Positions 1 through 50,235 of a DNA stretch of 50,235 bases are shown here, in pieces. The number at the start of each line of letters is the position of its first letter. Positions within the stretch are counted from its first letter, which is position 1. The position numbers and the translations under genes were made by a program. Origin of the DNA: Rhodoferax sp. (GTDB taxonomy: Bacteria; Pseudomonadota; Gammaproteobacteria; Burkholderiales; Burkholderiaceae_C); the NCBI GenBank assembly GCA_020048895.1, contig JAIFLV010000046.1:1-50235 (forward strand). The letters run 5' to 3'. A model generated the notes under the pieces. It was not told where the DNA came from, did not search any database, and saw only the letters and a program-made list of their open reading frames with translations.

Positions 1-94
<94 letters not shown>

Positions 95-257
95 TCAAAT
101 CTCCAAAGAGCTAATCCCGTGTATCGGTTTAATGTCTGCACGATGTTGCTGGTTCGCCCCGCACGGGAACAGGGCGGCACATCGTCGCAGACGGAGAACT
201 CCTCTCAGAGGCGCCCGAGCAAATTCGCCAAGCGAATCTTGGTCCGGCACCTGATCA

Positions 258-2360
258 TTATTTTGCCCTCGCCGCCATGATGGCTTCAGACACATTACGC
301 GGCGCTTCCGAATAGTGCTTGAACTCCATCGAGTAGGTGGCGCGACCTTGCGACATGGAACGCAGCGTTGTCGAGTAGCCGAACATTTCGGACAACGGCA
401 CCTCGGCCTTGATCGCCTTTCCACCACCCACCATGTCTTCCATGCCCTGAACCATGCCACGGCGGGAGGATAAATCGCCCATCACGTTGCCAGCATAATC
501 TTCGGGCGTCTCCACTTCCACTGCCATCATGGGCTCCAGAATCACGGGACTCGCCTTGCGGCAACCCTCCTTGAAACCGAAGATGGCAGCCATCTTGAAC
601 GCGTTTTCGTTAGAGTCCACATCGTGGTACGAGCCGAAGTGGAGTGTTACCTTCACATCGACCACAGGGTAACCTGCCAAAACACCCTGGTTCAGGGCTT
701 CAATCACTCCTTTTTCCACCGCAGGAATGTACTCGCGTGGCACCACACCACCCTTGATCGCGTCCACAAATTCAAAGCCCTTGCCGGCTTCATTGGGCTC
801 GATCTTGAGCACTACGTGACCGTACTGGCCCTTGCCGCCCGACTGCCGCACGAACTTTCCTTCGGAGTCTTCGACCGTTTTGCGGATCGTTTCGCGGTAG
901 GCAACCTGTGGCTTGCCCACATTGGCCTCCACGCCAAACTCACGCTTCATGCGGTCGACAATAATTTCCAGGTGCAACTCGCCCATACCGGCGATGATGG
1001 TCTGACCGGACTCTTCGTCGGTTTTGACGCGGAACGATGGATCTTCCTGAGCCAGACGGCTCAAGGCAATGCCCATTTTTTCCTGATCGGCCTTGGTCTT
1101 GGGCTCCACAGCCTGGGCAATCACCGGCTCAGGAAACACCATGCGTTCCAGCGTAATGATGGCGGTCGGATCACACAAGGTTTCACCGGTGGTTACGTCT
1201 TTCAGTCCCACGCAGGCAGCAATGTCTCCGGCCCGGATCTCGTCCACTTCTTCGCGGTTATTAGCGTGCATTTGCACGATACGGCCGATACGCTCTTTCT
1301 TGCCGCGCACCGGGTTGTAGACGCTGTCGCCTTTCTTAAGCACGCCAGAGTACACGCGCACAAAAGTCAACTGGCCCACAAACGGATCGGTCATCAACTT
1401 GAATGCCAGTGCCGAGAACTTCTCGCTGTCGTCGGCCTTGCGCTGGGTTTCCTTTTCGTCTTCATCAAAGCCCGGCACGGGTGGCACGTCCAGTGGCGAG
1501 GGCATAAGTTCGATCACGGCGTCGAGCATGCGCTGTACGCCCTTGTTCTTGAACGCCGTGCCGCACAGCATCGGCTGGATTTCGGTGGCAATGGTACGCA
1601 CACGCAGGCCATGTGTGATCTCGGCTTCGGTCAAGTCACCCTCTTCCAGGTACTTGTTCATCAGTTCTTCGGAGGCCTCTGCCGCAGCTTCGACCATCTT
1701 CTCGCGCCACTCTTTGGCTTGTTCAAGCAGTTCTGCAGGAATCTCTTCAAATGTGAACTTCATGCCCTGGGAGGCTTCATCCCAGTAGATGGCCTTCATC
1801 TTGCGCAGATCGACCACGCCCGTGAATTTCTCTTCTGCACCGATCGGAATCACGATCGGCACCGGGTTGGCTTTCAGGCGCAACTTCATCTGTTCAACCA
1901 CTTTAAAGAAGTTGGCACCGGTACGGTCCATCTTGTTTACAAAGGCCAGGCGAGGCACTTTGTACTTGGTTGCCTGGCGCCACACGGTCTCAGACTGGGG
2001 TTGCACACCACCCACGGCACAGTACACCATGCAGGCACCGTCGAGCACACGCATGGAGCGCTCCACTTCAATGGTGAAGTCCACGTGTCCAGGGGTATCG
2101 ATGATGTTGATGCGGTGCTCTGGGAACGAGGTGTCCATTCCCTTCCAGAAGCAGGTAGTGGCAGCGGAAGTGATGGTGATGCCACGCTCTTGCTCTTGCT
2201 CCATCCAGTCCATGGTGGCCGCGCCATCGTGCACTTCACCAATCTTGTGGTTCACGCCGGTATAAAAAAGAATGCGCTCGGTGGTGGTGGTCTTTCCAGC
2301 GTCGATGTGCGCAGAGATACCGATGTTGCGATAGCGCTCAATGGGGGTAGTGCGAGCCAT
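258..2360 (-). CDS. fusA: Elongation factor G
   Basis: This 700-residue translocation GTPase catalyses movement of tRNA and mRNA on the ribosome. The P-loop AHIDAGKT lies at residues 17-24, followed by the switch DTPGHVDF and the base-specificity motif NKMD. The domain II-V region is complete, and the length matches the bacterial family. It lies third in the str operon, 145 bp downstream of rpsG, and is presumably co-transcribed with rpsL and rpsG. Nothing suggests a paralogous or resistance variant. The long open frames on the opposite strand here are composition shadows. Confidence 0.98.
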
Positions 2361-2505
2361 GATGGATCCTTGGTTGGTCTTTATCTATAAAACGCCACCC
2401 GCACAACGCGACGTGGCGAGCGACCCTCTGCTGTGAGGCGGTTTTCGTGACGGCACACACGCGCCGCCAGGTCCGCCTCAAAACAGGAAAGCCGCAGGGT
2501 CCGCT

Positions 2506-2979
2506 TTAGAAGCGGAAGTGCGAGAACGCCTTGTTGGCCTCAGCCATGCGGTGAACTTCATCACGCTTTTTCATGGCTCCGCCACGACCTTCGGTCGCTT
2601 CCAGCAACTCATTTGCCAGGCGCTGCGCCATGGATTTCTCACCACGCTTGCGCGCGGCTTCCTTGATCCAGCGCATCGACAAAGCCAGTCGACGCACAGG
2701 ACGCACCTCGACCGGCACCTGGTAGTTGGCACCACCGACTCGGCGGGATTTCACCTCGACCATCGGCTTGACGTTGTTGATCGCAACGCTGAATGCCTCG
2801 ACCGGGTCTTTATCGGGGTGTTTCTTCTCGATGAGTTCCAGGGCACCATAGATGATGCGCTCTGCAACCGCTTTTTTGCCGCCTTCCATGATCACGTTCA
2901 TGAATTTGGACAGCTCTACATTGCCGAACTTGGGATCCGGCAGAATTTCACGTTTAGGGACTTCGCGACGACGTGGCAT
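2506..2979 (-). CDS. rpsG: 30S ribosomal protein S7
   Basis: The protein is 157 residues, within one residue of the usual size. It begins [20 protein letters not shown] and ends with the typical HFRF tail. S7 nucleates assembly of the 30S head by binding the 3' major domain of 16S rRNA, and it contacts tRNA at the exit site. It follows rpsL by 157 bp. In E. coli that junction is the site where S7 represses its own translation. Whether the spacer here folds into an equivalent structure was not determined. Confidence 0.98.
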
Positions 2980-3136
2980 TTTTTCACCTCTTTGCTTCAG
3001 TTGGCACCCTTGCAGGTACCGCGAGAGTTACTTGGCTTACTCGACCCACCCAAACAATCTCGGGCTTCGGGCCACTACGCTGCATCACCGCGCCACGCGG
3101 GAAACAGCACCGACTAACACACAACTACCAAAGAAA

Positions 3137-3517
3137 TTACTTGGTAGCCTTGGGCCTCTTGGCTCCGTACTTGGAGCGTGACTGCTTGCGGTCTTTCACG
3201 CCTTGCAAATCAAGCGATCCGCGCACGATGTGGTAACGCACACCTGGCAAATCCTTGACACGACCACCACGAACCAGCACCACGCTGTGTTCCTGCAGGT
3301 TGTGGCCTTCTCCGCCGATGTAGGAAATGACTTCAAAACCGTTGGTCAAGCGCACTTTGGCAACTTTACGCAGAGCGGAATTGGGCTTCTTGGGAGTCGT
3401 GGTGTACACACGGGTACACACACCGCGACGCTGCGGAGAGTTCTGCATCGCAGGACTCTTCGACTTGATGGTCTCGACCTCACGGCCTTGACGCACGAGC
3501 TGGTTAATGGTTGGCAT
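3137..3517 (-). CDS. rpsL: 30S ribosomal protein S12
   Basis: S12 sits at the decoding centre and governs accuracy. The 126-residue sequence shows [10 protein letters not shown] (lysines 43 and 44) and [13 protein letters not shown], with K88 and P91 in wild-type form at the positions where streptomycin-resistance changes occur. D89 in the KDLPG loop matches the aspartate that RimO methylthiolates in E. coli, a reaction assisted by YcaO. A ycaO gene is present at 44528-46258. It is the first gene of the str operon, with a promoter-like sequence about 75-100 bp upstream. Confidence 0.98.
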
Positions 3518-3566
3518 TGATAAAACGTCCCTAAACGTTTGGAATTAGTACGAAAACGTGATTCCC

Positions 3567-3619
3567 TTCGGAATTTCCGAAAAGCCTTCTACTGTACCAG
3601 ACCCTGGGTTTTCCCGCAA
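3567..3619 (-). promoter_or_regulatory. Putative str-operon promoter and leader hairpin
   Basis: On the minus strand a -35 TTGCGG (3619-3614) and a -10 TACAGT (3596-3591) are separated by exactly 17 nt, giving a predicted start near 3584, 67 nt before the rpsL ATG. Just inside the predicted transcript lies an inverted repeat TTCGGAA/TTCCGAA with a one-base centre (3581-3567). It could be a leader hairpin or a protein-binding palindrome. The promoter is read from sequence only. Confidence 0.45.
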
Positions 3620-3644
3620 TGAAAACCGACTTGCAAGCCTAAAT

Positions 3645-4829
3645 TCAGCGAATCCACAAGCGCACGGCGTCCCAGGCGCGGCCAAAAATACCCGCCTGCT
3701 CGACACCATCAAGCGCGAGCAAGGGCACTTCAGCCACGGTTTGATCTCCAAAAAGCACCTGTAAAGTAGCCAGTTGCTGGTCTTTGGCGATGGGCGCAAC
3801 CAGCGGCTCCGTGCGAACGATCTGTGTTTTGAGCTTGCCTGCACTGCCGCTGGGAACCGCTACCACGATCGGCAACGCACGCCCTACTTTGACCGTCGAA
3901 GCCACGCCCTTCCAGACGCTGGACGTCGTTACCGCCTGTCCACCATCAAAGAGCTTGACCGCCTCAAAGGCCGTAAAACCCCAATTCAGCAGTTTTTGGG
4001 ACTCATTGGCGCGGGCATTTTCGTTAGCTGCGCCCAACACAATGGAGAGAAGGCGGCGACTTCCTCCCGTTGTCACTGCGCTGCTGCCAGGCGTTGACGC
4101 AGCCAGATTGGCCAACTCACGCCGTGCAGTTGCCACCAGGCAATATCCTGCCGCCTCTGTATAGCCCGTCTTCAGTCCGTCCACCGTCGGGTCGCGAAAC
4201 AGCAGCAAATTGCGGTTGCTATCGTTGGCCGCAGGCGTACCGGGGTACCGGTACTTCTTGATTGCGTAATAACCCACATAGTCCGGGAAATCCGCCATGA
4301 GTCGGGTTGCCAGAATACTCAGGTCGCGCGCGGTGGTGGTGTGCCCGGCCTCGGTCAAACCTTCCGGGTTTTTGTAGCCAGTCGACTTCATGCCCAACAC
4401 CTTGGCCTGCTCGTTCATCATCTGGACGAACCGCGCTGCGGTTCCCCCGACGCCTTCGGCCAGCGCCATGGTCGCGTCATTGCCGCTTTGCACAATCATG
4501 CCCTTGATCAAATCTTCCACTGGCACCTGCATCTTGGGATCGATAAACATGCGCGAACCCGGCATCTTCCAGGCGCGCTCGCTCACCGGCAAGGTCTGTT
4601 TCAAGTCCAGTTTCTTGCTGCGCAGGGCATCGAAAACAAGATAGGCAGTCATCAACTTCGTCAGCGAGGCGGGTTCGACCGCCATGTCCACATCCTTGGA
4701 AGCCAGGATCTGGTTGGCTGTCACATCCATCAGCAGGTAGGCGCGCGCCGCCACCTCGGGCGGCTGGACAGTTTGCGCATGAAGGGTAAGGCAAAAGAAC
4801 GCTACGAAGGCAGCAATAAATGGTTTCAT
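3645..4829 (-). CDS. dacC: D-alanyl-D-alanine carboxypeptidase (PBP5/6 family)
   Basis: This low-molecular-mass penicillin-binding protein of 394 residues trims the terminal D-Ala from peptidoglycan pentapeptides in the periplasm. A signal peptide covers roughly residues 1-19 (cleavage after HAQ). The three active-site motifs are intact: SLTK at 55-58, SGN at 115-117 and KTG at 220-222. The C-terminal part has the PBP5_C-type beta domain and ends in a short amphipathic stretch (FGRAWDAVRLWIR) that probably anchors it to the membrane. It lies upstream of rpsL on the same strand with 127 bp between them. An inverted repeat ATTCCGG-cga-CCGGAAT (4851-4867) sits just upstream of its start. Confidence 0.94.
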   Translation of the reverse strand: MKPFIAAFVAFFCLTLHAQTVQPPEVAARAYLLMDVTANQILASKDVDMAVEPASLTKLMTAYLVFDALRSKKLDLKQTLPVSERAWKMPGSRMFIDPKMQVPVEDLIKGMIVQSGNDATMALAEGVGGTAARFVQMMNEQAKVLGMKSTGYKNPEGLTEAGHTTTARDLSILATRLMADFPDYVGYYAIKKYRYPGTPAANDSNRNLLLFRDPTVDGLKTGYTEAAGYCLVATARRELANLAASTPGSSAVTTGGSRRLLSIVLGAANENARANESQKLLNWGFTAFEAVKLFDGGQAVTTSSVWKGVASTVKVGRALPIVVAVPSGSAGKLKTQIVRTEPLVAPIAKDQQLATLQVLFGDQTVAEVPLLALDGVEQAGIFGRAWDAVRLWIR

Positions 4830-5032
4830 GGGATGTAAGTCAATCTACAGATTCCGGCGACCGGAATTCAAAGGAGGATCAGTTTAGCGAAGGGTGCCCG
4901 CGTTGGTGTACAGATGGCGCGCCACCAGACAACGCAACTGGGCAATTATCCCGCGAGAAATCTGTGAGTGCACGGTAGCTGCTATGAAAAGCGAAGCGCT
5001 TCACGCTTACCATTATTCGGCTGACGGACTTT

Positions 5033-5383
5033 TTAACGCCCCAAATGCTCGGGCACCAGCAACCGCTCAACAACCTTGCCATTCTTGAGATGGGAGTCCA
5101 CGATTTCGTCGATATCAGTGCTATCTACATAGGTGTACCAGACGCCTTCCGGGTACACCACGGCAACGGGTCCCGCGGCACAGCGGTCCAAGCAACCCGC
5201 CTTGTTCACCCGTACCTGCCCCGGTCCCGATAGTCCGGCCTCCTTGACCCGTTGCTTGCATCGGTCAAACCCCTCCTGCGCATGCTGCTGTGCACAACAC
5301 TCTTCACCGGCTTTACGTTCGTTCAAGCAGAAAAAGATGTGGCGTGTGTAGTAACTCTTGGGACTGTTGGTTGTTGCATTCAT
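5033..5383 (-). CDS. Thioredoxin-fold [2Fe-2S] ferredoxin
   Basis: This 116-residue protein belongs to the thioredoxin-like 2Fe-2S ferredoxin family. Candidate cluster ligands are C19, C30, C64 and C68, spaced C-x10-C-x33-C-x3-C, with the conserved surround NKAGCLDRCAAGPVAVVYPEG in two pieces. An extra C29 sits beside C30. Its electron partner cannot be told from the sequence. The start codon overlaps the stop of the VanZ-like gene by 4 bp (ATGA), so the two are probably translationally coupled. The 203 bp between it and dacC hold no recognisable gene. Confidence 0.85.
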   Translation of the reverse strand: MNATTNSPKSYYTRHIFFCLNERKAGEECCAQQHAQEGFDRCKQRVKEAGLSGPGQVRVNKAGCLDRCAAGPVAVVYPEGVWYTYVDSTDIDEIVDSHLKNGKVVERLLVPEHLGR

Positions 5384-6483
5384 GTATCGATTCTAGTTTT
5401 GCTATCTGAGCGCCCCAACTGCAGCAGTACATAAACGAGCGCGGCGTAGGGCCACAGCCAGCCCAACCACTGGGCCAGCCCGTGAAACCGGATAAACCTG
5501 CCCTGCTCCCAGGCTTGCAATGTCTGCGCGAAATACGGACTCTCGGGTGCCTGATTGAGCAGACTGAGGTACACCCCCAATGCCAACAACAGCAGGGCTG
5601 CGCTTGACCTCCACGAAACCAGCGACAGCGCCAATGAAATCACCACGCACAGGCCTATACCCAGCACGGCAGGCGTCCCCAACCACGCCCAGGCGTGGGC
5701 TGGCCCCCAGCTGAGCGCGGCCGAGAGCGCTGTTGCCGCGACGCCAAGCAGCGTCATCACGCCTACCAGCCACAGACGCCGCCGCATGGAACGCACGACG
5801 CAAAATCCCAACAAGCAGGGAATCAGAAGCCCCAGAAACACACACACCAGTTCTGCACCCGAGCCTAGCGGCGTCAAGGGGGTTAGACGTTGGGGCAGCC
5901 ACGAGGCAAAACCGGTTCCCGCCAACTGCTGTGTCAGGACTTCTTCCAAGCGGGACTGGATCTGGCCCAACCCAAATGGCACAGCAGCCGGGAACATCAA
6001 CGCCACCGGCCAGGTCGCCAGCAACACCATGCCGCCACGCGATTGCTCGACAAACCAGCGTGCGCGCAAGCGACTCCAGCGCCGGATTACTCCCCAGCGA
6101 TCGAGCAAAAGGGTGGCGAGTGCGCCCATCGCTGCACCCGCGGCGTTGAGCAGCAGGTCTTCGCGTGACGCCACGCGCGAGGGCAAGTAGCTTTGCAGCG
6201 CCTCCAGAGTGAAGGAAAGCACGCCGCACACCAGCACCGCCACCCATGCGGCGTGGCGACGTCGGGCCCGCAAGACGCTGAGCGCAAGTAGCGCCCCCAG
6301 TGGTACATATCCCGCCAGATTGATGGTCACGTCAAAGCCGGTCCAGTAACGCGGCCAGGGGGCAAACAGAAATCCCCAAGGCAGCAAACCCTGATCGCGC
6401 CAGCCCGAAAACGGATAGAGACTGGCGTACACGATCAGCGCCACATAAGCCAGGGCCAGGGGGGAAGCGGAGGTTTTGTGCAT
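5380..6483 (-). CDS. VanZ-like family integral membrane protein
   Basis: This 367-residue, very hydrophobic protein has about nine or ten predicted membrane segments. Its N-terminal half carries the VanZ-like pattern: ALAYVALIVYASLYPFSGW, then NLAGYVPLGALLAL, then a loop with LPSRVASREDLLLNAAGAA. VanZ-like proteins have no settled biochemical role outside teicoplanin resistance, so no function is assigned. The assigned ATG (6483-6481) lies only 3 bp after the T-tract of a strong intrinsic terminator, so this start has almost no leader of its own. Either the gene is read from terminator read-through or translation starts further in. It is coupled to the ferredoxin gene downstream. Confidence 0.8.
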   Translation of the reverse strand: MHKTSASPLALAYVALIVYASLYPFSGWRDQGLLPWGFLFAPWPRYWTGFDVTINLAGYVPLGALLALSVLRARRRHAAWVAVLVCGVLSFTLEALQSYLPSRVASREDLLLNAAGAAMGALATLLLDRWGVIRRWSRLRARWFVEQSRGGMVLLATWPVALMFPAAVPFGLGQIQSRLEEVLTQQLAGTGFASWLPQRLTPLTPLGSGAELVCVFLGLLIPCLLGFCVVRSMRRRLWLVGVMTLLGVAATALSAALSWGPAHAWAWLGTPAVLGIGLCVVISLALSLVSWRSSAALLLLALGVYLSLLNQAPESPYFAQTLQAWEQGRFIRFHGLAQWLGWLWPYAALVYVLLQLGRSDSKTRIDT

Positions 6484-6486
6484 TCC

Positions 6487-6515
6487 AAAAAAAACCCCAG
6501 CACAAGGGCTGGGGT
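6487..6515 (-). terminator. Intrinsic terminator of the putative sRNA
   Basis: On the minus strand, ACCCCAGC (6515-6508), loop CCTTGT and GCTGGGGT (6501-6494) form an 8-bp GC-rich stem that runs straight into eight T residues (6494-6487). This is a textbook rho-independent terminator. It lies immediately upstream of the VanZ-like start codon. Confidence 0.85.
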
Positions 6516-6589
6516 GGTAAGCCTATTTGCTGTCACACATCAAGGCCCCGCTCAGGGAGGAAAAGCGGGAGGTAGCAAGCTACCCGGGT
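6487..6589 (-). ncRNA. Putative trans-acting small RNA with anti-Shine-Dalgarno loop
   Basis: This stretch has all the parts of an independent sRNA gene of about 100 nt. Reading the minus strand, hairpin 1 is GGTAG-CTTG-CTACC (6584-6571, a stable CUUG tetraloop). Hairpin 2 is CCCGCT/AGCGGG with an 11-nt loop TTTCCTCCCTG (6569-6547). A roughly 30-nt less structured linker follows, then a strong intrinsic terminator. The CCUCCC in the hairpin 2 loop is complementary to Shine-Dalgarno sequences, as in several alpha- and beta-proteobacterial Hfq-dependent sRNAs. No open reading frame is evident. I could not match it to a named RNA family; it does not look like 6S, 4.5S or tmRNA. Confidence 0.6.
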
Positions 6590-6592
6590 GGA

Positions 6593-6621
6593 AATATAGC
6601 AATACTTTTGCATCCCTGCAA
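6593..6621 (-). promoter_or_regulatory. Sigma-70-type promoter of the putative sRNA
   Basis: On the minus strand, -35 TTGCAG (6621-6616) and -10 TATATT (6598-6593) are separated by 17 nt. The predicted start is at about 6589-6586, directly before the first hairpin of the putative sRNA. The spacing and both hexamers are close to consensus. Confidence 0.55.
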
Positions 6622-6716
6622 CCTTTTTCGTGCAGATTTCATCGAAATGCCTGGACGAGCTATCGCCAACTTTACAAAGAGTCGCACATTTACTGTCTTG
6701 GGCACGGATATATTGA

Positions 6717-7767
<1,051 letters not shown>

Positions 7768-7769
<2 letters not shown>

Positions 7770-7802
7770 CTGCCTGCGCAATATCCACTTGCGCAAACGG
7801 CA
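7768..7802 (+). repeat. 35-bp palindromic repeat, copy 1
   Basis: The sequence begins AGCTGCCTGCGCAATATCC and ends GCGCAAACGGCA. The core TGCGCAA/TTGCGCA is a 7-bp inverted repeat with a 7-nt loop. Two other copies occur in this window (18807-18841 and, inverted, 47622-47656). All three are 35 bp and align without gaps as AGCTGCyTGCGC, a TCCA-like centre, GCGC and GGCA. This copy starts inside the hemB stop codon and is followed by CTTTTT, so it may serve as a weak terminator. Confidence 0.6.
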
Positions 7803-7838
7803 CTTTTTACGTAAAACATATCGTCCATTCGGAGTTCC

Positions 7839-8945
7839 ATGCGCATCTTCAGCATAGCGAACGGCAACGTGGCGGAGAGCGCCGATCTCCAGGCACTGAC
7901 AGCCGCGGGGCCACCCACCCAGGGATTTGTCTGGGTGGCGTGTGTGCGCGACGAGTTTGATGCGGCCCAGGCACAGATTCAGGCCATGCTGCAGGCCCAG
8001 TGCGGCCAACAACTGGTAGACCTGCATATCTCCGACCTGCTCAACAACCAGTTGCCCTCGCACTACGACTACACCTCGCAGTACGACATACTGGTGTTCC
8101 GGCGTCTGGCGGCAGGCAGTTGGGACGGAGAACTCAGCGCTGCCGCAGCACCAGCCCGCGGCGGCCCACCAATCCTGCGCCGCATCGACACCAGCCCAGT
8201 GGGCTTTGCCGTTTTTGACCGCGTCTTGTTGACGGTTCACCCGACCGATTGCGCGGTACGTGACGGCTATGCCGCCAAGCTGCTGCAGGCCGCACACGCC
8301 GACACCCGTGTCGCTGGTGTGCGTTTGCCGGCCAGCCCGGCCGACATGATGCTGCGCATCGTCAACCAGATGGTCGATGGCTTCCTGGAACTGCGTCGTG
8401 AACTGACACACCAGTTGGACCACTGGCAAAGCGAGCTGCTCAACCCGAAAACGCGATTCAACAACTGGGCGGCACTGCTCGAAGCGCGCCTGTCGCTGCA
8501 CCACCTCGATGAGATCTGCGAAGACCAGCGCGCGGCGATTCAGGACTGGATCGAAGCCATCAAAACCTGGCCTGACACGGACGTCCCCGCCGAGCAGCGT
8601 GACCGAGACCTGCTGCAGGTGCGCAGTCGGGATGTCCTCGAACACATCGAGCGCGTGGTACACCATGTACGCCGCCTGGAGCAAAGTGCCGAGACTGCCG
8701 TGCAGATGCATTTCAGCGTGCAGGGCAGTCGCACCAACGACATCATGCGCACGCTCACCGTGCTCACTGCCATCTTTCTACCACTCAACCTGATTACCGG
8801 CTTCTTTGGAATGAACTTTGACGCATTGCCACTTATTCACCAGCAGCGCGGCGTGTTCTGGGCCATGGGACTCATGGCCTCCATTGCCTCGGTGCTGGTA
8901 CTGGTGTTTTGGCGCAAACGTTATCTTGCACGCTCCGGGCGATAG
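7839..8945 (+). CDS. CorA/ZntB-type divalent cation transporter
   Basis: This inner-membrane protein of 368 residues belongs to the CorA metal ion transporter superfamily. A long acidic and helical cytoplasmic N-terminal region (to about 300) is followed by two membrane helices. The pore signature GMN is at residues 324-326 (FFGMNFD). The second helix runs to the basic C-terminal tail RKRYLARSGR. The N-terminal region resembles ZntB more than classical magnesium CorA, so the substrate (Mg, Zn or another metal) is uncertain. The ATG has a GGAG Shine-Dalgarno. It follows hemB after 69 bp that include repeat copy 1. Confidence 0.85.
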   Translation: MRIFSIANGNVAESADLQALTAAGPPTQGFVWVACVRDEFDAAQAQIQAMLQAQCGQQLVDLHISDLLNNQLPSHYDYTSQYDILVFRRLAAGSWDGELSAAAAPARGGPPILRRIDTSPVGFAVFDRVLLTVHPTDCAVRDGYAAKLLQAAHADTRVAGVRLPASPADMMLRIVNQMVDGFLELRRELTHQLDHWQSELLNPKTRFNNWAALLEARLSLHHLDEICEDQRAAIQDWIEAIKTWPDTDVPAEQRDRDLLQVRSRDVLEHIERVVHHVRRLEQSAETAVQMHFSVQGSRTNDIMRTLTVLTAIFLPLNLITGFFGMNFDALPLIHQQRGVFWAMGLMASIASVLVLVFWRKRYLARSGR

Positions 8946-9027
8946 AGCAAGGCCAGCATCAAGGCGGCGCCTGCACGATGGAAGTGCGCCTTCCCTGCAA
9001 AGGTCAACAAAGTCACATCTTCGCTGC

Positions 9028-9077
9028 GTTATACGCTTGTTATACGCTTTGACACTGCATGAGCCCGCGCATATAGT
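9028..9077 (+). promoter_or_regulatory. Near-consensus promoter preceded by tandem 11-bp repeats
   Basis: A -35 TTGACA (9049-9054) and a -10 TATAGT (9072-9077) are separated by 17 nt, nearly the ideal sigma-70 promoter. Two perfect head-to-tail copies of GTTATACGCTT (9028-9038 and 9039-9049) abut and overlap the -35. An 11-bp period puts them on one face of the helix, which suits a regulator binding site. The predicted leader to the gene at 9204 is about 120 nt. The 258 bp between the CorA-type gene and 9204 contain no other recognised feature. Confidence 0.6.
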
Positions 9078-9203
9078 GTGTATTGACCACATCCAAGCAT
9101 GGTTTGACTAGGGGGGAAGCTGAAAATAGCACCCGTTTTACAGCCTTGTTTGAAGATGTATCGACATTTATGCGATATTTTTGATTCCAAAAGGGGTACT
9201 TTC

Positions 9204-10022
9204 ATGCGCATTCAAAGCAACGTGCAACAGTCGATCATGGAGCAGCGCGCGAACTTTCGACAAGGCGCAACAAAAGCTACTGATCAGTTAAATTCGGGGT
9301 CCGGCACTGGGATTCAATTGGCCGATGCGAACCGGGTGTCAGACGAGAGCAGAGCGCGGTTTATGCAGAGAAACGGAATTCAAAGAACAGAAAACACAGG
9401 CATGTCGACTGTCGGATTGGCCGCCCAATCGCAAACGAAAGCGTTTTTGAACGCGCAAAACCAGGGTGCAACCACTGACACCATTGACTTGGCAGGTGAT
9501 ATCCGCCAACTTGAAGAAAACTTTAACCGCATCGCGGCAAATGTCGCTAGAGATACCATAAAAGAATACTCTGCTGTTGCGACAGTCAATTCTGGGGCGT
9601 CCCCTGGGACCGGTGGGGTATTTTTTACGCAAGGGGAGTCATCCCAACTCAATGAAGCGGGTTCTACCCAATTGCAGAATGCAGTTGCCGGGAATACGGT
9701 GAATCAGGCTGCAACGTACGACATTGCCAGAAGCAAGATCCAGGATTTGCATAAGCGTTTGCAATCCACATTGCAGGCACTCGCCGCTGACGCGTATGCA
9801 GGAGTTGACAAGGCTACACAGAACAATGCCAATGCTCCCGCGAATTCCAATTCGACGGTAACCGATGTCAGCGTCCAGGAAGAGACGAAGAAATTGACGC
9901 AGGTCACTGCAGCGACAAGTGAGCAGACCCAGACAAGGCCAACCTTGCGGCAAATGGGTACGGCAGCGCTCAGCCAGGCGAACCAGGCAGCGCCACAAAC
10001 AATTGGTTTGATGCGGGGTTAA
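9204..10022 (+). CDS. Orphan flagellin-like protein (unknown function)
   Basis: This 272-residue protein is rich in Gln, Asn, Ala, Ser and Thr, with no membrane segment or Sec signal. The start MRIQSNVQQ is chosen over an upstream in-frame ATG because it follows an AAAAGGGG Shine-Dalgarno. The last 20 or so residues (GTAALSQANQAAPQTIGLM) closely resemble the flagellin C-terminal helix, usually written GTAxLAQANQxPQxVLxLL. The N-terminal LNSG, followed by ADANRVSDESRAR, recalls the flagellin N-terminal region. The middle lacks the usual long flagellin helices, and no flagellar genes are nearby. It may be a divergent filament or secreted protein. Function is not established. Confidence 0.6.
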   Translation: MRIQSNVQQSIMEQRANFRQGATKATDQLNSGSGTGIQLADANRVSDESRARFMQRNGIQRTENTGMSTVGLAAQSQTKAFLNAQNQGATTDTIDLAGDIRQLEENFNRIAANVARDTIKEYSAVATVNSGASPGTGGVFFTQGESSQLNEAGSTQLQNAVAGNTVNQAATYDIARSKIQDLHKRLQSTLQALAADAYAGVDKATQNNANAPANSNSTVTDVSVQEETKKLTQVTAATSEQTQTRPTLRQMGTAALSQANQAAPQTIGLMRG

Positions 10023-10054
10023 CCGGGCCTCTGGCCTGAATCGCCACAGCTGCC

Positions 10055-10450
10055 ATGGTTGCCATTTCGTCCTCTGCCAGCGCCACACGCTACAGCGTCC
10101 AGCAGGCGGCCGTGCCGCAGGTCAAACGCGCTGCCGAGCAGGCGCAGCAGGCGGCCGACGCACTGCAGGCGCAGGCACGCGATGCATGGCAAAAAGTGGA
10201 CAGCGCCGAGGCCAATGCCCGCGCGGTGGATGCCCGGGCCAATCAGGCGATCTCAACGGCGGCCCAGGCACGCAAAAGCATGGTGTCCTTTGGTGGAAAC
10301 ATTTTGGCTGCCGGATCGACTGAAAAAATCGAAACGCCAAACACCAAGCCAGCACCAGCGGCATCTTCGACACCCACTACAACACCAGCCCCAGGCGTGA
10401 TAAACACACAAGGGCAACGCATCGGCACCCTGATCAATATCACAGCCTGA
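10055..10450 (+). CDS. Small coiled-coil protein of unknown function
   Basis: This 131-residue protein begins 32 bp after the flagellin-like gene. Residues about 20-75 are an Ala/Gln/Arg-rich heptad region likely to form a coiled coil. A Pro/Thr-rich linker (about 95-115) follows, and the end is GQRIGTLINITA. The tail weakly recalls the G-x-x-[IV]-N-x-x-A ending of YjfB-type putative motility proteins; this is only an impression. No signal peptide or membrane segment is seen. The start codon has a poor Shine-Dalgarno, so it may be translated by coupling to the upstream gene. It may belong to the same unit as the flagellin-like gene. Confidence 0.55.
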   Translation: MVAISSSASATRYSVQQAAVPQVKRAAEQAQQAADALQAQARDAWQKVDSAEANARAVDARANQAISTAAQARKSMVSFGGNILAAGSTEKIETPNTKPAPAASSTPTTTPAPGVINTQGQRIGTLINITA

Positions 10451-10614
10451 TATCAGGGAGTCCGACTCCTCGTGAGCTGCCATTGCAGCGCCAGCATTGG
10501 CGTGGTACCGTTCGGCAACCACAATGAGCACCAGACCGAGTTGATGAAGTGGGCCGATGCGGCCATGCGCATGCCAGGGAAACCGGGCGCGAAACGATCC
10601 GGTTCTATGCATAA
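10451..10614 (+). pseudogene. Remnant of a GGDEF (diguanylate cyclase) gene, 3' end with frameshift
   Basis: One frame reads CSASIGVVPFG, then ELMKWADAAM, matching the conserved end of a GGDEF domain (SIGVA...LLxxADxAMY). After a one-base deletion near 10570 the neighbouring frame continues ARETGRETIRFYA and stops at 10614, the typical A-K-x-x-G-R-N-x-x-x-F-Y ending. The rest of the domain, including the GGDEF motif, is missing. It lies between the coiled-coil gene and the large GGDEF/EAL receptor gene, and it matches the corresponding part of that receptor only loosely. It is therefore a decayed separate gene rather than a recent duplication. Confidence 0.7.
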
Positions 10615-10671
10615 GATGTGCCGCCAGACCTTGCAAATACTGCGTAGACCGCTATAAAAAAGATAGTCGTT

Positions 10672-13600
10672 ATGGAAACTGAGACAAAGCCCGATCGCTC
10701 GCCCTGGCGCTCGCTGAAAGTCCGCGCCACGGTTTTCACGCTGGTCATTTTTGTGCTGGGCATCTGGGCGCAGTCGTTCTACATCAGCCGCGGCCTGCAA
10801 ACCGATATGGAGCAACTGCTGGGCGAGCAGCAGTTCTCGGTGGTCACCTCGGTTGCCAAGAAAGTCAACGACGACCTGACCGACCGCCTGGACGCCCTTG
10901 AAACCGTTGCCAAAGAAATGGGTGCCGACCTGCTGGCACGCCCAACCGCCTTGCAGGCCAACCTGGAACAGCGCCCGCTGCTGCAACTGCTGTTCAACGG
11001 CGGGGTCTTGGTCACTGGTGCCGATGGCACCTCTATTGCCGATGTGCCGCTGTCGGCCGGTCGGATCGGCACCAATTACATGGACAGGGATAACGTTGCG
11101 GTGACGCTCAAGGAAGGTAAGACGGCGATTGGCAACCCCACCATGGGCAAGAAACTCGGGGCACCGGTGTTTAGCCTGGCAGCGCCGATTATCGATGGCC
11201 AGGGCAAAGTGATTGGCTCCCTGGTGGGCACGATCAACCTGGGCAAGCCCAATTTTCTCGACCAGATCACCCGTAGCGCCTATGGCAAGGGCGGGGGGTA
11301 TGTGTTGGCTTCGGCGCAGCACCGCCTGGTGATCACCGCCACCGACAAGAGCCGAATCATGGCGCCGCTGCCTGCCCCGGGTGTCAACACCTGGGTTGAC
11401 AGGTTTGCCAACGGTTATGAGGGGTGGGCGGTTGCGACCAATCCAAAGGGCGTAGAAGTGGTGGTGTCGGGTAGCACTGTTCCTGCTGCGGGGTGGTATG
11501 TGCTGGCCACGCTACCGACCGAAGAGGCCTTTGCACCGCTGCACGACCGGCGCCAGCGCCTGCTCTGGGCCACGCTGCTGTTGACCCTGCTCACAGGCGC
11601 AGTAACCTGGTGGGTTTTGAAGCGCCAACTCGCGCCGCTGGTGGAGACTGCGAGAGCCTTGACGAAACTGGCCGAGTCAACGCAAATTCCGCAACCCCTG
11701 GCGCTCACCCAGAAGGGCGAGATCGGGCAGTTGGTAGACAGCTTCAACCGCATTCTGCAGACCTGGTCGCGGCGAGAAGCTGCGCTGCAAAAGAGCGAAC
11801 AGAACCTTGCCATCACGCTCAACTCGATTGGAGATGCGGTGATTGCCACCGATACCGTCGGCCAGATCACCGGCATGAACCCCACCGCAGAGCGCCTCAC
11901 AGGCTGGCCGATGGCGGATGCGTTAGGCCATAGCCTGAATGAAGTGTTTCGCATCGTCAACGCGCAGACCCGTTTGCCCTCGGTCAACCCGGTGCAGCTG
12001 GTGATGGAGCGCGGTGAGGTGGTGGGCCTGGCCAACCACACCACGCTGCTGGCACGCGATGGCCGTGAATACCAGATTGCCGACAGCGCAGCCCCGATCC
12101 GCAATGCCGCCGGACAGATCGTCGGCGTGGTGCTGGTGTTCAGCGATGTGAGCGAGAAATACGCAGTACAGGAAGCGCTCGACCAGTTCTTTGAGCAAGC
12201 CCTGCATCTGCACCTGATCGCCAGACTCGACGGCGTGATCCAGCGCGTCAACCCAGGTTGGGAGGCATTGCTGGGGTATGCCAAGGGCGAGATCGAAGGT
12301 AGCAGCTTTTTGGCGCTGGTACACCCGGACGACCAGGCTTCCACCCTGGCCGAGATGGCCAAGCTCGGGCGGGGTGTCACCACCTTTCATTTTGAAAATC
12401 GATACCGCCACAAGAGCGGCGAATTCAGGTTGTTGGCCTGGTCGGCCAGTGTTTCAAGCGCAAAGCAGTTGATCTATGCCGTGGCCAGCGACATCACCGA
12501 GCGCAAGCGCGCCGAGCAGCAGGCCAGTGACGACCACCAGGCGCTGCTGTCGGGTGAGGCGCGGCACGCTGCCATGTTCGCCAACATCTCGGACGTCATC
12601 GCCATTCTTGATGTCAATGGTTTGATTACCTACGCCAGCACCAATATCGAAGCAAACTTCGGCTGGAAACCGGGCGACTTGGTGGGCACCGACGTCTGGA
12701 TGACGGTGCATCCGGACGACCTGGAGCGCGTTCAGCACGCGTTCTACGCACTACTGCAACAAGACAATGCGTCCATCACTGTCGAGCTACTGTTCCGGTG
12801 CAAAGACGGCCGCCACATGCCAGTCGAGGTGACAGCAAGCAACCTGAAAAGTGACCCACTCATTGGTGGTGTGTTGCTCAATTTCCGCGACATCACGGCG
12901 CGCAAGCAGGCGCAAGCGGCGCTGCAACAAGGCAAAACCATGCTGGAGCGCACAGAAAGTATGGCGCATCTGGCCAGCTTTGAGTGGGACGTTGACACCA
13001 ACACCGTGAGCTGGTCGCCCGAGATGTATCGCATCTTCGGGCGCGACCCAGCCCTGGGCATTCCGGACCTGCAAGGACAGGCGGAGCTGTACACGCCAGA
13101 GTCCACCCAGATCCTGTTTGATGCGGTGGACAAGGCCGTGGCAGCTGGCACGCCCTACGAGCTTGAGCTGATGTCGGTGCAGCCCGATGGCGAGCAGCGC
13201 CCTTGCTGGATCAAGGGCTTTCCCGATCGCGATGCCAGCGGGCGGGTGGTGCGCGTGGCTGGGCTGGTGCAGGACATCACCGAGCGCAAGCAGGCCCAAG
13301 CCGTTGACCGATTCCTGGCGCAAGCCAGTGGTGGCCCTGATGCCGAACCCTTCTTTGATGCCCTGGCTCGTTTTCTTGCACAAACCCTGCAGATGGACTA
13401 CACCTGCATTGACCGACTCGAAGGTGATGCATTGAACGCCACCACGCTGTCGGTCTGGCACGACGGCCACTTTGAAGACAACCTGACCTATGCCCTGCGC
13501 GATACCCCATGTGGTGAAGTGGTGGGACGCGGAGTCTGCTGTTTTCCGGCTAGCGTCTGCCAATTTTTCCCGAATGATGCGGCGCTGCAGGAACTGCGCG

Positions 13601-15861
13601 CCGAGAGTTACATCGGCGTAACCCTGTGGAGCCATGCCGGACAACCCATCGGCCTGATCGCCGTCATTGGACGGCGTGCACTGGGCAATCGCGCCCAGGC
13701 CGAAGCCACGCTGGCGCGGGTGGCCGGCCGTGCGGCGGCAGAATTGGAACGCTTGACTACCGAAACGGCAATGCGTGAAAGCGAAGCGCGCTTTCGCAGC
13801 GTGGTGGAGCTGATGCCCGACGTCATCGTTGTGCATCGCGGCGGAAAATTGCTGCATGTCAACCCGGCCGGCATTGCCATGTTTGGCGCTCAAACCGAGC
13901 AGGATCTCATCGGCAAACCGATTCTGCAATTCGTCCACCCCGACTTTCACCAAATCGTGCTGGCACGGGTCAAAAGGGCGGTCGAATATGGCGAGGCCGC
14001 CGGCACGATTGAGGAGCGCTATGTCCGGCTCGACGGCACCAGCTTTGATGCGGAGGTGCAGAGCAAACCGATTGTGCTGGCAGGCCAGGCCGCCGTGCTG
14101 GTCACGCTACGTGACATTACCGAGCGCAAGGCAGCACAAGAAAAACTCCAGCTGGCCGCCGGCGTTTTTACCCACGCGCTGGAGGGCATCATGATCACCA
14201 CGCCCGAGGCCGCCATCATCGATGTCAACAACGCCTTCACCCGCATCACCGGCTACACGCGCGACGAAGTGCTGGGGCAAAACCCGCGTCTTCTGAAATC
14301 GGGGCGCCACGATGCGGATTACTACGCGGCCATGTGGCGCAACCTGGTTCAGGACGGCTACTGGTATGGCGAGGTCTGGAACCGGCGCAAAAACGGCGAT
14401 GACTTTGCCGAAATGCAGGCCATCAGCGCGGTGCGCGACGCGCAGGGCACGGTCAGCCAGTACATCGCGCTGTTCTCCGACATCACCGATCGAAAGGCGC
14501 ACGAGAGCCAGTTGGAACGCATTGCCCACTTTGATGCGCTCACCAACTTGCCCAACCGGGTGCTGCTGGCCGACCGGCTGCAGCAAGCCATGGCACAGGC
14601 CCAGCGCAGGCAGCAACAGTTGGCAGTAGTCTATCTCGACCTGGACGGATTCAAGGCCATCAACGACCACCAGGGGCACCAGACCGGCGACCAGGTCCTC
14701 ATCACCCTGGCCCAACGCATGAAAGATGCACTGCGCGAGGGCGACACCATGGCCCGTATGGGCGGCGACGAATTTGTGGCGGTGCTGATCGACCTGCAAG
14801 ACACATCGGCCTGCGTGCCCCTGCTCAACCGCCTGCTGGCGGCTGCCGCCGAACCGGTGCAGGCAGGCGCGAGCCTGCAGGTGTCGGCCAGCCTGGGCGT
14901 TACCTTCTACCCGCAGACACACGACATCGATGCCGACCAGCTGTTGCGCCAGGCCGACCAGGCCATGTACCAGGCCAAGCTGGCGGGCAAAAACCGCTAC
15001 CACGTGTTTGATGCCGCGCAAGACAGCAGCCTGCGCAGCCACCATGAAGGCCTGGAGCGCATCCGTCTGGCGCTGCAGAACCACGAATTTGTGCTGCACT
15101 ACCAACCCAAGGTGAACATGCATACCGGCCAGGTGCTGGGGGCCGAGGCGCTGATCCGCTGGCAACACCCTGAGAAGGGCCTTCTGGCCCCGGCCACGTT
15201 CCTGCCGGTCATCGAAGACCACCCGCTGGCGGTGGACGTTGGCGACTGGGTCATAGATGCCGCCATGCAACAAATGGAGCGCTGGCACGCCGCCGGGCTG
15301 CATCTGCACGTCAGCGTGAACATTGGCGCGCGCCAGTTGCAGCAAGCCAACTTTGTCGAGCGCCTGCAAACCATTCTGGCACGCCATCCACAGGTGCATC
15401 CGGGCAACATAGAGCTTGAAGTACTGGAGACCAGCGCGTTGGCCGACATGGCGCAGGTGTCGCAGGTGATTGAAGACTGCAACCAGATCGGCGTGCGGTT
15501 TGCGCTGGACGACTTTGGCACAGGCTACTCGTCGCTCACCTACCTTAAGCGCCTGCGTGTGGCGCTGCTCAAGATTGACCAGAGCTTTGTGCGCGACATG
15601 CTCGACGACCCTGATGACTTGGCCATTCTGGAGGGTGTGATCGGCCTGGCTGCTGCCTTCAAACGCGATGTGATTGCCGAGGGAGTAGAGACGGTAGCCC
15701 ACGGCACCGCGCTGCTGCAACTGGGCTGCGCGCTGGCCCAGGGCTATGGCATTGCCCGACCCATGCCACCTGAGCAGATGCCGGCCTGGGTAGCCACTTG
15801 GCAGCCTGATGCGGCGTGGTGTGCGGTGCCAGACTCAGGGGAGACTGTCCGGTCTAACTAA
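10672..15861 (+). CDS. Membrane c-di-GMP receptor/enzyme with Cache-like, HAMP, PAS, GAF, GGDEF and EAL domains
   Basis: This 1729-residue inner-membrane signalling protein begins with a transmembrane helix at about 18-36 and a periplasmic Cache-like sensor to about 295. A second helix (about 297-317) and a HAMP region follow. Then come several PAS domains, a GAF-like domain around 880-1030 and two more PAS domains before the catalytic part. GGDEF is intact at 1364-1368, with an RxxD (REGD) inhibitory-site motif five residues before it. The EAL domain has EALIRW at 1492-1497, DDFGTGYSS, LKIDQSF and AEGVET, so both synthesis and hydrolysis of c-di-GMP look chemically possible. The signal sensed is unknown. 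Its neighbours include a flagellin-like gene and a GGDEF remnant. Confidence 0.93.
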   Translation: METETKPDRSPWRSLKVRATVFTLVIFVLGIWAQSFYISRGLQTDMEQLLGEQQFSVVTSVAKKVNDDLTDRLDALETVAKEMGADLLARPTALQANLEQRPLLQLLFNGGVLVTGADGTSIADVPLSAGRIGTNYMDRDNVAVTLKEGKTAIGNPTMGKKLGAPVFSLAAPIIDGQGKVIGSLVGTINLGKPNFLDQITRSAYGKGGGYVLASAQHRLVITATDKSRIMAPLPAPGVNTWVDRFANGYEGWAVATNPKGVEVVVSGSTVPAAGWYVLATLPTEEAFAPLHDRRQRLLWATLLLTLLTGAVTWWVLKRQLAPLVETARALTKLAESTQIPQPLALTQKGEIGQLVDSFNRILQTWSRREAALQKSEQNLAITLNSIGDAVIATDTVGQITGMNPTAERLTGWPMADALGHSLNEVFRIVNAQTRLPSVNPVQLVMERGEVVGLANHTTLLARDGREYQIADSAAPIRNAAGQIVGVVLVFSDVSEKYAVQEALDQFFEQALHLHLIARLDGVIQRVNPGWEALLGYAKGEIEGSSFLALVHPDDQASTLAEMAKLGRGVTTFHFENRYRHKSGEFRLLAWSASVSSAKQLIYAVASDITERKRAEQQASDDHQALLSGEARHAAMFANISDVIAILDVNGLITYASTNIEANFGWKPGDLVGTDVWMTVHPDDLERVQHAFYALLQQDNASITVELLFRCKDGRHMPVEVTASNLKSDPLIGGVLLNFRDITARKQAQAALQQGKTMLERTESMAHLASFEWDVDTNTVSWSPEMYRIFGRDPALGIPDLQGQAELYTPESTQILFDAVDKAVAAGTPYELELMSVQPDGEQRPCWIKGFPDRDASGRVVRVAGLVQDITERKQAQAVDRFLAQASGGPDAEPFFDALARFLAQTLQMDYTCIDRLEGDALNATTLSVWHDGHFEDNLTYALRDTPCGEVVGRGVCCFPASVCQFFPNDAALQELRAESYIGVTLWSHAGQPIGLIAVIGRRALGNRAQAEATLARVAGRAAAELERLTTETAMRESEARFRSVVELMPDVIVVHRGGKLLHVNPAGIAMFGAQTEQDLIGKPILQFVHPDFHQIVLARVKRAVEYGEAAGTIEERYVRLDGTSFDAEVQSKPIVLAGQAAVLVTLRDITERKAAQEKLQLAAGVFTHALEGIMITTPEAAIIDVNNAFTRITGYTRDEVLGQNPRLLKSGRHDADYYAAMWRNLVQDGYWYGEVWNRRKNGDDFAEMQAISAVRDAQGTVSQYIALFSDITDRKAHESQLERIAHFDALTNLPNRVLLADRLQQAMAQAQRRQQQLAVVYLDLDGFKAINDHQGHQTGDQVLITLAQRMKDALREGDTMARMGGDEFVAVLIDLQDTSACVPLLNRLLAAAAEPVQAGASLQVSASLGVTFYPQTHDIDADQLLRQADQAMYQAKLAGKNRYHVFDAAQDSSLRSHHEGLERIRLALQNHEFVLHYQPKVNMHTGQVLGAEALIRWQHPEKGLLAPATFLPVIEDHPLAVDVGDWVIDAAMQQMERWHAAGLHLHVSVNIGARQLQQANFVERLQTILARHPQVHPGNIELEVLETSALADMAQVSQVIEDCNQIGVRFALDDFGTGYSSLTYLKRLRVALLKIDQSFVRDMLDDPDDLAILEGVIGLAAAFKRDVIAEGVETVAHGTALLQLGCALAQGYGIARPMPPEQMPAWVATWQPDAAWCAVPDSGETVRSN

Positions 15862-16265
15862 CCCGGCTCGTGCAAACTCCGCAGTGGCATGGGGTCAGAC
15901 CCCGCTGCCCCGCCCGGGCCAGAGAAATGCATGCCAAATCTGGCTGCAGCGCCCGTAGAACGTGCGTAAGCTGCTCTTGTGTTTGTAGCATGGCTACTGC
16001 TGATCGCGAGGCTTGACGATGGCAAAGATAGCGCAATGCGAGGTGCACCGCAAGTCGGGTCAGCAGCGATTGCGGGTATAGGCCATGAACCCGCGAATGA
16101 CTCTTCCCGCATTGGAAGCCGACGTTCAGTCGCGGAACCAGTAAGGCTCCAACAGACGCATTGCTGTCACTCCCGAGGTACTTTCATAAGTCGGGTATGC
16201 CGCGAACCGGACTTTAGGCGGCGAGTGTTTGCTACGATCCCGATGACTTTTTCTATACATTGTTC
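15862..16265. other. Non-coding stretch upstream of the gene cassette
   Basis: No supported gene lies in these roughly 400 bp. The open frame that runs through it into the SRPBCC gene is an upstream extension with no family character. The only recognised element is a single REP-like palindrome (15891-15903). No integrase gene, convincing attI or second attC was found, though a GTCTAAC heptamer occurs at 15853-15859. Confidence 0.5.
15891..15903. repeat. REP-like palindrome GGGGTCAGACCCC
   Basis: This is a 13-bp palindrome (GGGGTC-A-GACCCC) downstream of the c-di-GMP receptor gene. Closely related palindromes occur as an inverted pair inside the restriction-modification gene (49477-49489 and 49537-49549). 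It may act as a small hairpin at the end of the receptor transcript. Confidence 0.5.
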
Positions 16266-16266
16266 G

Positions 16267-16863
16267 TTAGGCCGCACACACCTAATTCGGAGGGTTCATA
16301 TGTCTTTTGAAGATTCCCAGCAGACTGAACGCGTGACCCACGCAACATTGGTCTTCGAGCGCGAGGTTCCTGCGACCGTCGAGAAGGTATTTGCAGCTTT
16401 TGCAAACGCAAAACTTCGATCGGAGTGGGGTGCGCCGTCGGAAACCGCCACAATCATCTATGACCAAGAAGATTTTCGAGAGGGCGGCGAAGATCGGTTC
16501 CGTTGCGGCTCTAAATCTAACCCCAACATTCACGGCGCTACCCGCTACCTTGAGATCATTCCAGATTGCCGAATTGTCTCCAGCGAGACGATCTCGATGG
16601 ATGGAAAGCGCCTCTGCGCTTCACTGATTACTCTTGAACTTGCACAATCGGGCAGCAGAACGAAGCTACGAAGCATCAGCCAAGTTGCTTCATTCATTGG
16701 TCAGGACATGATCAAGGGAACTGAGACTGGAAACAGTAGTTCACTGGATAGCCTCGTTAACTATTTTTCCAGAGAGCAAGCGTGAATAATGAGTTTTGGG
16801 CGCATTTGCTGCCTAACTACCGCATGCAGCGGATGGAATTCGGCAGCCGCTGCATGCGGAGCG
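16267..16863 (+). mobile_element. Solitary integron-type gene cassette
   Basis: The unit begins at the TTAGGC of a G^TTAGGC core (16266-16272) and contains one gene with its own ribosome binding site. It ends in a 59-bp attC-like site whose outer heptamers are GCCTAAC (16811-16817) and GTTAACC (16863-16869). In a circular cassette the right end would become GTTAGGC, an exact complement of GCCTAAC, as expected for an attC. Removing the unit would restore a GTTAACC target. No integrase gene is present in the window. By eye the cassette is more A+T-rich than its neighbours. Confidence 0.55.
16300..16785 (+). CDS. SRPBCC/AHSA1-family protein (cassette-borne)
   Basis: This 161-residue protein belongs to the START/Bet v1-like SRPBCC fold, AHSA1 branch. 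It has the usual N-terminal strand VFEREVPATVEKVFAAF followed by the W in LRSEWGAP, a central GGxxxFRCG-like turn, YLEIIPDCRIVSSE, and a long C-terminal helix. Such proteins bind hydrophobic ligands or act as Hsp90-activator-like domains; the ligand here is unknown. The start is placed at the ATG 7 nt after a strong CGGAGGG Shine-Dalgarno. The open frame extends far upstream but without family similarity. The position just inside the cassette boundary is typical of cassette genes. Confidence 0.8.
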   Translation: MSFEDSQQTERVTHATLVFEREVPATVEKVFAAFANAKLRSEWGAPSETATIIYDQEDFREGGEDRFRCGSKSNPNIHGATRYLEIIPDCRIVSSETISMDGKRLCASLITLELAQSGSRTKLRSISQVASFIGQDMIKGTETGNSSSLDSLVNYFSREQA

Positions 16864-16869
16864 TTAACC
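16811..16869 (+). repeat. attC-like site (59-base element)
   Basis: The site is exactly 59 bp from GCCTAAC to GTTAACC. Inside are perfect 13-bp inverted arms, CCGCATGCAGCGG (16820-16832) and CCGCTGCATGCGG (16847-16859), around a 14-nt centre. Short unpaired spacers TA and AGC lie between the arms and the outer heptamers. The arms lack the extrahelical bases seen in many attC sites, which lowers confidence that it is recombination-proficient. Confidence 0.55.
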
Positions 16870-17274
16870 TGCCATTTGAGTGACTGCTTCGAAGCGCGGG
16901 AAAAATCGGCTTCCGCCCCTGACCGGACCATGGTTGGAAAACTTCGACTGACTCCTGACAGCCCAAGCAGCCCCTATCAGCGTTCAACAACCTCGTCCAA
17001 GGTGGGTGGTGGGGCATGCGGGCGCAGGCGCCATTCGACGTTGCCACAGAGGGAGCGCGCAAGCCACCGCGTTGACGCAGCGATGTTGGCGTGGAGAACG
17101 TGGAAACCGGCGAGCGTGCGCCGGAGAACGCATGCCGCGCCACCCGCCTTGTGCGCGGTGTCGGAGCGAAGTTCATGAGCAAAATCGCCGGCTGGCGGCC
17201 GCCACTTATGCGTGAGGCGCTCCTGACTTTATAGCGCAGCTACATTTTTTGGCGCAGCGTGGCCAACTTACAGT
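16870..17274. other. Non-coding or unrecognised stretch downstream of the cassette
   Basis: These roughly 400 bp separate the attC-like site from the GST gene. The open frames present have no domain character and poor ribosome binding sites. No second attC, transposase or RNA gene was recognised. It may be a degraded accessory segment. Confidence 0.45.
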
Positions 17275-17925
17275 TCACACAAACGGCGCGCCCAATCCCT
17301 CGCGCGCCATCACCCGCTGGGTCGCGGGGCGCTCCAGCACGCGTTGCAGGTAAGGGCCCAGGTGTGGCAGTGCGCGCGCCGGTCGTGCGCTGAAGTTGCG
17401 GGTCCAGCGGCAGAGGGTGAAAACGTAGGGATCCAGCGCGGTGAAGGCTTGGCCCATGAACCACGGGCCGCCGTGGCGTGCCAGTTCGGCGTCGAGCTGG
17501 TCCAGCAGAGCGCCGACTTTCTTTTGCGCCTGCGCCTTGACTTCGGCAGCGCCCGCGGTATTGCCCTCAGCCACCCAGCGCTCAGGGTAGAAGTAGACGA
17601 TCAGGCTGGTTTGTAGCGTATTGGTCAGCCACACCAGCCACTTGTAGAAATGCGCCCGGCCCGCTGTTCCTGGCGGCGGGGCCAGTTGCTTGTCAGCGAA
17701 GGTATCGCACAGGTGCAGGCAAATGGCGGCCGTCTCGTAGAGCACCAGGTCACCATCGGTGAGCGCGGGCAACAGGCCATTGGGGTTGATCTGCAAATAG
17801 GCTGGCGACTTGTGGGCGTCGGCCGCACGGTCCACCAGCACCAGTTCAAATGGTGCCCCCAGCTCTTCCAGCACCAGGTGGGGGATCATGCTGGCGGTGC
17901 TGGGGTAGTAGTGCAGTTGGATCAT
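17275..17925 (-). CDS. Glutathione S-transferase family protein
   Basis: This 216-residue cytosolic GST-fold protein has an N-terminal thioredoxin-like domain. It begins MIQLHYYPSTASMIPHLVLEE and contains NPNGLLPAL and the glutathione-binding YETAAICLHLCD. An all-helical C-terminal domain from about 85 includes FMGQAFTALDPYVFTL. The catalytic residue is probably a Ser in the YPSTAS segment, but this cannot be fixed by eye. The start is the ATG 2 bp after the stop of the amidohydrolase gene, so the two form a tight operon. A longer open frame exists upstream but overlaps that gene and lacks family similarity. The substrate is unknown. Confidence 0.9.
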   Translation of the reverse strand: MIQLHYYPSTASMIPHLVLEELGAPFELVLVDRAADAHKSPAYLQINPNGLLPALTDGDLVLYETAAICLHLCDTFADKQLAPPPGTAGRAHFYKWLVWLTNTLQTSLIVYFYPERWVAEGNTAGAAEVKAQAQKKVGALLDQLDAELARHGGPWFMGQAFTALDPYVFTLCRWTRNFSARPARALPHLGPYLQRVLERPATQRVMAREGLGAPFV

Positions 17926-17927
17926 GT

Positions 17928-18872
17928 TTATTTCTCGGTCAGGGAAAGTTGGAACAGGCGAGCACCATTGTTCCACGCCACGTTGCGCGCCACCTCTGGC
18001 GGCAGATCGCCCAGCCAACTCCGGTAGCTGCTCATCAACGCGTCGTAGTACTGCCAGCGCTGATTCACCCAGGTGTCCGAACCGATCAGAAAGCGCGTCG
18101 GGTACTTGAGCAACAGCGCACGCCACTCAGGGCACAGGCGCTCGGCACCTTGCGCATCGGGGCAGGTAAGCCCCGGGCGGTACGACAGTTCGCCCATCAA
18201 CAAGGGATAGCGTGCCAGCAGGGCATCGACCCGTACCACGGAAGCGCCACCGATGCCGGTGTGCGCCCAGATCAGGCGGGTGCGCTGGCCTTGGGAGGGC
18301 GTGTGCGCCATCAGCAAGTCGATCGCCGCGTCGTCCACATGGGCCAGGATGGCCAACCCCTTCTCCTCGGCAAAGACCATCAGTTTTCTGGCAACGGCGC
18401 CATTGGCATTGGCACTGTCGTAGAGGTGAAACTCGCCAATGCCTCGATACGGTCCGCTGGCCGTTCCCTGGGCAAACTCGGCCTGCACCATGGCAAAAAT
18501 AGTCTCGTCCCTGAACCAGCTGTCGTAGTCAGCACGGTTGCGGTACAGGCGGATGAAGGGAACCACGGTAACGCCTGCCTCAGCGGTCTCTTTGCTGGCC
18601 GCCAAGAGCTTGGTGCCGTCATTGGGGCGCGAATTGGATACGACCGCACGCACGCCGTTGCGCTGCATACGGGCCAGCACATCAGCCACTGGGTGCGGGC
18701 CGGTCTGGCCGTTCCAGGCTTCCTGGTTGTAGTGCAGGTGGGCGTCGAGCAACGGTCCGGTGTAGTCGGCAGCCCAGACGGAGCCACAAGTCGCTATAAA
18801 AATAAGAGCTGCTTGCGCAATCCCAGCAAGCGCTGCGGGCATAAATGGCATTGAAAGATTGGCACGGCGCAT
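17928..18872 (-). CDS. Exported amidohydrolase-family protein
   Basis: This 314-residue protein has an N-terminal signal peptide cleaved after about residue 35 (SVWAA). A metal-dependent-hydrolase barrel follows with the HxH motif DAHLHYNQ (H45 and H47). [10 protein letters not shown] near the middle and [15 protein letters not shown] near the end supply the expected further metal ligands. It is probably periplasmic; the substrate is unknown. The ATG at 18872 has a perfect GGGAGGA Shine-Dalgarno, which decides it over the longer upstream frame. Residues 11-22 of the signal peptide are encoded by copy 2 of the 35-bp palindromic repeat. The GST gene follows after 2 bp. Confidence 0.85.
18807..18841 (+). 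repeat. 35-bp palindromic repeat, copy 2 (inside a signal-peptide coding region)
   Basis: The sequence starts AGCTGCTTGCGCAATCCC and ends GCGCTGCGGGCA. It aligns without gaps to copy 1 (7768-7802) and to the reverse complement of copy 3 (47622-47656). On the coding (minus) strand it specifies [12 protein letters not shown], residues 11-22 of the exported amidohydrolase, which forms much of the hydrophobic core of its signal peptide. Confidence 0.6.
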
Positions 18873-18953
18873 GATTCCTCCCGGGTTCCGGGGAATTATC
18901 GGGTGAACGTCAAGAGTCTGCCCAGGGTCTGGCATTTCGTGTCCAATAGCGGG

Positions 18954-19172
18954 ATGGACCAAGCCACCAACCACGACCGACGCCTCACTGAACTGGAAAT
19001 CAAGGCCAGCTTTTCCGAAGATATGCTGGACCAACTGAATCTCGTGGTGGTGCGCCAGCAGCAGGAGATCGACCAGTTGCGCCGCGAAATCCAACAACTC
19101 AGGCAGCAGGCACTGGAGCGCAATGCCGATAGCGGCAGCGCTGCCGGGCATGAGCCGCCGCCCCACTATTGA
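18954..19172 (+). CDS. slyX: SlyX family protein
   Basis: This small cytoplasmic coiled-coil protein of 72 residues has the SlyX pattern: [20 protein letters not shown], then [18 protein letters not shown] and a Pro-rich end (GHEPPPHY). The cellular role of SlyX is not known. The start [10 protein letters not shown] is taken because family members begin just before the RLxELE segment; an upstream in-frame ATG at 18903 would add 17 uncharacteristic residues. The gene diverges from the amidohydrolase and precedes the MarC-family gene by 21 bp, suggesting co-transcription. Confidence 0.85.
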
Positions 19173-19193
19173 CTACCGATTGGACCCCTCTGC

Positions 19194-19826
19194 ATGGATC
19201 TCAAACCACTGATTACCCTGCTGGCCATCGTCAACCCGCTGGCGATCGTACCGTTCTTCATTCATTACACGGCGGGGTTTTCGGCCGACCAGCGCAGGGC
19301 GACGATTCGCATCTCGTCTTTCACTACCTTTGTCGTGATCGCGGTGAGTGCGCTGGCAGGCTTGCACATTCTGGAGTTTTTCGGTATCACACTGGCGAGC
19401 TTTCAGGTCGGGGGCGGCATGCTGCTGCTCACTTCGGCCCTGAACATGCTCAACGCGCAACCAGCGGAAGCCAAGACCAGCACCCACGACCTCGAAGACG
19501 GTGCCGCGAAGGCGGCCATGGGAGCCAGCATTGCGGTGGTGCCGCTCACTATCCCGCTACTTACCGGACCGGCCACCATGTCCACGGTGGTGATCTACGC
19601 CGACAAGGCCAAGTCTTTTCTGCAGCTGGGCACACTGGTTGGCTACGGTGTAGTGGTCGCCCTGGCCACGGCCTTGTGCTTCTCCCTGGCGCAACCCATC
19701 GCCCGGGTGCTGGGCAAGACCGGCATCAATGTGATGACCCGGCTGATGGGCCTGATACTGGCCGCACTGGCGGTCGAGGTCATGTCTGACGGCCTCACCA
19801 AGCTGTTCCCGGCGCTGGGGCGATGA
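19194..19826 (+). CDS. MarC/YhgN family integral membrane protein
   Basis: This 210-residue inner-membrane protein has six predicted helices and the MarC family marks: LLAIVNPLAIVPFF in the first helix, GGGMLLLTSALNML in the third, VVPLTIPLLTGPATMSTV in the fourth, and LMGLILAALAVEVMSDGL at the end. Proteins of this family were once linked to multiple antibiotic resistance, but that link is not supported and the substrate is unknown. The gene lies 21 bp after slyX and converges on the UPF0016 gene. Confidence 0.9.
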   Translation: MDLKPLITLLAIVNPLAIVPFFIHYTAGFSADQRRATIRISSFTTFVVIAVSALAGLHILEFFGITLASFQVGGGMLLLTSALNMLNAQPAEAKTSTHDLEDGAAKAAMGASIAVVPLTIPLLTGPATMSTVVIYADKAKSFLQLGTLVGYGVVVALATALCFSLAQPIARVLGKTGINVMTRLMGLILAALAVEVMSDGLTKLFPALGR

Positions 19827-19847
19827 CACAGTGCCGGGTGCAGCAGG

Positions 19848-20420
19848 TCAGAAGAAGTTGCCGACATTCATGAGCGTCATGACGCCCAGCACCGCAAAAA
19901 TCACTGCGGAGACGCCGTGCACCAGAGTCATGGATACCTTCTCTGCAATCTTGTTGCCCAGGAAAACGGCGGGGACATTGGCGATCATCATGCCCAACGT
20001 GGTGCCGGCCACCACCGCAAAGAAATTGCTGTAGCGTGCGGCAAGCGCCACCGTGGCAATCTGCGTCTTGTCACCCATCTCGGCCAGAAAGAACGCAACG
20101 ACGGTGGTGCCAAAGACACCGAACATCATCTTGCCGTCCTCGGCGCCCTCATCCATCTTGTCTGGAATCAACATCCAACCGGCCATGGCGATGAACGACA
20201 CGCCAATGACCCAGCGCAACACGTCCGGCCCCAGCAAACGCGCCACACCTTCTCCCACCGCGCCAGCGGCCGCATGGTTGGCCAGCGTTGCTACCAGAAT
20301 GCCCAGAATGATGGGAAGCGGTTTGCGGAATTTCACTGCCAGCAGCATCGCCAGCAGTTGCGTCTTGTCGCCCATTTCACCCAAAGCGACGACGCCGGTG
20401 GAGATGAGAAATGCTTCCAT
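19848..20420 (-). CDS. UPF0016/TMEM165 (GDT1) family manganese exporter
   Basis: This 190-residue membrane protein has two repeated halves, each with the E-x-G-D-K-T signature: EMGDKTQ at 15-21 and again at 114-120. Bacterial members such as MneA of Vibrio export Mn(II) and protect against manganese excess. The riboswitch upstream supports manganese as substrate. The ATG at 20420 follows a GGAG Shine-Dalgarno; an earlier in-frame ATG lies inside the riboswitch leader and is rejected. Expression is expected to rise when manganese is high. Confidence 0.92.
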   Translation of the reverse strand: MEAFLISTGVVALGEMGDKTQLLAMLLAVKFRKPLPIILGILVATLANHAAAGAVGEGVARLLGPDVLRWVIGVSFIAMAGWMLIPDKMDEGAEDGKMMFGVFGTTVVAFFLAEMGDKTQIATVALAARYSNFFAVVAGTTLGMMIANVPAVFLGNKIAEKVSMTLVHGVSAVIFAVLGVMTLMNVGNFF

Positions 20421-20600
20421 GTGAGAACTCCAGGGGCCAGTAAATACCAAAGACTGCACGGCATCCCCGGCCCAATCACGGAGGCAGTGCAGTCAAAGGT
20501 CTTGCCAGGCTAAGCGCTGTTGCTGCCATGGCCAGCTGGCCAAGTCTGTTGACAGGAACCCCTGTGTGTGCAGGGCGGCTACTCCCCAATGACGAGTGCG
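20421..20600 (-). promoter_or_regulatory. yybP-ykoY manganese riboswitch leader
   Basis: The minus strand carries the family's conserved segments in order. GGGGAGTAGCC (from about 20588) comes first, then TGTCAACAGACTTGGCC, CATGGCAGC, and GCCTGGCAAGACCTTTGACT leading to GCCTCC (to about 20480). The expression platform is visible: GACTGCAC at 20494-20487 can pair with GTGCAGTC at 20459-20452, and the gene's GGAG ribosome binding site lies beyond in a GC-rich tract. A -10-like TATACT (20612-20607) with a poor -35 lies at the 3' end of the neighbouring gene. The aptamer sits directly in front of a UPF0016 manganese exporter gene, its usual partner. Confidence 0.87.
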
Positions 20601-20614
20601 GCAGCGAGTATATC

Positions 20615-21226
20615 TCAGCGTACGTTGCTCAACGCGTATTCCGCAGAGCGCAGTTCATCGCGCTTGCGGCGTAGCCGTCGATCGGTCTCGCTGAGTTCAT
20701 TGCGAATCTCGCGTCGGTCGTCGTCGATGGACTTGCGCAGTTTTCTGCGCTCCTCGTCGGTGCGCGCTTCCTTGAGACGCTTTTCTTCCTCATGGTTGCT
20801 TTCGCGCAAGCGGCGCTCCAGGGATTCGATGCGGTTATCCAGCGTGTTGACTTCGTTACGCAAATCGTAGACCGAGCGCGCCAACTGGAAGCGTTGCTGA
20901 AACGGTCCGTCGATGGCTGGCGGGCACACGCCCGCATAGTAGCCACCGTTCAAGCCCAGTGGCACCGCGTTCTCAAGACGACAGTAACTGCGCAAGCCCA
21001 GGTCACGGCCAGCCCGATAAGCCTGGGCGTTCACCGACACGCCAACCTTGGCACAGTCTTCGATGCGCGACTGCAAATGGGTTAGCGCCTGTCCGTTGAT
21101 CCCATCACGCTGACCCACCTCATGCCAATCGGCCACCTTGCACTCTTCGGGCGACATGGTGGCACAGGAAGCCAGCAACAAGCTGCAGCAAGTGGCCAAC
21201 AATACCGCAATGATTCGACCGAGCAT
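20615..21226 (-). CDS. DUF2799 family lipoprotein
   Basis: This 203-residue protein has a lipoprotein signal: a hydrophobic stretch ends in the lipobox LLAS-C21, so it is predicted to be lipid-anchored in the envelope. The DUF2799 region (about 26-120) includes ECKVADWHEVGQRDG, YRAGRDLGLRSYC and a GGYYAGVCPP segment. From about residue 125 a highly charged coiled coil (ERRLRESNHEEEKR and following) continues to the end. The function is unknown. The ATG at 21226 has a GGAGAAGA Shine-Dalgarno. A longer GTG-started frame reaches 21379 but would remove the signal from the N-terminus. The riboswitch promoter overlaps its 3' end. Confidence 0.88.
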   Translation of the reverse strand: MLGRIIAVLLATCCSLLLASCATMSPEECKVADWHEVGQRDGINGQALTHLQSRIEDCAKVGVSVNAQAYRAGRDLGLRSYCRLENAVPLGLNGGYYAGVCPPAIDGPFQQRFQLARSVYDLRNEVNTLDNRIESLERRLRESNHEEEKRLKEARTDEERRKLRKSIDDDRREIRNELSETDRRLRRKRDELRSAEYALSNVR

Positions 21227-21388
21227 GATCTTCTCCTTCGCGCTGTAATGGGGCCATGATAGCGAAATCCCATGCGTTTGTAGACACCGAATCCAGTTAC
21301 GATATGCGTTATCCGACCCCCTGCCTCCGGTAGCCAAGCGGCTGGAGCGAAGGGAACTGCCGCACTTCATGGCTAACACTACGCTCCA

Positions 21389-22183
21389 ATGAATACTCCC
21401 ACATCCGACAATTTTTCCTCCCCCGAGCTTTTAGTGGAACAGCGCGAGGCGGTGCTGTGGCTGACAATCACCCGCGAAGCGCGTCGAAACGCCATGAGCC
21501 ATGCCGTGCTGGCTGGCATGGGCCACGCTATTGCCGCCGCCCAAACACGCCGTGACTTGCGCGCCATCGTCATTACCGGCGCTGGCAGCAAGGCTTTTTG
21601 CGCCGGTGCGGACCTGCAGTCGGCGCAGGCCTTCACCACCGACTATTCCGAGCCGCATGGCCACCTGGCACAACTGCTGCGCGTCGCAAAGTCCAGCACC
21701 ATTCCGCTGATTGCCCGCGTCAACGGTGCCTGCATGGCCGGCGGCATGGGGCTCTTGAGCATGTGTGACATGGCGGTGGCGTCCAGCCATGCGGTGTTTG
21801 GCCTGCCCGAGGTGAAAGTCGGCGTCTTTCCGGCCCAGGTACTGAGCGTGTTACAGCACTTGATACCACGGCGCGTACTGGCAGAGATGTGCATCACAGG
21901 CGAGCCCATCACTTCGGCGCAGGCACTGGAGTACAAACTGGTGAACTATGTCGATGACAACCTGGACGCCAAGTTGCAATGGCTGCTCGAGCGCATACTC
22001 GACAAGTCGCCCGCCGCCATTCGACGTGGCCTGTACACGATGAAGCATATGGAGGCGATGGCGTTTGAGGAGAGCATGTCGTTTACCGAAAGCCAGATCG
22101 CCCTCTTCACCCTGACCGAGGACGCCAAGGAGGGACAAAGGGCATTCCAGGAAAAGCGTAAGCCGCAATGGAAAGGCCAGTGA
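21389..22183 (+). CDS. Enoyl-CoA hydratase/isomerase family protein
   Basis: This 264-residue crotonase-fold protein probably acts on an acyl-CoA. The oxyanion-hole segments KAFCAGADLQS and NGACMAGGMGL are present, and the second catalytic glutamate is E141 in LPEVKVG. The first catalytic glutamate of classical enoyl-CoA hydratases (GGG-x-E-L) is replaced by glycine in AGGMGLLSMCD. The reaction may therefore be an isomerisation or a different crotonase chemistry. It is followed after 6 bp by a GMC oxidoreductase gene, so the two probably work in one catabolic route whose substrate cannot be named. Confidence 0.88.
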   Translation: MNTPTSDNFSSPELLVEQREAVLWLTITREARRNAMSHAVLAGMGHAIAAAQTRRDLRAIVITGAGSKAFCAGADLQSAQAFTTDYSEPHGHLAQLLRVAKSSTIPLIARVNGACMAGGMGLLSMCDMAVASSHAVFGLPEVKVGVFPAQVLSVLQHLIPRRVLAEMCITGEPITSAQALEYKLVNYVDDNLDAKLQWLLERILDKSPAAIRRGLYTMKHMEAMAFEESMSFTESQIALFTLTEDAKEGQRAFQEKRKPQWKGQ

Positions 22184-22189
22184 AACGCC

Positions 22190-23923
22190 ATGAGCGACAC
22201 CACCTTTGACTACATCATCGTCGGCGCCGGGACGGCCGGGGCACTGCTGGCCAATAGGCTCAGCATGGACGCGTCCAAGCGTGTGTTGCTCATTGAAGCC
22301 GGTCGAAAAGACGACTACCACTGGATCCATATTCCCGTGGGCTATCTCTACTGCATTGGCAATCCGCGCACCGACTGGCTCTACAACACGGAACCCGACG
22401 CGGGGCTCAACGGCCGTTCGCTGCGCTACCCACGCGGAAAAACCCTGGGGGGTTGCAGCAGTATTAACGGCATGATTTACATGCGTGGTCAGGCGCGCGA
22501 TTACGACCACTGGGCGCAGTTGGTGGGAGATCCGAGTTGGAGTTGGGCACAGTCGTTGCCGCACTTCATGCTGCACGAAGACCACTACAAAGGTGCCACA
22601 GAACTTCACGGTGCGCGTGGCGCGGAGCCGCTCCTCATGCAACGCGACGGCAGCCAGTACCGACAACTCTTGCGCCACCATAACGCAGGCGGCGAATGGC
22701 GCGTGGAAAGACAACGACTGCGCTGGGATGTACTGGATGCCTTTGCACAGGCAGCGGTGCAGGCCGGCATCCCCGCCACCGACGACTTCAATCGGGGTAA
22801 CAACGAAGGCGTGGGTTACTTTGAGGTGAATCAAAAAACCGGCTGGCGCTGGAACACCGCCAAAGCCTTTCTGCGGCCCACCTGTTACGCGCGGCCTAAT
22901 TTCGAACTTTGGACCCATGCCCAGGTAAGCAAACTGATCCTCGAGCAGACTGCCGAGGCCAACGCGGCCTTGCGTTGCACCGGCGTTCAGGTTTGGGATG
23001 GACACAGCATGATCAGCGCCACGGCCCGCAGCGAAGTTGTTCTGTGCGCTGGCAGTATTGGTTCGGTCCAGATTCTGGAACTCTCCGGGCTGGGCGCTGC
23101 GCGGCGCTTGCAGTCGCTCGGCATCCCTGTGATGCAGGATATTCCGGGCGTCGGTGAAAACCTGCAGGATCACTTGCAAATTCGCGCAGTATTCAAGGTG
23201 CACAACACCACCACCCTGAATGTGCTGTCGAATTCGCTCTGGGGCAAAGCCAAGATCGCCCTGGAGTACGCTGCCAATCGCAGTGGTCCTATGAGCATGG
23301 CCCCCAGCCAATTGGGTGCCTTTACCCGCAGTGATCCATCGCAACCCTACCCCAATCTCGAGTACCACGTGCAACCCCTCAGTCTGGAGGCGTTTGGCCA
23401 ACCGCTGCACAGATTCAACGCAGTGACTGCCAGTGTGTGCAATCTCAATCCCACCAGTCGTGGATCGGTGCACATCAAGACGCCAGACTTTGAAGATGCG
23501 CCAGCCATCGCTCCGAACTATCTCAGCACCGACCAGGACCGCAAGATTGCCGCCGATTCTCTGCGCACCACACGTCACATCATGGCCCAGCCTGCCCTGT
23601 CTCCATTTGCTCCAGAAGAATACAAACCCGGGGTTCAGTACCAAAGCGATGCCGAACTTGCGACTCTGGCCGGCGACATTGCCACCACGATTTTTCACCC
23701 CGTTGGCACCACCAAAATGGGGTGCGTCGATGGGCCTCAAAATGATCCGATGGCCGTGGTGAACGCCCGTTTGCAGGTGCGTGGCGTAGCGGGTCTGCGC
23801 GTGGTGGATGCAGGCGTCATGCCCGTCATCACCAGCGGCAATACCAACGCGCCGGTGCTGATGATTGCCGAGAAGGCCGCCCAATGGATTGCGCAAGACG
23901 AACAGCTGCGAATGAAGGGTTAA
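22190..23923 (+). CDS. GMC-family FAD-dependent oxidoreductase (choline dehydrogenase-like)
   Basis: This 577-residue flavoprotein of the glucose-methanol-choline family oxidises an alcohol. The N-terminal dinucleotide fold DYIIVGAGTAGALLANRL and the GMC signature PRGKTLGGCSSINGMIYMRG (about 85-104) are present. The catalytic histidine is H503 in FHPVGTTKMG, with the partner region SGNTNAPVLMIAEKAA near the end. No membrane anchor or signal peptide is visible. The alcohol substrate cannot be identified by eye. The gene is 6 bp behind the crotonase gene. Confidence 0.93.
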   Translation: MSDTTFDYIIVGAGTAGALLANRLSMDASKRVLLIEAGRKDDYHWIHIPVGYLYCIGNPRTDWLYNTEPDAGLNGRSLRYPRGKTLGGCSSINGMIYMRGQARDYDHWAQLVGDPSWSWAQSLPHFMLHEDHYKGATELHGARGAEPLLMQRDGSQYRQLLRHHNAGGEWRVERQRLRWDVLDAFAQAAVQAGIPATDDFNRGNNEGVGYFEVNQKTGWRWNTAKAFLRPTCYARPNFELWTHAQVSKLILEQTAEANAALRCTGVQVWDGHSMISATARSEVVLCAGSIGSVQILELSGLGAARRLQSLGIPVMQDIPGVGENLQDHLQIRAVFKVHNTTTLNVLSNSLWGKAKIALEYAANRSGPMSMAPSQLGAFTRSDPSQPYPNLEYHVQPLSLEAFGQPLHRFNAVTASVCNLNPTSRGSVHIKTPDFEDAPAIAPNYLSTDQDRKIAADSLRTTRHIMAQPALSPFAPEEYKPGVQYQSDAELATLAGDIATTIFHPVGTTKMGCVDGPQNDPMAVVNARLQVRGVAGLRVVDAGVMPVITSGNTNAPVLMIAEKAAQWIAQDEQLRMKG

Positions 23924-24068
23924 TCCCGATGTCCGACAGCAGAAGCTTGCGCTAAAGTACCTTCACCGAGTAAACAGTGGCAACTGCGAATCGCGTGGAG
24001 AATAGGCCGAGGAGACGGCAAACGAAAACCAACAACATCTGCATCCGCCCAGCGATGCGGTTCAAGGA

Positions 24069-24095
24069 AGCACTGGCAACCCCAGTGCTTTTTTT
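24069..24095 (+). terminator. Intrinsic terminator, possibly of a small transcript
   Basis: AGCACTGG (24069-24076) and CCAGTGCT (24082-24089) form an 8-bp stem with a 5-nt loop, followed by seven T residues. It ends the crotonase/GMC transcript or, since it lies about 145 bp after that stop, a small RNA. A second short hairpin GCATC/GATGC precedes it near 24042-24059. No clear promoter for a separate RNA was found in 23924-24060. Confidence 0.7.
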
Positions 24096-24115
24096 ATGGG
24101 TGAGAGAATGGGCGC

Positions 24116-24880
24116 ATGGAATTACTCTTCGTCTCCTGTGCGTCGCTCTTGGCTGGTTTTATTGATGCCATCGTGGGCGGCGGCGGCCTGATCCTGGTGC
24201 CAGCGCTCTTCGCCGCGTACCCCAACGCCCATCCGGCCACCCTGTTTGGCACCAACAAAAGCGCTTCCATTTGGGGCACAGCCCTGGCCACCCACCAGTA
24301 CAGCCAGCGCGTTGCCATGCGCTGGCATGTCTTGTTGCCGGCGGCGGCGATCGGATTCTTCGCTTCGTTTGCTGGCGCGTGGCTTGTCACCATCGTCTCT
24401 CCAGAGTTTCTGCGAAAGGTCCTGCCGTTTGTCCTTGCAGCGGTTCTGGCCTACACACTGGTAAAAAAAGAACTGGGGCGCGAACACACGCCACGATTTT
24501 CCGGGCGTATCGAAGTGGTCCTGGCAGGCGCGATCGGTGCACTGATCGGGTTTTACGACGGTTTTTTTGGTCCTGGCGCCGGGAGCTTTTTTGTATTCCT
24601 GTTTGTTCGCGTGCTGGGCTACGACTTTCTGAACGCTTCAGCGTGCGCCAAATTGCTCAACACCGCAACCAACTTTGCTGCCATGGTCCTGTTCGCTGCC
24701 AAAGGACACATTTGGTGGCAGGTGGGATTAACCATGGCCGTGTGCAATGTGGTGGGCAGCTACGCTGGCACCCACCTGGCGCTCAAGCACGGTGCCGGAT
24801 TTGTTCGCATTGTGTTTATGGTTGTTGTCAGCGCCTTGATTCTCAAGACCGGCTACGACGCGTTCTTGCGACCGGTGTGA
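24116..24880 (+). CDS. TauE/SafE (TSUP) family membrane permease
   Basis: This 254-residue inner-membrane protein has about eight helices arranged as two halves, each with the family's glycine-rich motif: FIDAIVGGGGLILVPAL near the N-terminus and FYDGFFGPGAGSFFVF in the middle. FGTNKSAS and ACAKLLNTATNF are also typical. Members move anions such as sulfite, sulfonates or other sulfur compounds; the substrate here is not known. Its end is 13 bp from the convergent end of mrdA. Confidence 0.92.
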   Translation: MELLFVSCASLLAGFIDAIVGGGGLILVPALFAAYPNAHPATLFGTNKSASIWGTALATHQYSQRVAMRWHVLLPAAAIGFFASFAGAWLVTIVSPEFLRKVLPFVLAAVLAYTLVKKELGREHTPRFSGRIEVVLAGAIGALIGFYDGFFGPGAGSFFVFLFVRVLGYDFLNASACAKLLNTATNFAAMVLFAAKGHIWWQVGLTMAVCNVVGSYAGTHLALKHGAGFVRIVFMVVVSALILKTGYDAFLRPV

Positions 24881-24893
24881 GCCCCCAAAACAG

Positions 24894-26840
24894 CTACGGA
24901 ACGGGCGGCCAAGGCAGATCTGCTGCAACGCGGGGTTTGCCAATGGGCGCAGTTGCCTGCCCTTTGCTGACAGCGGCCAGGTCCTCTTCATTGGGATATT
25001 GCCCAAGCAGCCAATAGTCGAATACGCGTCGGGCTATGGGAGCAGCAGAGGTCGAGCCAAACCCGGCGTTCTCCACAATGACCGCCAGCGCTATCGAGGG
25101 ATTGTCAGCGGGCGCAAAAGCAATATAGAGGGAATGGTCACGCTGATGCTCCTCCATTCTGGCGGCGTTGTACTTTTCCCGATTGCCCATGGACACAGCC
25201 TGCGCCGTTCCCGTTTTGCCGCCACTGAGGTACCCTGCGCCGGCGAACACACGCGTCGAGGTACCTTCTTGGGTGACGCCCACCATGGCGCGACGGATGA
25301 CCTCCACATGCTCCGGCTTGAAACCGAGGTCTACGGGAGGTTCCGCAGCAATTGGTGAACGTACCCGTGTTGTCGCGTCCTGTGTAGCGATCACCAGTTG
25401 GGGTTTGTGCTTCACCCCGGCATTGGCCATGGTGGCAGTGGCCTGCGCCAGCTGCAGCATGGTGAAGCTGTTGTAGCCTTGCCCGATTCCCAAGGAGATG
25501 GTCTCACCGGCATACCACTTCTTCTGCTCGGGCCGTTTGTAATAGTTGCGTTTCCATGCCTGACTGGGCAGCACTCCGCGGACTTCGCCATGGATGTCAA
25601 TGCCCGTAATCTGGCCAAAGCCCAGAGGCTTCATGAAGTCGTGCATGGTGTCCACGCCGAGTTCGTTGGCCAACGAGTAGAAGTAGGCGTTACTCGATTC
25701 CACAATGGCGCGACGCATGTCCATGATGCCACCGCGCTCGTTTTCCGGGCTGCCAAACCGGTGTCCACCAAACATGTAAAAACCCGGGTCATTGATCAGG
25801 GTCGTCGGCGAACGAGTTCCGGTTTGCAATGCGGCCATGGCCATGAAGGGCTTGTAGGTAGACCCAGGCGGATATGTGCCGCGCAAGGCGCGGTTGAGCA
25901 GCGGTTTGTCAAGGGATTCGTTGAGCATTTGCCAGTTCTCCTGGTCAATGCCTTCGACAAACAAATTAGAGTCAAACGTGGGCTTGCTGACAAAGGCCAG
26001 CACTTCTCCACTCTTGGGGTCCAGCGCCACCAAAGCACCCCGGCGCTCACCGTACATGTCTTCGATGAGTTTCTGCAGTTTTATGTCAATCGACAGCATG
26101 ACAACGTTGCCGGGCGTCGACGGATTGCTGGCAAGTTTACGTACAGCACGTCCTCCCGCTGAAGTCTCGATTTGCTCCACCCCCGTGATGCCATGGAGCT
26201 GGCTCTCGAAACTTTGCTCGACGCCGAGTTTGCCGATGTACTCCGTGCCCCGGTAGTTGGACTGGTCTTCGTCGTCCTCAATCTTCGCTTTCTCGGCCTG
26301 GTTGATCCGACCGATGTAGCCAATGACGTGGCTCGCCAATGGCCCGTAGGGGTAGCTGCGAAACAGGCGCGCCTTGATATCCACGCCAGGGAATCGAAAA
26401 CGCTGCGCCGCAAAGCGCGCCACTTCCGTATCGGTCAGCCGTGTGCGAATTGGCAGGGACTCAAAGCTTTTTGACTCTTCCATCAATTTTTTGAATCGTC
26501 GGCGATCGCGTGCGGAGATCTCCATGACCTGCGAGAGATTTTCAAGCGTCTGCTCCAACCCCCCGGTCTTGGAAGGCGTGATCTCCAGCGTATAGGCCGA
26601 GTAGTTGCTGGCCAGCACAATGCCATTGCGGTCGAGTATCAACCCCCGATTGGGCACGATGGGGACGATGGACGTCCGGTTACTCTCTGCCTGTGCACGC
26701 AGGTCTTCGTGGCGCACCACCTGCAAATACACCAAACGTGCCACTAAAAGTGTAAAACTGGCCAGTACAACCAGGCTGATGACGAAAACCCGTGAGCGGA
26801 AACGCCTCAGATCGCGTTCAACGTCGCGTAACTCGGTCAT
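24894..26840 (-). CDS. mrdA: Penicillin-binding protein 2 (elongasome transpeptidase)
   Basis: This class B PBP of 648 residues cross-links peptidoglycan during lateral wall growth. A cytoplasmic N-terminus and one membrane helix (about 17-36) precede the PBP dimer domain (NRGLILDRNGIVLA) and the transpeptidase. Active-site motifs are STYK at 327-330, SSN at 382-384 and KTG at 542-544. It is the last gene of mreB-mreC-mreD-mrdA and overlaps mreD by 4 bp. The usual downstream partner rodA is not next to it; a convergent TauE/SafE gene takes that position. Confidence 0.97.
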   Translation of the reverse strand: MTELRDVERDLRRFRSRVFVISLVVLASFTLLVARLVYLQVVRHEDLRAQAESNRTSIVPIVPNRGLILDRNGIVLASNYSAYTLEITPSKTGGLEQTLENLSQVMEISARDRRRFKKLMEESKSFESLPIRTRLTDTEVARFAAQRFRFPGVDIKARLFRSYPYGPLASHVIGYIGRINQAEKAKIEDDEDQSNYRGTEYIGKLGVEQSFESQLHGITGVEQIETSAGGRAVRKLASNPSTPGNVVMLSIDIKLQKLIEDMYGERRGALVALDPKSGEVLAFVSKPTFDSNLFVEGIDQENWQMLNESLDKPLLNRALRGTYPPGSTYKPFMAMAALQTGTRSPTTLINDPGFYMFGGHRFGSPENERGGIMDMRRAIVESSNAYFYSLANELGVDTMHDFMKPLGFGQITGIDIHGEVRGVLPSQAWKRNYYKRPEQKKWYAGETISLGIGQGYNSFTMLQLAQATATMANAGVKHKPQLVIATQDATTRVRSPIAAEPPVDLGFKPEHVEVIRRAMVGVTQEGTSTRVFAGAGYLSGGKTGTAQAVSMGNREKYNAARMEEHQRDHSLYIAFAPADNPSIALAVIVENAGFGSTSAAPIARRVFDYWLLGQYPNEEDLAAVSKGQATAPIGKPRVAADLPWPPVP

Positions 26841-27367
26841 AGTGGACGGTTTTCGTCGGGATCAGGCGCGCGGCGCTGTGGCAGAAGCAAAAGGATGTTA
26901 GCCAATGGCCATAGAGCCGCCTCCAAAAAGGGCGCTGCCAGGATCCACAGGCCCGGGAAACCACCGCCACCGACCATGCGCAAAACCAGTTCGATGGTGT
27001 GGGCGACCAAAAACAGGGGCCATACCTGCACTGTTTGAGAGACAACACTAAACCACAGGACGCGGCGATGAATCGTAATGGCCAGGAAACTAAGAACGGT
27101 GTAGGCCAACGCATGTTGTCCCAGCAGCCCTCCCTGGTGAACATCCATCAGCAAACCAAATACAAACGCCACACCAATGCCCACCCGCAATGGCTGATGT
27201 ACCGTCCAGAATACAAGTACCACTGCAAGGGCATCGGGTGTCCAGGCAGCACGCCCCCACAAACCCATGTTCTGAACCATGTTCAACAGGAGCGCGCCAA
27301 GCAAGCTCCCCCAGATGAACAAAGGTTTGGCTGGCAGCAACAACTGGTGCCCGCGGCGCATGATCAT
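26837..27367 (-). CDS. mreD: Rod shape-determining protein MreD
   Basis: This is a small inner-membrane protein of the elongasome with about five helices, 176 residues from the ATG at 27367. A GAGG Shine-Dalgarno 9 nt upstream favours this start over a TTG seven codons earlier; another ATG lies two codons inside. Its weakly conserved family character is visible in WTPDALAVVLVFW and VGIGVAFVFGLLMDVHQGG. Its position between mreC and mrdA and the 4-bp overlap with mrdA make the assignment secure. Confidence 0.93.
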   Translation of the reverse strand: MIMRRGHQLLLPAKPLFIWGSLLGALLLNMVQNMGLWGRAAWTPDALAVVLVFWTVHQPLRVGIGVAFVFGLLMDVHQGGLLGQHALAYTVLSFLAITIHRRVLWFSVVSQTVQVWPLFLVAHTIELVLRMVGGGGFPGLWILAAPFLEAALWPLANILLLLPQRRAPDPDENRPL

Positions 27368-27395
27368 GGTGCATGCCTCGCAAAGCAACCTGTAG

Positions 27396-28316
27396 TCATT
27401 TCGACGCCCCTTTTTTGCCTGCCACCACAGCCGCCGAGGGTGCCGGACGATCAGGAATTTGCGCGCTCACAGGCTCCAGCACCATCACGTGCATCGCCCC
27501 TGAAACCATCGCCATCGGCGTGCAATAGATTCGTGCAAATACTGCATCGACACGACGCTCAACCTTCTCCACACGCGCGACGGCAAGCCCTGGAGGGTAG
27601 ACCCCGTCCACTCCGCTGGTGGTCAACAAGTCTCCGGCCACCACATCTGCATTGGCCGCCATGAAACGCAATTCCAGCGCATCGGCGTGTGTCGTCACAT
27701 CGCCAAAGGCGACACCCCTTGCACCGGTACGCGTATTCAGTACCGGAATAGCCTGATCACGGTCGGTGATCAGCGTCACTTCACTGACCAGGGGGTAGAC
27801 CCGCGTTACCTGCCCCAGGACACCAAACTCATCCAGAACCGGCGAGCCCACAACCACATGCTGCAGTTGCCCTTTGTCGATCACTACTTTGCGGGTATAC
27901 GGGTCTGCGGCGTCGTAGATCACTTGCGCTGAGACAGCAGTGGCCTGCAGGCGGTCACGCAGCCCGAGCAACTTGCGCAGGCGCTCGTTTTCGATGGACA
28001 ACAGTTCGACCTGATTGGCGCGCTGGGACAGCAGACTGCGCTGCAACTGCGCTTGTTCTTGCGCCTCCTGGGCCGCCGCGAGGGACGCAAAGTACTGGCC
28101 CGCACTGCGTGCCAGCAACACGGGGCGAATGGCCAGCCACTGCACCGGATAGAGCACAGCTGCAAGACTGACCCGCAGGGGCTGCATTACATTAAACCGC
28201 GCGTCTGCCACCATCAACAGTAACGCCAGAGCACTGCACATCGCCAACTTCGACAGGGCCGACGGGCCCTGGCGGAAGAAGGGAGGAGGAGCTCTGTCCA
28301 GCGTACCAAGTGGCAT
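27396..28316 (-). CDS. mreC: Rod shape-determining protein MreC
   Basis: This elongasome scaffold of 306 residues has a short cytoplasmic N-terminus and one membrane helix (about 22-38). A periplasmic coiled coil (EAQEQAQLQRSLLSQRANQV and onward, about 85-115) and the beta-barrel MreC domain follow, with VIYDAADPYTRKVVIDKG and GVDGVYPPGLAVARV. The C-terminus is Pro/Ala-rich. It links MreB inside the cell to PBP2 outside. It lies 16 bp downstream of mreB in the same operon. Confidence 0.96.
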   Translation of the reverse strand: MPLGTLDRAPPPFFRQGPSALSKLAMCSALALLLMVADARFNVMQPLRVSLAAVLYPVQWLAIRPVLLARSAGQYFASLAAAQEAQEQAQLQRSLLSQRANQVELLSIENERLRKLLGLRDRLQATAVSAQVIYDAADPYTRKVVIDKGQLQHVVVGSPVLDEFGVLGQVTRVYPLVSEVTLITDRDQAIPVLNTRTGARGVAFGDVTTHADALELRFMAANADVVAGDLLTTSGVDGVYPPGLAVARVEKVERRVDAVFARIYCTPMAMVSGAMHVMVLEPVSAQIPDRPAPSAAVVAGKKGASK

Positions 28317-28332
28317 CGCTGACCCCGACTAC

Positions 28333-29430
<1,098 letters not shown>

Positions 29431-29580
29431 TTATCGTTCAAAATTGTAAGGTTGGCGTCAAATATCGAGCCCACGTCGAATCAACGCCAAAGGCAGGATA
29501 ATAACCCATCGCCTGCTAAATGCGGCGTTCAGCCGCCCCCCGTAGGCCAGTTTTACCTTTGGTTTCAACCCTTTAGCACC

Positions 29581-29880
29581 ATGTCCCTGACCTCTTCCGA
29601 CATCGCGCGCATCGCAAAGTTAGCACGGCTGGAACTCCAGCCAGAACAAAGTAAGCGCATGCTGACACAAATGAACGCATTCTTTACCCTGGTGGAAAAA
29701 ATGCGTTCGGTCGATACGGCGGGCATACTACCCCTGGCCCATCCAGCAGCAGCCGTATCGCATATTGCACTGCGCTTGCGTGACGACGTGGCGAGCGAGC
29801 CCAACCAGCGCGAAGCCAACCAACGCAACGCACCAGCCGTAGAGAACGGACTCTTTCTGGTTCCCAAGGTCATTGAGTAA
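29581..29880 (+). CDS. gatC: Asp/Glu-tRNA amidotransferase subunit C
   Basis: This 99-residue subunit stabilises the GatCAB complex, which converts Glu-tRNA(Gln) and/or Asp-tRNA(Asn) to the amidated forms. The protein has the family pattern: [16 protein letters not shown] at the start and [20 protein letters not shown] near the end. The start at 29581 is chosen because family members begin with a few residues before the IxxIAxLARL segment; the open frame extends far upstream without similarity. It overlaps gatA by one base (TAATG). Confidence 0.95.
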
Positions 29881-31421
29881 TGGGCATGGATCACAGCATG
29901 ACATCCTCTTCGAAAATCTCTTCCAACCCACTGCACGACATGGGTGTACAGGCCCTGGCGCACGAGCTGCGTGCCAAGAGTGTGTCCGCAGTCGAGTTGG
30001 CACAGCATTTCCTGGCACGCATCCGCGCCCACGAGAGGCTGAGTGCATTCGTCGAACTCCAGGAAGAAGTAACACTTACCCAGGCACGAGCTGCCGACCT
30101 TCGTCTGGCTCAAGGCACGGCGGGTCTGCTCGAAGGCGTTCCCGTGGCGCACAAGGATATTTTCGTCACCAAAGACTTCGCTGCCACCGCGGGGTCACGC
30201 ATGCTCCAAGGCTATCGCTCGCCGTTTGATGCAACCGTGGTTGCCAAGCTTTCGCAAGCAGGAATGGTGACACTGGGCAAGCTCAGCTGTGATGAGTTCG
30301 CCATGGGCTCGAGCAATGAAAACTCGGCCACCGCACCCATTGGGCTGCAAGAACCTGCGCCGGTGCGCAATCCCTGGAACACAGAGCGTATTCCCGGTGG
30401 CTCATCGGGCGGCAGCGCGGCGGCGGTGGCAGCAAGACTCGCGCCTGCGGCAACGGGCACGGACACCGGAGGATCGATTCGCCAACCCGCTGCGTTCTGC
30501 GGAGTCACCGGAATCAAACCCACGTACGGTCGGGCTTCGCGCTATGGCATGGTGGCGTTCGCCTCCAGCCTGGACCAGGCTGGCCCGATGGCACGCTCGG
30601 CCGAAGACTGTGCCTTGCTGTTGTCGGCCATGTGCGGCCCCGACCCTGACCGCGACTCGACGTCGCTGGACCAACCGGCAGAGGACTTCACAGTACACCT
30701 CCATGATTCATTGCAAGGCTTGCGCATAGGAGTGCCTGCAGAGTTCTTCGGTGCTGGCCTGTCAAGCGATGTTGGCGCATCGGTGGAAGCAGCCTTGAAG
30801 CAGTACGAACAGTTGGGCGCAACGTTGGTGCCCATCCATCTGCCGCGCACGGAGTTGTCCATCCCGGTGTACTACATCATTGCACCAGCGGAAGCGTCCA
30901 GTAACCTGAGCCGGTTCGACGGTGTCAAGTTTGGCCACCGCGCTCAGAAATTCACCGATCTGTCCGACATGTACCAGAAAACCCGCGCCGAAGGCTTTGG
31001 CGACGAGGTCAAGCGCCGCATCATGATCGGCACTTACGTTTTGTCGCACGGTTATTACGATGCCTACTACCTGCAAGCCCAGAAAATTCGCCGCATGATC
31101 GCGGATGATTTTCAGGCTGCCTTCGCAAAGTGCGACCTGATCGCCGGGCCGGTGGCCCCCACGGTAGCGTGGAAAATTGGTGACAAATCGGATGACCCGG
31201 TGGCCAACTACCTTGCAGACATATTTACCCTGCCGGCGTCACTTGCAGGCTTACCCGGGATGAGTATCCCGGTAGGTTTTGCACAATCAACCACTGACAA
31301 GGGCCTACCCATTGGGATGCAACTTATTGGTAGCTATTGCCAGGAGGCACGATTGCTCAATGCAGCACACCGCTTTCAGCAGGCGACTGACTTTCATGAA
31401 GCCAAGCCCGCGGGATTCTGA
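29880..31421 (+). CDS. gatA: Asp/Glu-tRNA amidotransferase subunit A
   Basis: This amidase-signature glutaminase subunit has 513 residues. It supplies ammonia from glutamine for tRNA transamidation. The Ser-cis-Ser-Lys triad is visible: K92 in [11 protein letters not shown], the cis-Ser in GGSSGGSA (173-180) and the nucleophile S199 in [11 protein letters not shown]. The start overlaps the gatC stop. Nearby downstream ATGs (for example MTSSSK) are possible alternatives and would remove only a few unconserved residues. gatB follows after 2 bp. Confidence 0.97.
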
Positions 31422-31423
31422 CC

Positions 31424-32902
31424 ATGACCAATGACAAGACAAATACCCTGCTGGTACAGGGCTATGAAGTAGTAATCGGGTTTGAAACCCATGCCCAGCT
31501 TTCCACGCAGTCCAAGATTTTTTCGCGAGCTCCCACAGCTTTCGGGGCCGCGCCCAATACCCAGGCTTGCGCAGTCGATTTGGCGTTACCAGGGACACTG
31601 CCGGTCATGAACAAAGGCGCAGTAGAACGCGCCCTTGCATTTGGTCTTGCGGTTGGCGCCCATATCGCACCCGAAAGCGTGTTTGCACGCAAGAACTACT
31701 TTTACCCCGACTTGCCCAAAGGCTATCAGATAAGTCAGTTTGAGATCCCGGTAGTACAAGGCGGGAGCGTCGAATTCTTTATGCCCGAGGTCAAAGGGAT
31801 TGCTGAGAAGAAGTCGGTGCGCCTTGTACGTGCCCATCTCGAAGAAGACGCTGGCAAGTCACTGCATGAGGAGTTTATTGGCCAGACTGGTATCGACCTC
31901 AATCGTGCTGGAACGCCATTGCTGGAAATCGTGACCGAACCCGACATGCGATCCAGCGTGGAGGCCGTTGCATACGTCCGGGAGTTGCACAAGATCGTGA
32001 CCTGGATCGGCATTTGCGACGGCAACATGCAGGAGGGCAGTTTTCGTTGCGATGCCAATGTATCGGTCCGCAAGCCTGGTCAACCATTGGGTACACGACG
32101 CGAAATCAAGAACCTCAACAGCTTCAAGTTCATGCAGCAGGCCATCGACTATGAGGTGCGCTGGCAGATAGAGCAACTGGAGGACGGTCACTCCATAGAA
32201 CAGGCAACGGTGCTGTTTAACCCCGACAGCGGCGAAACCCGCGCCATGCGCACCAAGGAAGATGCAGCCGACTATCGCTACTTCCCGGACCCGGATCTGC
32301 CGCCGCTATGCATTTCAGAGCAGTGGGTGCAGGCCATTCGGGCGCAAATGGCCGAATTGCCGCGTGTCATGGCGCAGCGTTTTGTGCAGGACTACGGACT
32401 TCCCGAATACGACGCAGTGCAACTTACACAAAGCAAGGCGGTCGCACAATATTTTGAGGATGCAGCGCGCGACAGCGGTCAGGCCAAATTGGTTAGTAAC
32501 TGGATCATGGGAGAAGTCTCACGTCGCCTCAATGCCGATGACCTCGCCATTGACAAGGCACCCGTGCAGGCGCCACAACTCTCATTGATGGTTCAGCGCA
32601 TCGCAGATGGAACCATTTCCAACAACGCAGCGCGCCAGGTGTTTGATGCGCTGTGGTCCCAGCCAAATACGACCGTCGATGCGGTAATCGAATCAAAAGG
32701 CCTGCGCCAGATGAACGACAGCGCTGCACTGGAGGCGATCGTGACCGACGTACTCGCCGCCAACGCCAAAAATGTCGAGGAGTTTCGCGCTGGGAAAGAC
32801 AAGGCATTCAATGCGCTGGTGGGACAAATCATGAAGGCCAGCAAAGGCAAGGCCAACCCGCAACAAGTCAATGACTTGCTGCGGGCCAAGCTTGCCACCT
32901 GA
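31424..32902 (+). CDS. gatB: Asp/Glu-tRNA amidotransferase subunit B
   Basis: This 492-residue subunit binds the misacylated tRNA and carries the kinase/transamidase site. The sequence shows [20 protein letters not shown] near the N-terminus, then [20 protein letters not shown], then [19 protein letters not shown]-like text (VDLNR-type, here [15 protein letters not shown]). The C-terminal YqeY-like helical domain ends [19 protein letters not shown]. Length is normal. Presence of the full GatCAB suggests that glutaminyl- and/or asparaginyl-tRNA are made indirectly. Confidence 0.97.
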
Positions 32903-32906
32903 CTAC

Positions 32907-33569
32907 TTATCTTGCCGACGGGGAGGCTGTTCCCGATGTCCACAACTGTCGCAAGCGCGCCAACTCATCGTCGAACCGCACGTTCACACGCCTGATTTCG
33001 GCTTCCTGCTCCTGGATGAAGCGTCGCTGCACTGCCTGACTTTGCACGTTTTCTTCGAGTTGCCTGCGTACGTAGGCGGGGGCTTTGCTCGGATCCTTTT
33101 TATAGAACTCCATCTCGTCATCGATCGTCACGCGCTGCCGGATCAGTTCGTCGAGTCGATTCTGTGCCGCCTGAATCACAACCTTGATTTGCGCCATGGC
33201 TTCGATGCGTTCTTGATCGTGGACCGCACGGTTCGGAAAACGGGTCAGCAAGGCGCGGTCACGGCGCTTTTCGTCAGCAGTCCGGTTTCGTTCCTCCGCT
33301 TCGCGCCGTTCCTTTTGCTCCAGCTCCGCTTTTTCCTGTGCCGTCAAGCTCGGGCCTACCTTGGCCTTCACCGTGCCACTCGGATTGAGCACCTTTTGTT
33401 CCCGGTCTGTGCACTCGGGTATGGGGCGATCCGCCGTTAACTTGCGCCCCTTGGCATCAATGCATGTATAGACACCGGAAATCACCGGTGCCTCTTGCGC
33501 CATGAGCGCGCCGGTCAACCCCCCAAAAACCAAGCCTGCTCCCAGCTTAGCCATCATGTTTTTTTTCAT
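32907..33569 (-). CDS. DUF4124-type exported coiled-coil protein
   Basis: This 220-residue protein has a signal peptide (about 1-24, ending GALMAQ). A short DUF4124-like region follows (GVYTCIDAKGRKLTADRPIPEC), in which two cysteines could form a disulphide. A long, highly charged coiled coil runs from about 75 to 212. It is probably periplasmic. The function is unknown. It overlaps the end of pyrE by 4 bp and converges on gatB with only 4 bp between the stop codons. Confidence 0.8.
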   Translation of the reverse strand: MKKNMMAKLGAGLVFGGLTGALMAQEAPVISGVYTCIDAKGRKLTADRPIPECTDREQKVLNPSGTVKAKVGPSLTAQEKAELEQKERREAEERNRTADEKRRDRALLTRFPNRAVHDQERIEAMAQIKVVIQAAQNRLDELIRQRVTIDDEMEFYKKDPSKAPAYVRRQLEENVQSQAVQRRFIQEQEAEIRRVNVRFDDELARLRQLWTSGTASPSAR

Positions 33570-34249
33570 TGATTCCCTTCTTCCACGCCGTACCGCTGAC
33601 GGTAAGCCAGCACGCGCTGGTGCTCCAGACTGGAAGTTTCACCATGGCGATCTTTCAGATAGTGCATCAAATCGTCCAGCTTCGCAATCGCAAAAACCTC
33701 CAACCCTAGCTGCCGTTGAACATATTGCACCGCGCTGTAGGGCACATCGCGCCCGCTTTCGGTCGCCTTTTCCTGGCGATCCAGCGCGATGAGAACTGAA
33801 TGCGGAACCGCACCCGCGGCCCGGATGATAGAAATCGACTCACGCGCAGCGGTTCCAGCTGACATCACATCGTCGACGATGAGTACACGCCCCTTGAGCG
33901 CAGCACCTACCAGAGTACCGCCTTCACCGTGGTCTTTGGCCTCCTTGCGGTTGTAGGCAAAAGGCACATTGCATCCGCGGCGTGCCAACTCCACCACGAG
34001 GGCCGCGCCAAGTGGAATTCCCTTGTACGCGGGGCCAAATATCATGTCAAATGCCACGCCGCTGCTCAGAATACGCTGCGCATAGAATTCGGCCAAACGC
34101 CCCAATTTGGCCCCATCGTCAAACAAGCCGGCGTTGAAGAAGTACGGACTCATGCGCCCCGCCTTGGTCTTGAACTCACCGAAGCGCAGCACACCGCACT
34201 CCACAGCAAACTGCACAAAATCCTGTGCCAACGCGTCATGACCTGACAT
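33566..34249 (-). CDS. pyrE: Orotate phosphoribosyltransferase
   Basis: This 227-residue enzyme converts orotate and PRPP to OMP in pyrimidine synthesis. The sequence has FGEFKTKAGRMSPYFFNAGL near the start and the PRPP-binding loop VLIVDDVMSAGTA at 122-134. The ATG at 34249 has an AAGGA Shine-Dalgarno eight bases upstream. This start overlaps the first in-frame ATG of the divergent xthA in the sequence CATG (34247-34250). The DUF4124 gene is coupled downstream. Confidence 0.96.
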   Translation of the reverse strand: MSGHDALAQDFVQFAVECGVLRFGEFKTKAGRMSPYFFNAGLFDDGAKLGRLAEFYAQRILSSGVAFDMIFGPAYKGIPLGAALVVELARRGCNVPFAYNRKEAKDHGEGGTLVGAALKGRVLIVDDVMSAGTAARESISIIRAAGAVPHSVLIALDRQEKATESGRDVPYSAVQYVQRQLGLEVFAIAKLDDLMHYLKDRHGETSSLEHQRVLAYRQRYGVEEGNQ

Positions 34250-35051
34250 GGGGAATTCCTTGTTTCAATTAACCAGCCTAAACCTCAACGGTATTCGTTC
34301 GGCGACCAGTAAAGGCCTGGAAGCCTGGCTGTTGCAGGCGAAACCCGATTGTATTTGCGTACAGGAAGTCAAGGCCCAGGCGCCTGACATTGCGGACCGG
34401 TTTGAGTCGATGGCCGGTTTGCAGGGTTACTTTCACCTGGCCGAAAAAAAAGGCTACTCGGGCGTGGCGATTTACACCCACCTGCAACCCAGCGACGTGG
34501 TGGTGGGGTTTGATGGAGGCGAATTTGATGCGGAGGGTCGTTATGTGGAACTGCGCTTTGACACCCCTTCACGAAAGTACTCCATCATCAGCACCTACTT
34601 CCCCAGCGGATCTTCTGGCGAGGAACGTCAGCTAGCCAAATACCGCTTTCTTGCACGTATGTACCCGCATCTGGAGGGACTTAAGTCCGAGCGCGACTTC
34701 ATCCTGTGTGGTGACATCAATATTGCACATCGCGAAGCAGACTTGAAAAACTGGCGCAGCAACCAGAGAAATAGCGGCTTTTTGCCTGACGAGCGCGCCT
34801 GGATGACCAAGCTCACGAGCGAGTGTGGCCTGATCGACGTGTACCGTCAGCTTGAGCCGGACACTACCGACACATGCTACACATGGTGGAGCAACCGCGG
34901 GCAGGCCTATGCGAATAACGTGGGCTGGAGACTGGACTATCACCTGGCCACGCCGACTCTGGCAGCAGGTGCACGCAGCACCGATATCTACAAAGGGCAA
35001 AAATTTTCAGACCATGCCCCAATCACTATTGGTTACGACTGGCAACCTTGA
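34248..35051 (+). CDS. xthA: Exodeoxyribonuclease III
   Basis: This 267-residue member of the exonuclease-endonuclease-phosphatase superfamily repairs abasic sites and 3'-blocked ends. Catalytic motifs are in order: LNLNGIRSA, VQEVKAQ (metal-binding Glu), YFPSGSSGEERQ, LCGDINIAH, WRLDYHLAT and SDHAPI. The listed ATG has no Shine-Dalgarno and overlaps the pyrE start. A TTG at 34260, five bases after GGGGA, is in frame four codons later and gives the more usual N-terminus FQLTSLNLNG. I consider that the likelier start. The gene precedes the ccm operon. Confidence 0.93.
   Translation: MGNSLFQLTSLNLNGIRSATSKGLEAWLLQAKPDCICVQEVKAQAPDIADRFESMAGLQGYFHLAEKKGYSGVAIYTHLQPSDVVVGFDGGEFDAEGRYVELRFDTPSRKYSIISTYFPSGSSGEERQLAKYRFLARMYPHLEGLKSERDFILCGDINIAHREADLKNWRSNQRNSGFLPDERAWMTKLTSECGLIDVYRQLEPDTTDTCYTWWSNRGQAYANNVGWRLDYHLATPTLAAGARSTDIYKGQKFSDHAPITIGYDWQP
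34250..34261. promoter_or_regulatory. Shared palindromic ribosome-binding region of pyrE and xthA
   Basis: The sequence GGGGAATTCCTT gives a GGGGA Shine-Dalgarno for a TTG start of xthA on the plus strand. On the minus strand it reads AAGGAATTCCCC and gives an AAGGA Shine-Dalgarno for pyrE. The core GGAATTCC is self-complementary. The two messages therefore overlap in their initiation regions, and each promoter must lie within the other gene. Confidence 0.4.
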
Positions 35052-35061
35052 CTTACATCAA
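35048..35061. promoter_or_regulatory. FNR/ANR-type box, upstream copy
   Basis: TTGAC-TTAC-ATCAA matches the FNR consensus TTGAT-N4-ATCAA at nine of ten positions. It overlaps the xthA stop codon and lies 48 bp (centre to centre) before a perfect second box, both upstream of ccmA. Confidence 0.5.
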
Positions 35062-35095
35062 TCAGAATCTGTTGGCACCGTTCCGCCGCACTACG

Positions 35096-35109
35096 TTGAT
35101 TACAATCAA
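35096..35109. promoter_or_regulatory. FNR/ANR-type box upstream of ccmA (perfect consensus)
   Basis: TTGAT-TACA-ATCAA matches the FNR/ANR palindrome at all ten specified positions. A class II arrangement would place the transcription start near 35144, 49 bp before the ccmA ATG. The -10 region there is weak, as is common at activated promoters. This predicts induction of cytochrome c maturation when oxygen is low. Confidence 0.7.
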
Positions 35110-35192
35110 GTAACTAGACGCGAGGTTGTGCGAATCGTCCATTTTTGGCCGATTTTGCTGCTTGCAAACCTTTTGGACTCCATTTTTCGCCC

Positions 35193-35795
35193 ATGCTCAG
35201 TGCCCACGGCTTGACCTGTGTGCGCGGTGACCGCCGCCTGTTTTCGAACCTCGATTTGTCCATCAAAGCGGGTGAGTGGCTGCACGTGCGTGGCGAAAAT
35301 GGTGCTGGCAAAACCAGTCTCCTGCGCCTGCTGGCCGGTTTGGCGCAGCCGGCTGACGGTGAGATTCGGTGGTGTGGAGAGACGATAGCAAATGCTGAAG
35401 ACTATCGTCGCAATTTGCTCTTTTTCGGCCACCATGGCGCCTTGAAAGAAGACCTTACCGCTCTGGAGAACCTGGAGTTCGCTGCGGCCATGGATGGCGC
35501 GCAATTGCCCCTCGAGGCGGCGTTGCGAGCGTTGCAACGGTTTGGCCTCAAAGGGCGAGAACAATTACCGGTTCGCGTGCTGTCAGCAGGGCAAAAACGT
35601 CGTGTCATGCTGGCACGCATCGCCACGCGCAATGCATCTTTGTGGATTCTGGACGAGCCGTTTACCGCTCTGGACGTGAAAGCGGTAGATTTACTGTCCA
35701 CCCTCATCAGTGACCACGTGACCAGCGGAGGAATGGCCATCTTGACCAGCCATCAAACCATGCCCATTCCAGGCGGACGGGTGGTCCAGCTTTGA
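35193..35795 (+). CDS. ccmA: Cytochrome c biogenesis ABC transporter ATP-binding protein CcmA
   Basis: This is the ATPase of the CcmABCD complex, which releases heme-loaded CcmE from CcmC. The 200-residue protein has Walker A GENGAGKT (34-41), signature LSAGQ (130-134) and Walker B LWILDEP (150-156). The start MLSAHGLTCVRGDR is preferred to an ATG 16 codons earlier because the family begins about there. It is the first gene of a nine-gene chain with a 4-bp overlap at every junction. Confidence 0.96.
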   Translation: MLSAHGLTCVRGDRRLFSNLDLSIKAGEWLHVRGENGAGKTSLLRLLAGLAQPADGEIRWCGETIANAEDYRRNLLFFGHHGALKEDLTALENLEFAAAMDGAQLPLEAALRALQRFGLKGREQLPVRVLSAGQKRRVMLARIATRNASLWILDEPFTALDVKAVDLLSTLISDHVTSGGMAILTSHQTMPIPGGRVVQL

Positions 35796-36457
35796 AAGCC
35801 ATACTCGCCGTAGCCCGACGCGACCTGCTCATGGTGATGCGTCGAAAGAGTGAGGTGCTGACCGCCCTATTCTTCTTTGTGATCGTTACCAGCCTGTTCC
35901 CTCTGGGCATTGGCCCCGAACCGGCGCTGCTACGCAAAATTGCGCCGGGCGTACTGTGGGTCGCTGCGCTGCTTGCGACAATGCTTGGACTGCAAAGAAT
36001 GTTTGCCGCCGACCATGCAGACGGCACACTGGAACAAATGGCAATTTCGCCAACACCTCTGGTGATGTTGGTAGTTGGTAAGATCGGCGCCCATTGGTTG
36101 GTATCTGGTTTGCCTTTGGTATTGATTGCGCCTATTCTGGGTATTCAGTTTGATCTGGACGCGAGCGCACTCGGAGTGCTGGTGATTGCCCTCACGCTGG
36201 GCACACCCTTGCTGTCCCTGATTGGATCCATAGGAGCCGCTCTGACCTTGGGTGTGCGCGGTGGCGGCGTGTTGCTGAGTCTTTTGGTCTTGCCTCTGTT
36301 CATTCCTGCGCTGATTTTCGGTGCTGGTGCAGTGGAGGCTCATATCTCCGGCATGGGTGCCGGAGGTCATCTTTCGTTGCTGGCGGCCATGTTGGCGCTG
36401 GCTGTTTTTTTCGCGCCGTGGGCGACTACGGCCGCCCTGAGGATTGCATTGGAATGA
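35792..36457 (+). CDS. ccmB: Heme exporter membrane protein CcmB
   Basis: This 221-residue integral membrane subunit of the CcmABCD transporter has six helices. It shows VARRDLLMVMRRKSEVLTAL at the start and the family's GTLEQMAISPTPL loop. The start codon is TTG, overlapping the ccmA stop in TTGA, so translation is probably coupled. It lies between ccmA and ccmC, with 4-bp overlaps on both sides. Confidence 0.95.
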   Translation: MKAILAVARRDLLMVMRRKSEVLTALFFFVIVTSLFPLGIGPEPALLRKIAPGVLWVAALLATMLGLQRMFAADHADGTLEQMAISPTPLVMLVVGKIGAHWLVSGLPLVLIAPILGIQFDLDASALGVLVIALTLGTPLLSLIGSIGAALTLGVRGGGVLLSLLVLPLFIPALIFGAGAVEAHISGMGAGGHLSLLAAMLALAVFFAPWATTAALRIALE

Positions 36458-37200
36458 GCAACCGACTGATCAATTGGTTTCGCTTTGCGAGCGCCCACAA
36501 CTTCTACCCACTTGCGGGAAAAATGATTCCCATATTCTGGACGCTGGCCGCGGTGTTCGGTGCTGCCGGGCTATGGATGGGCTTTTTCGTGGCTCCTACC
36601 GACGCCCAGCAGGGCGAGGGGTACCGCATCATCTTTGTACATGTACCGGCATCCTGGTTGTCGATGTTTATTTACCTCGTGATGGCAGCCTGGGCTGCGA
36701 TTGGGCTGTCTCTGAATGCGCGACTGCCCAGCATGATGGCGCAGGCATTGGCACCGACGGGTGCGCTGATGGCATTTCTGTCGCTGTGGACGGGTGCATT
36801 CTGGGGCAAGCCCATGTGGGGCACCTGGTGGGTATGGGACGCGCGGTTAACGTCGGAACTCATCCTGTTTTTTCTGTATCTGGGCTTTATGGCCTTGCAA
36901 GCCTCCATTGACGACCCGCGCCGCGCTGACAAGGCCGGGGCCATCGTGGCGCTGGTGGGTGCTGTAAATGTTCCAATCATCTATTTTTCGGTCACCTGGT
37001 GGAACACCCTGCACCAGGGCTCCAGTGTGAATTTATCCAAATCATCGATGGCGGTCACCATGCTGTGGGGCATGCTGCTCATGGCACTTTGCTTCTGGAT
37101 GTACTCCATTGCCGTTGGACTGATGCGGGTACGCACGATCATTCTGGAGCGCGAGTCCCACACAGAGTGGGTCAAGGATTTGCCGGAGGTAAAAGCATGA
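36454..37200 (+). CDS. ccmC: Heme handling membrane protein CcmC
   Basis: This 248-residue inner-membrane protein loads heme onto CcmE. The tryptophan-rich WWD signature WGTWWVWD is at residues 122-129, and conserved histidines flank it (for example in FVHVPASW). Six helices are apparent. The start overlaps the ccmB stop in ATGA; an ATG 12 codons earlier lies inside ccmB and is rejected. Confidence 0.97.
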   Translation: MSNRLINWFRFASAHNFYPLAGKMIPIFWTLAAVFGAAGLWMGFFVAPTDAQQGEGYRIIFVHVPASWLSMFIYLVMAAWAAIGLSLNARLPSMMAQALAPTGALMAFLSLWTGAFWGKPMWGTWWVWDARLTSELILFFLYLGFMALQASIDDPRRADKAGAIVALVGAVNVPIIYFSVTWWNTLHQGSSVNLSKSSMAVTMLWGMLLMALCFWMYSIAVGLMRVRTIILERESHTEWVKDLPEVKA

Positions 37201-37385
37201 ACTGGAATTCTCCTGCCGAGTTTTTCGCGATGGGCGGCTATGGCCTGTATGTCTGGGGCAGCTTTGGCATCTGCGCCTTGGCAATGATTGTGGAACCTTT
37301 TTTGGCGAAGTCGCGTCATACCAAGGTACTTCAAACGCTGCGCCACCAGGCACTGGCGGAAAAAATTGAAAAGGAAACCCCATGA
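37197..37385 (+). CDS. ccmD: Heme exporter protein CcmD
   Basis: This 62-residue subunit has one membrane helix ([20 protein letters not shown]) after an aromatic-rich lead ([12 protein letters not shown]), then a charged cytoplasmic tail. Such an arrangement is typical of CcmD, which stabilises the CcmABC complex and helps release holo-CcmE. It overlaps ccmC and ccmE by 4 bp each (ATGA). Confidence 0.92.
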
Positions 37386-37822
37386 AAGGCTGGAAAAAAC
37401 GTGGCGCGATCGTCGTTGGCGGTCTTGCGGCGGTCGGCATCGCCTCTGCACTGGTGCTCAACGCGCTCAACAGCAATATTGCGCTGTATGTCACTCCAAC
37501 CGAAGTTGCAGCGGGAAAGGCGCCCAAAACTGCCGCATTTCGGGTCGGCGGAATGGTCAAGGAAGGCTCTGTACGCCGTGACAACCTGGTGGTGCACTTT
37601 TCCATGACCGACCTGACCCATGATGTTCCCGTCGCCTACCAAGGCATTCTTCCCGATCTCTTTAAAGAAGGCAAAGGGGCTGTGGTGCAAGGTAAGTTCG
37701 GACCTGATGGCGTCTTCACGGCAACGGAAGTGCTTGCCAAACACGATGAGAATTACATGCCCCCGGCAGCCCAGCATGCGCTGGACCAAGCCCAACGCGC
37801 CAAGGATGCAGCCAAACCATGA
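37382..37822 (+). CDS. ccmE: Heme chaperone CcmE
   Basis: This 146-residue protein has an N-terminal membrane anchor (about 9-30) and a periplasmic OB-fold. It carries heme from CcmC to CcmF. The covalent heme-binding histidine is H121 and the axial Tyr is Y125 in the motif [17 protein letters not shown] and [14 protein letters not shown] are family marks. It is the classical His type, not the Cys variant. Confidence 0.97.
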
Positions 37823-39768
37823 CACCTGAAATCGGTCAATTCGCCCTCATTCTCGCCCTGTGCGTTTCTCTGGTTCAAGGGACATTGCCGCTGATTGGCG
37901 CCCACAAAGGCCGCGCCGAGTGGTTGGCACTTGCACGCCCGGCTGCGCAAGCCACTTTTGTCACACTCGCCATTTCGTTTGCAGCCCTGACCTGGGGGTT
38001 TTATGTCAATGACTTCTCGGTGAAGTACGTGGCGGCACACTCGAATTTGCAACTGCCAACTTTGTACAGATTTGGCGCAGTATGGGGAGGGCACGAAGGC
38101 TCTCTGTTGCTGTGGGTGCTGCTACTGTCTACGTGGAGCATCGCGGTGGCGCGCTACTCCCGTACGCTGGACGACACCATGGTGGCGCGCGTTTTGGGCG
38201 TGCTTGGATTGGTAACCACCGGTCTGCTGCTGTTTATCCTGTTTACCTCCAACCCCTTTGACCGCCTGCTGCCTGCCGCTGAGAACGGACGGGACCTCAA
38301 TCCCTTATTGCAAGACCCAGGCCTGATCTTTCACCCACCTATGTTGTACATGGGGTATGTCGGATTCGCGGTGGCGTTTTCGTTCGCCATTGCAGCCCTG
38401 CTATCCGGACGACTGGATGCGGCGTGGGCACGCTGGTCCCGACCCTGGACCAATGCAGCCTGGGTCTTTCTGACCTTGGGCATCGCGCTCGGGTCCTGGT
38501 GGGCGTATTACGAGTTGGGTTGGGGCGGTTGGTGGTTTTGGGATCCGGTGGAGAACGCCTCTTTCATGCCCTGGTTGCTGGGAACCGCACTGATCCATTC
38601 ACTGGCGGTAACGGAGAAGCGCGGTAGTTTCAAAAGCTGGACCGTGCTGTTGGCCATTGGAGCGTTTTCACTTTCCCTCCTGGGAACGTTTCTGGTCCGC
38701 TCCGGGGTACTGACATCCGTGCATGCCTTCGCCACCGATCCACGCCGCGGAATTTTCATCCTGGCGCTGCTGGTTCTGGTGGTGGGCTCCTCACTGTTGC
38801 TGTTTGCCTGGCGAGCACCCAAAGTCGCACTAGGCGGGTCATTTGCGGCGTTTTCCCGGGAATCGTTGTTGCTGACCGGCAATGTGCTGCTGGTGGTCGC
38901 CTGTGGCGCCGTGCTGCTGGGAACTCTGTACCCGCTCATCGTCGATTCATTGGGCCTGGGCAAAATTTCCGTCGGCCCGCCCTACTTCAACGCGGTATTT
39001 GTGCCCATCATGATGCCCGTTGTGTTTCTTCTGGCTGCAGTTCCGCTGGCGCGCTGGAAGAACTCGGATATCAAGGACATGGCCATGCGCCTTTGGATTC
39101 CCGGTGTGCTGGCGGTGGTTGCCGGCGCCTTGATTCCCTGGATGATGGGCGGCTGGACCGTTATGACGGCGATTGGTAGCGCGTTGACGGTCTGGGTCAT
39201 GGCATCAGGCATCCTGCAAGTGGTGAACCGCCTCAAGTCCGGCATGCCACCGCTGTCGTTCTGGGGCATGCATCTGGGACACTTTGGTATTGCAGTCTTC
39301 GTTTTTGGCGTCGCCATGGTCGGCGGTTTCCAGGAAGAGAAGGACGTCAAGATGGCGCCAGGCGATACCACCACGGTGGGCGGCTATCAGTTCAAGCTTA
39401 TCGAGGTGAAGGACGTGATGGGTCCCAATTACAAGGCCAATCGTGGCGTATTTGAGTTAACCCGCGAGGGTAGCCCTACCAAGATGCTTTACCCGGAAAA
39501 ACGCGCCTATTTTTCGTCCACCATGCCCATGACAGAGGCGGCGATCGATGCCGGCTTTACCCGCGACATCTACGTCTCCCTGGGTGAACCTCTGGACAAC
39601 AACGCTTGGGCGATTCGTGTTTACTTCAAACCTTTTGTCGACTGGATCTGGGGTGGCTGCGCCCTGATGGCACTGGGTGGACTGTTCGCCATGTCGGATC
39701 GCAGGTACCGGCTCAAAGTGAAATCCAAGGTCGCAGAGAAGGTGGTATTCAAGAGGGCTCGTGCATGA
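37819..39768 (+). CDS. ccmF: Cytochrome c heme lyase subunit CcmF
   Basis: This large membrane protein of 649 residues has about 14-15 helices and joins heme to apocytochrome c with CcmH and CcmI. The WWD signature [19 protein letters not shown] is present at roughly 234-252, preceded by [12 protein letters not shown] periplasmic domain near the C-terminus (about 500-610) precedes the last helix. The length is normal. It overlaps ccmE and ccmG by 4 bp. Confidence 0.97.
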
Positions 39769-40256
39769 AGGCCAAGTTCCTGGTGCCCCTGGGGCTGTTC
39801 ATTGTTTTGGTCGGCTTTCTCGCCGTCGGACTCAAACTCGACCCGCGTGAGGTGCCCTCGCCGCTGGTGAACAAGCCAGCCCCTGCGTTTACCGTGCCGC
39901 AGATGCAGCAGGCGGAACTACAGTTTTCTTCTGCAGACATGCTGGGCAAGGTCTGGCTGCTCAATGTGTGGGCGTCCTGGTGTGTGGCATGCCGCGAAGA
40001 GCATCCGGTACTCATGGGTTTGGCCAAACAGCAGTTGATCCCCATCATCGGCCTGGACTACAAGGATCAGCGTAAGGATGCCATGGGTGTTATCAAGCGC
40101 ACCGGCAACCCTTACGACGTGATCGCGTTTGATGCAGATGGCCGGGTAGGCATTGACTATGGTGTTTATGGCGTACCCGAAAGCTATCTGATCGACAAGA
40201 ACGGGGTCATCCGCTACAAGGAGATCGGCCCGATCACGCAATTGAAGAAATCGTGA
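39765..40256 (+). CDS. ccmG: Periplasmic thiol:disulfide oxidoreductase CcmG (DsbE)
   Basis: This 163-residue membrane-anchored thioredoxin-like protein has an anchor at about 7-23. The active site is WCVAC with C73 and C76, and the characteristic YGVYGVPESYLID segment is near 140. It reduces apocytochrome c or CcmH before heme attachment. The ATG at 39765 overlaps the ccmF stop in ATGA; the longer upstream frame lies inside ccmF. Confidence 0.96.
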   Translation: MKAKFLVPLGLFIVLVGFLAVGLKLDPREVPSPLVNKPAPAFTVPQMQQAELQFSSADMLGKVWLLNVWASWCVACREEHPVLMGLAKQQLIPIIGLDYKDQRKDAMGVIKRTGNPYDVIAFDADGRVGIDYGVYGVPESYLIDKNGVIRYKEIGPITQLKKS

Positions 40257-40717
40257 ACTATTTGTATGCGTTCGTGTTGGCGTTGCTGTGCGTCTCGCCA
40301 AGCTGGGGTAACGAAGCGGCCTCGCTGGCGGATGACCCCGTCGTTGAGCAACGTCTGATCGTCATTTCCGAAGAAATGCGCTGCTTAGTCTGCCAGAATG
40401 AATCATTGGCCGGTTCCCGGTCCGATTTGGCGAACGACTTGCGCCGTGAATTGCGAACACTTATCAAACAGGGCAAGACGGATGCGGAAATCCGCGAGTT
40501 CATGGTCAGCAGATATGGCGACTTCGTCCTCTACCGTCCACCGGTGAAGCCTATTACCTGGTTGCTGTGGATTGGCCCCTTTGTTTTGATGATCGCCGGC
40601 GTCATTGCACTTTTTGTTTATATGCGTCGCCGCAACCGCGACATCAGCAGCGCGGTCGCACTGACCGAAGAAGAACGTAAGCGTGCCGAAGCGCTGCTCA
40701 AGGAAGGCGATAAATGA
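40253..40717 (+). CDS. ccmH: Cytochrome c maturation protein CcmH
   Basis: This 154-residue protein has a signal peptide (cleavage near WGNEA). A three-helix periplasmic domain carries the redox motif RCLVCQN (C44 and C47), and one C-terminal membrane helix lies at about 103-123. It handles apocytochrome thiols. The start codon is GTG, overlapping the ccmG stop in GTGA. It lacks the TPR domain, which is on the separate CcmI. Confidence 0.95.
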   Translation: MNYLYAFVLALLCVSPSWGNEAASLADDPVVEQRLIVISEEMRCLVCQNESLAGSRSDLANDLRRELRTLIKQGKTDAEIREFMVSRYGDFVLYRPPVKPITWLLWIGPFVLMIAGVIALFVYMRRRNRDISSAVALTEEERKRAEALLKEGDK

Positions 40718-41955
40718 TTGGATTTTTGTTAGTTGGCACCCTGATCGTGGTGCTGGTGTTGGCGCTCCTGTTTCGCCCTTTTTTCTGGAAAAGCGCGCCA
40801 ACCGACGTATCGCGCCGCCAGTTGAACACCGTCATCTATAAAGATCAGCTGGTCCGCCTTGAAAGCGATCGCAATGAAAAAATGATCGCACAGGACGACT
40901 ACGAGCAGGCGCGCGCCGAGTTGCAACGCCGGCTGATCGATGACGACAACGTTGCCGACGCCACGGTCACCCTACAGCCACCGAAAAAGACCATGATCGG
41001 TATCGGTTTTGCGCTGCCCGTCCTGGCGGTGGTGTTGTATTTGGGTCTGGGAAATCCCGCCACGCTCAACCCCAATGGCCCCCAGCACAAAGTGGATGCC
41101 AGCGAACTCAACACCATGCTGGAAGGTCTTGCCAAGAAACTGGAAAAGGAACCCGACAACCTGCAAGGCTGGGCGATGCTGGCGCGCTCCTACAAGGCGG
41201 TCGGACGCAATGCCGAAGCCGAGCGGGCCTTTGGCCGCGCGGGAGCCTTGCTTGACAGCGATGCGCAATTGTTAGCCGACTATGCGGATGCGATTGCGAC
41301 GAATGCGGGAGGCAATTTGGCTGGCCGCCCCACCGAGCTGATCGAAAAAGCCCTTAAGGTCGATCCCAACAATGGCATGGCCCTATGGCTGTCGGGCACC
41401 GCTGCGTTCCAGCGCAACGACTTCGGCAAGGCCATTGGCACCTGGGAGCGACTGGTGCAACAACTCGAACCTGGCTCCGAAGATGAAAAGATGCTGCAAA
41501 ACGCTATCGGTGAAGCCTATGCCAAGTCAGGCAAACAGGCACCCGTGGTTGCTGCCGGCACTGGCACAGCACCCAATCCCCACACCAAAGGACCCACAGC
41601 GAATGCCAACCCGGCGGCCAGCGTGAGTGGCGAAGTGGAGTTGGACCCCGCGTTGAAGGCAAAGGCACTGCCAACTGACATCGTTATGGTCATTGCGCGT
41701 CTTCCGGGTACCCGCATGCCGATGGCTGTGCTGCGTGTGCCGGCCAGCCAGCTGCCATTGAAATTCACTCTGGACGATTCATTGGCAATGAACCCCGAGT
41801 CGCTCATTTCCAATACCGCCGAGGTCGAAGTAGAAGTGCGTATTTCAAAAACCGGCATGGCCATGCCGGAGCCGGGTGACTTGCTGTCCAAGGCACAAAC
41901 GGTGAAGGTGGGCACCAAAGGGTTGAAGTTGCGCGTGGATCGCGTGCGACCCTAA
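40714..41955 (+). CDS. ccmI: Cytochrome c maturation protein CcmI
   Basis: This 413-residue apocytochrome chaperone has two N-terminal membrane helices (about 2-22 and 92-110) flanking a cytoplasmic loop with an RRQLNTVIYKDQLVRLE-type segment. A periplasmic TPR region follows (about 135-275; GWAMLARSYKAVGRNAEAERAF). An Ala/Pro/Thr linker and a beta-rich CycH-type C-terminal domain (about 305-412) complete it. It is the ninth and last gene of the overlapping chain. Confidence 0.93.
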   Translation: MIGFLLVGTLIVVLVLALLFRPFFWKSAPTDVSRRQLNTVIYKDQLVRLESDRNEKMIAQDDYEQARAELQRRLIDDDNVADATVTLQPPKKTMIGIGFALPVLAVVLYLGLGNPATLNPNGPQHKVDASELNTMLEGLAKKLEKEPDNLQGWAMLARSYKAVGRNAEAERAFGRAGALLDSDAQLLADYADAIATNAGGNLAGRPTELIEKALKVDPNNGMALWLSGTAAFQRNDFGKAIGTWERLVQQLEPGSEDEKMLQNAIGEAYAKSGKQAPVVAAGTGTAPNPHTKGPTANANPAASVSGEVELDPALKAKALPTDIVMVIARLPGTRMPMAVLRVPASQLPLKFTLDDSLAMNPESLISNTAEVEVEVRISKTGMAMPEPGDLLSKAQTVKVGTKGLKLRVDRVRP

Positions 41956-41976
41956 GGAGCGGCAAGTCTGCGAAAT

Positions 41977-42516
41977 GTGCGCTGCATGCATTCCGTGGTG
42001 AACGTTCGGCAGGTCTGCTTCGCACTGCTATTCGGGGCGGCTACGGCAATGGGTGCGATAGCCAAAACCCCAGGAGAAGTCCCGATCGGGCAAACTCTGC
42101 GCGAAGCACCGATGCAAGGGCTTTCCGGGGCCACACAAAAGCTGTCGGAGTTTCGTGGCAAACCGCTCATCATCAATGTTTGGGCGAGTTGGTGTGGGCC
42201 CTGCCTGCAGGAGATGGCGTCACTGGAACGACTGCAGCAGACGTACGGCGGCAAACAGTTCAACATCATCGGCATTTCCACCGATGACTACTGGACCAAC
42301 GCCAAGGGTTTCTTGCAAAAGACGCGCATCAGCTTTCCCAACTTCATAGACAGCAAGCCGTTTCCTCTGGAGGCTATGCTCGGAGCAGACCGGCTCCCGT
42401 TGACCTTGTTGGTCGATGCTAAAGGCAAGGTTCTGGCCAAGGTCTATGGAGCGCAAGACTGGCACAGTCCGCAGGCCCTGGCAATGATTTCCAAGACACT
42501 CCAAGTCAAGCTGTAA
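41977..42516 (+). CDS. TlpA/ResA-like thioredoxin-fold protein
   Basis: This 179-residue exported thioredoxin-like protein has a signal peptide or anchor at about 10-29. The active site is WCGPC with C73 and C76, and the cis-Pro loop reads DRLPLTLLVD. It follows ccmI by 21 bp and may supply reducing power to the same pathway, making it a second reductant beside CcmG. An in-frame ATG three codons later (MHSVVNV) is an alternative start. Confidence 0.88.
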   Translation: MRCMHSVVNVRQVCFALLFGAATAMGAIAKTPGEVPIGQTLREAPMQGLSGATQKLSEFRGKPLIINVWASWCGPCLQEMASLERLQQTYGGKQFNIIGISTDDYWTNAKGFLQKTRISFPNFIDSKPFPLEAMLGADRLPLTLLVDAKGKVLAKVYGAQDWHSPQALAMISKTLQVKL

Positions 42517-42538
42517 CGGCTCCGGGTCTCGCCGGACA

Positions 42539-44437
42539 TCAGGCCAGTAACCCGGCCTTCCAGGCTGCGAACAGACCCAACGCAATACCCAGGCCCACAA
42601 CCCATTTCCAGGAACTTTGCTTTTCCGCGTACGGGTCGGTCAGCGTACGGTGTGCGCCCTGGGGCAACGTCGCCAGTTGGGTGAGTGACGTACCGAAGGG
42701 AATGTTGATGCGCGCGCGCGCATTGATGGCCCAGCCATTTGCGTCGAGTAACGGACCCAAATTGCGGCTGCGCAACTTGAACCACGCCAACAATACGGCA
42801 GGACCTGAGATCAGCAGCATCAACCCGCCAACGGCGAGGGGAAACTGCCACCACGCCAGAGAGATCAGACCGGCGACCAGCGAAGCCAGCATGGTTCCCA
42901 ATGCTCCCACTGCCAAGCCAATTGCAGCAAAGATTCCCGCAAATTTCGCCACATCAAAGGGTGCAACAGGTGCTGGTGCGACCGGTTTTCCGGCAGCCGG
43001 AGTCACCACTTTCTGGGTGCCAATGGTTGCCACGGCGGCCAGCTTGCCATCGGCCTCAGCGCTCTTGCTGGCGGCGATTTTTTGCATTGCAGTTCCTACC
43101 ATGCGCGCCACTGCCTTATAGGGCGACCAGAAGGCCTGGCGCAAGCTGATGGGGTGGTCCACAATTTTGGTGATGGTGGCATCCCAGTCGCGCCCCTGGC
43201 GGTCGTAGAAAACCCCATTGCGCCCGACCATCAACTGGTCAGAATCCCCTGCGGTGAATGCCGCCGCCACAACCAACTTTTCACTGCCGCGCACGCACTC
43301 CAAATACACCAGACATATCCGCGCCAAAGCGGCGAGCGCCGCGTGTTTTGCGGCGTCATTCACAGCCACGCACAGGTCGCAGGATCGGCCATCCAGGTAC
43401 AAGGTGCCCACCTGAAACGTCGCTGGCCCCTGGCGGGTATAAAAATCCCGAAATGCAACAAAGTTGTTGGCCAGACTCTGCAGGTCACGTACATAGCGGG
43501 CAAGTTGCTCGAGGTCCCTGACGCCCTCGCCTTGGGCGGCTGGGTCGGGCTTGCTGGCCTGCCAGGCCGCAAATGGGGCAAACTGTTGCTGCAGTGTGCG
43601 CCATTCACTCTCTGTCAAAGATTCCTTGTTCCCAAGCAACGGGGTCACCACCAGCGCTCGGATGGCATCCACGCGGGCGGCCCATGCCGGGTTCAACCCT
43701 TCGCGCAGCGGCAAAGCCGCACCAGCCTGAACCTGTGCCAAGGGCAGGGCAGCCAACCCCTGGGCATCCGTCGACAGTGTGGTCACGCCCAACGCAACCA
43801 ACGCATCGGTACCGGCGTTCATGGCGTCCACTGCCCGGGCATCGAAGGCCGCCAGTTGGCAACGGACAAACCAGTCGTCGATCTTCTCGGACACCGCCAG
43901 CAGCGCCGCATGGGCATCGCTGGTGCTCTCGCCCACCACCTTGACCGCAGCGCCAGCGGCCTCCCATGCAGCGAGAGACTGCTCTGCAAAAAGCGCCTGC
44001 GCGGCCGTTGCAGCGTCAACCGAAACCAGTCCATCAGCCCCGCCCTGTGATGCCAGCAGCTCTTTGGCGGCCGCGACGATGCGCTGCCCGACGTCATCAT
44101 CCCCGCGAATGGCTGCCAGCGGAACCCCTCGCAGTTTGCGAACCAGCACATCGCGGTCGACCAGACGCCCACCCGCCCATTGGACGGCAGCGATCAATTC
44201 CGGCGCGCGTACATGTCCATCGCCGTCACTATCGACCAGGGCCAGCGTGCGCGCATCAAATTCGATGCCCTTGACCGGGCAGGACAGCGCCACCCACAGC
44301 TTCTGGTCCAGAGTACCGATGGACAGCAGCTCTGCGGCGCTGTCGAGTTGCACCTGGTCAAAACCACCAGCACGGAAGAAGCGCCACTTTTGAAGTTCTT
44401 GGTTCACGATGAAGTCGCCTGTTGTCGAAGTGGCCAA
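42539..44437 (-). CDS. Unknown membrane-anchored protein with an EF-hand-like loop
   Basis: I do not recognise the family. The 632-residue protein has a long, mostly helical N-terminal part with a canonical EF-hand loop DSDGDGHVRAPE at residues 69-80, so it may bind calcium. The C-terminal quarter has an Ala/Pro linker, a long hydrophobic block (about 510-570, probably two or three helices) and a last helix at about 612-630. The listed start is TTG; a GTG at 44407 preceded by AGGCGA would give VNQELQKW and may be better. It diverges from ycaO across 90 bp. No enzymatic motif was found. Confidence 0.75.
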   Translation of the reverse strand: MATSTTGDFIVNQELQKWRFFRAGGFDQVQLDSAAELLSIGTLDQKLWVALSCPVKGIEFDARTLALVDSDGDGHVRAPELIAAVQWAGGRLVDRDVLVRKLRGVPLAAIRGDDDVGQRIVAAAKELLASQGGADGLVSVDAATAAQALFAEQSLAAWEAAGAAVKVVGESTSDAHAALLAVSEKIDDWFVRCQLAAFDARAVDAMNAGTDALVALGVTTLSTDAQGLAALPLAQVQAGAALPLREGLNPAWAARVDAIRALVVTPLLGNKESLTESEWRTLQQQFAPFAAWQASKPDPAAQGEGVRDLEQLARYVRDLQSLANNFVAFRDFYTRQGPATFQVGTLYLDGRSCDLCVAVNDAAKHAALAALARICLVYLECVRGSEKLVVAAAFTAGDSDQLMVGRNGVFYDRQGRDWDATITKIVDHPISLRQAFWSPYKAVARMVGTAMQKIAASKSAEADGKLAAVATIGTQKVVTPAAGKPVAPAPVAPFDVAKFAGIFAAIGLAVGALGTMLASLVAGLISLAWWQFPLAVGGLMLLISGPAVLLAWFKLRSRNLGPLLDANGWAINARARINIPFGTSLTQLATLPQGAHRTLTDPYAEKQSSWKWVVGLGIALGLFAAWKAGLLA

Positions 44438-44527
44438 ATCTTACTGTCAAAAGAAGCAGGGCAATGCCGGGTAAGCACCAGTCGCGGGCGATGCTGGCTA
44501 CACTCGAGCCCCAAACAGGAATTTCGA

Positions 44528-46258
44528 ATGCACTCTGAAAGCTTTATCCCTGGCAAAGACGCCCCCCTTGAGTCCACCATCGCGAAGTTGCAAGGCCAGC
44601 TCGACAACCTTGGTTTTCACGTAGAGCCGCAATCCTGGCTCAACCCGGTGGAGGGTGTCTGGTCGGTACATGTGCGCGATCGCGATTGCCCGCTCATGTT
44701 CACCAACGGCAAGGGTGGCTCGCGGCTGGCGGCACTGGCCAGTGCGCTGGGTGAATTTTTCGAGCGCCTGGCCACCAATTATTTCTGGAACCATTACTAC
44801 CTGGGATACCCTCTGGCAGAGGGCCGCAAGCGCCCCTTTGTGCACCATCCACAAGAAAGATGGTTTGCACTCGACGATGATGAGTCCTGGCCCGAAGACC
44901 TGCTCACGCCGGAGTTGCAAGCGCTGTACAACCCACGCAGCGCCATCGCAGCGCAAGCGCTGGTGGACTTCAACTCTGGCAATATCGAACGCGGCATCTG
45001 TGCGCTGCCCTATGTGCGACAGCGCGATGACGCCACCGTCTATTTCCCGGTCAATATCATCGGCAACCTGTATGTGAGCAACGGCATGTCGGCTGGCAAT
45101 ACAGCCGCCGAAGCACGCACGCAGGCCCTGTCCGAAATCTTCGAGCGCCACATCAAGTTCCGCATCATCAGCGAGGGACTGTGCCTTCCGGATGTGCCCG
45201 ACGCTGTGATCAACCGGTACCCGCGCATTGCGGCCGGTATTGCTGGTTTGCGCGATGCGGGCTTTGGTATCCTGGTGAAAGACGCTTCGCTGGGCGGCGA
45301 GTTTCCGGTCATGAACGTCACTTTGCTCAACCCGCACGACCAGGGTTGCTTCTCAAGCTTTGGCGCCCACCCGCGCTTCGAGATTGCCCTTGAGCGCGCC
45401 CTCACCGAACTGCTGCAGGGCCGCGCGCTGGATGCCCTGGGTGGCTTTCCTGCACCCGGGTTTGATATGGAAGAAATCGCCAGCTCTCCGAATATCGAGA
45501 TCCACTTTGTCGACTCCAGCGGCATCATCGGCTGGAATTTTTTGGGCAATGCGAGCGACTTTGACTTCTGCGACTGGAATTTCAGCACCACCACCGAGGA
45601 AGACTATGCCTGGCTGGTGCAAGCCATTCACGCCATGGACAAGGACATCTACATTGCCGACTTTACCCATCTGGGTGTTTATGCCTGTCGCATTCTGGTT
45701 CCGGGCATGTCAGAGATCTACCCTGTCGACGAACTTGAGTTCGAGAACAACAGCGTTGCAAACCCCTTGCGGGAACCGATTTGCCACCTGCCCGACCTGG
45801 ACGAGCAGGAACGCTGCGATCTGCTGGATGCCCTCAATGAAAGTGGCATTGCCGATGACCGTCTGGTTGCACCCCTTATCGGGCTGGCCCCCGGTAATGA
45901 TCCGTTCTGGAAAGACCTGCGTGTAGGCGAACTCAAGACGCTGCTGGCCCTGGCGGTCGGCGACGACGCCGCCATTGGCGAAGGCTGTGAATGGATCAGG
46001 CAATTCGCCCAGATCAACCCCGAGCGTCTGCGGGTCTACGCCTGTATCGACGACCTGCATGGCATGGAAGAACCCGCAGCGTTCGAGCACGCCTTGCACA
46101 TGCTGTACGGCAGCGCCACCTTGAGCCAAGCCCAGGCCATGCTTGCGGGCGAACAGTGCTTCTTCAATCAGCCGGCGCTGGGGCTGGACCTGGGAGCCTG
46201 CGCCATGCACCAGCAGCTCATTGCGGCTTACGCCAAGTTGTATCCCGGCCAACTCTGA
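44528..46258 (+). CDS. ycaO: YcaO, ribosomal protein S12 methylthiotransferase accessory factor
   Basis: This 576-residue ATP-grasp-like YcaO-domain protein is close in sequence to E. coli YcaO. It begins MHSESFIPGKDAPLESTIAK, and shares WLNPVEGVWSVHVRD, FTNGKGGSRLAALASALGE, FERLATNYFW, NIIGNLYVSNGMSAGNT and GVYACRILVPGMSEIYP. E. coli YcaO enhances RimO-dependent beta-methylthiolation of S12 Asp. The start at 44528 follows an AGGA; the upstream frame overlaps the divergent unknown gene. No peptide-modification partners (TOMM genes) are adjacent, which supports the housekeeping role. Confidence 0.92.
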   Translation: MHSESFIPGKDAPLESTIAKLQGQLDNLGFHVEPQSWLNPVEGVWSVHVRDRDCPLMFTNGKGGSRLAALASALGEFFERLATNYFWNHYYLGYPLAEGRKRPFVHHPQERWFALDDDESWPEDLLTPELQALYNPRSAIAAQALVDFNSGNIERGICALPYVRQRDDATVYFPVNIIGNLYVSNGMSAGNTAAEARTQALSEIFERHIKFRIISEGLCLPDVPDAVINRYPRIAAGIAGLRDAGFGILVKDASLGGEFPVMNVTLLNPHDQGCFSSFGAHPRFEIALERALTELLQGRALDALGGFPAPGFDMEEIASSPNIEIHFVDSSGIIGWNFLGNASDFDFCDWNFSTTTEEDYAWLVQAIHAMDKDIYIADFTHLGVYACRILVPGMSEIYPVDELEFENNSVANPLREPICHLPDLDEQERCDLLDALNESGIADDRLVAPLIGLAPGNDPFWKDLRVGELKTLLALAVGDDAAIGEGCEWIRQFAQINPERLRVYACIDDLHGMEEPAAFEHALHMLYGSATLSQAQAMLAGEQCFFNQPALGLDLGACAMHQQLIAAYAKLYPGQL

Positions 46259-46322
46259 GATCGTTGCCCGATGCTTGGTCAGCTGGCGTTCTTGCTGGGC
46301 ACCGGGTACCTCTTGCCGGTCC

Positions 46323-46619
46323 TCACTGACCTGCGTACCCTGCCTCGCGCTGGTGACGCACCGCCAGCACCAACACCCTGCTGTGTTGTGCAAAGAAATG
46401 GTAGAGCGCCAGGTAACCCGTAGCGCCGCGTGAGATCACCAGTTCGCGGTTGCCACCACGTACCTTGCGTCCAATTTCAGGGCTGTGGCGCAGGACATCC
46501 AGCGCGCTGAGAATGATTCCGACGGTTGCCCGCGCCGCGTCGGGATCTTTTTCCACCAAGAAGTCTGTCAAGCGCTCTAGGTCGAGCAAAGCGCGCTCGC
46601 CGTAATCCAGCCGATTCAC
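46323..46619 (-). CDS. RelE/ParE-family toxin
   Basis: This 98-residue toxin of the RelE/ParE superfamily has the family elements YGERALLDLERLTDFL near the N-terminus, ALDVLRHSPEIGRKV in the middle, and LALYHFFAQHSRVLVLAVRHQRE at the end. ParE members poison DNA gyrase and RelE members cleave mRNA; the overall look is ParE-like. It overlaps the antitoxin gene by 4 bp (ATGA), antitoxin first. The module is divergent from a restriction-modification gene. Confidence 0.85.
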   Translation of the reverse strand: MNRLDYGERALLDLERLTDFLVEKDPDAARATVGIILSALDVLRHSPEIGRKVRGGNRELVISRGATGYLALYHFFAQHSRVLVLAVRHQREAGYAGQ

Positions 46620-46918
46620 TTGCGCGCCCGAGCGGGGGCAAACGCTACAGGCACAGGCCGCTTGGGCGCTTGCCCCTGCGCGCGTTGCATCAGGTAAGCC
46701 TTGACATCTTCAGCGGCATACACCTGATTGGACTGCAATGTATCCGCCAACGCCTGTTCACCGTCCTGGTAGAACGCTTGTCGCGCCAGTAGGTCATCCA
46801 TTGCCGTTTGCAAGGTTTCCACCATCAGCGCATGCGCGGTCTTGCCGCTCTGCGCTGCGACGAGGGCGATGGTTTGCTTGAGTGTGTCGGGCAACTTCAA
46901 TGAGGTGGTTGTCGTCAT
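46616..46918 (-). CDS. Antitoxin of the ParE-type module (ribbon-helix-helix-like)
   Basis: This 100-residue protein has an N-terminal region MTTTTSLKLPDTLKQTIALV followed by AAQSGKTAHALMVETLQTAM, which fits a ribbon-helix-helix DNA-binding dimerisation domain. The C-terminal half is disordered and basic (RPVPVAFAPARARK) and would bind the toxin. The ATG at 46918 has a GGAGA Shine-Dalgarno; an earlier start would add a hydrophobic extension atypical of antitoxins. It presumably represses its own promoter in the 63-bp gap that also drives the R-M gene. Confidence 0.8.
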   Translation of the reverse strand: MTTTTSLKLPDTLKQTIALVAAQSGKTAHALMVETLQTAMDDLLARQAFYQDGEQALADTLQSNQVYAAEDVKAYLMQRAQGQAPKRPVPVAFAPARARK

Positions 46919-46981
46919 GCCAATCTCCACAATAGGTAGCACCATCGTAACACCAGCTGGCAGTGCCGCTATCATCCCGCC

Positions 46982-49900
46982 ATGGGAGTCACCGCCATAC
47001 CAACCGATGCAACCGCCTTCATCCAGCGCTGGAGCGGTGTAACAGCTTCCGAACTGGCCACCGCGCAGCCCTTCGTCATCGAACTATGCGCGCTGCTGGA
47101 GGTCGACAAACCGCACCCCACGCCCGAGCAGGACTATATGTTCGAGCGCCCGGTGACGTTCCTGCATGGCGACGGCTCCAGCAGCGCGGGCCGGGTGGAC
47201 TGTTACAAGCGCGGCCAATTTGTGCTGGAAGCCAAGAAACAAAAGGCGCTCACCCACACCAAGGGCTTTGACGACGGCCTGCTGCGCGCCCGCAGCCAGG
47301 GCGAAAACTACGCCCGCGCCTTGCCGGCAGCGGAAGGTCGCCCGCCGTTTGTGCTGGTGGTCGATGTCGGCACCGTGATCGAGGTGTATGCCGAGTTCAG
47401 CCAGAGCGGTGGCACCTACACCCCGTTCCCTGACCCGCGCAGCCACCGCATCAAGCTGGCAGACCTGGCCAAACCCGAGGTGCGCGCGCTGCTGCGCAAG
47501 ATCTGGACCGCGCCCCAGGCGCTGAACCCGGCGCGCATCAGCGCCGCCGTCACCCGCGACGTAGCGGCCCTGCTGGCCGAGCTGGCGGTCTCGCTGGAGG
47601 GCAAAACTTATAAGCCAAATATGCCTGTAGCGCCCGTGGATAAAGCGCAAGCAGCTCCTGAAATAGTAGCAGCGTACCTCACCCGCTGCCTATTCTGCAT
47701 GTTTGCCGAAGACGTGGAACTGCTGCCCAAAGGCGCTTTCGTCGGCCTGCTGCAAGCCCACCGCACGGACCCCGGCGCACTGCAACAGATGCTGCGCATC
47801 CTGTGGGCCGATATGGACCACGGCGGCTTTACCGCCGCCCTGGCCAAAAACGTGCTGCGCTTCAACGGCAAGCTGTTCAAGGGCAGCACTTCTGAGGGCT
47901 ACAGCCTGCTGCTGACCACGGCGCAAATCGACCTGCTGATCCGCGCCGCGCAAACCAACTGGCGCGAAGTGGAGCCTGCCATCTTTGGCACCCTGCTGGA
48001 GCGCGCACTCGACCCCGCCGAGCGCCACGCCATGGGTGCCCACTTCACGCCGCGCGCCTATGTGGAACGGCTGGTGCTGCCCACGGTGATTGAGCCACTG
48101 CGCGCCGAGTGGTCCGACGCCCAGGCCGCCGCACTCATGCTGGCGCATGAAGCCTCCAGTCTGGAAGCCAGCCCGGTGGCGGTGACCAGCAAGGCCGACT
48201 TCGCCGCCGCCGACCGCCACGCCGGTGCCGTGCGGGCCAAGTGGCGCGAGGCGCGGCAGGTGGTCAAAGACTTTCACCACCGGCTGTGCACCGTCACCGT
48301 GCTCGACCCGGCCTGTGGCAGTGGCAACTTTCTGTATGTGACGCTGGAACACTTGAAGCGCCTGGAGGGCGAGGTGCTCAACCAGCTGGCCGACCTGGGC
48401 CACGCCGGGGCGCAGGACTCGCTGGGTTTTGAGGGCGAAACCGTCACCCTGCAGCAGTTGCGCGGCATTGAGGTGAATGAGCGCGCCGCTGCGCTGGCCG
48501 AGCTGGTGTTGTGGATTGGCTACCTGCAGTGGCACATCCGCACCCAGGGCAACGCGGCGGTGGCCGAGCCGGTGGTGCATGACTACGGCAACATCGAACA
48601 CCGCGATGCCGTGCTGGCCTGGGACGCACAAGAGCCCGCTTACGACTCCGACCACAAGCTACTCACCCGCTGGGACGGTGTGACCTTCAAACCCCACCCG
48701 GTGACCGGCGCGCTGGTGCCCGACGAAGCGGCGCAGGTGGTGCAGTGGAAGTACATTGGCGCGCGGCAGGCTGCGTGGCCGCAGGCGCAATTCATCGTCG
48801 GCAACCCGCCGTTTATTGGTGCTGCCACCATGCGCGCCGCGCTGGGTGATGGCTACGTGCAGGCTTTGCGCAGCGTGTGGCAGGAGGTGCCCGAGAGTGC
48901 CGATTTTGTGATGTACTGGTGGGCGCGGGCCGCCGCATTGGTGGCGCACGGGCAAGCCACGCGCTTTGGCCTGATCACCACCAACAGCCTGCGCCAGACC
49001 TTCAACCGGCGGGTGGTGCAGGCGGCACTTTCGGGCGAACCTGTTTTGCCCGTGAATGCGCTGGCGGGACATGAGGCACGCATGGCCGCAGAGCGAGCAG
49101 GGGGCGGTAAGGCACATTGGCGTGATCCTCTTGGTAGTGGGGAGCGCGCACGGGGCAGCGGCGGGAGAGCGGGCAGTGGGGAACGTGCCAGCTTGGTGGG
49201 TGGCGGGAGAGCGGGCAATGCCGGGCCCCTCATGGTGCCAAACGCGCACAAATCGGTGCCCGACATTGCCCACTCCCCCGCTTGCGGTGTGTCCTTGGTA
49301 TTCGCCATTCCAGACCACCCGTGGGTGGACAGCGCCAATGGTGCTGCGGTGCGTATTGCGATGACCGTCGGCGTGAATGATGGCGCTGGCGCTGGCGGTG
49401 CAGCGAAGGCCACGCTGCCGGCGCGCGGCAATGCGTCCGAGGACAGCGGTGCAGCGAAGTTGGGGGGCGAAAAATTGGGGTCGGACCCCGATTCAGGACA
49501 ACCGCCTGATCGGGGCGCGAAACCTCCAACGAAATCGGGCTCTGACCCCATTTTTTTGAACCCCAATTTCGCGGGCCGAAGCGAAACAACAGGCCGCCTT
49601 CTCACCGTCACCTCCGAGCAAACCGGCGAGTTTGGCGAGGTGTCGGTGACGCTGGCAGACAAAGCCGGGGTGATTCATGCGGACTTGAGTGTGGGGGCGA
49701 ATGTTACCGATGTTCGACCGTTGCATGCCAACGAGAACTTGAGCAATCGGGGGGTGCAACTGTTTGGCGCAGGCTTTATCGTTACCCCCGATGAAGCGGC
49801 CTCGCTGGGTTTAGGCACCGTGCCGGGGTTGGAGCGCCACATCCGCGACTACCGCAATGGCCGCGACCTCACCGACGCGCCACGCGGGGTGAAGGTGATT

Positions 49901-50235
49901 GATGCCTTTGGCTTGACCGCAGAACAGCTACGTTCGCAGTTTCCGGCCACCTACCAATGGCTGCTGGAGCGCGTGAAGCCTGAGCGCGACCAAAACAACC
50001 GCGCTACCTACCGCGACAACTGGTGGTTTTTCGGTGAACCCCGCAAGGTACTGCGCAAACAACTCGCCAACCTCCCCCGCTACATCGCCACCGTAGAAAC
50101 CGCCAAACACCGCACCTTCCAGTTTCTGAATGCCAGCATTCTGCCGGACAACAAGCTCATCGCCATTGCGCTCAGCGATGCCTTTCACCTGGGCGTCTTG
50201 TCCAGCCGCCTGCATGGCGCGTGGGCGCTGGCGGC
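46982..50235 (+). CDS. MmeI-like (type IIL) restriction-modification protein, 3' end cut by window
   Basis: The frame is open from the ATG at 46982 to the window end (1084 codons). This single-chain enzyme has a PD-(D/E)xK nuclease site near the N-terminus: D73-x9-E83-x-K85 (VDCYKRGQFVLEAKK), the same spacing as MmeI. A helical connector follows. The N6-adenine methyltransferase has motif I LDPACGSGNF at 441-450 and NPPF at 608-611. The target-recognition region starts towards the end. Three in-frame tracts interrupt otherwise conserved text: residues 214-225 (35-bp repeat), about 684-767 (Gly/Arg-rich) and about 801-868 (REP pair). It may be functional despite them. Confidence 0.88.
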   Translation, partial: MGVTAIPTDATAFIQRWSGVTASELATAQPFVIELCALLEVDKPHPTPEQDYMFERPVTFLHGDGSSSAGRVDCYKRGQFVLEAKKQKALTHTKGFDDGLLRARSQGENYARALPAAEGRPPFVLVVDVGTVIEVYAEFSQSGGTYTPFPDPRSHRIKLADLAKPEVRALLRKIWTAPQALNPARISAAVTRDVAALLAELAVSLEGKTYKPNMPVAPVDKAQAAPEIVAAYLTRCLFCMFAEDVELLPKGAFVGLLQAHRTDPGALQQMLRILWADMDHGGFTAALAKNVLRFNGKLFKGSTSEGYSLLLTTAQIDLLIRAAQTNWREVEPAIFGTLLERALDPAERHAMGAHFTPRAYVERLVLPTVIEPLRAEWSDAQAAALMLAHEASSLEASPVAVTSKADFAAADRHAGAVRAKWREARQVVKDFHHRLCTVTVLDPACGSGNFLYVTLEHLKRLEGEVLNQLADLGHAGAQDSLGFEGETVTLQQLRGIEVNERAAALAELVLWIGYLQWHIRTQGNAAVAEPVVHDYGNIEHRDAVLAWDAQEPAYDSDHKLLTRWDGVTFKPHPVTGALVPDEAAQVVQWKYIGARQAAWPQAQFIVGNPPFIGAATMRAALGDGYVQALRSVWQEVPESADFVMYWWARAAALVAHGQATRFGLITTNSLRQTFNRRVVQAALSGEPVLPVNALAGHEARMAAERAGGGKAHWRDPLGSGERARGSGGRAGSGERASLVGGGRAGNAGPLMVPNAHKSVPDIAHSPACGVSLVFAIPDHPWVDSANGAAVRIAMTVGVNDGAGAGGAAKATLPARGNASEDSGAAKLGGEKLGSDPDSGQPPDRGAKPPTKSGSDPIFLNPNFAGRSETTGRLLTVTSEQTGEFGEVSVTLADKAGVIHADLSVGANVTDVRPLHANENLSNRGVQLFGAGFIVTPDEAASLGLGTVPGLERHIRDYRNGRDLTDAPRGVKVIDAFGLTAEQLRSQFPATYQWLLERVKPERDQNNRATYRDNWWFFGEPRKVLRKQLANLPRYIATVETAKHRTFQFLNASILPDNKLIAIALSDAFHLGVLSSRLHGAWALA
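47622..47656 (-). repeat. 35-bp palindromic repeat, copy 3 (in frame in the R-M gene)
   Basis: On the minus strand it starts AGCTGCTTGCGCTTTATCC and ends GCGCTACAGGCA, aligning without gaps to copies 1 and 2. It is transcribed as part of the R-M gene and encodes MPVAPVDKAQAA there. It lies between SLEGKTYKPN and EIVAAYLTRCLFCMF, where the enzyme family shows no such segment as far as I recall. Confidence 0.6.
49160..49217 (+). repeat. Tandem 42-bp-period repeat inside the R-M gene
   Basis: GGCGGGAGAGCGGGCA occurs at 49160-49175 and again at 49202-49217, a 42-bp period that preserves the frame. It encodes the GGRAG motif twice within a Gly/Arg/Ser-rich stretch (about 49031-49280) that separates TTNSLRQTFNRRVVQAAL from GVSLVFAIPDHPWVDSANGA. 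Confidence 0.65.
49477..49549. repeat. Inverted pair of REP-like palindromes (REPIN-like) inside the R-M gene
   Basis: GGGGTCGGACCCC (49477-49489) and GGGCTCTGACCCC (49537-49549) lie in opposite orientation: the flanks AAAATTGGGG and CCCCATTTTTT mirror each other, as do CCCCGATTC and GAAATCGGG. The spacer is 47 bp. A related single palindrome is at 15891-15903. The element is translated in frame (DPDSGQPPDRG and following). Confidence 0.6.

Follow-up and report, generated by a model that had tools for sequence, protein, structure and literature searches.

The window, by which we mean the whole 50,235-nucleotide stretch of DNA that was analyzed from Rhodoferax sp., a freshwater bacterium, carries a small RNA gene on the minus strand at positions 6487 to 6589. 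It lies between hemB (6744 to 7769, plus strand; PF00490, E = 2.1e−139), which encodes 5-aminolevulinate dehydratase and is transcribed divergently, and a VanZ-like gene (5380 to 6483, minus strand; PF04892, E = 5.7e−12), whose ATG follows the T run of the RNA after 3 bases. A sequence-only reading had placed a small RNA here and left its family unnamed. A cmscan of the window supplied the name: the Rfam family RF02837, "Burkholderia RNA 7 (anti-hemB)," matches positions 6487 to 6572 over the full model (1 to 81) with 56 bits (curated cut-off, 49.5). The consensus hairpins H2 and H3 and the terminator are present, and hemB adjoins. The gene is real, as the family match, the fold, and the covariation all bear out, and it is not new in kind: the predicted transcript of about 103 nt is a further member of a family already catalogued in Rfam, and the earlier impression of novelty is corrected in this respect. 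Our own full-length covariance model, R1, which was built from 65 rows of Burkholderiales only, matches positions 6487 to 6591 at 102.8 bits, a score that holds by construction because the window copy is one of these rows.

The same genome contains a second copy over the cut-off (C75:42492-42561; 55.8 bits), flanked by the C-terminal domain of a type I restriction subunit and a gene for a tubulin/FtsZ-like GTPase. A weak third match, C161, was not counted as a copy; it reaches 30 bits with RF02837 and 22.0 bits with R1, below the DsrA control, and its H2 loop is devoid of CCUCC. Elsewhere in the window, a yybP-ykoY manganese riboswitch (RF00080; 86.3 bits) is found at positions 20425 to 20599 of the minus strand.

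Relatives of this RNA have been described in Burkholderia. The passages of PMC5688073 that concern ncS04 of B. cenocepacia J2315 equate it with anti-hemB and give a length of 105 nt, detection by RNA-seq and Northern blotting, and a 3′ end mapped by RACE. They state binding to Hfq, citing that paper's reference 17, and report no significant change under the conditions of its Table 2. Anti-hemB of B. pseudomallei is listed among the homologues of known RNAs in an excerpt of PMC3521395, and Bc7 appears in part of the review PMC6321483 as one of 24 RNAs copurified with Hfq, with hemB as its predicted target. The "anti-HemB" of PMC6515984 is an antibody unrelated to the RNA. The window copy shares with ncS04 and its RF02837 relatives the H2 loop, H3, the terminator, and, as at most order-level loci, the divergent hemB. 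It differs in its sigma-70-like promoter and in that a VanZ-like gene rather than engB lies downstream; its hairpin H1 has no place in the Rfam model.

Folding of positions 6589 to 6487 yielded −40.7 kcal/mol (z = −3.0; 1 of 200 shuffled sequences was equally good) and four hairpins. H1 (6585 to 6570), at the 5′ end, has a CUUG loop; H2 (6569 to 6547) presents the anti-Shine-Dalgarno loop UUCCUCCCU at positions 6562 to 6554; H3 (6546 to 6521) is an internal GCCU/AGGC hairpin; and H4 (6515 to 6487) is the intrinsic terminator, with its stem at 6515 to 6494 and its T run at 6494 to 6487. The sequence-only reading had described two hairpins, a CUUG loop in the first of them, and a strong terminator, all of which we recovered, and had overlooked H3; the loop sequence that it gave, TTTCCTCCCTG, extends the H2 loop by a single base at either end.

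The hairpins are conserved outside the promoter and the terminator. Among 19 close relatives, the window copy included, H1 has changed on both sides at 6 of its 6 pairs, with 97.3% of the cells paired, and the structure as a whole has 12 pairs with two-sided change, where shuffling gives 4.6 (none of 500 shuffles was as high). The terminator stem covaries as well, and H3 is retained in relatives. RNAalifold on 65 dereplicated Burkholderiales sequences supported 17 pairs, 7 of them with two-sided changes. H1 is more than a chance fold: the mean z of its window is −1.21 in the genus (31 loci), −2.02 in the family (30), −2.31 in the order (30), and −2.73 in the class (16), against −0.01, −0.34, 0.12, and −0.41, respectively, in control windows. 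Stems of at least 5 pairs separate the two less sharply than does the fold z (98 of 107 H1 windows versus 46 of 107 upstream control windows). The Rfam model begins at the edge of H2 and leaves H1 almost wholly out. The motif CCTCCCTGAG is invariant in all 65 aligned Burkholderiales rows, in part by selection, because the model that retrieved these rows itself includes it. The H2 stem is nearly invariant too, a U-A pair replacing C-G at one position in 9 of the 65 rows, so that covariation can hardly test its pairing.

The RNA family is widespread among related genomes. RF02837 was found at an E-value of 0.001 in 60 of 61 genomes of the genus (57 over the cut-off), 167 of 200 of the family (157 over the cut-off), and 232 of 300 of the order (190 over the cut-off). 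In the class, 93 of 229 genomes had a match at an E-value of 1e−4, and 12 were over the cut-off, including the genome of the window and one from its family. None of the 14 control genomes exceeded the cut-off in any search; weak matches occurred in 3, 3, 3, and 1 of them. For the family, order, and class we compared two sets of loci among the matches listed, the best-scoring ones and, as a second sample, places that scored lower.

What adjoins the RNA changes with distance from the window. A divergent hemB stands beside it at 30 of 31 genus loci, at 19 of 30 and 20 of 20 family loci, and at 26 of 30 and 24 of 40 order loci, and at none of the class loci (0 of 18 and 0 of 20). A HemJ-like gene (UPF0093 in Pfam; 113 bits with the HemJ model, below its cut-off of 138) follows the RNA on its own strand at 29 of 31 genus loci and at 15 of 30 and 19 of 20 family loci. 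It was not found at two genus loci, the window and L010, and in the window the VanZ-like ATG is just 3 bases away from the T run (6481 to 6487), as if after a deletion. The best named match of the VanZ-like protein is from an uncultured beta proteobacterium MAG (95%) and the next from a Rhodoferax MAG (72%); many of the 80 matches listed are from Rhodoferax, and on this ground the window is taken to be of Rhodoferax type. Two family-level copies (L043 and L047) lie near a gene for an RlmK/RlmL-like methyltransferase, and hemB was not found in the stretches fetched for them.

Outside the family, the usual neighbors are engB, called by NCBIfam (YihA/YsxC; 193 bits versus a cut-off of 124), and polA, called like hemB and VanZ by Pfam. 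In the order, engB adjoins 28 of the 30 top loci (25 convergent downstream and 3 upstream on the same strand) and 37 of the 40 in the second sample (25 convergent and 12 upstream). In the class, polA and/or engB adjoins 15 of 18 top loci (engB convergent at 11, polA upstream on the same strand at 10) and 18 of 20 in the second sample (12 and 13, respectively); L303 and L314 of that sample have the opposite polA/engB arrangement, and no loop was found in either. Overall, engB or polA stands beside the RNA at 65 of 70 order loci and 33 of 38 class loci. Neither gene was found near the RNA in the window or at the 81 genus and family loci (31, 30, and 20), and the positional link therefore rests on relatives outside the family.

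The promoter also differs between the family and its surroundings. On the minus strand of the window, a TTGCAG (6621 to 6616) and a TATATT (6598 to 6593) are separated by 17 nt, and this sigma-70-like element (6593 to 6621) fits a transcript start near 6589 to 6586. A stricter consensus scan of positions 5300 to 7800 listed no promoter, so that in this single genome the match is a weak one and rests on its conservation among relatives. Such conservation was seen, and the promoter that had been read from the sequence was thereby borne out: with one pattern applied over one search span in all sets, and expected values taken from shuffles, TTG-N19..21-TANNNT occurs at 18 of 31 genus loci (2.3 expected) and at 12 of 30 (1.4) and 12 of 20 (1.0) family loci. 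Outside the family, the counts are 1 of 30 (1.2) and 6 of 40 (1.1) in the order and 2 of 16 (0.9) and 2 of 16 (0.3) in the class, the class sets having been reduced by loci at which no loop was found (L116 and L118 from 18; L302, L303, L308, and L314 from 20).

A second pattern, GAAC[TC]-N15..19-TCNNA, which we take to resemble sigma-E/AlgU promoters, has the opposite distribution. It occurs at 24 of 30 (0.12 expected) and 29 of 40 (0.32) order loci and at 9 of 16 (0.10) and 11 of 16 (0.12) class loci, and is absent from the genus (0 of 31, the window copy included) and the family (0 of 30 and 0 of 20). With the narrower spacer of 15 to 18, the top sets gave 23 of 30 in the order and 9 of 16 in the class. 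GAAC[TC] alone behaves alike, with 28 of 30 and 35 of 40 in the order and 14 of 16 and 15 of 16 in the class, compared with 2 of 31 in the genus and 3 of 30 and 4 of 20 in the family (2.0 to 5.9 expected per set). Judged by these motifs, a housekeeping promoter seems to have taken the place of a stress-type one in the family of the window.

What does the RNA do? The best explanation, to which we give a probability of about 0.8, is that it belongs to the anti-hemB family and acts in trans as a small regulatory RNA. The H2 loop (CCUCCCUGA) would block the translation of several mRNAs by pairing with their purine-rich ribosome binding sites, Hfq would bind at the U tail, and H1 may protect or space the 5′ end. 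In this Rhodoferax lineage the RNA would probably be made constantly, from the housekeeping promoter. Its position would make it the counterpart, in betaproteobacteria, of ErsA and sX13, the RNAs beside engB/polA, and hemB would be a neighbor and not a target. Translation block is the likeliest action by analogy with sX13, an RNA of the polA locus whose repression needs its C-rich loops and G-rich motifs in the targets, as described in sections of PMC3771888. The anti-Shine-Dalgarno loop of the sequence-only reading stands; its pairing with ribosome binding sites is something we continue to infer, because no target was identified.

A loop-seeded target search, which the same reading had proposed, gave no nameable target from perfect complements. 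In 7 genomes of the genus, CAGGGAGGA followed after 2 to 10 nt by ATG was found at 17 places, compared with 1 for the pattern read backwards. The genome of the window has the 9-nt loop complement before an ATG twice, with frames of 29 and 13 codons only; G050 and G034 have several such places before frames of 195 to 501 codons. One site is common to two genomes (G007 and G058), and no other is shared.

An improbable alternative is a generic RNA directed against ribosome binding sites with broad toxic action, like those of RF02278. Both have CU-rich sequence complementary to ribosome binding sites, and overexpression of the RF02278 RNA ncS27 attenuates growth according to the relevant part of PMC5688073. 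However, the similarity to RF02278 is weak (19.9 bits, far below the cut-off of 50), the RNA has four hairpins where RF02278 RNAs are described as having two, and ncS04 did not change significantly under the conditions of Table 2 of PMC5688073, in which RF02278 RNAs did.

Slightly less probable still is control of hemB by the RNA, through antisense or loop pairing, the role that its name implies. The divergent hemB at most genus, family, and order loci and the target prediction for Bc7 speak for this idea. Against it, there is no overlap between the RNA and the hemB reading frame, hemB was found at none of the class loci, where polA and/or engB mostly adjoin the RNA, and hemB looks leaderless in Rhodoferax. 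Pairing energy led us to reject hemB as a loop target: across 64 start regions, the mean z with the loop was −0.29, z was below −2 in 4, and a Shine-Dalgarno-like sequence was present in 4. In the window, GGCACAATTTT and a few bases stand directly before the hemB ATG (6729 to 6746, plus strand), with no Shine-Dalgarno sequence, and most displayed genus rows repeat this arrangement of GGCACAATTTT and then ATG. The least probable alternative, that the hairpins and terminator are an attenuator or leader of the VanZ-like gene, is suggested by the direct same-strand adjacency in the window and contradicted by the relatives, in which the downstream neighbor is a HemJ-like gene or, outside the family, usually a convergent engB, so that the RNA is conserved without VanZ.

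We return to the RNA as a trans-acting regulator and to its relationship with named RNAs of other bacteria. Searches of the window's genome at an E-value of 0.01 gave no match to RF01719 (ErsA; cut-off, 50 bits), RF02232 (sX13; cut-off, 50 bits), or RF00021 (Spot 42; cut-off, 80 bits). In the class search, the ErsA model marked 19 places, of which 9 coincide with RF02837 places, and the sX13 model marked 12, of which 4 coincide, 3 of these in the genome G721. polA or engB is nearby at 11 of 12 fetched ErsA-model loci and 8 of 12 sX13-model loci (3 of them in G721). Only L124 (ErsA) and L136 and L137 (sX13) pass the cut-off of their own family; all three are beside polA, and engB was not found in them.

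ErsA is AlgU dependent, as stated in a portion of PMC8395346. The L124 match lies just downstream of polA, has a GAACT...TCATA promoter like that of the class RF02837 relatives, and shares a long C-rich unpaired stretch; sigma-E/AlgU-type promoters were not found at any of the 31 genus loci, the window copy among them, or the 50 family loci. L124 scored 9.4 bits with R1, less than unrelated RNAs. With sX13 the likeness consists of the polA-side position, the C-rich loops that serve repression, and bridging genomes that match both the RF02232 and RF02837 models; in contrast, sX13 is reported to act without Hfq. Spot 42 has the same order of polA, RNA, and engB (polA-spf-yihA in E. coli K-12, with yihA convergent) but is without sequence support.

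R1 scored 23.9, 16.9, 16.8, 13.6, and 13.4 bits on the unrelated E. coli RNAs DsrA, GcvB, FnrS, RprA, and GlmZ. Homology of Spot 42 by covariance score was rejected, spf reaching 13.0 bits, below all five. Since unrelated RNAs reach 23.9 bits, the low scores of R1 on Spot 42, ErsA, and the two sX13 matches over the cut-off (16.5 and 11.6 bits) are no evidence. R1 found nothing at the place of the model in L142 and L145, loci that only the ErsA or sX13 models had retrieved. With L109 left out, the other 17 of the 18 top loci in the class scored 38.8 to 55.3 bits with R1, above the 23.9-bit control; these loci had been chosen by RF02837. At 13 control loci from E. coli, one with Spot 42 and 12 with other RNAs, RF01719 and RF02232 had no match at an E-value of 5, and RF02837 reached at most 25.7 bits.

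In G721 (L125 and L138), four copies of the RNA stand in tandem between polA and engB and are best matched by different Rfam families. One is best with sX13 (48.3 bits against the cut-off of 50, and 35.9 with RF02837), and the others are best with RF02837 (41.8, 39.6, and 37.8 bits), one of them also reaching 37.1 bits with ErsA. Some gammaproteobacterial copies (L123, L125, and L128) also have matches below the cut-off (30 to 38 bits) to the alphaproteobacterial ar14 (RF02344).

From these comparisons we infer a single positional lineage made up of anti-hemB, ErsA, and sX13, for which sequence support is moderate, and absent in the case of Spot 42. The further reading, toward which we lean only a little, is that RF02837, RF01719, and RF02232 are one orthologous RNA gene, anchored 3′ of engB since before the split of beta- and gammaproteobacteria and ancestrally under an envelope-stress promoter of the sigma-E type. 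In the family of the window, this gene would have ended up in a hemB/HemJ-like setting and been rewired to a housekeeping promoter, from stress-induced to constant expression. Rfam has no clan for the three families. Parts of the literature come near the idea: the polA-side position and C-rich loops of sX13 have been compared with Spot 42 and the alphaproteobacterial alpha-r7 RNAs in a passage of PMC3771888, and ErsA is called a functional orthologue of Spot 42 in an extract from a review. Among the matches listed for the open-access PMC literature, none, as far as the excerpts go, joins anti-hemB to ErsA or sX13.

In summary, the gene itself extends a known RNA family for which we saw no established target, and the wider pattern outweighs it in importance, since several separately named RNAs may share one ancestral gene position. 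If the engB-side RNAs of beta- and gammaproteobacteria are one gene, the translation control by C-rich loops of ErsA and sX13 would offer a guide, open to testing, for work on the Burkholderiales. The switch of promoter class from one bacterial family to another would then, if true, clearly exemplify how the regulation of a conserved small RNA can be rewired.
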